Below, one piece after another: positions 1-38,668 of a DNA stretch of 38,668 nt. Made by a program: the position numbers and the translations under genes. The number at the start of each line of letters is the position of its first letter. Within the stretch, counting starts at the first letter, position 1. Location: IMG/VR virus record IMGVR_UViG_3300043403_000107, positions 1 through 38,668 of that record; one strand, written 5' to 3'. The notes beneath the pieces are model-generated. The model was given only the letters and a program-made list of their open reading frames with translations. It was not told the DNA's origin and searched no databases. Source of the DNA: a virus.

Positions 1-127
1 ATCCACCGCCGATCGCCGAGCCACTCGCGCCGGCTCTTAAACTCGGGGCTCGCCTGCCCGATGGTCTCGGCGATGTTCGCGTTCCTCTGCCCGGCAAGCG
101 CGCTCAGCCGCGCCGCGCATTCGTTGT
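1..127. repeat. Terminal direct repeat, left copy
   Basis: These 127 bases are identical to the last 127 bases of the window (38542-38668). The repeat lies inside the adaptor gene, and joining the two ends restores one uninterrupted reading frame. This indicates a circular contig with a k=127 assembly overlap rather than a biological terminal repeat. Confidence 0.95.
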
Positions 128-740
128 ACAGCTGCTCGAGGTTCCCAATCGGCTTCTCGGCAATCGTGCGGTACTTGATCGCCGCCTTGAGCGCCACCAG
201 CTCCGAGTAGTTGTTCGCGTCGTCGAAGGTCGTCGTGTCGTCGACGAGCAGCGAGCAGATCGGGATATACCGAATGGTGCACGTCACCGCGCTTGCCGGC
301 GTCGGAAACAGCTCAAAGGTGCGCATGCCGGCCGCCTGCGTCCCGCGGAGCCGATAGGCTTTCGGCGACCAGCGCGCCCAGCCGGTCGAGATATTCGCGA
401 ACCACGTCCGGTCGCGAACGGGTGTCTGCTCGAGCTCCTCGACCTGGTTCGTCCCCCAGTCGAGACGAGCGGAGAGCAGTTGATAGAAGTCAGCCGGCAG
501 CGTGTAGGTCGCCGTGTTGGCGACGATTGCCAGCGTCGATTCCGTCTCGAACCACTCATGGCCGCGCGCGGAAATCATCGCGTCGTACCACTCAGCGATG
601 CATCCGTTTACGATCGTGTCCATGGACACGGCATTCGCGCTGCTGTTTGAGTCGGCGATAAACGAGTTTGCGCCGCCGGGTCGACCGTCGGCGTAAAGGC
701 GCGCCAAATTCCGCAACTGTGCTCGATTGACTGCGCCCAT
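1..740 (-). CDS. Head-to-tail adaptor-like protein (5' part, cut by window edge)
   Basis: The ATG is at 740 and the frame stays open to base 1. In the circular genome it continues into 38541 and stops at TGA 38540-38538, giving 247 residues. The product starts MGAVNRAQLRNLARLYADG and has a small helical N-terminus followed by a beta-rich middle (TYTLPADFYQLLSARLDWG), as in the portal-proximal adaptors of podoviruses of the SU10/P22 gp4 type. These proteins sit under the portal and receive the nozzle. Position supports this role: it follows the capsid and small head genes and precedes the large nozzle-like gene. The stop overlaps the next start as TGATG. The family call is from layout and general appearance, not a catalytic motif. 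Confidence 0.6.
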   Translation of the reverse strand, partial: MGAVNRAQLRNLARLYADGRPGGANSFIADSNSSANAVSMDTIVNGCIAEWYDAMISARGHEWFETESTLAIVANTATYTLPADFYQLLSARLDWGTNQVEELEQTPVRDRTWFANISTGWARWSPKAYRLRGTQAAGMRTFELFPTPASAVTCTIRYIPICSLLVDDTTTFDDANNYSELVALKAAIKYRTIAEKPIGNLEQLYNECAARLSALAGQRNANIAETIGQASPEFKSRREWLGDRRW

Positions 741-756
741 ACGCTACGGTTTCCCT

Positions 757-993
757 TTACTCGCCGGACTCCTCGTTGACACAAGCCGTGACGTAGCGGT
801 GCAGGGCGTCAAGAAAGCCTTCCTTGTCGTCGGCCCCCTTTGCGTCCCAAAGGTCATCACCCGCCATGGTCTTGATTTCGCTCGAGTCCGGAGCCTCTGA
901 CTCGTCGGAGCCTTCCGATTCAGCGGCGCCCGGCTTCGCCTTGAGCGGGCCGAGCGCCATCAGGAGCGCCGCTTTGTTCTTCGGCGCTGCCAT
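757..993 (-). CDS. Small acidic head-region protein
   Basis: A 78-residue product with an Ala/Lys-rich N-terminus, an acidic Ser/Glu/Asp-rich centre (about residues 23-50) and a short C-terminal amphipathic helix (DALHRYVTAC). Its ATG shares a base with the stop of the preceding gene (TGATG at 993), so it is translationally coupled. It lies between a decoration-like protein and the adaptor. Small acidic proteins with this kind of tail are common next to capsid genes in tailed phages. No function can be assigned; a head-completion or assembly accessory role is a guess from context. Confidence 0.65.
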   Translation of the reverse strand: MAAPKNKAALLMALGPLKAKPGAAESEGSDESEAPDSSEIKTMAGDDLWDAKGADDKEGFLDALHRYVTACVNEESGE

Positions 994-1409
994 CAGACGC
1001 TCGCGATGTCAGCGAAGATGATGGCGCCGCTAATGTAGTTGTCCGTGGCCGCCGCTGCAGGGTTCTGAACCGCGCCCGCGTTGTCCACAACCAAGATGTC
1101 GAGCGTCACCGCCGTTGACGTGCCGACGTTCGCGAGCACGGAAGACTGAGCCCACCGCGCCACGCCTGCGCCCGTCACGTTCAGCGCCACCAGTGTCCTA
1201 ACGTGCGTCTTGTACGCATCCGACAAGACAAGACGGTAAAGCCCCTGGGACACGCGCGAAACGCTAGCTACGGACAGGTTCAGCGGCGTTCCGGAAACGC
1301 CCGCGCCCGCGAGGGTCGGAGCGTTGCCGGCATCAACGAAGAACTTGAAGGAGATTTCCTTGCAACTAGGGACGTTAGTCCCCTTGGGGTATAGGGCTCT
1401 GTCTGCCAT
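993..1409 (-). CDS. Probable head decoration or head-fibre protein
   Basis: A 138-residue protein from the ATG at 1409, one base after the stop of the upstream gene. It is rich in Val, Ala, Thr and Ser with alternating beta-strand patterns (LYRLVLSDAY, VTLDILVVDNAG) and no hydrophobic segment long enough for a membrane. This composition and its place two genes after the major capsid protein fit a beta-sandwich head decoration or fibre protein displayed on the capsid. No signature motif was recognised. A tail accessory protein is the main alternative. Confidence 0.55.
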   Translation of the reverse strand: MADRALYPKGTNVPSCKEISFKFFVDAGNAPTLAGAGVSGTPLNLSVASVSRVSQGLYRLVLSDAYKTHVRTLVALNVTGAGVARWAQSSVLANVGTSTAVTLDILVVDNAGAVQNPAAAATDNYISGAIIFADIASV

Positions 1410-1410
1410 C

Positions 1411-1938
1411 TCAGGTTTCCGCCTTGAGCACGCGAACGGTGAAATAGCCAGCTGGGACCACGACTCCGGTACCGCTCTTGGTGATTTGCAGCCAAAGCCC
1501 GCCATTGGCCGGAACCGTCACGTTGGCCAGCGTGCGGCCAGTGAAGCTCTTGGGCTGGTTCTGCGTGAACGTGCCCGCGTCGGTGATGGTCGTCGCCATA
1601 GACAAGGCGATTGCAGTCGCGCCGCCGATGCCATCGTTCGTCTTGATGATGAGCGTGGCAAAGTTGGTGTTATCTGCCGTGATGCCGGCGCCGGTGCCGA
1701 CGAACGAGCCGGCCTCGACGTAGACGGGAAAGCCGAACGGGTTCGTCCAGAACAGCGTGTCCGCCGTAGCTGTGGCAGCCGCGCCGTCCGCCGCCTTGAC
1801 GAATGGAGCAGTTGCCACGCTGAGCGCCTGGTCGATGGTCGCAACGCCAGCAAGCGCCGGGTTTTGGCCGGCAACGGGAGCCTGGGCGAACTCCGCCAGG
1901 CCCTTTTTCACAAGTCCGAGTGCTGTAGGTACAGGCAT
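1411..1938 (-). CDS. Probable capsid decoration or stabilisation protein
   Basis: A 175-residue protein starting at the ATG at 1938, chosen because GAGGAGA lies seven bases upstream. Residues 1-60 are Ala-rich and helical; the remainder is beta-rich with repeated Thr/Ala/Gly (for example TNDGIGGATAIALSMA). It is the first gene after the major capsid protein, the usual site of a decoration protein or capsid-stabilising fibre. It ends one base before the next start. The role is inferred from position and composition only. Confidence 0.55.
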   Translation of the reverse strand: MPVPTALGLVKKGLAEFAQAPVAGQNPALAGVATIDQALSVATAPFVKAADGAAATATADTLFWTNPFGFPVYVEAGSFVGTGAGITADNTNFATLIIKTNDGIGGATAIALSMATTITDAGTFTQNQPKSFTGRTLANVTVPANGGLWLQITKSGTGVVVPAGYFTVRVLKAET

Positions 1939-1948
1939 GGGATTCTCC

Positions 1949-3202
1949 TCAGAACGCAGCGACCACGGCGTTGACCGGGTTCGCGTTTTCAAAATTCATG
2001 TAGCAGCCCATCCGGAACTGGTAATCGTCGCCGGTCGGGTTGCGGAGGAAGGACTTGATGCCGTCGAAGTCGAACAGCATCGGGCAGTCGCCAGCAGAGC
2101 GACACGTCCAGTCCTGGGCGGGGTTGATGATCCAGGCAGTACCCTGCGGCACGTCCGGCTCAGGGAACACGGTCAGCGTGCCGACGGAGCCGAGCAGGGT
2201 GATGCCGGTGTAACCCACGTTGGGCTTGTCCGTCGCAACGTCGATCGTCTTGTAGCTCGACTGCTCCTTGAAGGCGTCGCGCACGTCGAGCGGGTTCATG
2301 AACACCGTCTTGACCATGACGTTGTTCATCGCCGCCTCAGCCGCCGCGTCGACCAGCGTCTGCTGCTTCGGCTGCCCGCCGCCGCTCACGCGCCAGCCGG
2401 ACAGGAAGTTCAGATCACCCGCCGTGCTGCGGTTGATGCCGAGGAACGAGTCGCCGCCGCCCGGGTCTGCAGCCGGCGCCCAACCGGCGATGCCGTTCGG
2501 GTAGGCCGCATAGTCACCCATGCGGAAAATCGTGTCAGCAGCCGCCGCGCCACCGATTAGCGTGTTGAGAGCGGCACTAAAGGTGAGTGTTGCCGCGCCT
2601 GCCAGCGTCTTGCGAGTGATGCTGGTGATTGCCGCGCTGCCGATGTTCGGGCTGGTCACGGTCGTGAAACCGTCGTTCGGTGCGGTCTGGATCACCATGC
2701 CCTTGAAGAACCCGACGCCATCGGCGCGGTTCGTCAAGGTAACGGTTGCGGTAGCCGCGCCCGTCGCGTTGATCGTGCCGCGACCGCCGCCGCCGGAGCC
2801 CCACACTGCGCGCCCGAAGGTGCGAGCGAAGGCATCCCGAGCCCGGTCCATCGCGAATTTGACGATGTCGAGGATAGCGCCCTTGGAGTTGTCTCCGCCG
2901 CCATTCTTCGCGACCGCCATTGCTTCGCCGTCGATGCTGCCGACCTCGTAAAGCTTCTTACGGCCGAGCGAAAAACGGACCTGCTGCGTTGCGGCCTGGT
3001 TCGCGATCGCCGTCTGGATGTTGGCGGAACCGCCAGCGCCCGGGGCGATGCTCACGACGACGTACTTGGTGCCGTCGGACGCGAATTTCGTGTCTTTCTT
3101 CATCATGCCGAACGCCTTCGACTGCTGATAAAGCGGGGTCGAAATGTCGTCCGGGTACAGGACCTTGAACAGGTTTGAACCTGCGATTGCTTCTGCTGCC
3201 AC
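1949..3202 (-). CDS. Major capsid protein
   Basis: A 417-residue protein, the right size for an HK97-fold coat protein. The GTG at 3202 is the preferred start because GGAGG lies six bases upstream; an ATG at 3238 would add 12 residues but has no comparable ribosome site. Early residues FKVLYPDDISTPLYQQSK, then a strand-and-helix pattern with AILDIVKFAMDRARDAF (spine-helix-like) and a Gly-rich stretch around residues 135-145, agree with a phage coat protein. It follows portal and scaffold genes directly, the standard morphogenesis order. Cysteines near the C-terminus (TCRSAGDC) are unusual and could stabilise the particle. Confidence 0.8.
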   Translation of the reverse strand: MAAEAIAGSNLFKVLYPDDISTPLYQQSKAFGMMKKDTKFASDGTKYVVVSIAPGAGGSANIQTAIANQAATQQVRFSLGRKKLYEVGSIDGEAMAVAKNGGGDNSKGAILDIVKFAMDRARDAFARTFGRAVWGSGGGGRGTINATGAATATVTLTNRADGVGFFKGMVIQTAPNDGFTTVTSPNIGSAAITSITRKTLAGAATLTFSAALNTLIGGAAAADTIFRMGDYAAYPNGIAGWAPAADPGGGDSFLGINRSTAGDLNFLSGWRVSGGGQPKQQTLVDAAAEAAMNNVMVKTVFMNPLDVRDAFKEQSSYKTIDVATDKPNVGYTGITLLGSVGTLTVFPEPDVPQGTAWIINPAQDWTCRSAGDCPMLFDFDGIKSFLRNPTGDDYQFRMGCYMNFENANPVNAVVAAF

Positions 3203-3243
3203 GTTGAACCTCCAGAGCCAGCCGCCTTGGAGGGTCACGACCG

Positions 3244-4332
3244 TCAGTCGTAAAAGCCCATCGCTTGGAGCTGGCGAATCTGCGCCGCTTTCAGCTCGTC
3301 GGACGTCTGGGCGCGGGATGCGCCGGCAGGTGCCGAGGAGAGCGAGGCAGGAATCGTCACTGGCGCACTTGGCGCCGTCCCGGGTTTTGGAGGTTCAATT
3401 CCGCTGGTGGCCCGTCCAGCATCCAGCACGGGGCTGGTAGTCACTTTTTCGCGGTTCGTTTGACCGTCCGCACGCGGCGACAACTCGTAGCGAGCCGCTA
3501 GGCTCTGCTCGATAATACCGCAAGCCGTGCGCGTGTCAATAGGGCGGCCGGTCCGTTGCATCTCCTCGAGCATGACGGCCGCGATGCCTTCGCGCGCCTG
3601 CTCGGGGTAGGCGGTAGCAAAAGACTGCAGGTGCGGGTGGGCGTCGCTCGACTTGGCAAACTCGTAGTTCTGGGTTTTGAGCTGCTCGATCCGCTGATTG
3701 TCTTCGCGCTCCTGGATGCTCGCCGCGAACCGCTCGAGCTGCGCCAGCTTGGCCTGTACCTCGGGGTCCTTCTGCGCCTGCTTCTGCTCGGCCGGGGTGA
3801 ATGTCCCACCTGACGCGAGCTTGAGCGACACGTCCCGCCAAAAGCCAGCCGGGTCGCCTGCGCCGGTTAGGCGCTGGATGGCGGTCAGGAATTTCTGCGG
3901 GTCTCCGCTCTGCAGGTCGGTGACGGCCGCCTGCTGGAACGCGCTCAGCTGCCCCGTGCGATGCTTTTCGGCAAGAGTCTGCTGCTTGGCGCGCTCGAAG
4001 TCCTTCTCACGCTTCTCAGCCGTGCCGTGCGCCCGGTGTGCCGCCCGGGTCAGCTCGGCGGCTTTTGCTCGAGCCACCTTGATGGCTTCGCGCGCTGCCT
4101 TGATGCCTTCCGGCGTGCTGAGCTTTTCGTCGGCGTACAGCTCTTCCGCGAGCGGGTCTACTTCGGGGGCCGCTGCAGCAGCTGCTGGCGCGGAACCTGG
4201 CTCGACTGCAGGCGTCTCGGCCACCGTTGCCGGCTGGTCCGTCGGCATGTTCATCAGGGCTGAAAATTGGGCCATGTCGATGGCTGGCGCGGTCGGGGCT
4301 GCCGCCGCTGCGGGTTGCGCCTCTCCGCTCAT
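3244..4332 (-). CDS. Capsid scaffolding protein
   Basis: A 362-residue protein rich in Ala, Glu, Lys and Gln. The N-terminus is Pro/Ala low-complexity, residues about 75-240 are strongly charged and helical with coiled-coil character, and the C-terminus is basic/helical, which in scaffolds contacts the coat protein. Size, composition and the place between portal and coat protein are those of an internal scaffold that guides procapsid assembly and is then lost. Start ATG 4332 overlaps the portal stop as ATGA. No protease motif is seen, so processing is not evident. Confidence 0.7.
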   Translation of the reverse strand: MSGEAQPAAAAAPTAPAIDMAQFSALMNMPTDQPATVAETPAVEPGSAPAAAAAAPEVDPLAEELYADEKLSTPEGIKAAREAIKVARAKAAELTRAAHRAHGTAEKREKDFERAKQQTLAEKHRTGQLSAFQQAAVTDLQSGDPQKFLTAIQRLTGAGDPAGFWRDVSLKLASGGTFTPAEQKQAQKDPEVQAKLAQLERFAASIQEREDNQRIEQLKTQNYEFAKSSDAHPHLQSFATAYPEQAREGIAAVMLEEMQRTGRPIDTRTACGIIEQSLAARYELSPRADGQTNREKVTTSPVLDAGRATSGIEPPKPGTAPSAPVTIPASLSSAPAGASRAQTSDELKAAQIRQLQAMGFYD

Positions 4333-6317
4333 TGGAGCATGCCCCCCGGTGCGGCTGGTGGCGGTCCGGCCATCGGGGGCGGTCCACCTCCGCCGCCCAT
4401 CGCCTGCGCCATGCCGGGAGCTTGCGCGAGCGCCGGGTTGCCCGCAGCGATCGCGTTCGGATCAGCCGGGACGATGCCTAGCAGCTTGTCGACGTCGGCC
4501 AAGAAATCCGTGAGCCGGTCGATCTTGTCCTGGCCCTCCTCATTCATCTCGACAAAGTTCAGCATCTTCAGGCACTCCTCTTTCATCGTCGCGAGGTCGT
4601 TGTACGCCTGCGGCATCATGCTCTCGTCGTAAGCCGGCCCCTTCGCCACGTCCTTGACGCGCTTGCATGCGTTCTTGCGCATGACTTCCTTCGAGTCAGC
4701 GAGCGCTTGGAGGTCGGGCGACTTCACCGCATCGAAGAGCGCCTTCGGCGGGAGCAGCCCGCGGTCAACGAAGTTGGCAATGTGCTCGGCCTGCTGCGCC
4801 GGGTCTTGACTGAAAAGGTTCGTGCCGCGCGCCTTGATTCGGTATTTCTCCGATCCCGGGTCAATGTCCGTCATGCGCGCGCGGACTAGCTGCTCGTCCT
4901 TTTCGTAGACCACCTCAAAATTAGGGTCGCTCTCGCTCAGCTCCTTGAAGCACCAAACGATGAGCTTGTCGCAATCGAGCTTAAAGCGCTTCCAGGCGCG
5001 GAACTCCGCCGTGTGTCGGATGCTCTCTGTGTTTGCCAGGTAAGCCAAGCCCGGCTCGTGATTGATGCCGCCCGGCTTCTTGGCGGTCATGGACATTTCG
5101 CTCATGCCGCGCTGATCACGCATCTGCTGCGCCAGTCGTTCGCGCCGTCCGAGCAAGTCACCCGGGACAGATTGCGGATTCCAGACTTGCGGCCCCGACA
5201 TGCCCTCGACCTGCAGAATCTTAAAATCGGCGTTGCTCAGCTGCGCGGGGTTGAGCCGCGTGCCCTTGGGCAGAATCAGCGAAGGCTGCGCAAACCGGTC
5301 GAGAATCTTGTACTCGCGCTGGTCCCATTGGTTCATCTCCGTTTGCGATGTCGCCAGAATCTCCGGCTCGCCGCGGCCCCACCATGAGCCAGGAACGCGG
5401 TTCGGTTTGAACCACGAGACCGGGAAAATCTGATAGGGCCAAGGGCGCGAGATGATCGGGACGGTCGGCCCCTTCTGGCCGCCATCAAGCGACACCATGT
5501 GCAGCCCGTCGTGGTTCGCTTTCGCGCGGTTGCCGTCCTTGCTCTTGCCGAACGCGCGCGGGTCGTCCATGTCGACGCGGGTCGACGGCAAGTGCCAGGC
5601 TTTGTAGATGACCACGAGGTCAGCGATGGTGCCTACTTGGCTGTCCATCGTATCGAACATGCGCGAGTCCTCGAAGCTCGCGCTCGGTGCCGAGTCCACC
5701 GCGTCGCGCACGATTTTTGGTTCGTTGGCCACGAACGACGCGAGCACATCCCGCGGAATGACGTAGCGCCCAAACAGTTGCTGCGGCGCACCCTGCCGCG
5801 CTTCTTGGCGGCTCACGAAATAGTTGAAGTCCCAAACCGGCGTGACAACGATTCGACTATTCGCCGTGTCCGGCCAGAACTCGACGCCGCCGTTGCCGAA
5901 AATATAGCCGTTCCAGCAGGCCTGCTCTTCCATTTCGTCTTCGAGGCCGAGCGCGTACCGCTGGCCATCGCAGGCGTCTTGCATCGCCTCGACCTTTTCG
6001 CGCAGCTCCGAGTCGCCGCCCTCGGTCACGAACAGCGGCCGCACTTCGTTGCGGAGCGTGGCGTTTGCCTTGCTGTCGACGATAGCCTGAACGCCGTTGT
6101 AACCGGCCGTCTCGCCACTGTTCAGGCCGAGCACACCGAGCGGACTCGCACCGGTCAGCGTGTGGTTCATCGAGCCGGACCAGAGCGTCAAAGCGTCCTC
6201 GGCTGCTCGCCGCCGGGATTCGCCCTGGTCGCGGTAGAGCGCGCGGGCCGCGTTCGTCATGGCCTGCGCTTGCTGCGCTTCTTCGGCTTCCTGGTACCAC
6301 AGTTTATTTGTGCTCAT
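4329..6317 (-). CDS. Portal protein
   Basis: A 662-residue protein of the large podovirus portal type (P22/SU10-like size). The helical N-terminus is followed by a wing with paired aromatic strands (GYIFGNGGVEFWPDTA; VTPVWDFNYFVSRQEAR), an acidic/basic alternation, and a long helical region after residue 370. The C-terminus is Pro/Met/Gly low-complexity. The portal ring sits at one capsid vertex as the DNA channel, docks the terminase and later the adaptor. It lies just after the large terminase region and just before the scaffold. The start overlaps the preceding stop (ATGA at 6317). Confidence 0.87.
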   Translation of the reverse strand: MSTNKLWYQEAEEAQQAQAMTNAARALYRDQGESRRRAAEDALTLWSGSMNHTLTGASPLGVLGLNSGETAGYNGVQAIVDSKANATLRNEVRPLFVTEGGDSELREKVEAMQDACDGQRYALGLEDEMEEQACWNGYIFGNGGVEFWPDTANSRIVVTPVWDFNYFVSRQEARQGAPQQLFGRYVIPRDVLASFVANEPKIVRDAVDSAPSASFEDSRMFDTMDSQVGTIADLVVIYKAWHLPSTRVDMDDPRAFGKSKDGNRAKANHDGLHMVSLDGGQKGPTVPIISRPWPYQIFPVSWFKPNRVPGSWWGRGEPEILATSQTEMNQWDQREYKILDRFAQPSLILPKGTRLNPAQLSNADFKILQVEGMSGPQVWNPQSVPGDLLGRRERLAQQMRDQRGMSEMSMTAKKPGGINHEPGLAYLANTESIRHTAEFRAWKRFKLDCDKLIVWCFKELSESDPNFEVVYEKDEQLVRARMTDIDPGSEKYRIKARGTNLFSQDPAQQAEHIANFVDRGLLPPKALFDAVKSPDLQALADSKEVMRKNACKRVKDVAKGPAYDESMMPQAYNDLATMKEECLKMLNFVEMNEEGQDKIDRLTDFLADVDKLLGIVPADPNAIAAGNPALAQAPGMAQAMGGGGGPPPMAGPPPAAPGGMLQ

Positions 6318-6601
6318 GCTCTTACCCCTGACCTAATCAATGCGTGCTTCCGGCACCATGCGCCGCTAGCCGCGCCACCGAAAAGTCCGCCGGCTTTCTC
6401 GCCGCAGCCCGACTCGCGGCAGAGCGACGGGTCTTTAATCTCTGGCGCTAGAGTCGCCCGCTCGCGCGCGTCATCGTCGGAACGCGCGTCATCCGTCGCC
6501 TGGGAAGGGGGCGAACTGGGGAAGTCAGACAACTCCAGCGCCAGAGATTTGATTCCGAGCGCGCGCATGTCGATGCACAGCTGCTCGAGTAGGTTGCTCA
6601 T
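6314..6601 (-). CDS. Small protein with Cys/His zinc-like motif
   Basis: A 95-residue protein whose ATG (6601) overlaps the large terminase stop as ATGA; its own stop overlaps the portal start. The first 25 residues form a leucine-rich helix (MSNLLEQLCIDMRALGIKS), the middle is acidic and disordered, and the end carries CRESGC then WCRKH about 20 residues later, a CxxxC...CxxH pattern that could bind one zinc. Its place between terminase and portal suggests packaging or assembly, but no function is known. Confidence 0.65.
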   Translation of the reverse strand: MSNLLEQLCIDMRALGIKSLALELSDFPSSPPSQATDDARSDDDARERATLAPEIKDPSLCRESGCGEKAGGLFGGAASGAWCRKHALIRSGVRA

Positions 6602-8133
6602 GCGAATGCTCCCCGCAACCGGTCGGCCGCGGCCTTCATCGGGTTGCTCTTGCTCGAGTTGATGAGATCGCAAAGCCGCCGCTCTTCGTCGTCGAGCATG
6701 TCCGGCTCCGCGGCAAACTCTGGATGCGGTAGATGCTTCAGCGCCAAGCACAAGGCCGGCGCGTAGTCTCCGTGTCGCCCGTCGCCCGTGTTCGGCAAAA
6801 CGATCTGGTAGGAGCGCGACGTGAGCTTGCGCTGGATGCCGAGAATATCCGCCCGCAGGGCAGCATTTGGGGGAAGGCTGATCGTGTGTTCGCTCACGTG
6901 CTTCTCGAGCGCTTTGGCGTGCGCCTTCCATTCGGCTTCCGTGAAAGGGTCGGCCGCGAGGCTGATACCCGCGTTGCCAGCGAGTTCGTGCTTGTCGTCG
7001 AAGCTCGCTTGGTCGGTCCAGAGTGTCTCGACGCCGTACTCTTCGAGCGTCGGCTTCATTTGCTCGAACACGCGGCTTGAGCGGAGCGGCGCCGACTTGC
7101 TGCCCATCCACTGCCTCACGTGAACTACCTCTGGCGATCCGTCGGCACGGGGCCGCATAACCACAAGCGTCCAAGCGTTGCGGCGGTTCGCCGGGTCGAT
7201 GGCCGCGGTGCATGGCTGGTCGTTCGGCGCGAGCTGTTCGCCGCCGGCTGGTCGCGTGCACTGCTCGACATCGATGCTCGACAAGAGCGAGTCTTCCGGA
7301 TCGGCGAACAAGGCCAGCACGTCGGTTCGGTAAGCACGCGGATCCTCTTTCTTCAGCTTGGCGCAAAACTCCGGCGTAAAGTGCCCTGGGTTCATGTCCG
7401 GCCCCTTGGCGATCATGAACAGCACGTCATCACCAGGCCGACCGAAGCGGTCTAGATAGAGGTCGTAGATTGGGCCGCGCGGTGCCCACGGACTGCCCAG
7501 CAAATCAATCTGAGCGCCTGGTAACAAGCGGCCACGAACAGCACTGAGCGCATCGGGTAGGTTGACCACGCCGTCTTCTTGCCCTTGCATGCGCGGCGCT
7601 TCGTCAAATGCGACTCCGATCGACCAGCGCGAGACGAGCGAGCCGCCCGCCTTCTTGCCGGCAACGACCTTAACCTCAACCACGCGGTCATGCTGCTCGT
7701 TGTAGATGTACAGCGAATCAGCTCGAGCGCGTCGGACAAACGGGGCCATGAGCGGCGAACCCATGACGGTCCCGCTGAAATGCTCAAACGTGGCCTGCGC
7801 CTTGTCGACGTCGAGCGAGACAATCGAGTAGCGCGCAATCTCGCCCTCGCGGATGCTGCTCAGGTCGCAAGTCTGCGTCGAGCGGAACGCCTTACATGCG
7901 ACCTTGAGCGACTTGGCCGAGCGGATTGCGGCGAGCAGGCACACGAGCGAAGGCGGCTGGGAGGGTAGCAACCCGAGAGCCTGCGCGCCGCCCAATGCCT
8001 CGACGACTGCCGGCTCGTCGGCGTACTCAGCAAGCGGTTCGCCAGTCTCGACGCGCGCGATCGCGCGCTGCAGCTTCGTGGCCGTTTTGAGTCCGAAGCC
8101 GTGCTCGTGGGTGAGCAGGGTTTCAAGGTTCAA
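6598..8133 (-). CDS. terL: Terminase large subunit
   Basis: A 511-residue packaging motor. The N-terminal ATPase has a degenerate Walker A-type loop (AIRSAKSLK, residues 69-77) and a Walker B with catalytic Glu (IGVAFDEA, D177/E178). The C-terminal RNase H-like nuclease shows the first metal Asp in CTAAIDPANRR (D313), a second in ETLWTDQASF (about D374) and a third candidate in GRHGDYAPA near the end. It cuts concatemeric DNA and pumps it through the portal. The start is taken as TTG 8133, which overlaps the upstream stop as TTGA and matches TTG starts elsewhere here; an ATG at 8187 would add 18 residues. The small subunit is not adjacent. Confidence 0.9.
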   Translation of the reverse strand: MNLETLLTHEHGFGLKTATKLQRAIARVETGEPLAEYADEPAVVEALGGAQALGLLPSQPPSLVCLLAAIRSAKSLKVACKAFRSTQTCDLSSIREGEIARYSIVSLDVDKAQATFEHFSGTVMGSPLMAPFVRRARADSLYIYNEQHDRVVEVKVVAGKKAGGSLVSRWSIGVAFDEAPRMQGQEDGVVNLPDALSAVRGRLLPGAQIDLLGSPWAPRGPIYDLYLDRFGRPGDDVLFMIAKGPDMNPGHFTPEFCAKLKKEDPRAYRTDVLALFADPEDSLLSSIDVEQCTRPAGGEQLAPNDQPCTAAIDPANRRNAWTLVVMRPRADGSPEVVHVRQWMGSKSAPLRSSRVFEQMKPTLEEYGVETLWTDQASFDDKHELAGNAGISLAADPFTEAEWKAHAKALEKHVSEHTISLPPNAALRADILGIQRKLTSRSYQIVLPNTGDGRHGDYAPALCLALKHLPHPEFAAEPDMLDDEERRLCDLINSSKSNPMKAAADRLRGAFA

Positions 8134-8681
8134 TTGCTGCCGACCTTGGCCCGATACTTCTTCTGTTGCTCTAGACACTCCGCGCAAATCGCGCCGATTG
8201 CCTCACGGACGAAGCTCTCCGCGCTCGTCCGCGCAATGTCGACCCGCTCGCGCGCCGGCAAAGTAAACGTGACCGTGTAATCCTCGCTCGGCATCACGAG
8301 CCCGCGGCCAGCAGCGTCGACACTCGTGCTGTCCTGACCGGTCATCACAAACCCGAGCCCGTTCGGCTCAGGCAGCGCGCAGAGCATGACGATGTTTTTA
8401 TGCTTCAGGCGCTTGTTGGTCTCGCGCATGATTTCGTTGCACAAGCGCTTCCAGACTTCCTGCTCGGCGGTCGTGAGCGGGCGACCCTCGAGAAGCTCGA
8501 CGTTTGCGGCGATCACATCCTGCTCGGATTCGAGCGCGTCTAGAGCGTCGTCGATGCCAGGCGTCTTGACGATTCCGGCAGGCGCGCTGAAGTTGGTAGC
8601 GACGGGTGTTTCACAGGCGGAAAGATACGCCGCCGCAGGCTCTCCCTGCGTACCATGCCCGCCGCCGCCAGAGTCTGTCAC
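8130..8681 (-). CDS. Hypothetical protein upstream of the large terminase
   Basis: A 183-residue soluble protein starting at GTG 8681, which overlaps the upstream stop as GTGA. The first 40 residues are Gly/Ser/Ala-rich and look disordered. The middle is helical (EQEVWKRLCNEIMRETNKRLK), and the end has a short strand region and CAECLEQQKKYRAK, a CxxC that could bind metal together with other residues. It immediately precedes the large terminase with coupled translation, so a packaging-related role is possible. No family recognised. Confidence 0.65.
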   Translation of the reverse strand: MTDSGGGGHGTQGEPAAAYLSACETPVATNFSAPAGIVKTPGIDDALDALESEQDVIAANVELLEGRPLTTAEQEVWKRLCNEIMRETNKRLKHKNIVMLCALPEPNGLGFVMTGQDSTSVDAAGRGLVMPSEDYTVTFTLPARERVDIARTSAESFVREAIGAICAECLEQQKKYRAKVGSN

Positions 8682-8905
8682 TTTCGTCCCTGCTGCTGCG
8701 CCTCGACCAGCACGTCGGCATATTCGATAGCGCTGGCAGGGATGGCCTTAGTCACGCCGTCGCGCACCACAATGACCCACTGCCCGCGCTCCTCGAGACT
8801 CTCGACGGCCGGCGCGCGCTCGTTCGGCGTGGTCTCGAGCGAGCCTGACGACGTGTTGCCGAAAACGATCCGCGGGTGAGTAAAAACGATCTTGGTGAAT
8901 CTCAT
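8678..8905 (-). CDS. Small hypothetical protein
   Basis: A 75-residue protein starting at ATG 8905, three bases after the upstream stop. It has an N-terminal beta stretch (MRFTKIVFTHPRIVFGN) and a second hydrophobic strand region (QWVIVVRDGVTKAIPAS), which resembles small beta-barrel folds. It is coupled to the next gene by a GTGA overlap. No known motif and no function assigned. Confidence 0.6.
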   Translation of the reverse strand: MRFTKIVFTHPRIVFGNTSSGSLETTPNERAPAVESLEERGQWVIVVRDGVTKAIPASAIEYADVLVEAQQQGRK

Positions 8906-8908
8906 CAG

Positions 8909-9211
8909 CTAGCCTTTCTTCCCGCCGCCGAACACCGCAAGGCTCGGCAGCTTCCGCGCGCTCGACGGCGCCGACACGCCCATCAGCTCGGGCAGCGCAA
9001 GCGCAACGTCCCGCATAATCTGCAGGTCCGGCGCGGTTACCTCGTCGCCGTGCTTAGTCATGTAGGTGCGCGCCTCGGCAGCGTCCCAAACGCGCACCAA
9101 GTAGGTAAGACACGCCTCGCGCCGCTTGCCCTCGTCGGGCTCTTCCGCGATTTCCTGCAGCGCGATCAGCGGGTAGACCCTGCTCGACCGAATAGGCGTG
9201 ACTTTTGACAT
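8909..9211 (-). CDS. Hypothetical protein
   Basis: A 100-residue, mostly helical protein. The ATG at 9211 is preferred because GGGAAAA precedes it; a TTG at 9238, two bases beyond the upstream stop, is an alternative start adding nine residues. The central part (LIALQEIAEEPDEGKRREACLTYLVRVWDAAEA) is helical and charged, and the C-terminus is Gly/Lys-rich. It lies between the metzincin-like gene and packaging genes. No family recognised. Confidence 0.6.
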   Translation of the reverse strand: MSKVTPIRSSRVYPLIALQEIAEEPDEGKRREACLTYLVRVWDAAEARTYMTKHGDEVTAPDLQIMRDVALALPELMGVSAPSSARKLPSLAVFGGGKKG

Positions 9212-9239
9212 TGTTTTCCCGTTAGCAATTTCCCACAAG

Positions 9240-9908
9240 TCAAGGTCTTTGTCTAGCTGTCCGGCACGTCGGCCGAACGATTTCCCCGAGCAGCGCCGAA
9301 AGCTCGGCCGCGTCGCTCGGATGTACGCAAGCCTCGCCCTCGGGGATCGCATTCATCAGCCCGCCAGGCTCCGGCGAATGCTCGAGCCCGTACGCGTGCC
9401 CCAGCTCGTGCATAACGGCCAAGTCCCAGCGTGCTTGCTCGGCGCCGATCCGCTCGGTGGTAACCAGTACGGTCCGGGTCTCAGCGTCCCACATGGCCAT
9501 CGCGCGGTCCTGGTCGCCGTTAGGTTCGCGCTCCGCGTAGCCGGCCACATCCGGAGCCCAGCCGGCAGCGGCAGACCAGCCTGAGGTCGCCTGAGCGATC
9601 GCGAGCCGCCAGTGCTCGGCGGTCGTGCCCGTGCCGCCAAGCGTGCCGGGCACGGCGGGCACGCTTCCCGAGCAGCCCAAAAGCAGCAGGGCGCAAGCAA
9701 ACAGTAACAAACCGCGGATGTTACCGGCGACGACACGCGCGCGCGTGCGCAGGCGCGATGCCCGGACAAGCGGCCGGCACAACCGTGACAAAACGACCCA
9801 GAGCAGCAAGAGCATCAAGAGCATCATCCACCCAGACTTTACATTTTGCGCGCACGTGAGAGAAGTCTGGGCGGAAGGTGCACTCTGCTGCTCTCCTGCT
9901 CTTTTCAC
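9240..9908 (-). CDS. Putative metzincin-type zinc metalloprotease lipoprotein
   Basis: The frame contains HELGHAYGLEH (residues 167-177 from GTG 9908), the metzincin zinc site HExxHxxGxxH, followed eight residues later by GGLMN, which fits a Met-turn, as in matrixins. Upstream is a hydrophobic segment ending in a lipobox (LLLLGC, Cys79), so the catalytic domain would be lipid-anchored outside the cytoplasm. A further hydrophobic run (residues 28-40, MMLLMLLLLWVVL) precedes it. The GTG at 9908 overlaps the helicase stop as GTGA; ATG 9827 is an alternative giving a shorter leader. Possible roles are envelope breakdown at lysis or modification of surface proteins. Neither activity nor export is demonstrated. 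Confidence 0.65.
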   Translation of the reverse strand: MKRAGEQQSAPSAQTSLTCAQNVKSGWMMLLMLLLLWVVLSRLCRPLVRASRLRTRARVVAGNIRGLLLFACALLLLGCSGSVPAVPGTLGGTGTTAEHWRLAIAQATSGWSAAAGWAPDVAGYAEREPNGDQDRAMAMWDAETRTVLVTTERIGAEQARWDLAVMHELGHAYGLEHSPEPGGLMNAIPEGEACVHPSDAAELSALLGEIVRPTCRTARQRP

Positions 9909-11326
9909 GATTCGCCGTCCATGGGCAGCCGCTCCCGGATGCCGAACCAAAGCCGCTTCCCCCCTGTGCTCTTTTCCGTGCAATCTCGGGCTCTTAGCTT
10001 CTCCGCGATCTGCTTCGAAGTGAGGAGAAACTTGCGGTTAACTTCCTTCCCCCACATCTCATACCTTGTGCGCAACTCACTCCTAGTGACGCTACCGCCT
10101 TCCTCCAGCACGTAACAGTCAGAGAGGAATTCTGAAAAATGGTCCAACTCCTGGCGGTATTCGGCCGTCGAGTCGGTTACTGCGCGACTCTGGCCAAGCC
10201 CGTGCTCCATGTAGGCCACGCACCCCAAAATGGCCCAGCTCAGGATGGCGCGCGCGTTCTCCGGCTCCCGAAGCTTGAGCTTGAGCGTCTTGTCTTGCTG
10301 CTCGAGCGGAATCTTCGCTACGAGTGGGATCCGGCGCATGCGTGCCCAAAAGCCTTCGTCGTCCTCTCGGGCGATTGGTGAGTCGTTGGCGGCAAAGAGC
10401 AGCGAGCAGCTAGGGCGAAAGCTCACGTCGTTCTCGTACTTGGCGGCAGCGGTCAGCTGGTCGCCGCCGGTGATGCGCTTCAGCAGCGCCTCATCCCACT
10501 TGGCGCCGGGCTTCACTTCCACGCTTGTCACGAGCCGAGCGCCAGCGATGCGCACGAGGTCGCCTCGGTTGCCGCCGGTGCGCTCTTGCACCAGCCAGGT
10601 GTCGAAGGACGCATCCTGCGCGTAGTCGCCCATGGCAGCGTGCAGCGCCTCGATTAGCGTGCTTTTGGCGGTACCCGGGGGGCCGTAAAGAAAAAAGAAA
10701 ACGCGCTCAAGCGGTAGGCCAATGAGGCTGTATCCGGCAACGCGCTGCAGGTAGGTGGCGAGCTCGGCATCGCCTCCCGTGGCATCGTGCAGCACCTTGG
10801 CCCAGAGCTCCGACTTTGCACCTGGCAGGTATTCGACGCCGGTGCAGCGCGTGATTAGGTCGGCTCGGTTGTGTGGGCGCTGCTCGCCGGTGCGCAGGTC
10901 CACGGTGCCATTGGAGCAGTTGAGCAGCCATGGATCTGCATCTAGGTCGACCATCATAACCGGCACGCCGGCCTCGCTCTGGGCCAAGCCCGTTAGCGCC
11001 TTGATTGCCTTAGCGGACTCGGATTGCAGCGAAAATTGAAACACGCGCGCCGCTTCCTTCCCCTCGAGCAGCGCCGCTTCGTCGCGAATGCGGCGCACGG
11101 CGCGCTTAGCCATCCGTTCGATCGCGAAGGTCTCATCCCAGCGCCAGCGCGTACCATCCCAGAGCAGCCATTTGCGCCGCTGGCCGCTGTAGCGGATTCG
11201 GTCGCGGTAGTGCGCGACGAGCCGCTCCGCGTTGCCCAAGTCCGTGAGGTTGAACGCGCGCGGGAATGACGTGATACCGGTGTCAGGCTCCTCATCAGGA
11301 GCCCACTCATCCGCGGCCACGCTCAC
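9905..11326 (-). CDS. D5/P4-type primase-helicase (SF3 helicase)
   Basis: A 473-residue replication protein. A D5-N-like region (roughly residues 40-200, with LLNCSNGTVDLRTGE) is followed by a superfamily 3 helicase core whose Walker A is GPPGTAKST (215-223, Lys221). Further on are a Walker B-like segment near residue 265 and a sensor-type strand (CSLLFAANDSP). A winged-helix-like C-terminus follows. It unwinds DNA at the phage origin. The classic N-terminal primase catalytic domain is not present, so priming probably comes from elsewhere. The start is GTG 11326, overlapping the upstream stop (GTGA). It is the second gene of the long minus operon. Confidence 0.9.
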   Translation of the reverse strand: MSVAADEWAPDEEPDTGITSFPRAFNLTDLGNAERLVAHYRDRIRYSGQRRKWLLWDGTRWRWDETFAIERMAKRAVRRIRDEAALLEGKEAARVFQFSLQSESAKAIKALTGLAQSEAGVPVMMVDLDADPWLLNCSNGTVDLRTGEQRPHNRADLITRCTGVEYLPGAKSELWAKVLHDATGGDAELATYLQRVAGYSLIGLPLERVFFFLYGPPGTAKSTLIEALHAAMGDYAQDASFDTWLVQERTGGNRGDLVRIAGARLVTSVEVKPGAKWDEALLKRITGGDQLTAAAKYENDVSFRPSCSLLFAANDSPIAREDDEGFWARMRRIPLVAKIPLEQQDKTLKLKLREPENARAILSWAILGCVAYMEHGLGQSRAVTDSTAEYRQELDHFSEFLSDCYVLEEGGSVTRSELRTRYEMWGKEVNRKFLLTSKQIAEKLRARDCTEKSTGGKRLWFGIRERLPMDGES

Positions 11327-11502
11327 TCACCGCTCGCCTTCTTGCGCGGTGCAGCACGTCTTGCCGCCTCGAGCAAGCGCAATCGCGCCCAGCCGGCGAG
11401 GGCGCGTTGCTCCCGAGCGCAGGCCGCCGCGAGCTCGCCCTCCTCGGCTGTGGTTAGTCGGATGCTGATCTGTCTCGGGCGCTTTCGGGTGGTCTGTTCC
11501 AT
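11323..11502 (-). CDS. Ribbon-helix-helix DNA-binding protein
   Basis: A 59-residue basic protein from ATG 11502. The pattern is that of the Arc/MetJ fold: a strand with alternating residues (RQISIRL), a helix (TTAEEGELAAACAREQ), a turn and a second helix (LAGWARLRLLEAARR). It is the first gene of the long minus unit and could regulate its own or the divergent promoter as a dimer. An in-frame ATG at 11520 would add six residues but would lie within the proposed -10 element (11521-11516). Confidence 0.7.
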   Translation of the reverse strand: MEQTTRKRPRQISIRLTTAEEGELAAACAREQRALAGWARLRLLEAARRAAPRKKASGE

Positions 11503-11515
11503 TGGCGGGATAATC

Positions 11516-11545
11516 GGCATAGCATAGACGGTCGGCGACGGTCAA
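11516..11545 (-). promoter_or_regulatory. Candidate promoter of minus unit A
   Basis: On the minus strand TTGACC (11545-11540) and TATGCC (11521-11516) are separated by 18 bases, an acceptable sigma-70-like pair. The start of transcription would fall near 11507, very close to ATG 11502, so the first mRNA would have almost no leader. The spacer contains two copies of GACGGTC (plus strand). Confidence 0.4.
11527..11543. repeat. Tandem GACGGTC pair, possible operator
   Basis: GACGGTC occurs at 11527-11533 and again at 11537-11543, a 10-base period, so both copies face the same side of the helix. They lie across the -35 and spacer of the candidate unit A promoter. Arc/MetJ-type proteins often bind such short tandem boxes, and one such protein is encoded immediately downstream. 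Confidence 0.4.
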
Positions 11546-11608
11546 GAGCCTTGGCGCCGCTGGATTCGCCAGCATCGAAACTATTTTCAAAGAATCGACC
11601 CGGCGCCC

Positions 11609-11637
11609 TTGCGCGTAGACGTCTACGGGCGTATATT
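11609..11637 (+). promoter_or_regulatory. Candidate promoter of plus unit B with embedded palindrome
   Basis: TTGCGC (11609-11614), a 17-base spacer and TATATT (11632-11637) form a good sigma-70-like promoter on the plus strand. The perfect palindrome CGTAGACGTCTACG (11614-11627) starts at the last base of the -35 and otherwise lies in the spacer. A bound protein there would block RNA polymerase. Transcription would start near 11644, giving a leader of about 75 bases. Confidence 0.6.
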
Positions 11638-11663
11638 GATTGGGTAGTCGAGAGAAACGAAAC

Positions 11664-11692
11664 GGCCCCGCTCGGCAGCAACCGACGGGGCC
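11664..11692 (+). promoter_or_regulatory. Strong hairpin in the unit B leader
   Basis: GGCCCCG (11664-11670) pairs with CGGGGCC (11686-11692), and the stem continues as TCGG/CCGA with one bulged C, closing a six-base loop CAGCAA (11676-11681). There is no following U-run, so it is unlikely to be a simple terminator. It sits between the proposed start of transcription and the ATG at 11720, so mRNA stabilisation, attenuation or protein binding are possible. Confidence 0.55.
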
Positions 11693-11719
11693 CGGTCCAA
11701 ATCGAAAGGGATTCAGACA

Positions 11720-11953
11720 ATGGCAAACGTAGCACAGAGCAGAGAGTCGGTTGAGTTCACAATGCGTTGCGCGGCTTTCCGCGACGAAGGTGTCCGTGAG
11801 AATCGCGTCAAGGTCGACCTGCGCGACAACGAGGTCCGGGTATACGACTCGTGCGCCGGGTACTACACGACCTGCCACGCACTCAGCGCCGTGGCGGAAA
11901 AGCGCGCGGTCGCCAAGGCTGAGGCGGTCCTGGACGCCGAGGTGCAATCGTGA
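11720..11953 (+). CDS. First gene of unit B, hypothetical
   Basis: A 77-residue protein starting at ATG 11720 after a weak AAAGGGA ribosome site. It shows alternating strand patterns (NRVKVDLRDNEVRVYDS) followed by a C-terminal helix (AVAEKRAVAKAEAVLDAE), a small alpha/beta fold. As the first gene behind a good promoter it is likely expressed early. The stop overlaps the next start as GTGA. No family recognised. Confidence 0.65.
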   Translation: MANVAQSRESVEFTMRCAAFRDEGVRENRVKVDLRDNEVRVYDSCAGYYTTCHALSAVAEKRAVAKAEAVLDAEVQS

Positions 11954-12150
11954 GCTGCTACGAGCGCCGGTTTGCCGGCAAAGACAACGCCGGCTTACGT
12001 GAAGAAATTCGATCGGCTGTCCAAATCGCGCGCGACAACGGCGAGGACGTGGCGCGTGCAGTCGAGGCAGTCGGGCGCCGCGTCGCGCTCACGGCGTCCG
12101 GCCGGCACACGCTGGCAGCGGTGGCCGAGGATTACGCGAGCGAGCAGTGA
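11950..12150 (+). CDS. Small hypothetical protein
   Basis: A 66-residue helical, charged protein starting with GTG 11950, overlapped with the previous stop (GTGA) and overlapping the next start likewise. The sequence has two predicted helices (LREEIRSAVQIARDNGEDVARAVEAVGRRVA and HTLAAVAEDYA, given in part) and no cysteine motif. Function is unknown; it belongs to the coupled early unit leading to the small terminase. Confidence 0.6.
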   Translation: MSCYERRFAGKDNAGLREEIRSAVQIARDNGEDVARAVEAVGRRVALTASGRHTLAAVAEDYASEQ

Positions 12151-12344
12151 CCCAGCCGCGAACCGGGGCGGGCAAAGCGCCTGCCCCGAAGCGTGGCTCC
12201 TCCCCGACGGATGCCTATTACACCGCGCGTGGTTACGGCCGGATCGACCTACGACTACCGCTTGATGTGCTGGCCGAGCTGCGCCGCCGCGCCGAATCGG
12301 CCGGGCTCACTGTTTCCCAATTTTTAGCGGAGTTCCTGAAATGA
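12147..12344 (+). CDS. Ribbon-helix-helix-like protein
   Basis: A 65-residue basic protein from GTG 12147 (GTGA overlap). The first 30 residues are Pro/Lys/Arg-rich and flexible. The rest follows the ribbon-helix-helix pattern: strand GRIDLRL, helix PLDVLAELRRRAESAG, and second helix TVSQFLAEFLK. It may bind the palindrome in the unit B promoter or act elsewhere as a small regulator. It is the second such protein in this phage. Confidence 0.6.
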   Translation: MTQPRTGAGKAPAPKRGSSPTDAYYTARGYGRIDLRLPLDVLAELRRRAESAGLTVSQFLAEFLK

Positions 12345-12982
12345 AAATTGCAAAAACCCCGAGAGTCTCAAGCGTTGCCGGCCGCCGGCTGCGCGCCGTC
12401 GAGTCGTTCAAGACGGCCGCCGATTGCATCGGGAAGGTTGAGCCCGGGATGGCTCTTTTTGCGGTAACACGCGGACAATTTTCCATGGTCGATGCCGTGT
12501 TGCACGTGCTGACCGAGCTCGGACCGAGCCGGCTTTCCATCTGGACATGGGCGATCGCGGATTATGAAATCGAGCGGTTCAACATGTTGCGCGACTCTGG
12601 CGCTGTGACTACTGGCGAGATGATGATCGACGGAAGCGCGCGCGAACGGAACGCGCTACCGATTGCGAGCTGGCGCCAGCGCTTCGGCTCAGAGTCGGTG
12701 CGACTGGTCAGCAACCATGCAAAAATGGCCACGGTGGACAACGGCAAAATGCGCGTGCTGCTGCGCGGGTCGATGAACCTGAATTTTAACCCGCGCTTTG
12801 AGCAGCTCGACGTGACAGAGGGCGGGCCAGATTTTGACTTGGTGCGGGAAATAGAAAGCGAGCTGCCTTTTCTGCACATGGATTCGAGTTATGAAAAACT
12901 GACGCGCGCCAGCAAGACAGACTTAGCGTTCGGCAAAGAGACGCTAGATATGTTCTCGGGGCTGAAAGTGTGGGCGAAATGA
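12341..12982 (+). CDS. Phospholipase D-like (single HKD motif) protein
   Basis: A 213-residue protein. Residues H126, K128 and D133 in NHAKMATVDNG match HxKxxxxD of the phospholipase D/HKD superfamily, followed by RVLLRGSMNLNFNP, which corresponds to the Ser/Asn-containing strand after the motif in HKD nucleases. A single motif means that an active enzyme would need to dimerise, as in Nuc-type nucleases. The segment MALFAVTRGQFSMVDAV is a buried strand and helix. It starts with an ATGA overlap and ends with ATGA onto the small terminase, so a role in DNA processing for packaging is plausible. Substrate unknown. Confidence 0.6.
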   Translation: MKIAKTPRVSSVAGRRLRAVESFKTAADCIGKVEPGMALFAVTRGQFSMVDAVLHVLTELGPSRLSIWTWAIADYEIERFNMLRDSGAVTTGEMMIDGSARERNALPIASWRQRFGSESVRLVSNHAKMATVDNGKMRVLLRGSMNLNFNPRFEQLDVTEGGPDFDLVREIESELPFLHMDSSYEKLTRASKTDLAFGKETLDMFSGLKVWAK

Positions 12983-13239
12983 CAGCGCGCGACCAAGCGC
13001 TCGAGCTGCTCCGCAAGTCGAACCCAAACGAGAAACTGGCCACCGTCACGCTTTACGCGGACGCTTTCGCGGAGTATCGAGCCGCACAAGTGAACATCTT
13101 GGAGCACGGCTCGGTGGTTCAGCACCCGCGCACCGGCCAGCCGATCCCCAACCCATACCTTACGATCCGTGACAACGCCGCGCGCCAACTCAAGGACGGG
13201 ATTTTTTCTCGTCTGAAGACCGACGCGTTGTGGTCGTAG
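12979..13239 (+). CDS. terS: P27-family-like small terminase subunit
   Basis: An 86-residue protein starting at ATG 12979 (ATGA overlap). The central stretch VVQHPRTGQPIPNPYL followed by IRDNAARQLK matches the P27-type (Terminase_4) layout: a linker with a Pro-rich segment and a helix with two Ala/Arg positions, ending in KTDALW. Small terminase subunits recognise the phage DNA and stimulate the large subunit. It is short for the family, lacking most of an N-terminal DNA-binding helix bundle, and is encoded on the opposite strand from the large subunit and about 5 kb from it. The 3' end overlaps the converging minus gene by 50 bases. Confidence 0.65.
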   Translation: MTARDQALELLRKSNPNEKLATVTLYADAFAEYRAAQVNILEHGSVVQHPRTGQPIPNPYLTIRDNAARQLKDGIFSRLKTDALWS

Positions 13240-13423
13240 CCCGACCGCAAAACCGCGTCGCTCGCCAATCGTCCCACCAGGCCCGATCCTCTGGCGTTTT
13301 GTAGAGCGCCGCCTCGCACGCCGCTTGATAGTAGGCGCGCTCAGCATCGCTTAGCTCGTCGCCGGGGCCTTCGGGCGCGAATGGCTCATCGTCCGCGGTG
13401 CATGGCCTTCGCTTAGCCGCCAT
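13190..13423 (-). CDS. Last gene of unit C, hypothetical
   Basis: A 77-residue protein. The middle is helical and aromatic-rich (ERAYYQAACEAALYKTPEDRAWWDDWRA); the last 25 residues are basic and lie over the end of the small terminase gene on the other strand. Its ATG (13423) overlaps the end of the upstream gene. The tail may be sequence constrained by the antisense gene. No function assigned. Confidence 0.55.
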   Translation of the reverse strand: MAAKRRPCTADDEPFAPEGPGDELSDAERAYYQAACEAALYKTPEDRAWWDDWRATRFCGRATTTTRRSSDEKKSRP

Positions 13424-13592
13424 GGCTCCGGCTCATCCTTTGCCCGCGGGCATCGAGCGCGCGAAGCCAAAGCGGCCGCTCGCGGATTAGGCGAACGCGG
13501 ACGCGCCAGCTCGGCTTTGGCCTGGTTCGGCGCGTGCGGATTGTGCCGCCAGTCGCGGGCCATCCAGGGTGATCGGCAAGTTCCCAGATCAT
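13413..13592 (-). CDS. Small basic protein
   Basis: A 59-residue protein from ATG 13592 (ATGA overlap with the upstream stop) to TAA 13415-13413, overlapping the next start. It begins MIWELADHPGWPATGGTIRT and is very Arg-rich, with 15 arginines. It is kept because both ends show the translational-coupling pattern of neighbouring genes. The composition could allow nucleic-acid binding. No family recognised. Confidence 0.5.
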   Translation of the reverse strand: MIWELADHPGWPATGGTIRTRRTRPKPSWRVRVRLIRERPLWLRALDARGQRMSRSHGG

Positions 13593-13792
13593 TTGGCGGC
13601 TCGCCCCCTGTAGCTCCCAAGCGGTCGCTCCTCGTTGCTGCGCCGCTCCCGGTGCGTGTAGCGCTGGCCGTTGCGCGGCTCAATCTTGGCGCCACCACGG
13701 CCAACGTCCCAACGTCCGGCGCATTCCTCGCAACGGACCAGGCCTAGGGCGAAGCCGTGCGGGCAGCGTGCAGTAAAATTCTGGTATCTCAT
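13589..13792 (-). CDS. Small zinc-binding-type protein
   Basis: A 67-residue protein from ATG 13792, coupled at both ends by ATGA. It contains CPHGFALGLVRCEECAGRW, with one Cys and a CxxC that, with His12, could form a zinc site. The rest is basic and Gly/Arg-rich. Such small zinc proteins are common in phage early regions, but their targets are mostly unknown. Its membership in the coupled operon supports it as a real gene. Confidence 0.6.
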   Translation of the reverse strand: MRYQNFTARCPHGFALGLVRCEECAGRWDVGRGGAKIEPRNGQRYTHRERRSNEERPLGSYRGRAAK

Positions 13793-14094
13793 CGGCGCCG
13801 CTCGGCCTCTCTCGGTGCCATCCCGGCACGAACCATTGCGCGATAGTTAGCCCGCCTCCTGACATTGCGCGCATCGTTGCAGGCTTCTGACAGGCGCGGT
13901 GTTGACCTGTTTATTTTCCGGTGCTCGTTGTAGCAGGCGCAGCATTTGGCAATAAATCCACTGATGGTTCTCGCCTTAACGACGCCGGGCGCATCAACCC
14001 AATCACCATGGCAGCGGCAAAAGATTTGGACGACACCCGCCACTGTCCGGCAACGAATGTCCGGGCCGCGTTTACCTAGTAGTGGCTCGCTCAT
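13789..14094 (-). CDS. Zinc-binding-type protein after the ERCC4 nuclease
   Basis: A 101-residue protein from ATG 14094 (ATGA overlap). It has several Cys/His pairs: CRTVAGVVQIFCRCHGDW and later CCACYNEH, followed by a basic helical tail (ARNVRRRANYRAMV). The spacing recalls treble-clef zinc folds seen in phage HNH-type endonucleases, but no clear HNH triad is visible. It could be a nucleic-acid-binding partner of the nuclease encoded just upstream. Confidence 0.6.
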   Translation of the reverse strand: MSEPLLGKRGPDIRCRTVAGVVQIFCRCHGDWVDAPGVVKARTISGFIAKCCACYNEHRKINRSTPRLSEACNDARNVRRRANYRAMVRAGMAPREAERRR

Positions 14095-14678
14095 TTTTGC
14101 TGCTCCTTCTCGCCGAAGTCGGCCAATTCCCAGTGTTTCTCGTGCAGTCTCCGCGCAAACCAAGCCACGCATTCAGCCGCGCCGGCCGCGTTGGTGCACC
14201 AAAAGTGCGGCACGCCCCAGCGCATGTAGAACGCCCGCAGCGAGCCGATGACGCTTTTCGGCAGCATGTTAGACCGGTAGGCGTGGCCCTCAATATCGGC
14301 CTGGTCGGCCTCGATGATGATGGCCTTCCAGCGGTAGGCGGCAAGCAGGTCAAGCTCGGCCTCGAAGCGCTCGCGCCCCTGGCTCAGCGTGCCAACCAGG
14401 TCGCCGATGCTCTTACGCTCGAGAGCAATTAGTGCAGTAAACCCGCGCACCGAGTAGTCGCCGGCCGGGAGCGTTGCGGCTCCGCAGTCGACGCCGAGCT
14501 CCGGGGCGAATCGGAGTGGTCGCTGTTCGCGCGTGTCGATTAGGACGTAAGGGCGCGGCTTGTCTGCAGCGCGATCCTTTGCGCTTGCCTTTTTGGCTGG
14601 CTCAACGGCCAGCGGCGTCGGCTTAGCACGAGGGACCGCGCCGAGAATATCCACGCAATCTTGGACGGTTATCGTCAT
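14091..14678 (-). CDS. ERCC4-type nuclease
   Basis: A 195-residue protein with the ERCC4 fold signature: VLIDTREQRPLRF, then GDYSVRGFTALIALERKS, which carries the D...ERK metal-binding core (the first Asp in IDTREQ, then ERKS). The C-terminal half has a helix-rich region with a channel-like stretch. ERCC4/Mus81-type nucleases cut branched DNA or flaps, so this could resolve recombination intermediates made with the RecT-like annealase, or trim packaging DNA. The ATG at 14678 overlaps the upstream stop (ATGA), which favours it over ATG 14687. Confidence 0.87.
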   Translation of the reverse strand: MTITVQDCVDILGAVPRAKPTPLAVEPAKKASAKDRAADKPRPYVLIDTREQRPLRFAPELGVDCGAATLPAGDYSVRGFTALIALERKSIGDLVGTLSQGRERFEAELDLLAAYRWKAIIIEADQADIEGHAYRSNMLPKSVIGSLRAFYMRWGVPHFWCTNAAGAAECVAWFARRLHEKHWELADFGEKEQQK

Positions 14679-14914
14679 CCGCCGCAAAGCTCCCAGCCCG
14701 AATACATCCGCGCCAAGGCCCGCTCGACGGCCTTCAGTTTCCAGCTCGCATCGAACGTCCCGAGCCGCCTGAACACAGCGCGCATCGCCAAAAGCTGCTC
14801 TTCGCTGGCCGTCCGCACGGTATCGAGAAAATGCAAATCGACCATGCGGCGTGACTCCTGGAACGGATGCGCCGGGTGGTCTGTGCTTCCGGGCTGGGCG
14901 TCGTTGGCGTTCAC
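14675..14914 (-). CDS. Hypothetical protein
   Basis: A 79-residue protein starting at GTG 14914, which overlaps the upstream stop (GTGA); an ATG at 14962 would lie inside the preceding gene. The second half is helical (EEQLLAMRAVFRRLGTFDASWKLKAVERALAR, given in part) and the C-terminus ends in WELCGG. It is coupled to the ERCC4 nuclease. No recognised domain. Confidence 0.6.
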   Translation of the reverse strand: MNANDAQPGSTDHPAHPFQESRRMVDLHFLDTVRTASEEQLLAMRAVFRRLGTFDASWKLKAVERALARMYSGWELCGG

Positions 14915-15387
14915 CGGCTCAATCTCCCATAGGTTGCGATCCGCTGCCCGAGTCCGGGCCAAGTCGTATCACCGCACCGTCGGCCGGCGTAGGCATTGAT
15001 GGTCCCCTGGAGCCACGGAACTCCCGAGCGGCTACAGGTGTAGTAGGCCCGCTTGAGCTGGTCGGACACCAGCCGGGTCTGTAGCGGGATGTCTCCGTCT
15101 TGCTTGGCCCACTCGGCTAGGTTGGTTGAGTTGGCATGGAGCTGGCCCCAGCCCTTGGCGCGTCCGTGGTCGCACTCGTGCTTCTTGCAGTGCCCGTCGA
15201 TGATGCGCTTGGAAAAGCCGGATTCGTTGATGCCGACGGAGGCTAGCAGGGCGCGCCATTCGCCCGGCGGCCTCGGCGCGTGCGCGGATTCCGCGACGAT
15301 TGCGGCCTCGACAGCCGCCAGGTGCGACTGGTCGGCCCGGTCCTCGGCTGACGCGAGGGCTAGTAACAGGGCTAGGAATTTGCTCAT
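14911..15387 (-). CDS. Secreted lytic transglycosylase-like protein
   Basis: A 158-residue protein from ATG 15387 (ATGA overlap). A short hydrophobic leader (MSKFLALLLALASAED) looks like a signal peptide or signal anchor. The body resembles the SLT/goose-lysozyme layout: GINESGFS with candidate catalytic E55, AKGWGQLH, and later NAYAGRRCGD and GLGQRIATY. Four or more cysteines (HCKKHEC, YTC, RRC) suggest disulfides outside the cytoplasm. It would cut peptidoglycan glycan strands. Its location in the early-type DNA metabolism operon, away from the main endolysin (23927), is odd and may mean an entry, lysis-timing or superinfection role. Confidence 0.6.
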   Translation of the reverse strand: MSKFLALLLALASAEDRADQSHLAAVEAAIVAESAHAPRPPGEWRALLASVGINESGFSKRIIDGHCKKHECDHGRAKGWGQLHANSTNLAEWAKQDGDIPLQTRLVSDQLKRAYYTCSRSGVPWLQGTINAYAGRRCGDTTWPGLGQRIATYGRLSR

Positions 15388-15842
15388 GGTTTTGCGACCA
15401 CCTCTGCTTGAATTTCGGCAGGCGTCAGAAATGCAAGACGCGCCAACTCCGGCGGCGGATCGCGTTGCCAGCGCTCCTGAAAATCGTGGCCGCAATCCAG
15501 AGCGATGGCGGGCCAGTCCGACTCGTAGTTCAGCCAGCGCGTCTGCTCGTACGTGAGAGCCTGACTGTAGTAGCCAGGCTCTCGGCTAGCGCGGCGCTCC
15601 TGCATTGCGCGCTCGTTCGCTGCCCGGTGAATAACGCACAGCTCGCGGTAGATGGTGTCGCACCGCAGGCAACGGATCGTTTCGTCGACTTCGCCGCCGT
15701 ATATTAGCGTATGCCGCGCGTACAAGTGCCCACGCTCAATCGTCTCTTTGCAGGCGTGGCAGCGGTGTTCTTTACGCGCCCGCATGCGGCGCTCGTTGTT
15801 CACGACGACGGGCTCGTCGCCGTCTCCGCAATCGACGCTCAT
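15384..15842 (-). CDS. Zinc-ribbon protein
   Basis: A 152-residue protein from ATG 15842 (ATGA). HRCHACKETI and TIRCLRCDTI give two CxxC pairs about 25 residues apart, a zinc-ribbon knuckle layout, preceded by a basic stretch (RRMRARKEHR). The C-terminal third is helical and includes DCGHDF. Proteins with such a two-CxxC N-terminal region are frequent in phage early operons; their partner is unknown. Coupled to the transglycosylase-like gene downstream. Confidence 0.65.
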   Translation of the reverse strand: MSVDCGDGDEPVVVNNERRMRARKEHRCHACKETIERGHLYARHTLIYGGEVDETIRCLRCDTIYRELCVIHRAANERAMQERRASREPGYYSQALTYEQTRWLNYESDWPAIALDCGHDFQERWQRDPPPELARLAFLTPAEIQAEVVAKP

Positions 15843-16102
15843 TTGCAAACCTCCAACCAACCGCGCCCGCTCGCCTCGAGTTCGGCACGGCGGAGGCGCA
15901 GGTCGGCGCTTTCACGCTCTGCCTGCGCTGCTCTCAGCTGCTCAGTCGCGCGCGCGAAGTCGTCGCCGTAGTCGGCTGCGATGAATGCGCGAAAGGCGGT
16001 AGCCTCGGCGCGGTCCCAGTAGGCGCAGGCGATTAGGCAATCGAGAATGCCGGACGGGCGGGGCGTGGCGGCGCCGTGGTGGACCGTTAGAGCGGGTTTC
16101 AA
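15839..16102 (-). CDS. Coiled-coil protein with TTG start
   Basis: An 87-residue protein starting at TTG 16102, which overlaps the upstream stop as TTGA and has GGAGG about six bases upstream. Residues 45-80 form a charged heptad-type helix (RATEQLRAAQAERESADLRL). The N-terminal half carries two cysteines. No function assigned. The ribosome site makes the unusual TTG start convincing and supports similar starts at 8133 and 17189. Confidence 0.6.
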   Translation of the reverse strand: MKPALTVHHGAATPRPSGILDCLIACAYWDRAEATAFRAFIAADYGDDFARATEQLRAAQAERESADLRLRRAELEASGRGWLEVCK

Positions 16103-16227
16103 GCGGACCTCCGGCTAGGTCGATACAGTGGCGCGTTGCAGACTGGACAGCCGTAGCGGTGACATGCCGAACAAATACACCGCTCGCACTTGCCGCATTG
16201 TTTTATCAACTCAGTTGACGCGCACAT
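16099..16227 (-). CDS. Possible small Cys-rich (RING-like spacing) protein
   Basis: The last 42 codons of the methyltransferase-like frame could be a gene of their own from ATG 16227. It contains CGKCERCICSACHRYGCPVC, a dense cysteine array that probably binds two zinc ions. Another CxxC (CAMC) straddles this ATG, so a longer start such as GTG upstream is possible, as is a fused form. The stop overlaps the TTG of the next gene. Confidence 0.4.
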   Translation of the reverse strand: MCASTELIKQCGKCERCICSACHRYGCPVCNAPLYRPSRRSA

Positions 16228-16983
16228 GGCGCACGCGGACCCGGTCACAGCTTTGACACCAGTAACGGAATGTGAGGCCCCTGTGGACGCCACCGATGCC
16301 GCGCCAGACGTGCCAGTCGCCGAGCCTGCGCATAACGGAGCCGCACCTACTGCACCGTTGCCGCGGTGGCGCCTTGAACATGCCGCTATCTCCAATAAGA
16401 AGCTCGCAAAGGCTAATGGCGTCCGTCGCCGTTGCTGCGCGCTGCACACTTTGATGCCAGGTGGCACCGAGCCGCCGGCCTTGTTGTTGCGGTTGCCACT
16501 ACACCAATGGGTCGGCGCGCGCCCAGGGTTAGGTCGCGTCGCGAATAGATCCGCGAAGCTCCCGAAGTCCAGCCCAACGATGTACAACCACGTCGGTTTT
16601 CTGGCGACGTGGTTCCACTCGACTTGGGCCACCTCGACGGTGAACCCACCGAATGTATCACGGTCTCCGACAAGAAGCTCCGGCCAAACCTTGTCGTACG
16701 GTTTCAGTAACTGGGCATCGCCCCAGAACTTGGAATCTGCCGGATGCTCCAGCACACCACCGAACGCGCGTACCTGCTCGAGCGCGCGAGGTGCGCAATC
16801 GTGCTCGTTGCCGCGGTAGTTATGTCGCTGTTTCGAGTACGGTCCGCACGGTGGGTGCGCCACGACCGGATTCGGCCCGTCGTAAAGCCGCGCGTCCCGC
16901 TTCTCATCCCACCAGTCAGCGACCAGCTTGGGATAGGGTCCGCGCGGGTCGACGTAGAGGGCGGAGACGTCGATGCGGAGCAC
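16099..16983 (-). CDS. Methyltransferase-like protein with stop-loss C-terminal extension
   Basis: A 294-codon frame from GTG 16983 (TAGTG overlap). Residues 1-201 look like the phage protein family resembling DNA cytosine methyltransferases: PVVAHPPCGPYS carries a PPC motif (Cys46), then GGVLEHPADSKFW and ARKPTWLYIVGL. A SAM-binding FxGxG loop is not obvious, so activity is uncertain. The family usually ends near LLEIAA (residue 201). Here codon 202 is TGT; TGA at that place would give the ATGA overlap with the gene at 16381. The remaining 93 codons overlap that gene in another frame and end in a Cys-rich segment. A read-through fusion or an assembly error are both possible. Confidence 0.55.
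   Translation of the reverse strand: MLRIDVSALYVDPRGPYPKLVADWWDEKRDARLYDGPNPVVAHPPCGPYSKQRHNYRGNEHDCAPRALEQVRAFGGVLEHPADSKFWGDAQLLKPYDKVWPELLVGDRDTFGGFTVEVAQVEWNHVARKPTWLYIVGLDFGSFADLFATRPNPGRAPTHWCSGNRNNKAGGSVPPGIKVCSAQQRRRTPLAFASFLLEIAACSRRHRGNGAVGAAPLCAGSATGTSGAASVASTGASHSVTGVKAVTGSACAMCASTELIKQCGKCERCICSACHRYGCPVCNAPLYRPSRRSA
16211..16381 (-). CDS. Small zinc-ribbon protein nested in the methyltransferase frame
   Basis: A 56-residue protein from ATG 16381, preceded by GGAGAT. RQRCSRCGSVMRRLGDW and YWCQSCDRVR provide two CxxC knuckles, a complete small zinc ribbon, and the spacing is well formed. It lies entirely within the 3' extension of the upstream frame but in another frame. The quality of its zinc motif suggests that this is the true gene here and the overlapping extension is a consequence of stop loss. 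Partner and function unknown. Confidence 0.65.
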   Translation of the reverse strand: MFKAPPRQRCSRCGSVMRRLGDWHVWRGIGGVHRGLTFRYWCQSCDRVRVRHVRVN

Positions 16984-17189
16984 TAAGCCGCCCGCCTTCC
17001 CGCGGCCCGCGCGCGCCGCAGCTCGTTCCTGCCGGCCAGCGTGACGCGCCAAGATCGCGGAGACAGGCCGTGCATCTCGACGAAGCCCGCAAGCGCCAGG
17101 GCGTTCAGGAGGCGCTCGGGGAAGCGCCGGAGCAGGGTCGACTCGGTTCGGTGGCTGGCGCTGGCCAGGTGGGCGAGGAGGGCGATCAA
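16983..17189 (-). CDS. Small winged-helix-like protein with TTG start
   Basis: A 68-residue protein starting at TTG 17189, with GGAGG five bases upstream and a TTGA overlap with the previous stop. The central and C-terminal parts (LLRRFPERLLNALALAGF, then SPRSWRVTLAGRNELRRA) resemble a helix-turn-helix followed by the wing and last helix of MarR-like or winged-helix proteins (VTLAGRNEL). It may be a transcriptional or DNA-binding accessory protein. Coupled to the methyltransferase-like gene. Confidence 0.55.
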   Translation of the reverse strand: MIALLAHLASASHRTESTLLRRFPERLLNALALAGFVEMHGLSPRSWRVTLAGRNELRRARAAGRRAA

Positions 17190-17431
17190 GCGAACCTCCG
17201 CTCAGGGCTCGCCAGGGCGCCCACGGAGACCGGCCGGGCCTCGGGCGAGACGGTCGGGCGGTAGGTGAGGCGGACCAGAAGGTGCTGCGAGTAGACACGA
17301 ATGCCTTGCCAATCGTCCCACTGGACACCCACCCGAAGTTCACCATGGAACCTGTAGGGGTTGGCCGCGACGGTTCCGCCACTGCCCCCATATCGAAATG
17401 CGACGCGATCGCCGATACGGAGTTTTCTCAC
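17186..17431 (-). CDS. Small beta-barrel (KOW/SH3-like) protein
   Basis: An 81-residue protein starting at GTG 17431 (GTGA overlap). LRIGDRVAFRYGGSGGTV is a KOW/SH3-like barrel opening (GDxVxFxYG...GTV), followed by strands (ELRVGVQWDDWQGIRVYS). The C-terminal 25 residues are basic and Pro-rich. Such folds bind nucleic acid or proteins. No function assigned. Confidence 0.55.
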   Translation of the reverse strand: MRKLRIGDRVAFRYGGSGGTVAANPYRFHGELRVGVQWDDWQGIRVYSQHLLVRLTYRPTVSPEARPVSVGALASPERRFA

Positions 17432-17520
17432 GGTAACGCCCCACAGCTGAGGCTCAAGAACATGCCCAGCACCAGCGCCAGGATTGCGGCCCACACTAGT
17501 TCGACTGCTTCGATCGTCAT
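17428..17520 (-). CDS. 30-residue single-pass membrane peptide
   Basis: The frame from ATG 17520 to TGA 17430-17428 encodes 30 residues, with a hydrophobic segment WAAILALVLGMFLSLSC that can span the membrane once. Both ends show the operon's coupling pattern (ATGA at the start, GTGA at the end), which is strong support for such a short gene. It may be a toxin-like, lysis-timing or membrane-remodelling peptide; nothing more can be said. Confidence 0.55.
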   Translation of the reverse strand: MTIEAVELVWAAILALVLGMFLSLSCGALP

Positions 17521-17996
17521 GCTGCCCTTTGCTCGGCATAAAATGCCTTCATTTCGCGATAGGCCCCATCTGAGTCGAGCTCGCCGTGCCGCAGCTGGAT
17601 TTGCAGCCGCTCCGTCAGCTCGAGAAATTGCCGACGCCGCCAAAGCTCCACCACGGTCAGCGCGTGCGCCTCGGGCTTCGCGGTCGCGGGTTGTGTGTCA
17701 GCGAGCAGCGCGAGATATGGAGAGCCGCCAGTGGCCTGCAGCTGCCCACACGTGCGCAGCCAGCCGACAACGCTCACCACGTCGTAAGACTGCCCGCTTT
17801 CGTCCAGCGCCTCGCACGCGGCGAAAATGCGCCGGTTCGAATCGGAGTAGAAATGCGACGCGAGCAGCCCGGCGCCACGAACACGGGTCAGCGTGAATTG
17901 CGGCGAGCCCATCAGCAGCGCCGATAAAATCACGCCCTCAGCGTCCAGGTCGTGCGGCGGTATGATGTCGCGCGCGTCGTCGTCTCGGTCGTTCAT
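17517..17996 (-). CDS. Stand-alone DnaB N-terminal domain protein
   Basis: A 159-residue protein from ATG 17996 (ATGA). It begins near PPHDLDAEGVILSALLMG, then HFYSDSNRRIFAACEALDE, DVVSVVGWLRTCGQL and GGSPYLALLADTQPATA. This is the DnaB N-terminal helical domain, the part that forms the helicase's collar and binds primase. The RecA-like motor domain is absent; the protein ends about 60 residues after the domain. It could recruit or block host DnaB or primase, or load the phage SF3 helicase. The frame upstream of 17996 is shadow sequence over two other genes. Confidence 0.75.
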   Translation of the reverse strand: MNDRDDDARDIIPPHDLDAEGVILSALLMGSPQFTLTRVRGAGLLASHFYSDSNRRIFAACEALDESGQSYDVVSVVGWLRTCGQLQATGGSPYLALLADTQPATAKPEAHALTVVELWRRRQFLELTERLQIQLRHGELDSDGAYREMKAFYAEQRAA

Positions 17997-18160
17997 TTGC
18001 GCCTCACCATTTCGCGCCGGCAAAGCTCGAGCGTCGCAACGCTGACCGCCTCGAGCAGCTGCACCAGGGCAAACTGGCGCCGCTCGTCCCCGGCCCGGAT
18101 GTCCTGTTGGACCACGCCGATCGCGTGCTCGAGATTCTCTGTTACCTCCTCGAGTGTCAT
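17993..18160 (-). CDS. Small helical protein
   Basis: A 55-residue protein from ATG 18160 to TGA 17995-17993, coupled by ATGA at both ends. It is almost wholly helical and charged (TLEEVTENLEHAIGVVQQDI; RQFALVQLLEAVSVATLELC). No motif recognised. Its place between a putative regulator and the DnaB-N protein suggests a replication accessory or regulator role. Confidence 0.55.
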   Translation of the reverse strand: MTLEEVTENLEHAIGVVQQDIRAGDERRQFALVQLLEAVSVATLELCRREMVRRK

Positions 18161-18333
18161 GGCGAAATTCCCGCTCGCAGCCCGGCCTCGAGCAACCGCT
18201 GTATGACCTCCTGGAGCGGCATGCCGGCATCTGCCCTAACGTGCCGGATCTTGTTCACGAGCCCAATAGGGAGCCGCGCAGACAGCATCTCGCGGGGCGG
18301 AACGGGCGGCGGCTTCTTCGTCGGTTGCTTCAT
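18157..18333 (-). CDS. Ribbon-helix-helix-like protein, first gene of unit C
   Basis: A 58-residue protein from ATG 18333 to TGA 18159-18157. A Lys/Pro-rich leader precedes a ribbon-helix-helix pattern: strand EMLSARLP, helix IGLVNKIRHVRADAG, and second helix LQEVIQRLLEAGLRAG. It is the first gene behind the divergent promoter region 18334-18416, so self-regulation or regulation of the facing unit D promoter is likely. It has GTGAG five bases upstream of the ATG, a modest ribosome site. Confidence 0.6.
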   Translation of the reverse strand: MKQPTKKPPPVPPREMLSARLPIGLVNKIRHVRADAGMPLQEVIQRLLEAGLRAGISP

Positions 18334-18346
18334 GGCTCACAGAACT

Positions 18347-18368
18347 AGCACGCGAAAAGAAAGCACGC
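18347..18368. repeat. AGCACGC direct repeat, possible operator
   Basis: AGCACGC occurs at 18347-18353 and 18362-18368, 15 bases apart, in the 83-base divergent intergenic region just upstream of the unit C start. It may be a binding site for a small regulator such as the ribbon-helix-helix protein encoded next to it. Chance cannot be excluded. Confidence 0.3.
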
Positions 18369-18375
18369 AAGCATG

Positions 18376-18404
18376 TTGACAAGCAAACAGATCGGAATTA
18401 TAAC
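18376..18404 (+). promoter_or_regulatory. Consensus promoter of unit D, nearly leaderless
   Basis: TTGACA (18376-18381), a 17-base spacer and TATAAC (18399-18404) form a near-perfect sigma-70 promoter on the plus strand. The expected start of transcription is about 18410-18412, only some 5-7 bases before ATG 18417, with no ribosome site in between. The mRNA would therefore be nearly leaderless. Confidence 0.7.
18397..18402 (-). promoter_or_regulatory. Candidate -10 of unit C, overlapping the unit D promoter
   Basis: On the minus strand this is a perfect TATAAT. With a 17-base spacer the -35 would be GTTTTT, a poor match lying just inside the first unit D gene. Start of transcription would be near 18390, giving a leader of roughly 57 bases to ATG 18333. 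Overlap with the unit D -10 means that the two promoters probably compete. Confidence 0.45.
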
Positions 18405-18416
18405 AATTGGGCCGAC

Positions 18417-18776
18417 ATGAAAAACCCCACCTACGAAGTAACGGTCCTCGCAATCAAAACCCGCGAAACGGTCAGCTGGGCGGAAGGCTTCCGCACGGTT
18501 GGAGATGTTGAGACGCAGCACGAAATTCGAGCCGAGGTGACTTTTTTCGGCCCCAACGACGAGCCTAGTGTTACTTGGCTCGACGCGGCGGCGGTTGACG
18601 ATCTCGATCTGAACGAATCGGAGTTGGGAGAGGCTGAGGAGCAGGCGATCGACTTGGCGGCCGACAAGATGATGACTGACCGCGAGCCGGCGGAGTCGCC
18701 GTTCACGCTGGCGCTTGATCGCGCGCTTGACCGGCGCAACGCGCAGCGCGATTTCGAGCAGGAGCAAGGCGAATGA
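18417..18776 (+). CDS. First gene of unit D, hypothetical
   Basis: A 119-residue acidic protein. The ATG at 18417 follows the promoter's expected start of transcription by only a few bases, so its initiation may be leaderless. The N-terminal half has strands (TYEVTVLAIKTRETVSWAEG and IRAEVTFFGP); the C-terminal half is a charged helix with Asp/Glu and then Arg (LDRALDRRNAQRDFEQEQ). No recognised domain. Coupled to the next gene by ATGA. Confidence 0.65.
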   Translation: MKNPTYEVTVLAIKTRETVSWAEGFRTVGDVETQHEIRAEVTFFGPNDEPSVTWLDAAAVDDLDLNESELGEAEEQAIDLAADKMMTDREPAESPFTLALDRALDRRNAQRDFEQEQGE

Positions 18777-19108
18777 CCCAGACTTATGACTTCCCCGGCG
18801 GCCCGGTGACGATTGACGAGGGCAAGGTGTGGCGCGCGTTGTCGGATTGGCTGGCCGATGCCCCGGGTCGCGATGCTCGTATGTGGAAAAGTGCCGCGAC
18901 CGGAGCATTTATGGCAGCACTGTTGCCTGACTTGACCGTGAACGTTGGCGGAATCCACGGGCGCTCCATGCTTGGGTTTGCCGACGCGGTTGCGCAGGCG
19001 CTGCAAACGGCGACTCGCCTGGGTCTTACGGGCCGAGCGATAAGCGTGGAAACTGACCTAGCCACCTGGCTCGAAATCACCCCGAGCCGCCCCGAGCGAA
19101 ACCGCTAA
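18773..19108 (+). CDS. Hypothetical protein upstream of RecT
   Basis: A 111-residue protein from ATG 18773 (ATGA). Helical stretches alternate with short strands (KVWRALSDWLADAP; TGAFMAALLPDLTVNVGGI; FADAVAQALQTATRLGLTG). No signature was recognised. It directly precedes the RecT-like annealase with a 17-base gap, so it may be a recombination accessory protein, which is a positional guess. Confidence 0.6.
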   Translation: MTQTYDFPGGPVTIDEGKVWRALSDWLADAPGRDARMWKSAATGAFMAALLPDLTVNVGGIHGRSMLGFADAVAQALQTATRLGLTGRAISVETDLATWLEITPSRPERNR

Positions 19109-19125
19109 AAAGGAACCGCGCGAAA

Positions 19126-20034
19126 ATGGAATCGACTGCAATCGTACGACACCAACAAACCGACGCGGCGCTCGAATGGCGGGCCATGCGCGAGCAGGCT
19201 CAGGCGCTCGTGGAAAGCGGCTTTCTCCCCCGGGCGGTCAACACCCCGGAAAAAGCGCTGGCCATTATGCAGACCGGGAAAGAGCTAGGCCTTGGCCCCA
19301 TGCAGGCGCTTCGCTCGATCCACATTATCGAGGGCAAGCCGACCATGAGCGCGGACCTAATTGCCGGGCTCGCCCTGGCGAAGGTCCCGGGCTCGATGCT
19401 CCGTGTTGCCGAGAGCACTGACAAGGTTTGCCGAATTGAAGCGGCGCGGCATGGGCAACAACCCACCACCTTCAGCTTCTCGGCCGAAGATGCTAAAAAT
19501 GCGGGGCTGCTCGGCAAAGACAACTGGCGGAAGTATCCGCGGGCGATGCTTCGCGCGCGCTGCATGACCGAGACGTGCCGGGCTGTTTTCCCAGATGCCG
19601 TCATGGGCCTTTACGACCCTGATGAGCTTGGCGCGGTGACTGATTCGGTTGGCCACGTTGTCGACGTGCGGCAGGTTCTTTCCCCGCACCAGGCGCCCGA
19701 CGAAGAAGCCGACGCGGCTCCGGCCGACGGCGGCGCGCTAGGCGAAGAACTCGGCCGAATCCTGCTCGACGCGAAAGAGCGCCTGCCTGTCTGCTTGAGC
19801 TACGACGAGGCGCTAGCCCTGCGCGCCGTCCTCGGCACCAAGGCAAAAATGAGCGACCTGACCAAGCGCATTCAGGCCGGCTCCGAGTCGGGCGACATTA
19901 GCCCGACTCAGCGTGCGGAACTCGGGAAGCTCTGGCAGCATTGCGATCGGCAAGTCTCGAAGCTAGAGAAGCAGCTGGAACCGGGGCCAGAAGAAGTTGC
20001 GCACGGCATGCGCGAGCCGGGGGAGGAAGGCTGA
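19126..20034 (+). CDS. RecT-family single-strand annealing protein
   Basis: A 302-residue protein. The conserved core of the RecT-like phage annealase group is clear: TPEKALAIMQTGKELGLGPM, then QALRSIHIIEGKPTMSADLI, the AKNAGLLGK segment, and YPRAMLRARCMTE with AVFPDAVMGLYDPDEL. These proteins bind single-stranded DNA and anneal complementary strands in phage recombination and repair. No exonuclease partner such as RecE or YqaJ lies beside it; the ERCC4-type nuclease in the opposite unit is the only recombination nuclease seen. The C-terminal 110 residues are charged and probably less conserved. Confidence 0.87.
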   Translation: MESTAIVRHQQTDAALEWRAMREQAQALVESGFLPRAVNTPEKALAIMQTGKELGLGPMQALRSIHIIEGKPTMSADLIAGLALAKVPGSMLRVAESTDKVCRIEAARHGQQPTTFSFSAEDAKNAGLLGKDNWRKYPRAMLRARCMTETCRAVFPDAVMGLYDPDELGAVTDSVGHVVDVRQVLSPHQAPDEEADAAPADGGALGEELGRILLDAKERLPVCLSYDEALALRAVLGTKAKMSDLTKRIQAGSESGDISPTQRAELGKLWQHCDRQVSKLEKQLEPGPEEVAHGMREPGEEG

Positions 20035-20366
20035 TGGAAATCACGCTCGAGGAGCTGGACTCGCTGGACGCGCACGCTTCCGAGGCCTTGGATAGGGGCG
20101 TTGGTGGAACCGGAAAGGTTGACGGGTTTGATGCGAGCGTGCTTGCTGAGCTTGTCGCGTCCGCGCGTCGGCTCATTGAAGTCGAGGACCAGCTAAGAGT
20201 TGCAAACCAGGCTCTAGCGCAAGCAATGCCGGAGTCGGCCGGACAAGGTGTCTGCTTCCTGGCCGGCAAGGCATACAGCATCATCAGTGGTCATCGCCGA
20301 TTGATGGCGGACATCAAGCATTCACTCGGCTGGGTCAGCCCACTGCAAGCCTCGGAGGAAAAATGA
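20034..20366 (+). CDS. Hypothetical protein after RecT
   Basis: A 110-residue protein from ATG 20034, which shares a base with the RecT stop (TGATG) and follows GGAGGAAGG. It has an acidic helical N-terminus (EITLEELDSLDAHASEALDR) and helices through the middle (SVLAELVASARRLIEVEDQL). No motif recognised. The strong ribosome site and coupling suggest co-expression with RecT, perhaps as an accessory. Confidence 0.62.
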   Translation: MEITLEELDSLDAHASEALDRGVGGTGKVDGFDASVLAELVASARRLIEVEDQLRVANQALAQAMPESAGQGVCFLAGKAYSIISGHRRLMADIKHSLGWVSPLQASEEK

Positions 20367-20548
20367 CACCGCTATCCATTGAACAAGCGAAAGTGATCCG
20401 GACGTGGCGCGTTGACCTTGGGTGCACGTGGGGCCGCGTCGATGAACTTTGCGAGAAGGTCTGGGGTTTCCGCATGGGTCCAGGAGAGGCATGTGAGCAC
20501 GCCGCCCGTATGCTCGGCGAGCTTCCTGGAGAGGAACCATGGAACTGA
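20363..20548 (+). CDS. Small hypothetical protein
   Basis: A 61-residue protein from ATG 20363 (ATGA). It carries IEQAKVIRTWRVDLGCTWGR and VWGFRMGPGEACEHAARM. Helices with Cys/His positions suggest a compact fold, but there is no defined zinc pattern. The function is unknown. Confidence 0.58.
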   Translation: MTPLSIEQAKVIRTWRVDLGCTWGRVDELCEKVWGFRMGPGEACEHAARMLGELPGEEPWN

Positions 20549-20793
20549 TGACCAAGCCAGAGACCTCGCCCGACTGGATCGCCCGCTTTGAGCTGGTCGG
20601 TTCGCTCTACTACCGCGAGACCGGCAGGCTGCTACCTGGCAAGGACGAGCCTCCGGGGACAGGTCGCGACTCATACGACGAGGAGAACGTCTCTCGCTAT
20701 GAAGAGTGGGCAGCGACGAAGCTTTTTAGCGCTCTGCTGGACCATGCGATTGCTCTGGAATCGCGAATCGAGCGACTGGACCCGGAACCATGA
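20548..20793 (+). CDS. Small hypothetical protein
   Basis: An 81-residue protein from ATG 20548, which shares a base with the preceding stop (TGATG); an in-frame ATG at 20539 is an alternative. It contains PDWIARFELVGSLYYRETGR, and then the polar stretch PGKDEPPGTGRDSYDEENVS, ending in a helix (KLFSALLDHAIALESRIERL). No family assigned. Member of the coupled unit D. Confidence 0.58.
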   Translation: MTKPETSPDWIARFELVGSLYYRETGRLLPGKDEPPGTGRDSYDEENVSRYEEWAATKLFSALLDHAIALESRIERLDPEP

Positions 20794-21251
20794 AGACCAA
20801 GCCAAAGACCGATCGGGGCGAGGTTCATCGATTGCACCAGCTAGAAATCCGCCGTCGGGAAAGCCGACAACTACTACATAGGCTGGTCAAGTACGTACGC
20901 GAGGACGCCGCGGCGACGCCTGGGACCACGCGCCTCGCGAGGCTCACGGAGCAAGTTATCGATTACCTGAATCGAACAAGCGAGCCGAATGACATATTAC
21001 GCGCCAACGAAGCCGCCGGCCAGCAGTCGCAAGCGTCGTGGGATTGCTGGGTGCCCGTCGGGGAGCGCTTACCCGTGGATGGGCAGCGCATTTTAGCGCT
21101 TGCGAATCATGGCGAGATGCGCAGCGGGACCTACGATTGGGAGACGCGTGACGTGAACTTCCCGGATGATTTTTGGCACATGAATGGGAACCAAGTTTCA
21201 CACTGGATGCCGATCCCACCGCCCCCAGCGCCGCAACAGAAGGGCGAGTAG
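20790..21251 (+). CDS. DUF551-like protein
   Basis: A 153-residue protein from ATG 20790 (ATGA). The N-terminal 65 residues are helical and basic. The second half reads WVPVGERLPVDGQRILALAN and VSHWMPIPPPPAP, the opening and closing signatures of the DUF551 domain common in phage and prophage accessory genes. DUF551 proteins have no established biochemical role. The fusion with a basic helical N-terminus could add DNA or protein binding. Confidence 0.7.
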   Translation: MKTKPKTDRGEVHRLHQLEIRRRESRQLLHRLVKYVREDAAATPGTTRLARLTEQVIDYLNRTSEPNDILRANEAAGQQSQASWDCWVPVGERLPVDGQRILALANHGEMRSGTYDWETRDVNFPDDFWHMNGNQVSHWMPIPPPPAPQQKGE

Positions 21252-21254
21252 CGA

Positions 21255-21530
21255 ATGGCTGACCTGATTATTGACGGCTGGGAATGCATGGCGAGCGGTG
21301 AGATGCGCTGCGCCTGGATCAAAGATGGTCACAGCCGCGGGACCAGCGTGACTCTGTCTCATGGCAACCTGGAGGTGGAGACGGCAACCGGGGAGGATTC
21401 GGTTGTAATCACGAAAATACCTCCCGCTGTGCTCGCGTGGCTCATCCGGGCGATGCTGGTTGCCGCTTGGGAGACCGAGGGTAACGGCGTCGGAAACCCC
21501 AATCCCTACAGCGACCCCGAGGCGAAATGA
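21255..21530 (+). CDS. Hypothetical protein
   Basis: A 91-residue, beta-rich protein from ATG 21255, three bases after the previous stop. Strands such as MADLIIDGWECMASG and SVTLSHGNLEVETATG precede a hydrophobic helix (PPAVLAWLIRAMLVAAW). No motif recognised. The stop overlaps the next start (ATGA). Confidence 0.58.
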   Translation: MADLIIDGWECMASGEMRCAWIKDGHSRGTSVTLSHGNLEVETATGEDSVVITKIPPAVLAWLIRAMLVAAWETEGNGVGNPNPYSDPEAK

Positions 21531-22849
21531 CCAAGCCGATCACATTCGAGCGCGCCGACCATCGGTGGACCGTCCTAGTTCGCGACGATGGCCACGCGCG
21601 CCCTGGCATGGCTGAGATGTTTCCGTGGCCTGTTCCGGTGCCGGCTACGGATGAGCATTTAGCCGCCGCTGGCTTCGTGCCACGCGCGGAGCTGGATATC
21701 AAGCTGGATAGCAAGCTGGCCGAGCTGAATGCGGAGCTGGCTGAAGCGAACGGCATCGTGCGCGCGGACCCGCCGCTTAGTGCCGTTGGCCTGGCTCATC
21801 TATGCGAGGCTCGTTCAGCGAGCTACGCGATTACGCAGCAGCGCATCGCCGAATACAAAGCCAGCGAAGTCATATGGCGCACCGACAACAGGGCGCACCT
21901 GGAAACGATCCGAGAGCTGACCGAGAAATTACAGGCGGCCGGCAAGCAAATTGGCGAGGCTGAGGGCAGGCAACTGCTGACCGAGGGGCGGCTCAATGCG
22001 GCGGAGCGCGAGCTTGAGGCGACGCGTGAGAAGCTCCGAACCGCGCTCAACTGGGATGCCGGGCGAAAAGTGGCCTACGTGCAATTTGCCAACGCCATCG
22101 GCGCAATATCCAAGCAGCAGGTCCCGCACCCTTTGCGCGGTGCTATCGGCGGGGTGATTGAGGCTCTCGACGCGACGCTTATAGCCAACAAGGATCCTAT
22201 AAACGTGAGCCAACCAAGCGGGCACGCGCCGAACGAATGCCCCGAGTGCGACGGGACCGGCAACGTCGTCGGTAAATCCGGCTGCTCGGCGTGCGGCGGT
22301 AGCGGGTCGTCGGCCCCGCGACACACGTGCCGCCCGGACGACCTAAGCGCGTATTGCGAGGCGTGCCAGGCAGAGGAGGACGCGGAGATGCGAGCGCACG
22401 GGCCTTGCCTGCTCTGTCCTGTCGACCCATGCGTCTGCGACGTGCTGACCTACGGCAACGCGCCGTCGGTGTTGGGGAGGGAGGCCAAGCCGAAAGCAGA
22501 AGACGACCCCGACGCCGCTGCTGCACAAGCACTGCGCGTACTGATTGGGAACGTGTGCGCCTACGCCGGAGAATTGCCGTCTCTGGTTTCGACCATCGAA
22601 CCAGATTGGTCTGAGCTGCTGCACCATGCGGGTCACATCGAATACGAATTGTCCGAAATTCGCGAAGTTCTGCGCCTAAAACGCGAGCGTGGATTTCCAG
22701 CAGAGCCCGCCCCATCAATCGCCCCGCCCGACGACAGGCCGGTAAAACGTAGCGAGCTGGTCGCGGCGCTGCGCAGCGTTAGCGCAAAGTCCGACCCGCT
22801 CTATTTCGTCGCGTTTGAGCACCTGGCAGACAAATTGGAGAACAAATGA
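21527..22849 (+). CDS. Coiled-coil protein with DnaJ-type zinc repeats
   Basis: A 440-residue protein from ATG 21527. The N-terminal region is followed by a long coiled coil (about residues 60-190: AELNAELAEANG, LTEKLQAAGKQIGEAEG). Residues about 238-260 hold CPECDGTGNV and CSACGGSGS, CxxCxGxG-type repeats like those of DnaJ zinc domains. CEACQAEED and CLLCPVDPCVC add more cysteine pairs nearby. The C-terminus is helical. It is the largest gene of unit D, and its zinc/coil build suggests a scaffolding or chaperone-like adaptor. Function not known. Confidence 0.62.
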   Translation: MTKPITFERADHRWTVLVRDDGHARPGMAEMFPWPVPVPATDEHLAAAGFVPRAELDIKLDSKLAELNAELAEANGIVRADPPLSAVGLAHLCEARSASYAITQQRIAEYKASEVIWRTDNRAHLETIRELTEKLQAAGKQIGEAEGRQLLTEGRLNAAERELEATREKLRTALNWDAGRKVAYVQFANAIGAISKQQVPHPLRGAIGGVIEALDATLIANKDPINVSQPSGHAPNECPECDGTGNVVGKSGCSACGGSGSSAPRHTCRPDDLSAYCEACQAEEDAEMRAHGPCLLCPVDPCVCDVLTYGNAPSVLGREAKPKAEDDPDAAAAQALRVLIGNVCAYAGELPSLVSTIEPDWSELLHHAGHIEYELSEIREVLRLKRERGFPAEPAPSIAPPDDRPVKRSELVAALRSVSAKSDPLYFVAFEHLADKLENK

Positions 22850-23016
22850 CCGACTTCCCCAAGCGCGAAGCCGGCGCGCTAGCAGTAGCCGCGAATGCCG
22901 TGTTGACCGCGTCAGCCGAAGGGCTCGGGCCAGCGATGGCCCAGCTCCGCAAAGCGCTGCGACTTTATGACGACAAAATCATGGTACTCGTCGCCGCGAG
23001 GTACTCGAAGAAATGA
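22846..23016 (+). CDS. Small hypothetical protein
   Basis: A 56-residue protein from ATG 22846 to TGA 23014-23016, coupled at both ends by ATGA. It is Ala-rich and helical (GALAVAANAVLTASAEGLGP; MAQLRKALRLYDDKIMVLVA), ending in a basic YSKK. It has moderate hydrophobicity but no clear membrane span. No function assigned. Confidence 0.52.
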   Translation: MTDFPKREAGALAVAANAVLTASAEGLGPAMAQLRKALRLYDDKIMVLVAARYSKK

Positions 23017-23198
23017 CCGAGCCCGCCAAAAATCTTGGCCTCGCAGACCTGGCCAACCACTGCGCCATGTGCGGTGGACGCCATGAGATACTGGTCTCGC
23101 GATGGCCGCAGGTGCCCAACCGCGAATGGTGCGGCGACGAGCGCGGAGCGGAGGACTGGCCTGAGCTGCTGTGCGGATGCTCGGGGCGGCGCAAATGA
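23013..23198 (+). CDS. Small zinc-binding-type protein
   Basis: A 61-residue protein from ATG 23013 (ATGA). CAMCGGRHE and later EWCGDE and LLCGCSGRRK provide Cys/His ligands for one zinc, as a small ribbon. Another of this phage's many small zinc proteins, with unknown function. The stop overlaps the next start. Confidence 0.57.
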   Translation: MTEPAKNLGLADLANHCAMCGGRHEILVSRWPQVPNREWCGDERGAEDWPELLCGCSGRRK

Positions 23199-23374
23199 CC
23201 GAGACATGCGCGCCAGACCGCTGCCCACGGTGCCAGTCTCCAGTCAGAGCGATACCCTACAAGGTATCAAATTGGAATGGCTCACTTGTGACCTTATGCC
23301 GCAACGCATGGCATATGCCAACAGAGCCACTACGGTCGAAAATCCTTGACCACAATGTGCACAGCAAACGCTAG
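23195..23374 (+). CDS. Small zinc-binding-type protein, end of unit D
   Basis: A 59-residue protein from ATG 23195 (ATGA). CAPDRCPRCQSP is a CxxxxCxxC knuckle, and a Cys and His occur later (TLCRNAWH), so a zinc site is likely. It ends at 23374 and its last 45 bases overlap the 3' end of the converging minus gene (23330-23635). No terminator hairpin is visible between them, so the two convergent transcripts may interfere. Confidence 0.57.
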   Translation: MTETCAPDRCPRCQSPVRAIPYKVSNWNGSLVTLCRNAWHMPTEPLRSKILDHNVHSKR

Positions 23375-23635
23375 GAGCAGCACCGTCATCCCAATTGCCA
23401 GAGCCAACCTACCAGCGCGCGGCAACGAAGTCCTGGCATGGATTCCGCGCACGTTCGCCGTTACCTCGCTAACCTCGTCGGTGTCGTTGTAGCTCGGCAG
23501 CCTTGACCGCCGCAGGTTTGCGATCGCGTTCTGCGTCCCGCGCCGGTTCTGCTCGGCCACAAACTGCGCCTTGGTCGACTGCTCGCGTAGCCGTTCAGCC
23601 CGCGCGATTTTCTCGTCGGTCGTCCCGTTAGCCAT
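23330..23635 (-). CDS. Tail-anchored membrane protein, possible lysis factor
   Basis: A 101-residue protein from ATG 23635. Residues 1-75 are charged and helical (KIARAERLREQSTKAQFVAE), and a single C-terminal hydrophobic segment (RLALAIGMTVLLLAFAVHIVV) ends five residues from the end. This makes a tail-anchored topology with the N-terminal part in the cytoplasm. It follows the endolysin and a coiled-coil protein. A class of holin or spanin partner is conceivable, but neither can be assigned with confidence. Its 3' end overlaps the converging unit D gene. Confidence 0.6.
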   Translation of the reverse strand: MANGTTDEKIARAERLREQSTKAQFVAEQNRRGTQNAIANLRRSRLPSYNDTDEVSEVTANVRGIHARTSLPRAGRLALAIGMTVLLLAFAVHIVVKDFRP

Positions 23636-23930
23636 TGGAAGCGAGCTTTTCCCGCACTTCGCTCACTAGCTGCTGGCTCGCCCGGCGCAGCTGCCGCGTT
23701 TCGTTGACGTACTCGCCGATCATGGCGGTTAGGTGTTCCAGGCGCTGGTCCATTGATAAGTATAACTCCTCGAGCTTTTGCAGGCTCTTAGCCGACTCCT
23801 CTGTTGCATGCGCGTCATCTTCCAAGGACGACTCGAGATTGGCAAACCGCGCGTCGATTGAGCTTAGGCGCGTGTCGAACGTCTCGAGGGTTACGGCGAT
23901 GCGCTCGAGCGGGTCGTTTTCGTCGGTCAT
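23628..23930 (-). CDS. Coiled-coil protein in the lysis region
   Basis: A 100-residue protein from ATG 23930 (ATGA with the endolysin stop). It is coiled coil almost throughout, with heptads such as RLSSIDARFANLESSLEDDA and LEELYLSMDQRLEHLTAMI. No hydrophobic membrane segment. It lies between the endolysin and a tail-anchored membrane protein, and the two may form a complex analogous to a split spanin or an assembly partner. Inference only. Confidence 0.6.
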   Translation of the reverse strand: MTDENDPLERIAVTLETFDTRLSSIDARFANLESSLEDDAHATEESAKSLQKLEELYLSMDQRLEHLTAMIGEYVNETRQLRRASQQLVSEVREKLASNG

Positions 23931-24643
23931 GATTTCGGCTTATCGAATAGGGCCGCCTGCGTAATGGTGCCGGCGATGCCGTCCGCATCTAGGTCTTTAT
24001 CGCGCTGAAACGTCATCACGGCGCGCGCCGTTATCGGCCCGTAAACGCCGTCAGCTTTGAGACCTGCCGCCATGTAGGCGTTCAGCGCCGCCTGCAGCTT
24101 GCTCACGTCTGGACCAGTCGAGCCGATGCGCAGCGTGCGGCGCCAAGGGTCCGGCATTGTGTCTTCGTCGTCTGGTGCCGGGCTTGGATCCGTGTCGGCT
24201 GCCGCCGGGAGGAGCGGCTCAATGGAGTAGAAGGTGATCCCGGCCGACGACGTGTGTTTGTGCCTGGCAGCGTGCGGCGTGTTCCCAGCAACGTCGCCCC
24301 AGTCAAGCTCATGGTTCCAGTACTCGACGACCATGTGATGCGCGAACGGGATGGCCTTGACCGCAATGTCACCGGGGCGCGGGTAGGGCACTGAGTGCAG
24401 TGGACCAAGAAAACCTATGCCGTCGTGCCAGTACAGGTTACGCGCGACGCCAGCCAGGTGAAGGCAGTGCAGCGCAAACCCACCGCACCATTCGCGGGTT
24501 TTGGCGTACTGGATGACCTGTTCCGTTCGCCAGCCTTCGGGCAGCACATCCCGCCATATTTCGTACACCTCCGGTGAGCCCTTGCCGTACGGGCCGATCA
24601 GGCTCGCAGCAGCTTCAACGATCGCCACCCGGGCGGCGCGCAT
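23927..24643 (-). CDS. Endolysin: cysteine amidase/peptidase with peptidoglycan-binding domain
   Basis: A 238-residue lysis enzyme. The N-terminal domain has the NlpC/CHAP-type cysteine peptidase pattern: REWCGGFALHCL with candidate nucleophile C53, then FAHHMVVEYWN with the catalytic His (H102 or H103). A Pro/Asp-rich linker (about residues 148-165) leads to a C-terminal peptidoglycan-binding-1 domain (RIGSTGPDVSKLQAALNAYM, then DGVYGPITARAVMTFQR). It cuts the cell wall at lysis. No signal peptide is visible, so it needs a holin or other route. It starts with a TAATG overlap at 24643. Confidence 0.87.
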   Translation of the reverse strand: MRAARVAIVEAAASLIGPYGKGSPEVYEIWRDVLPEGWRTEQVIQYAKTREWCGGFALHCLHLAGVARNLYWHDGIGFLGPLHSVPYPRPGDIAVKAIPFAHHMVVEYWNHELDWGDVAGNTPHAARHKHTSSAGITFYSIEPLLPAAADTDPSPAPDDEDTMPDPWRRTLRIGSTGPDVSKLQAALNAYMAAGLKADGVYGPITARAVMTFQRDKDLDADGIAGTITQAALFDKPKS

Positions 24644-24852
24644 TACTCGCCGGTCCCCGCGTGCCGTTTCGCCGCGAACGCCGCATCGAGCACAGCGTCG
24701 GCCGCATGCTCGTGCGCCGTGACTTGCAGCGCTCGAGCGAGCGCGTCTTTGGGCGACGGCGACGAGACTACGCGGCGAATCAGCTCGGCTAGCTCAGCCA
24801 GTAGCGACACCGGAACAAGCGCGATAGCCCGTGCCAAGGCTTCGGGAATCAT
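24643..24852 (-). CDS. Small helical protein upstream of the endolysin
   Basis: A 69-residue protein from ATG 24852 (ATGA overlap with the preceding lipoprotein gene). The first 40 residues form an amphipathic hydrophobic helix (EALARAIALVPVSLLAELAEL), and the remainder is charged helix. It may associate with the membrane and take part in lysis, but it is not a typical holin. The stop shares bases with the endolysin start (TAATG). Confidence 0.55.
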   Translation of the reverse strand: MIPEALARAIALVPVSLLAELAELIRRVVSSPSPKDALARALQVTAHEHAADAVLDAAFAAKRHAGTGE

Positions 24853-25106
24853 TGGGGACACGCTTTCAGCAGGTCGGCCTTGTGTAGCGCCCGGAGCGAG
24901 GGCCACTCGGGACAACTCTCTTTCGCGTCGTACGTCACGCAAGCCGCCATGACGTTCGCTACATAGGCCGCGTCAATCGCGCTTAGCTTGGCTTCGTCGC
25001 ACGGCAGCCGGCCGCCGCAGCCGGCCAGCACGAGACCGAACAGCCCCATCACCGCCCGAACGAGACAGCGCGGGCAGTAGCAGCCGAAGCCGTGAACCTT
25101 GCTCAC
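24849..25106 (-). CDS. Small lipoprotein in the lysis cassette
   Basis: An 85-residue protein from GTG 25106 (GTGA overlap). It carries a lipobox, GLVLAGC, near residue 30, after a hydrophobic stretch; an internal ATG at 25049 would give a shorter, more typical signal peptide. The mature part has four cysteines (PCDEAKL, AACVTY, ESCPEW, KACPQ). Small phage lipoproteins beside endolysins often act as outer-membrane spanin subunits, but no partner inner-membrane spanin is clear. The Cys-rich mature form is unusual for a spanin. Confidence 0.57.
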   Translation of the reverse strand: MSKVHGFGCYCPRCLVRAVMGLFGLVLAGCGGRLPCDEAKLSAIDAAYVANVMAACVTYDAKESCPEWPSLRALHKADLLKACPQ

Positions 25107-25246
25107 TTGCCACCGAACAGCTTCGGCAGGTCGAGACCGAGCGACTCGAGCCGCTTGCCGATTGCTACCAGCTTGGGATTGCCGGTCAGTTCGAGCAGCG
25201 AGCCGAGCAGGCCAAGGGCGACGGGGAGGAGCGGGAGGTATTGCAT
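25103..25246 (-). CDS. Small single-pass membrane protein, holin candidate
   Basis: A 47-residue protein from ATG 25246, with AGGAA overlapping the upstream stop. A hydrophobic stretch LPLLPVALGLLGSLLEL is followed by a basic/amphipathic helix (KLVAIGKRLESLGLDLPKLF). Length and position just before the lysis genes make it a holin candidate, although one short membrane segment is less than in most holins. The assignment is inference. Confidence 0.5.
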   Translation of the reverse strand: MQYLPLLPVALGLLGSLLELTGNPKLVAIGKRLESLGLDLPKLFGGK

Positions 25247-25253
25247 TTGGTTC

Positions 25254-25625
25254 CTAGGGTACCGGTTTCTGCACGTAAAGGAGAGCGTCCAAATCTTGGC
25301 TGACCCGTGCGGCAATTGCGGCCGCCAGCGCGGTCTGCTCGGGGGCGCTCAGCAGCGCCTGCACCGGAGCCGACTGTAGCAGCGCGGCCAGAACGTCAGC
25401 GATAGGCACGCCCGCGTTTAGAGCGTCGAGCCTCCAAACGCCAACGACGTGCTTGGTCCACCCCGGCGGGCAAGACCCGGTGCCGTTCCAGCTCGCCGGC
25501 ATGGTCACGTGAAGGCCGCCGCCGATATGGGTGCCGACCAATGGGTAACCGAGGCCCTTGTTCATCGCTGCCTGGAGAGCGTCGGCCTGCGCCTCTGTGC
25601 CAGTGGAGAATTTCTGGGCCGTCAT
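25254..25625 (-). CDS. Hypothetical protein, possibly tail-associated
   Basis: A 123-residue protein from ATG 25625 (TGATG overlap). An N-terminal Gly-rich part has GLGYPLVGTHIGGGLHVTMP and CPPGWTKHVVGVWRLD, which resembles small tail-tip or receptor-binding parts, and the C-terminal half is an Ala-rich helix (AALLQSAPVQALLSAPEQTA). It lies between a LamG-like protein and lysis genes. No family recognised. Confidence 0.58.
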   Translation of the reverse strand: MTAQKFSTGTEAQADALQAAMNKGLGYPLVGTHIGGGLHVTMPASWNGTGSCPPGWTKHVVGVWRLDALNAGVPIADVLAALLQSAPVQALLSAPEQTALAAAIAARVSQDLDALLYVQKPVP

Positions 25626-26365
25626 CACGTTAGCCCCGCTCCGTAGCGGCCCGCGCAATAGCTGTCGAGCGAAGCGCGGTCGCCCGCCGATGGGGTGCCA
25701 AGTTTGCAGAACGCTTCCGCAATGGCGACGTTCGAGTGGCGGATGCCGCTGCTACGGCAAAACATGCTAAGCGTCCCGCCGCCAGCGTTGTCACCAGTGT
25801 TTACGCCGGTAACATTCGTTGCGCCAATTTTTACGTAGTCAGCAACACTGTTGCCAAACTGCATCTCATGGCGGAAGTAACTGCCTAGAGTTGCCGCGCC
25901 GTTGTTGCTAGAATTTATTGCGTTAAACGATGTCAGTTGGGGGGTAACGTTGTTTTGGTTGTAGAAGAACCCCGTTGCCACAAAATCACTGATAAATGTG
26001 CGAAGCGCAGCCGTCCAATCTGGCTGCTGGCATACGAGCCAAATGTAGAAAGGCTGGCTGCTCGGGGCGACCCTGGCCCAAGTCGCCGCCAGCAGATCGT
26101 CGACCCCATCGCCTTGAATTGCTGGCTTGCCGTTGACGGCGCTGGCTAGAAACGCCGGCTGCAGCCCGCCTGTGGCTTGCGTTAGGTTAACCCCATTGCC
26201 GGACTGATCAGCCCAAGCTGAAACGCCGGCCCCGATTGTTACACCGAGATCGGCACGGTACCACCAGGCAAGCGAGCCAAGGATGGCCTTTGGCGTTATT
26301 TCCGCGCCACCTTCCGCGATGCGGCCGCGGTTCATTCGCTCCGAACCTGTTCGGCGCCCAAGCAT
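25625..26365 (-). CDS. LamG/concanavalin-like tail or receptor-binding protein
   Basis: A 246-residue protein from ATG 26365 (TGATG overlap); a longer frame upstream is shadow over the preceding gene. It contains the jelly-roll signature of LamG-like adhesins: SLAWWYRADLGV, WADQSGNGVNLTQATGG, then NGKPAIQGDGVDDLLAA. Such domains bind sugars or surface proteins, so this may be a receptor-binding protein. It lies next to the last ejection-type gene. Cysteines in the second half could form disulfides. Confidence 0.6.
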   Translation of the reverse strand: MLGRRTGSERMNRGRIAEGGAEITPKAILGSLAWWYRADLGVTIGAGVSAWADQSGNGVNLTQATGGLQPAFLASAVNGKPAIQGDGVDDLLAATWARVAPSSQPFYIWLVCQQPDWTAALRTFISDFVATGFFYNQNNVTPQLTSFNAINSSNNGAATLGSYFRHEMQFGNSVADYVKIGATNVTGVNTGDNAGGGTLSMFCRSSGIRHSNVAIAEAFCKLGTPSAGDRASLDSYCAGRYGAGLT

Positions 26366-26808
26366 CAGCCGTCCCGCGTGGTCTGGTAAGGCCGCCCGCT
26401 GCCCTTTTCGACCTGCAAAAATGTCCCGACCGCATCGCCCTGCCAGCACAAATAAATGTTGCCGTCGATTGTCGCGGAACCAACGACGGCGCCGCCGCTT
26501 ACCGTCGCCGGACTCGGACAAATCCGCTCGCGCTCGGTGCCGTTGGCGATGTAGCTCCCGAGTTTGGCGTTCGTCGCGCCGGCAGCCGTTGGAACGGCAA
26601 CGGTCACATCAACCGCCGCCGCCTTGTTGTTGCTCAAGAACCAGCGCACGTTGGCGCCGATCGGCATCACTCGGATAAACTGCCCCCAGAACGCAGAAGG
26701 CAGCGCAACGCTGCGCGCCGTCGTGTCCAGAGTGAAAAGGACGATGGTTGTAACGGCAACGCCGTCGCCCGTCGGCGCCACTGATTCGGATGCTAGATTC
26801 TGGGACAT
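26365..26808 (-). CDS. Beta-rich structural protein, possibly tail or decoration
   Basis: A 147-residue protein from ATG 26808, with AGGAGGA upstream, which decides against the longer frame. It is beta-rich (TTIVLFTLDTTARSVALPS; FIRVMPIGANVRWFLSNN) and ends with a short Gly-rich loop. The pattern resembles a small virion accessory protein with a jelly-roll fold. Coupled to the LamG-like protein by TGATG. No specific function assigned. Confidence 0.58.
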   Translation of the reverse strand: MSQNLASESVAPTGDGVAVTTIVLFTLDTTARSVALPSAFWGQFIRVMPIGANVRWFLSNNKAAAVDVTVAVPTAAGATNAKLGSYIANGTERERICPSPATVSGGAVVGSATIDGNIYLCWQGDAVGTFLQVEKGSGRPYQTTRDG

Positions 26809-26812
26809 TCGG

Positions 26813-29398
26813 TCACGATCCTCCTGAAATTGCCGATTGGCCCGGCAGTGCCATTGATTTTCCAAGGCGCGAAACGCCCGGGTTGCCCTGCTTCGGCTTG
26901 ACGGCTTGCGCGTCAATCGCCTTGTCGAGGTCGGTCAGCTTGCGCGCGGTCTCTTGAAGGCCGGCCATCCGCGCCGGGTCGAGCGACGAATCCCCGACGA
27001 AGTCGAAAACCATGGAGAGCAACACCCGGCGCTTGAAAGGCAGCTCGGTTTCGCGCTTGCTGACTTCGTCCGCCACGCGCGTGCGCAGCTGCTGGAATAT
27101 CTTAGGATGTGCCGTTTTCATTGCATCAATGGCCTCACGGTCGATGATACCACGGCCCAGATCGCTGATAACCCGCTGCGGCTCAAGCGCGCCGGCCACG
27201 CTGGACATGAACGAGCGCATTTTAGTGGGCGAAACGCGCTGCTTTACCGCTAGCGGGGTCAGTGTCGCCCCTATGTCCGGCTGGCTTTGCGGGAGCTTAC
27301 CGGAGAGCTGCTGGTAGATTTGCAGCAGCTTCGTCGATACCGCCGAGCCGACGTGAGGGTATTGCGCGGCAACCTCGGGAATCAGCTTCTCGATGTGACT
27401 CGCTGCGATCTGCGGTGTCGCAAGTTCACGGACGCGGGTCGATGCCCTTTCGTAGCTCTCGCGTAAGTTCTCGCCCTGGAACATTGTGGCCAGCGCCGGC
27501 TGCTTTGCTTTTTCCGCGCCGCCAGCCAGGGCGGCCGCCACGTGGTCAATCGAACCGTCAAGCTCGGAAGCGCGTCGGGCCATGTCGGCGATAACCGAGT
27601 TGCCGCGATGGCGCAGCAGGTTATTGGCCATCGAAGCCGCGGCGCCATAGCCCATTGCCCCAAGCGCGCCAACGTTGCCGGTTGCAAGCGCTCCCAGTGC
27701 CGAGGTGACGCCGAGCGCGTGATCCGAGGGCGAAACGAAGCGCCGGCCGAGCTCGCCGCTAACCTGCTTGGAGGCAATCCGGTCTAGCTGACTGAACGAG
27801 TTATATTGACGGTTCAGTTCGTTGTAGGCGTTCGCGTCTTCACCCGCCTCATGGAGAGCTACGCTGGCCTTTTCCTTGAGAAAATCGGCAATGGTCCGCT
27901 CAGCCTTTTGTAGCGCTTCGGCGGCTTTGGGTGGCTGAGGCGGCAGACCGCCACCGGAAGGCGCGGGGGGCTGGAAGACCTTGCGCAAGTCCTGGCGGAT
28001 AGCGTCCAGCTGCTCGAATGTTGGAGGGGGCACCGCTTTCGCCGCTGCCTCCAAGTCGCCAGCAGCCGCGGCAACCCGGGTCGCTTGCTCCTCGGCCAAA
28101 ATGCTCAGCTGCCGATCGACTGCCCGCGCCATTCCGCGTTGTCCTGGCACCTTGCTGGCCATCAGCGGATCGGTGACGCTCGCCTTGATGCGCCCGAGCA
28201 GCTCGCCCACGTCCGGGCTTTTGCCGGCCGCCGCCATCTGATCGGACAGCTCTTTTTTGACGCCCGCCAGCTTTGCGCCGATTTCTTCCTTGAAAGCGTT
28301 GATTCGCGGCGCGATTTCCTCGGCGTTGGCGCCCGCTGCCAGAACCCGCTGGCCCTTGAGCTCGCCGGTCTCAAATACCGCGTTGGCCAAGTCCTCGCCC
28401 GTGGCCAGAACGCGCCGTTCCGCTGTTTCGCCGGTCGCTCGCCCTGCCAGCTTGCGCATTTCGGCGCTGCTAGTCGTGATGCTCCGAAGCGACTGCTCTG
28501 CGGCAAGCTTCCGCAGGGCCTCTTTCTTCGGAATCAGCGCGTTTGCCGCGCCGGTGACGAGCGGACCAGCCGCGCCGAGCACACCGCCAACGCCGCCGCC
28601 GAATAGCGCCCCGTGGCCCATGCCCGAGACGATTTTTTCGGCCGTGATGTCGTCGCCGTTGAGCACCGCGTCGTTTGCCGCCGCCGCGCCGCCGTAGATG
28701 GCGCCCTCGGCCGCGCCCTGAGCGCCCATCTTGAGCGCCCCGGCGCCGGCCCGCGCCAGCAGCGATTTCCCCTCGTAGCCGGCCGCCTCAAGGCCCCTAG
28801 CGACGCCGCGCTCGACAATGCCGCCCAGGGCAGCCGTTGCACGTGGAACGACGCCAGCGGCCCGCACAGCGCTCCCGGCCGCGCTTAGTGCCTTGGCCCC
28901 AGCGCCGGCCGCCCCTGCGCCCTCAACGGCAGCTGAGCCGCCACCGGAGAGCAACAAAGGGGCAACCGCGCCGCCGACCTCGCCGACCGTGCTTGCTACG
29001 GGATTCGCTTCCCGATAGCCCTTCAGGGCCTTTCGCGCGCCTTCGCCGCCCAGGCCAGCAATGACCGCATCGGAGCCGCCGAGCGTTGCGCCGCGGAGAG
29101 CCGCCAGGCCGGTGGCTTTCGCGACGTTGCCGACGCCTTCGCCGTATTGCTTTTGAGCATGTGCTTGCTCGACTTGCGCCGGGGTCAGAATCGTGTAGCC
29201 CGGGTGAGCCGCATCCTCGGGCGCGATCGTTACCAGTGCGCCGCGGGCATTGCGGGCGTAGATTCGCGCGGTCGGGTCAAAGCCGGCCCGACCCTCGGCG
29301 ACTGCCTTGGGCAGATCGTCCGGCGCAATTGGAGCGCCGGCCTGGTCGTAGGCCTGCGCTTGGCCAGGTGGCAACGCAGCTGCCGCGGGCTCTGCCAT
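26813..29398 (-). CDS. Large ejection-type internal virion protein
   Basis: An 861-residue, Ala-rich protein. Residues 1-110 are a variable lead; residues about 130-270 form a hydrophobic, Gly/Ala-rich region (GGAVAPLLLSGGGSAAVEGA; GALFGGGVGGVLGAAGPLV), suited to insertion into host membranes. The remaining two thirds is charged helix with coiled coil (for example ERTIADFLKEKASVALHEAG). Large helical proteins with hydrophobic patches at this place in podoviruses are ejected into the cell to form a DNA conduit. No lytic domain is visible. It starts with a TAATG overlap. Confidence 0.62.
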   Translation of the reverse strand: MAEPAAAALPPGQAQAYDQAGAPIAPDDLPKAVAEGRAGFDPTARIYARNARGALVTIAPEDAAHPGYTILTPAQVEQAHAQKQYGEGVGNVAKATGLAALRGATLGGSDAVIAGLGGEGARKALKGYREANPVASTVGEVGGAVAPLLLSGGGSAAVEGAGAAGAGAKALSAAGSAVRAAGVVPRATAALGGIVERGVARGLEAAGYEGKSLLARAGAGALKMGAQGAAEGAIYGGAAAANDAVLNGDDITAEKIVSGMGHGALFGGGVGGVLGAAGPLVTGAANALIPKKEALRKLAAEQSLRSITTSSAEMRKLAGRATGETAERRVLATGEDLANAVFETGELKGQRVLAAGANAEEIAPRINAFKEEIGAKLAGVKKELSDQMAAAGKSPDVGELLGRIKASVTDPLMASKVPGQRGMARAVDRQLSILAEEQATRVAAAAGDLEAAAKAVPPPTFEQLDAIRQDLRKVFQPPAPSGGGLPPQPPKAAEALQKAERTIADFLKEKASVALHEAGEDANAYNELNRQYNSFSQLDRIASKQVSGELGRRFVSPSDHALGVTSALGALATGNVGALGAMGYGAAASMANNLLRHRGNSVIADMARRASELDGSIDHVAAALAGGAEKAKQPALATMFQGENLRESYERASTRVRELATPQIAASHIEKLIPEVAAQYPHVGSAVSTKLLQIYQQLSGKLPQSQPDIGATLTPLAVKQRVSPTKMRSFMSSVAGALEPQRVISDLGRGIIDREAIDAMKTAHPKIFQQLRTRVADEVSKRETELPFKRRVLLSMVFDFVGDSSLDPARMAGLQETARKLTDLDKAIDAQAVKPKQGNPGVSRLGKSMALPGQSAISGGS

Positions 29399-31272
29399 TA
29401 GCGAACCACCTGCTCGGACGCTGCCGGAGCGGAATCCAGATTGAATGTTCGCTGGACCTTTGCGCGCTGGTCCGGTGGGAGCGCCTGCAGGAACGCCGAA
29501 CGCTGGTCCGGCGTCAGGCCGGACAGCTCGATCTTGGCAGACGCGACGGCCTTTTCCCGAGCTCGAAGCGCCGCTGCCTTGCGCTCGCGACCCGAACCGC
29601 CGCCGCCGTTTGCCATCTGATCCGCCAGCTTGGCGTCATTGTCGGACTTGCCGAGCGTCTGCTGAATGCCGCGGGCCAGCGCGACCGTGGACTGATCAAG
29701 ATTCTGCCCAAGCTTGCGCGTGTTCGTGCCCGGGATGTTCTTGGTCACGTAGTCGTACGCACCGGCACGCGGGTTGTCAGTGTCGTCGTCGTCGGCCCCC
29801 ATCTCGGCGAGCGTTGATGTGATTTCATCGGCGGCATCAATGGTGTTGAGCGCTGCGGTAAGGCTTTCGGTCTTTCCAGACTCGATACCCCGCCCGGGGT
29901 TCGGCCCGGTGCCGCCCTCGATTGTGTCTTTCAATTTCTTCGCTTCGGCGCCCGCGCGCAGCATATCGAGCACACCCTTCGGCTTTCCACCGCCCCCGCC
30001 GCCTTGCATCGAAAGCTTCTCTTCGATTTCGGCGCCCGCGTCCGCATATGCCTTTTCTTGCATCTTTGAGCGCTCGGCTTCCGACTGCAGCTGAGCCTGG
30101 TTGTAGGCCTCGAGCGCGCCGGGGGTTCCGATGCGATGCGCGTAGCTTTGCATCATGGCATCTCGCACGCCGTAAGCTTGATCGCGCAACCGCTGCTCGG
30201 CCCGGTTTTGCGAGCCGTAGGACTGCACCATGCGCCCGTATTGGGTGGCCATCCGATCGCCCGTGTCTTTGCTGCGCTGGTAGGCGTCTTTTTGCTCGAC
30301 CATCCAGCGATCGATCGCGTCGTTACTCATCTTGAGCCCGGGATTTTCACCGCCGCCGTTGAGCCCCTGAAGCGCGCCGCCGAGCGTGATGCTAAGCGCC
30401 GTCGCCATCTTCGCCATGGTCGATTTGCTGCCCCAGTAGTCCTCCATCTGCGGCGCCTTCATTTGCGCCGTTTCGGCGTTCTGCGCGTCCCACTTGGCTT
30501 CAAAATCGGCCAGGTGCTTCTGCTGCTCGGCTTGCAGTGCGCGCTGGTCCGCCACGGCCTGCATGCGGCCCTGATACTCTGCTTGCTGCGCCTCGTAGGC
30601 TTGCGTTTGCCGCTTGTCGAGCGACATAGCCAGCTGCTCGTTGTAGGCGTCGCTAGCGCCCATTGCGTCGTTGGCTTGCTGGCGAACGGCGTCCGGGATT
30701 TCGCCCTGAACCTTGTATTTGCGCGTTTGAGCCGTAACGCCGAGCCCGCGCGGGCCGCCACCGCCCCCGCCGCGCATCGCTTCAGCCATAGCCTGCCGCA
30801 CCAGCGGATCGTCGGTCCCGTCGCCTTGAGCCGGCGCGCCTTGCTCGGCTCCCACTGGCCGCGATTGGCCCGGGAAGATTCGGGCTGGCTGCGGCCCTGC
30901 TTGCCCCGCCGGAGGCGGAGGCGACTCCGCGGCAATCTGCGCGGCTAGCGGGCTGCCCGGTGCCGCTCCCGCCTTCTCCGGGTCGTGCCAGCCGATCGCC
31001 TGCTTGATTGGCTCGATGGGTGACGTACCGGCGTTCATGCCAGGAATGCCGAAAAGCCCACTACCGGGGGGGCCGCCGCCAGGTCCCGCCACTCGCATAT
31101 CCGGGCCCGGTGCCGGTGGCGCAATCGGACCGACGCCAGTCGGCGGCGCCAGCTGCGCGCCCGCCTGCGCCATGTCGTCCGGCGAGAGCGGCAAATAAAG
31201 GGGCTGCCCGCCCGGCGTTTGCATGACAGGCAAGCCGGTCTGCGGGTCCGTGGTGTACATGCCGCCGGCCAT
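29398..31272 (-). CDS. Ejection-type or internal virion protein, Gln/Gly-rich
   Basis: A 624-residue protein. Residues 1-170 are low-complexity Pro/Gly/Ala, then residues about 175-430 are long Gln/Ala-rich helix (LDKRQTQAYEAQQAEYQG; MVEQKDAYQRSKDTGDRMA) with coiled-coil character, and the C-terminal third has further helices. It has no strong hydrophobic region. Position between two other large virion proteins and composition fit an internal or ejected virion protein. A tail accessory is the alternative. It starts with TGATG. Confidence 0.58.
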   Translation of the reverse strand: MAGGMYTTDPQTGLPVMQTPGGQPLYLPLSPDDMAQAGAQLAPPTGVGPIAPPAPGPDMRVAGPGGGPPGSGLFGIPGMNAGTSPIEPIKQAIGWHDPEKAGAAPGSPLAAQIAAESPPPPAGQAGPQPARIFPGQSRPVGAEQGAPAQGDGTDDPLVRQAMAEAMRGGGGGGPRGLGVTAQTRKYKVQGEIPDAVRQQANDAMGASDAYNEQLAMSLDKRQTQAYEAQQAEYQGRMQAVADQRALQAEQQKHLADFEAKWDAQNAETAQMKAPQMEDYWGSKSTMAKMATALSITLGGALQGLNGGGENPGLKMSNDAIDRWMVEQKDAYQRSKDTGDRMATQYGRMVQSYGSQNRAEQRLRDQAYGVRDAMMQSYAHRIGTPGALEAYNQAQLQSEAERSKMQEKAYADAGAEIEEKLSMQGGGGGGKPKGVLDMLRAGAEAKKLKDTIEGGTGPNPGRGIESGKTESLTAALNTIDAADEITSTLAEMGADDDDTDNPRAGAYDYVTKNIPGTNTRKLGQNLDQSTVALARGIQQTLGKSDNDAKLADQMANGGGGSGRERKAAALRAREKAVASAKIELSGLTPDQRSAFLQALPPDQRAKVQRTFNLDSAPAASEQVVR

Positions 31273-33125
31273 CAGCGCCCCGCCATCTGCTGCTGATAGG
31301 CCTGGTCGAGCGCGCCGGTATCAATCGGCGGCATCTGGCCGCCCTGGAAGCCGAGCGCCTGGAGCCGTTGCCTCCGCTCTAGCTCGTCCAGCCGCCGCTG
31401 CTGGTCGCTCACCGCCGCCGTGTTGGCCAGCGTGAGTCGAGGCGCGTTGATGCTCTTCGTGCCGTCCGGGCCCTGGTCGACGACGCCGGGCAAGTGCTCG
31501 AGGTTCTGCGCCATCGGGCCGACGTAGCGGCCGGATCCGTGCCGCTCGGGGTCTTTGTAGGCGTACTCGTAGCCCTGAGCGGGTCGCATGTCGGGAATGA
31601 TGTCACCGGTCCCCCAAGTGCTCGGCTTCTGCCCTTCCTGAGCCGCGTGATAACGGTCGTTCGCGCCGAGGGCTAGCAGTTGTTGCAAGCGCTCCTGGCG
31701 CGCTTCGCCGGGCTTGCCGAGGCCAATCGGTTGCCGCAAAGCTTCGCCGCCGCCGTCGCCGAACTCGGACAGATCGCGATCCGGACCTTGGGAGCGTGCG
31801 TTAGCAAGATGCGCCGCCGAAATCTGGCTCTGGATCCCGTTTTCTTGAGCCATCTGCGCTTTGTAGAGCGCGCGAGTTTGCTCGGGAGTGTAGGTAAATT
31901 GCGGAGTCCGATCCCCGCCGCCCAAGGCTTCTGCGGCCGAAACCGGCTTGATGTCCTTTTTTGCGCGGATGTCGGATGTTGGCGTCCCGTCAAATTCCGA
32001 AGTGCTCGTGTCTGCCCTGATTGCGCTAGGCTTGTCGCCGAGGAACTGCCCCGCAATGCCAGCCCCGGCGGATACCGCCCCGAGCGCCATACCGGTTTCG
32101 CGGTTGCCCTGCGCCGTTGCTGCGTTGAAATTCTGCGCGCCGAGCCCGGCTCCTGCCTGCTTCGCGCCCTCGAATGCGTTATTTTGCGCCGTGTTGGCCC
32201 CGGCGACTTGGTTTCGCAAGCCCTCGTAATTCTGTGACTGCCCGAGCGCCGCGAGCGTAGTTGCGTCCGACTCGTGCCTCGACTGAATGCCGGCGTTAAG
32301 GTTGTTCTGGCCAACGTTGAACTGCATTTGCTGCTGACCCTGATTGAACTGGTTCGCCGCTCCGGCATCGTAGTTCGCCTGCCCGGCCTGCATCTGCGCA
32401 AATCCCTGGTCTTGCCCGCGTAGCCCGCTCGTCGCGCCGGCAATCTGCCCGGCCCCCTGCTGCGCCGCGCCGAGCGCCTGGAGCTGCTGCCCCCGAAACG
32501 ACTGATCTTCCTGAGCCCGGAGCATCGCTGCCTGGTTCCCAGCGTTGCCCGAGATGCCCGCCGCATTCATCGCTGCCGCTCGGAGCGCCGCACCGCCGCC
32601 GCCAGGCTGCGAACGCGCCATGCCGTACTGCTGGCGCGCAGCCATGTCCACACCGGCCTGCAGCTGAGCCTGCGCCGCGCTTGGTCCTTGCGCTCGGTTC
32701 GCGAAATTGTTCAGCGAGTTGTTCGCCGTTTGCATGCCGCCGAGCGCTTGCAGCTGCTGCTGGCGAGCCTGAGAATCCGCGCCGTTCAGAAACCCCTGCC
32801 CGCCGCTCTGCACCTGACTGATTTTGTCAGGCATTGCCTGCGTCAGCGCCTCGCGCTGATAGGCGTCCGTCGCAAGCGCGCCAAGCTCAGCCTGCGATTT
32901 GTCGTAGCTGCGCGATTGGGTGCTCGCGTAAGAGTCGGAGCCGCCTAGACCATAGATGAAATTCTGATGGTCCGGCGTGTAGCTCGGCGCCTTGCTGTCA
33001 TCGGCGCCGAAATAGCCAAGCGCACCGCCGATGAGACCGCCAGCCGCCGCGCCCCACGGTCCGAGGGCCGCGCCGGCTGCCGCGCCTGATGCCGCGCCTG
33101 TGAGTGCTGCTTTGCCTTTGTTCAT
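31272..33125 (-). CDS. Virion protein with C-terminal S74 intramolecular chaperone/autoprotease
   Basis: A 617-residue protein from ATG 33125 (ATGA); a TTG at 33137 would add four residues. The Gly/Ala-rich hydrophobic N-terminus (residues 5-40) precedes a Gln/Asn-rich helix with repeated QLQALG motifs. At about residue 384 is TSDIRAKKDI, the S74 start, with Ser384, Asp385 and Lys389 at the spacing of the catalytic Ser/Lys that self-cleaves between Ser and Asp. The later YVGPMAQNLEHLPG and DGTKSINAPRLTL are the S74 core, ending in a coiled coil. An insert of about 125 residues separates these parts. S74 domains usually trimerise fibres; here the body looks like an ejection protein. Confidence 0.72.
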   Translation of the reverse strand: MNKGKAALTGAASGAAAGAALGPWGAAAGGLIGGALGYFGADDSKAPSYTPDHQNFIYGLGGSDSYASTQSRSYDKSQAELGALATDAYQREALTQAMPDKISQVQSGGQGFLNGADSQARQQQLQALGGMQTANNSLNNFANRAQGPSAAQAQLQAGVDMAARQQYGMARSQPGGGGAALRAAAMNAAGISGNAGNQAAMLRAQEDQSFRGQQLQALGAAQQGAGQIAGATSGLRGQDQGFAQMQAGQANYDAGAANQFNQGQQQMQFNVGQNNLNAGIQSRHESDATTLAALGQSQNYEGLRNQVAGANTAQNNAFEGAKQAGAGLGAQNFNAATAQGNRETGMALGAVSAGAGIAGQFLGDKPSAIRADTSTSEFDGTPTSDIRAKKDIKPVSAAEALGGGDRTPQFTYTPEQTRALYKAQMAQENGIQSQISAAHLANARSQGPDRDLSEFGDGGGEALRQPIGLGKPGEARQERLQQLLALGANDRYHAAQEGQKPSTWGTGDIIPDMRPAQGYEYAYKDPERHGSGRYVGPMAQNLEHLPGVVDQGPDGTKSINAPRLTLANTAAVSDQQRRLDELERRQRLQALGFQGGQMPPIDTGALDQAYQQQMAGR

Positions 33126-34831
33126 TTGGCTACCCAACCAGTTGACGCGCCGTTATTGGCTTCCTTCACGTAGAAACTCGTCCCCGCTCCGCCGTCGGTC
33201 CGGCGGTAAGTGCTGCCGATGTCGGCAACAACCACACTAAGCGGCGTACCGGCTCCCGCCGAATCAAATACGGTGGCCGTGTAGCGCCGGATAACCACAT
33301 ATGACTCTTTCCATCGGTTTGCGACCAGCCCAAGCGATGCGTTATTGTCGGTGATTGGGTAGTAGTAGTTTGAGCCCCAGCGAAACGCATCAACGCTGTT
33401 CACGTACATGCGCCAGGAGTTGTCCGATGGCAAATACCACCAATTGGCTAGCGCCGCAGTCCCTGGCTTGCCCACGTTTAGGCCATAGTTTCCGGTACCA
33501 TCGCCCGCAAGGCCGAGCTGAGCGCCGACACCCTCAAAAATAAACTGGGTTGCCGACGTCAGCGCGGATCCGGTGTTGTCCTTGCGAAAATGAAACTTGA
33601 CGCCCGGCGATACGCCGCCCCAGCCGTGTCGCAGATTCGTCTGGTCGTAGATGTATTCACCGGCTCCAGCGAGGTCCACAGACCAATAGTTCACCCAGTT
33701 ACCATTGGAATTTCCGGTGACAGTATTCCCGGATTCGTCCTGCACCGTGCAAAGGATTTGCGACCATACGCCAAAGTTGGTGTTCCCGGTAACCGTGCAA
33801 CCATTGATGCGAGCCCGCGACTGATGCAGCAACCGCACGCCGTTAAGATTACCGGTCGCGACGCAGCCGATGATGTCACCGCTGCTGCTATCCCGCACAT
33901 TGAAGCCGGCCGTGGTGCACGCAGTGACCGTGGTTGGCCGGCTAGAGTAGCCGAAGTTAAACGCCGTTTGGCTGTACGCTTGCACGCCATAAGCGCAAGC
34001 GTTGATGATGCCACCGGACACATACAAGACGCCCGCCGTGCAAGAAATCCCAACAAAGGTGCAGTTGTTGACGTGGACATTGTCGGCCCACATGTCGCAA
34101 CGATTCAGCGCAACCAACCCCGATTGACTGGTGTTGGTCCAGTTTTGGAATTTCAGATCCTTGATCCAGACAAACATCCCGGATTGGAAACTCGCACCAT
34201 CGTTGCCGATTGATGCGCCGGTCCCGTCGAGTATTGCCGTTGGAACACCGTAAGAAACCGCCGGGCCTAACCACTGGATCCGCTGCCTGGAGCTAAGACC
34301 AGAGATAGATACTGGCTTGTTTGTGATGGTCCCGGCCGACTGCTGGAGCTTCCAGATTCCGCTGAGCATCGGCCCGTAGTTCTTGAGAGCCGTCCACGCC
34401 ACCTGTGGATCTGAAATGGGCTGCGACGCCGTCAGCCCATCGTTGGCCGTTGTGCCAGTGCCGGAAATGTAGATGGTGTTTGTCTGCGAATCGCTTGGCT
34501 CTAGGTAAAACGCGCTCGCCCCGCGAAGGATAGCTCCAGGGCCACGGTGCCGCACCGTGTGGAGCAGCGGGATGCTCGCGGTCGTCAAGTAATTGCCGCT
34601 CGGCCAAATGAGCGTGTAGCCACCCGCCGCGGCAGCGGCGACCGCCGTCGTGATACCCGTCGTGCAATCCGTCACGCCGTCGCCGACGATGTCGGTGTAT
34701 TGCGTGACCGAAACGTAGCCCTGAAAGGCATCCTTGCGCGCACGGTTCGTCGACACACCCGGGACAGCGAACGGAACAGCATCCGAAGCGCTCGGGTTAC
34801 CGGCGGCCAGCTCTGAAATCTTCTTGCTCAT
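33122..34831 (-). CDS. Tailspike or tail fibre with pectate-lyase-like beta-helix
   Basis: A 569-residue protein from ATG 34831 (ATGA). Residues 1-50 are a virion-anchor-type region (SKKISELAAGNPSASDAVPF). TQYTDIVGDGVTDCTTGIT (about residues 43-61) is the opening signature of pectate-lyase-type right-handed beta-helices, followed by repeated coil turns with Asn/Cys/Gly. The C-terminal 130 residues have strand-rich pieces (ASLGLVANRWKESYV). Such proteins form trimers that bind or degrade surface polysaccharides. Two other adhesin-like genes in the genome suggest several receptor-binding components. Confidence 0.72.
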   Translation of the reverse strand: MSKKISELAAGNPSASDAVPFAVPGVSTNRARKDAFQGYVSVTQYTDIVGDGVTDCTTGITTAVAAAAAGGYTLIWPSGNYLTTASIPLLHTVRHRGPGAILRGASAFYLEPSDSQTNTIYISGTGTTANDGLTASQPISDPQVAWTALKNYGPMLSGIWKLQQSAGTITNKPVSISGLSSRQRIQWLGPAVSYGVPTAILDGTGASIGNDGASFQSGMFVWIKDLKFQNWTNTSQSGLVALNRCDMWADNVHVNNCTFVGISCTAGVLYVSGGIINACAYGVQAYSQTAFNFGYSSRPTTVTACTTAGFNVRDSSSGDIIGCVATGNLNGVRLLHQSRARINGCTVTGNTNFGVWSQILCTVQDESGNTVTGNSNGNWVNYWSVDLAGAGEYIYDQTNLRHGWGGVSPGVKFHFRKDNTGSALTSATQFIFEGVGAQLGLAGDGTGNYGLNVGKPGTAALANWWYLPSDNSWRMYVNSVDAFRWGSNYYYPITDNNASLGLVANRWKESYVVIRRYTATVFDSAGAGTPLSVVVADIGSTYRRTDGGAGTSFYVKEANNGASTGWVAK

Positions 34832-37800
34832 GGAGTCTCCGTCACAATCTGCTCGCCGTCCTCGGTCGTGATGACGTCGGCGCCGTCCTCAGTGATTAGC
34901 GCGTTGCTCAACACGTTGACCCGGTCGGATTCACCGAGCAGCTTCCAGCCCTGGTTTGAGGACTGCTTCTCGACGTACAGCCCGAACAGTGCCACGCCCT
35001 CGGTTGCGCTGTTCTCGTGGAACGAGATGCGTAGCGATGTGATGTCGCGCAGCTCCTCATCACCTAGCGGCGCCTCGATGTAGATGGTCTCACCGCTCGC
35101 CGGGCTCACCGCGTCGTAAACCCGTTCGGCCCAATGCGATTCTCCGAGGTCGCTCGTCTTGCGCACCTCGAACCCGCACGCAGTGCGCAGCTCGCCGATG
35201 AATCCGACGCGGTTGACCGGCCCGTGCGCGAACGCGCCCCACGGCCGCAGGTCGCCCGTTACGCCGCGCATGTCGATGGCCAAGCCGCCATCGCTGTGCG
35301 TCGTGTTGCGCACGCGAAAAGGGTGCCACTTGGACGCGCCACTAGTTCCGACCGTCGTCGTGGCCGGCGCGAGCACCGAGTCACCGAGCCACGTGCTTTG
35401 AAAAGTCGCCGGGAAATCAGCCGTGTAGGTGTCGACGTAGAAAGCCTTGTATGCAACGTCGTAAGTAATGACCACGCCGCTGGCCGCAGCTTCGTCGGCA
35501 ACCGCCGTCCACTGCACCACCTGTTCGGAGTTGTCCGCGCCGCCCTGGCTGCCCTGGTCTGCTCGAGCGCTCGTAATGATCGGGTAGGTGCTCAGCGTAT
35601 CGAGCACCTGATCCATCGGCACCGGCTCCGAGAAGCCGCGGGGAAGCAAATAAAGGCCGCGCGGTGACTGAAAAAACACACCAATGTCTGACGCGACAAC
35701 GCTCCGCCAGTCGACGCAACCGATGTTGAACGGCAGGCGTTGCGGCGGATCGAAAGCGCCGGTTCCGGAACCGTCCGGGCCGTTGCCGCCGATGATGTAG
35801 ATGCCGTTCTGCGTGAAGGCCACGAGCGAATCGCACCAAGCCAGACCGGTGCACGAGTCGGCAAGCGTTACGCGGAAGGCGTCATCATCGGCGAACTCGG
35901 GCGAGATGCGCGGCACGAACGGCTTGGACGCCTGGAGAATATTGGGGCGGAATCCGCCGCCGACCCAGAGGCGTCCGCCGCCAACCGCCGCGAACTGGCA
36001 GGCCGGGAACTGTGATGCGTCCAGATCTTGGCCAATTTGCGTGTAGAGCGCGCCGTTTTGAATCAGGTCGGCGTCTGAGCATACGTCAACAAACGAGAAG
36101 TCCGGGAAAAGCCCCACGCTCTCAGTGGCTTCGACCGTTGCGCATTGGTAATAAACGCTGCCATTCGCGGCCGTCCTGAACACCTTGCAGCGCACCTGCG
36201 ACTTGCCGCTGATGTTCATACAGCTGAAATAAAAGGTGAGCTTCGTGCTCAGCGCCATCGCCGCGGCCGAGATGGAAACCGGCAGGGATGTCGGGCCGCG
36301 CTCGACCTGCCCCAGCGCGTCAATCGACTCGAAGTAGGCAATGTAGGAGTATGCCGAATTTGCTGTCAGCGCCCCGCCGGCCGCAGCGATCAGAGCATTG
36401 GTCGCATAGGGGGCCTGAACGAATCCCGCCTCGCTTGCTCCGTTATTGTCAACCCACATTGACTGTGCGCCTGGAATGAAATGCTTCCCGGCGCAAGGTA
36501 CCACGTGGGAAGGCGCATAACGGATCCCTTGTGAGCGGTGCCACACGGATGCGAGCAGGAAGTTCTGCAGCAGGTTCGTTGCACCGCCGTAAACCACCGA
36601 CTCGCGCGTGAAATTAATCAGCGCGCTGTACCCGAGACCCGTTAGCACCGGGACCGGCACGGTCGGCCCGCTCTTGCCCACGGCTACTGGACTATCGATG
36701 TCGCGATCGTCAATCGTGGCTTGGAGCGGGAAGGGGCAATTGTTCGCGAGACCTACGCCGCCTGTATATTCCGCGAGGGTCGGCACGCGGAGCAGAGACG
36801 CAACGCCCAGCTGCGTCCCGGCCAAATACTTCGCCCAAATGTACACGTTGGCGCCGACCGTGAACGGTTGCGAGAGAGCCTCCGCATTCATCTGCGTTGG
36901 CCCGCTGCTGTCCTTCACGCCTGCGCTGTCCACGTCAGAAAACAGCAGTGCGGGATATTTTGCGACCCCTTTGCCCGCCGTCACTTTCACGATTCCGCAA
37001 ACCGTTGCGCTGGTGCGCGTCGCAAACATCACGGGCCCCACCGCCGTCGCAAATGCGGCAGTCCAATCAAAACCCGTGCCCTGGAGCACTAATGAAGCAT
37101 TGTAGGCCGACGACCAAAGGCCGGTTGCCGTGTAGCCGACCCAGGTTAGGCCGGCACTATTGCCGAAAACGCTTAGAAGCGTGGGGGCGACCGCCGTTCC
37201 CGTGGTCACGCTTGCCGATGCCACCATGGTCGACGGATTCAGCCGCGCAACCGTGTACTGCGCCGCCGCGGTCGCGTAGATGACTAGGATGTCAGTCGTG
37301 TTGCTCGGACAGTAGTTCACCGCGGATTGCAAGCACGCGAGATACTGCTCAGCGCCAAACCCTCCGGTTAGCGTCGTGAGAAGCCGCACACTGATCCCGT
37401 CCTTCACGCCGGCCGTAAATCGATCGCTGACTAGCACCACGCCGCCGTTGCCAAGGCTCAGCAATACCGGATGCTGCTGGACCGTGACCGACGGACCAAA
37501 AAGGTTCTGATATTCGCGCTCGAAAACCTGCTCCCCGGTGCTCGGGTCCGTCGCAACCACGCGGATAACCCAGGGCGCGCTAGCCGCCGCGGCTGCCGAC
37601 ACGTAGGCGCTGCATGTCCAGACGTAACCCTGCGCGACGGTTATCCCGCCAATGCTAGGCAGCGCCGTGCCGCTGACTCCGCCCAAAGCCAAATCCGATT
37701 GAACCTGTAAAGGCTCCGAAGTCGACCCGGGTACAAACTCGGGAAACTTGCCGAGCAGCCGACTGCCGCCGAGCGGCGAGCCACTGATGAATTGTGGCGC

Positions 37801-38088
37801 CAGCGCCCACCCATTCGCCACGGTGTCGAACTGGTAAAACCGATCGTCGACAACGCAGAAATCATGGCCCAGGCAGCTCAGCCGCCCATTGCCGTTACCG
37901 AGCGGCGCACCGGAAACATCCAGGCTACTGACCGACGTGTACCCGTTCCGTTTGCCGATCCGCTTGTTCTTCCGAAATCGCGCATTCTGCAAATAGCTGA
38001 ACTGCCCCGGGTCGAGCAACGCGCGCTCGGTGCCTTCGTTCTGCCCGGTCGTGATCGGCAGCTCGATTATTTCAGCGTTGAGGGCCAC
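34828..38088 (-). CDS. Large tail nozzle-type protein
   Basis: A 1086-residue, strand-rich protein from GTG 38088, which directly follows the previous stop. The start (SYLQNARFRKNKRIGKRNGYTSV) resembles the opening of podovirus nozzle proteins, which have an arm followed by beta-propeller-type repeats. Strand repeats run through residues 60-800 (for example YVWTCSAYVSAAAAASAP; NGIYIIGGNG). The C-terminus ends in repeated acidic turns (ITEDGADVITTEDGEQIV). The nozzle closes the tail and connects to fibres. Size and its position after the adaptor and before the tailspike support this. Confidence 0.65.
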   Translation of the reverse strand: MALNAEIIELPITTGQNEGTERALLDPGQFSYLQNARFRKNKRIGKRNGYTSVSSLDVSGAPLGNGNGRLSCLGHDFCVVDDRFYQFDTVANGWALAPQFISGSPLGGSRLLGKFPEFVPGSTSEPLQVQSDLALGGVSGTALPSIGGITVAQGYVWTCSAYVSAAAAASAPWVIRVVATDPSTGEQVFEREYQNLFGPSVTVQQHPVLLSLGNGGVVLVSDRFTAGVKDGISVRLLTTLTGGFGAEQYLACLQSAVNYCPSNTTDILVIYATAAAQYTVARLNPSTMVASASVTTGTAVAPTLLSVFGNSAGLTWVGYTATGLWSSAYNASLVLQGTGFDWTAAFATAVGPVMFATRTSATVCGIVKVTAGKGVAKYPALLFSDVDSAGVKDSSGPTQMNAEALSQPFTVGANVYIWAKYLAGTQLGVASLLRVPTLAEYTGGVGLANNCPFPLQATIDDRDIDSPVAVGKSGPTVPVPVLTGLGYSALINFTRESVVYGGATNLLQNFLLASVWHRSQGIRYAPSHVVPCAGKHFIPGAQSMWVDNNGASEAGFVQAPYATNALIAAAGGALTANSAYSYIAYFESIDALGQVERGPTSLPVSISAAAMALSTKLTFYFSCMNISGKSQVRCKVFRTAANGSVYYQCATVEATESVGLFPDFSFVDVCSDADLIQNGALYTQIGQDLDASQFPACQFAAVGGGRLWVGGGFRPNILQASKPFVPRISPEFADDDAFRVTLADSCTGLAWCDSLVAFTQNGIYIIGGNGPDGSGTGAFDPPQRLPFNIGCVDWRSVVASDIGVFFQSPRGLYLLPRGFSEPVPMDQVLDTLSTYPIITSARADQGSQGGADNSEQVVQWTAVADEAAASGVVITYDVAYKAFYVDTYTADFPATFQSTWLGDSVLAPATTTVGTSGASKWHPFRVRNTTHSDGGLAIDMRGVTGDLRPWGAFAHGPVNRVGFIGELRTACGFEVRKTSDLGESHWAERVYDAVSPASGETIYIEAPLGDEELRDITSLRISFHENSATEGVALFGLYVEKQSSNQGWKLLGESDRVNVLSNALITEDGADVITTEDGEQIVTETP

Positions 38089-38538
38089 TCAGACCCTCCA
38101 ATAGTTGGCGCCGTCGCAAAAAATGATCATGGCATAATTTGGCACCGTGATCGCCACCGAGCCAACGCCGTCAATCGTGCAGCCCTGCGCCTCCGCTGTG
38201 ACGCTGCTCGCGGACCCGCCGATGTCGAGCACCACGACAAGCTTGCCGCTGTCGTTCGCGGTCGGCTTGCTCAAAATAAACCGGATGCCCGTCGTTCGCG
38301 TGTCCACCACGTGATACTGACCAGGCCCAACGGTGGCGCCGCTCTTAACGGTCGACTCCGCCGCCCGGGTCAGCCGCGGAGCCGCCGCCAGCGCGATTGC
38401 TGCGCCCATATCTGACACGTTCTGCTCGAGCGCCACCAGCTGCCGCTGCTGGTTCGCCGCGCCGATAGCGTCCGCGGTGCCGTCAACTGTGACCGGTAGC
38501 ACAAACTTGCGGATCCGCTTGAGCAGGTCGACGCCCAT
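38089..38538 (-). CDS. Small tail or head-completion protein
   Basis: A 149-residue protein from ATG 38538, which shares a base with the adaptor stop (TGATG); an upstream ATG at 38565 would overlap that gene more. The N-terminal 60 residues are helical with a coiled-coil segment (ANQQRQLVALEQNVSDMGAA), and the rest is beta-rich (SGKLVVVLDIGGSASS), ending in IIFCDGANYWRV, a strand motif often seen at the end of phage fibre or appendage proteins. It lies between the adaptor and the nozzle, so it may join them or be a small fibre. Confidence 0.6.
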   Translation of the reverse strand: MGVDLLKRIRKFVLPVTVDGTADAIGAANQQRQLVALEQNVSDMGAAIALAAAPRLTRAAESTVKSGATVGPGQYHVVDTRTTGIRFILSKPTANDSGKLVVVLDIGGSASSVTAEAQGCTIDGVGSVAITVPNYAMIIFCDGANYWRV

Positions 38539-38668
38539 CAGATCCACCGCCGATCGCCGAGCCACTCGCGCCGGCTCTTAAACTCGGGGCTCGCCTGCCC
38601 GATGGTCTCGGCGATGTTCGCGTTCCTCTGCCCGGCAAGCGCGCTCAGCCGCGCCGCGCATTCGTTGT
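38538..38668 (-). CDS. Adaptor gene, duplicate copy of the 3' end
   Basis: This is the 3' end of the adaptor gene that begins at 740 on the left. The frame reads down to TGA 38540-38538, and bases 38542-38668 repeat 127-1 exactly. It is the same gene, cut by linearisation of a circular sequence, not a second gene. Confidence 0.8.
   Translation of the reverse strand, partial: NECAARLSALAGQRNANIAETIGQASPEFKSRREWLGDRRWI
38542..38668. repeat. Terminal direct repeat, right copy
   Basis: Identical to bases 1-127 over 127 bases without a mismatch. It is inside a gene, and its length equals a widely used maximum assembly k-mer, so it most likely marks the closure point of a circular contig. Confidence 0.95.

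What the first reader, a model, noticed from the sequence alone, without database searches (positions are those of the whole stretch)
9240..9908. Phage-encoded metzincin-type lipoprotein protease
HELGHAYGLEH with a following GGLMN matches the HExxHxxGxxH zinc site and Met-turn of metzincins such as matrixins. A lipobox (LLLLGC) precedes it, which predicts a lipid-anchored extracytoplasmic protease encoded between the helicase and packaging genes. Metzincins are rare in phage genomes, so a role in envelope processing, lysis or receptor modification would be unusual.
Basis: partly seen in the sequence, partly recalled or inferred. Interest (0 to 1): 0.65.

Follow-up and report, generated by a model that had tools for sequence, protein, structure and literature searches.

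The report
Lipid-anchored matrixin-like protease in a phage
This uncultured phage carries a gene for a small zinc protease of the collagenase-like (metzincin) superfamily with a signal that should tether it outside the inner membrane; such proteases are almost absent from named phages but recur in uncultured virus contigs, often beside packaging genes, so it is a real accessory phage gene of unknown target, perhaps helping lysis.

Summary
On the minus strand, an open frame ends at 9240 and encodes HELGHAYGLEH, GGLMN and an upstream lipobox (LLLLGC). Pfam matrixin PF00413 scores just above its cut-off (24.2 vs 24). An AlphaFold model built on relatives has the metzincin topology, and Foldseek's best hits are matrix metalloproteinases. 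Third-codon-position GC puts the likely start at ATG 9827 (195 aa), not GTG 9908. The gene lies between a primase/helicase and terminase genes.

'Rare in phages' is half right. Searches of 50,697 named phage records found only two hits, both host-like contigs mislabelled as phage. A motif scan of IMG/VR hit its limit at 119 stretches; all 80 fetched lie in open frames. Several are lipoproteins or secreted proteins next to terminase genes (L045, L055, L183, L188). The gene is absent from the window's nearest relatives, so it is accessory.

Function is inferred, not shown. Best guess: an extracytoplasmic accessory lysis protease; the precedent is the phage-associated metzincin Mtz of Listeria, which sensitises cells to phage lysis. 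Superinfection exclusion by cleaving a surface protein is the main rival. Family known, phage context little described: new member of a known kind, moderate interest.

The parts
9240..9827 (-).
   Evidence: translation; codon-position GC supports coding from about residue 16-28 on; PF00413 24.2 bits vs cut-off 24
9774..9827 (-). First N-terminal segment (residues 28-45): hydrophobic MMLLMLLLLWVVLSR plus first basic residues; role unclear
   Evidence: Sequence; AF2 helix 19-50
9672..9689 (-). Lipobox LLLLGC, Cys = residue 79 of the 222-aa frame, preceded by an Arg-rich stretch; predicted SPII site, Ser at +2
   Evidence: Sequence; same architecture in L045, L055, L131, L122, L102, L183
9564..9623 (-). 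Predicted helix A of the metzincin N-terminal subdomain (residues 96-115)
   Evidence: AF2 model
9378..9410 (-). Zinc-binding consensus HELGHAYGLEH on predicted helix B
9351..9365 (-). Met-turn GGLMN
   Evidence: Met invariant in 26 aligned sequences, which were chosen by the motif
9288..9320 (-). Predicted C-terminal helix C (residues 197-207)
   Evidence: AF2 model
9905..11326 (-). Upstream neighbour: D5-type primase/helicase
   Evidence: PHROGs 5.1e-103
6598..9352 (-). Downstream genes: 8909-9352 and 8678-8905 (unknown, conserved in relatives), 8130-8681 (small-terminase position, no family match), 6598-8187 (large terminase)

Best explanation
The gene is an accessory ('moron'-type) phage gene for a compact matrixin-like metzincin. 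It is exported by Sec, processed as a lipoprotein and held in the periplasm by its lipidated Cys, probably on the outer membrane since +2 is Ser (if the host is Gram-negative). There the zinc-dependent protease would cleave an envelope protein. The most likely use is to weaken the envelope, or to activate or release another envelope protein, late in infection, so that lysis is more complete. Shown computationally: family, motif, predicted fold, export and lipobox signals, position, recurrence in other virus contigs, absence from the nearest relatives. Inferred: activity, lipidation, membrane, timing, substrate and benefit.
For: PF00413 match for this protein and for 24 of 26 motif-selected viral homologues. 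AF2 topology and MMP hits, Foldseek probability 1.00, E down to 1.5e-5. Lipobox plus catalytic domain recurs in distinct virus contigs: L045, L055, L131, L122, L102, L141, L183. Terminase neighbourhood recurs even in contigs found by metzincin similarity alone: L183 (helicase - metzincin - large terminase) and L188 (terminase - metzincin - portal). Another uncultured family fuses a peptidoglycan-binding domain to a full matrixin domain, beside small membrane proteins (L165). In Listeria, Mtz expressed with lipoprotein Tim increases phage-mediated lysis and virion release about 5-fold, requires Mtz proteolysis, and listerial prophages carry mtz-tim downstream of holin and lysin (PMC8235301).
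Against: In this phage the gene is about 14 kb from the CHAP/PG-binding endolysin at 23927-24643, not in that cassette, and no TIMP-like partner sits next to it. It is missing in the closest relatives, so it is not needed for lysis in this group. The MMP-like model depends on an alignment of motif-selected matrixins; alone the sequence gave no usable model (pLDDT 40). Mtz is from a Gram-positive and is itself not lipidated. No activity, expression or host data.
Confidence: 0.42

Rival explanations
1. Superinfection exclusion or receptor removal: the lipid-anchored protease sits in the outer membrane and cleaves a surface protein used as phage receptor, protecting the infected cell from rival phages.
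For: The slot is variable: L004/L010 has an unrelated lipoprotein-like ORF on the opposite strand, and the more distant L005 has a glycine-rich lipoprotein upstream of its terminase genes. Variable surface cargo is typical of exclusion genes. A nominal excess of lipobox ORFs upstream of TerL was seen (4 of 6, p 0.017, too few to lean on). L045, with a lipoprotein metzincin, also has a recombinase-like gene and may be temperate.
Against: Known phage exclusion lipoproteins block rather than cleave receptors (own knowledge). The window shows no obvious integrase, so a long-lived protected state is less likely. L014, L011 and L007 carry no lipoprotein in the slot.
Confidence: 0.25
2. Virion-associated or released protease: it travels with the particle, or is shed at lysis, and helps penetrate a proteinaceous surface layer or matrix of the host.
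For: Some viral metzincins lie beside tail or structural genes (L141, L134, L189).
Against: A signal peptide with lipobox argues against packaging in a cytoplasm-assembled virion, and the gene lies outside the tail cluster in this window.
Confidence: 0.1
3. Passenger gene: a host lipoprotein metzincin carried by chance or for a metabolic or surface benefit to the host, without a specific phage function.
For: Lipoprotein metzincins are a known bacterial kind (NCBIfam TIGR03952 and myxosortase-dependent metalloprotease models among weak hits). Absence from nearest relatives shows gain or loss.
Against: Recurrence next to terminase genes in several lineages, and an intact frame with phage-like codon-position GC.
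Confidence: 0.17
4. Not an active protease: a degenerate or chance metzincin-like frame.
For: Pfam score only just above cut-off, covering residues 146-188; shortened loop regions; no useful single-sequence model.
Against: All zinc ligands, the catalytic Glu and the Met-turn are intact; chance simulation; coding-like GC3; identical gene in a second contig, L002.
Confidence: 0.06

Closest known systems
Matrixins (Pfam PF00413, MEROPS M10A; human MMP catalytic domains)
   Same: HExxHxxGxxH, Met-turn, helix A / sheet / helix B / helix C order; Foldseek best hits are MMP-11, MMP-13 and MMP-1
   Different: Compact domain with no His in the loop that carries the structural zinc of MMPs, no pro-domain with cysteine switch, bacterial-type lipoprotein signal; TM-score only about 0.5 by target length
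Listeria monocytogenes phage-associated metzincin Mtz with lipoprotein Tim (PMC8235301)
   Same: Exported metzincin with HExxHxxGxxH/D and Met-turn in a phage-related locus; affects sensitivity to phage lysis
   Different: Mtz has an SPI signal and its partner Tim is the lipoprotein; here the protease itself carries the lipobox and no adjacent Tim-like gene is seen
Snapalysin (M7, Streptomyces), a minimal metzincin
   Same: Very small metzincin catalytic domain; Foldseek hit 4hx3, E 1.4e-3, target TM 0.57
   Different: Secreted, not lipidated; bacterial, not phage
Bacterial metzincin lipoproteins (NCBIfam TIGR03952, 'zinc-dependent metalloproteinase lipoprotein')
   Same: Lipid-anchored metzincin; matched weakly by one viral homologue in A4
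   Different: The window protein itself does not match this model
Phage spanins and exclusion lipoproteins (own knowledge)
   Same: Phage-coded lipoproteins acting in the envelope; T7 keeps its spanin genes beside terminase genes
   Different: Those are not proteases

Membership tests
Metzincin clan | HExxHxxGxxH/D zinc-binding consensus | tested here: met
   HELGHAYGLEH, residues 167-177
Metzincin clan | Met-turn downstream of the third ligand | tested here: met
   GGLMN, Met185, 8 residues after His177
Metzincin clan | Two-subdomain fold: helix A, mixed sheet, helix B with the motif, helix C | tested here: met
   Model and Foldseek; caveat: mean pLDDT 69.5, sheet region 55-68, alignment-dependent
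Matrixin (PF00413 / M10A) | Profile match above curated cut-off | tested here: met
   24.2 vs 24 bits, marginal
Matrixin (PF00413 / M10A) | Structural zinc/calcium loop and pro-domain cysteine switch as in MMPs | tested here: not met
   No His between residues 100 and 166; no pro-domain before helix A (sequence). So matrixin-like, not a classical MMP
Bacterial-type lipoprotein (SPII) | Basic n-region, hydrophobic h-region, lipobox Cys | tested here: inconclusive
   Arg-rich stretch, LLLFACALLLLGC, Ser +2; but -2 is Leu, a second hydrophobic segment precedes it, and no dedicated signal-peptide predictor was available
Active zinc endopeptidase | Zinc-dependent proteolysis, lost with catalytic Glu mutation | not testable with these tools
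   Needs an enzyme assay
Listeria Mtz-Tim type system | Adjacent Tim-like lipoprotein partner | tested here: not met
   Downstream genes are conserved non-exported ORFs; a small lipoprotein gene lies far away at 24849-25106
Phage lysis cassette gene | Location with holin/endolysin | tested here: not met
   Endolysin at 23927-24643, about 14 kb away

The most novel reading that the evidence does not exclude
Lipid-anchored metzincins form an unrecognised, recurrent class of phage envelope proteases, repeatedly acquired next to terminase genes by unrelated phages of uncultured hosts, that add a proteolytic step to lysis or strip receptors from the host surface.
Probability: 0.35. Interest if true: 0.7.

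Novelty: new member of a known kind. Interest (0 to 1): 0.42.

Why it matters
If active, it would add a protease to the known ways phages remodel the envelope of their host (muralytic enzymes, holins, spanins, exclusion lipoproteins). Because similar genes recur in many uncultured virus contigs but hardly in named phage records, the class may have been overlooked, and it gives a concrete, simple test: wild type against a catalytic-Glu mutant for lysis and for superinfection.

Tried and rejected
Phage relatives in INPHARED: the only hits ('Acinetobacter phage MD-2021a', Matrixin) lie among dnaK, grpE, purK, purE and mpl, so the contigs look like host chromosome; rejected as phage precedent. Prophage relatives in GTDB to find a host: none with A2; two contigs with A5, both possibly phage contigs binned into MAGs; host left open. 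Structure of the mature domain alone: useless. Enrichment of lipoproteins upstream of TerL: nominal p 0.017 with n = 6 under one of two lipobox filters tried; not relied on. NCBIfam 'lipo-invert' hit: below cut-off and in the hydrophobic N-terminal part; rejected. Conservation of the catalytic Glu among homologues cannot count as evidence because those homologues were picked by the motif. Promoter/terminator scan near the gene: nothing found. L055 is only loosely alike (no convincing BLAST alignment over the site, and HELLHAIGVWEH has one extra residue). A first A6 alignment call failed on a frame error and was repeated.

Full report
Observation. The window is a 38.7-kb virus record. On the minus strand a frame ends at 9240. 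Read from GTG 9908 it gives 222 residues with LLLLGC, HELGHAYGLEH and GGLMN. First-order Markov surrogates of the window yield the bare zinc motif about once per 120 windows, and never in a long frame with a downstream Met (0 of 600). Codon-position GC shows non-coding values before about residue 16 and phage-like values after it, so ATG 9827 is the likelier start. The frame then begins with a hydrophobic stretch, an Arg-rich stretch, and a second hydrophobic stretch that ends in the lipobox. That double arrangement is unusual and unexplained.

Family and fold. PF00413 (matrixin) is the only Pfam model above its cut-off, narrowly (24.2 vs 24 bits), and over residues 146-188 only. By sequence the nearest solved structures are human matrix metalloproteinases, over about 25 residues. 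With 25 viral homologues as alignment, AlphaFold2 gives helix A, three strands, helix B with the motif, and helix C (mean pLDDT 69.5). Foldseek returns MMP-11, MMP-13 and MMP-1 first and snapalysin further down. The alignment was motif-selected and the sequence alone does not fold in AF2, so the fold is supported but not independently proven. The loop that carries the structural zinc in MMPs has no His here, and there is no cysteine-switch pro-domain: matrixin-like rather than a classical MMP.

Neighbourhood. Upstream is a D5-type primase/helicase; downstream are two small conserved ORFs, a gene in the small-terminase position, large terminase and portal. The endolysin is about 14 kb away. A second contig, L002, carries a near-identical stretch (99.98% over 9 kb, metzincin identical). 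Fifty-four IMG/VR contigs share the TerL family. The nearest ones lack the metzincin: L004/L010 (TerL 73%, primase 66%) has a lipoprotein-like ORF on the opposite strand in that slot, and L014, L011 and L007 have other genes. The gene is thus accessory.

Relatives. Within the TerL-related set, L045 (lipoprotein metzincin directly upstream of TerL) and L055 (a variant, HELLHAIGVWEH, just downstream of TerL on the other strand) carry metzincin-like lipoproteins. These two were found by scanning around TerL, so their position is biased. A pattern scan for HE[LF]GHAxGxxH in IMG/VR stopped at its limit with 119 stretches; all 80 fetched lie in open frames and 70 have a Met downstream. A profile-based scan matched 445 stretches, nine with a confirmed relative. 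Of those, L183 has helicase, lipoprotein metzincin and large terminase in the same order as the window, although its terminase belongs to a different family, and L188 has the metzincin between terminase and portal. L165 and similar contigs encode a PG-binding domain fused to a strong matrixin domain (64.3 bits), next to small membrane proteins. In named phage records five metzincin queries plus the window protein found only the two mislabelled Acinetobacter contigs.

Function. The only experimental precedent found is Mtz-Tim of Listeria monocytogenes (PMC8235301). Mtz is a secreted metzincin that cleaves a lipoprotein, Tim; expressing both sensitises cells to phage lysis and raises virion release about 5-fold, dependent on Mtz proteolysis, and listerial prophages carry the pair downstream of holin and lysin. 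By analogy, the window protein most likely acts in the envelope as a lysis helper (0.42). The competing reading is superinfection exclusion by cleaving a surface receptor (0.25), suggested by the variable slot. A passenger gene (0.17) or a virion protease (0.10) are less likely. No step after export has been shown.

Novelty. Family known; phage metzincins reported once in the papers found; lipid-anchored metzincins known from bacteria (TIGR03952). What is new here is the recurrence in uncultured virus contigs and the terminase neighbourhood, which deserves an unbiased count.

Noticed in passing
window 24849-25106 (-): Small Cys-rich lipoprotein (LVLAGC) beside the endolysin; similar small lipoproteins follow the metzincin gene in L094 and occur in L040: possible o-spanin-like protein, no family match.
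   Followed up: partly
window 14911-15390 (-): Exported protein resembling L014:3927-4535 (GINESGF / GTHESRF and a later GxxQxH), lysozyme/transglycosylase-like by eye; no Pfam or PDB match.
   Followed up: partly
L055:6693-7214: Metzincin-like lipoprotein with one extra residue before the third His (HELLHAIGVWEH).
   Followed up: partly
L093:7759-9083: Two lipoprotein-like genes in tandem; the first is a metzincin and the second has a similar N-terminal part.
   Followed up: no
L165:8862-11398 and similar contigs L071, L078, L081, L101, L130: Recurrent uncultured phage family with PG-binding plus matrixin fusion among small membrane proteins; looks like a lysis region.
   Followed up: partly
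CAKLQH020000026.1, CAKLQF020000029.1: INPHARED records named 'Acinetobacter phage MD-2021a' look like host chromosome; two tandem matrixin genes there are bacterial (contents read in the first record only).
   Followed up: yes
L102:2008-4565: Four lipoprotein-like genes close together, one a metzincin, next to a serine recombinase.
   Followed up: no
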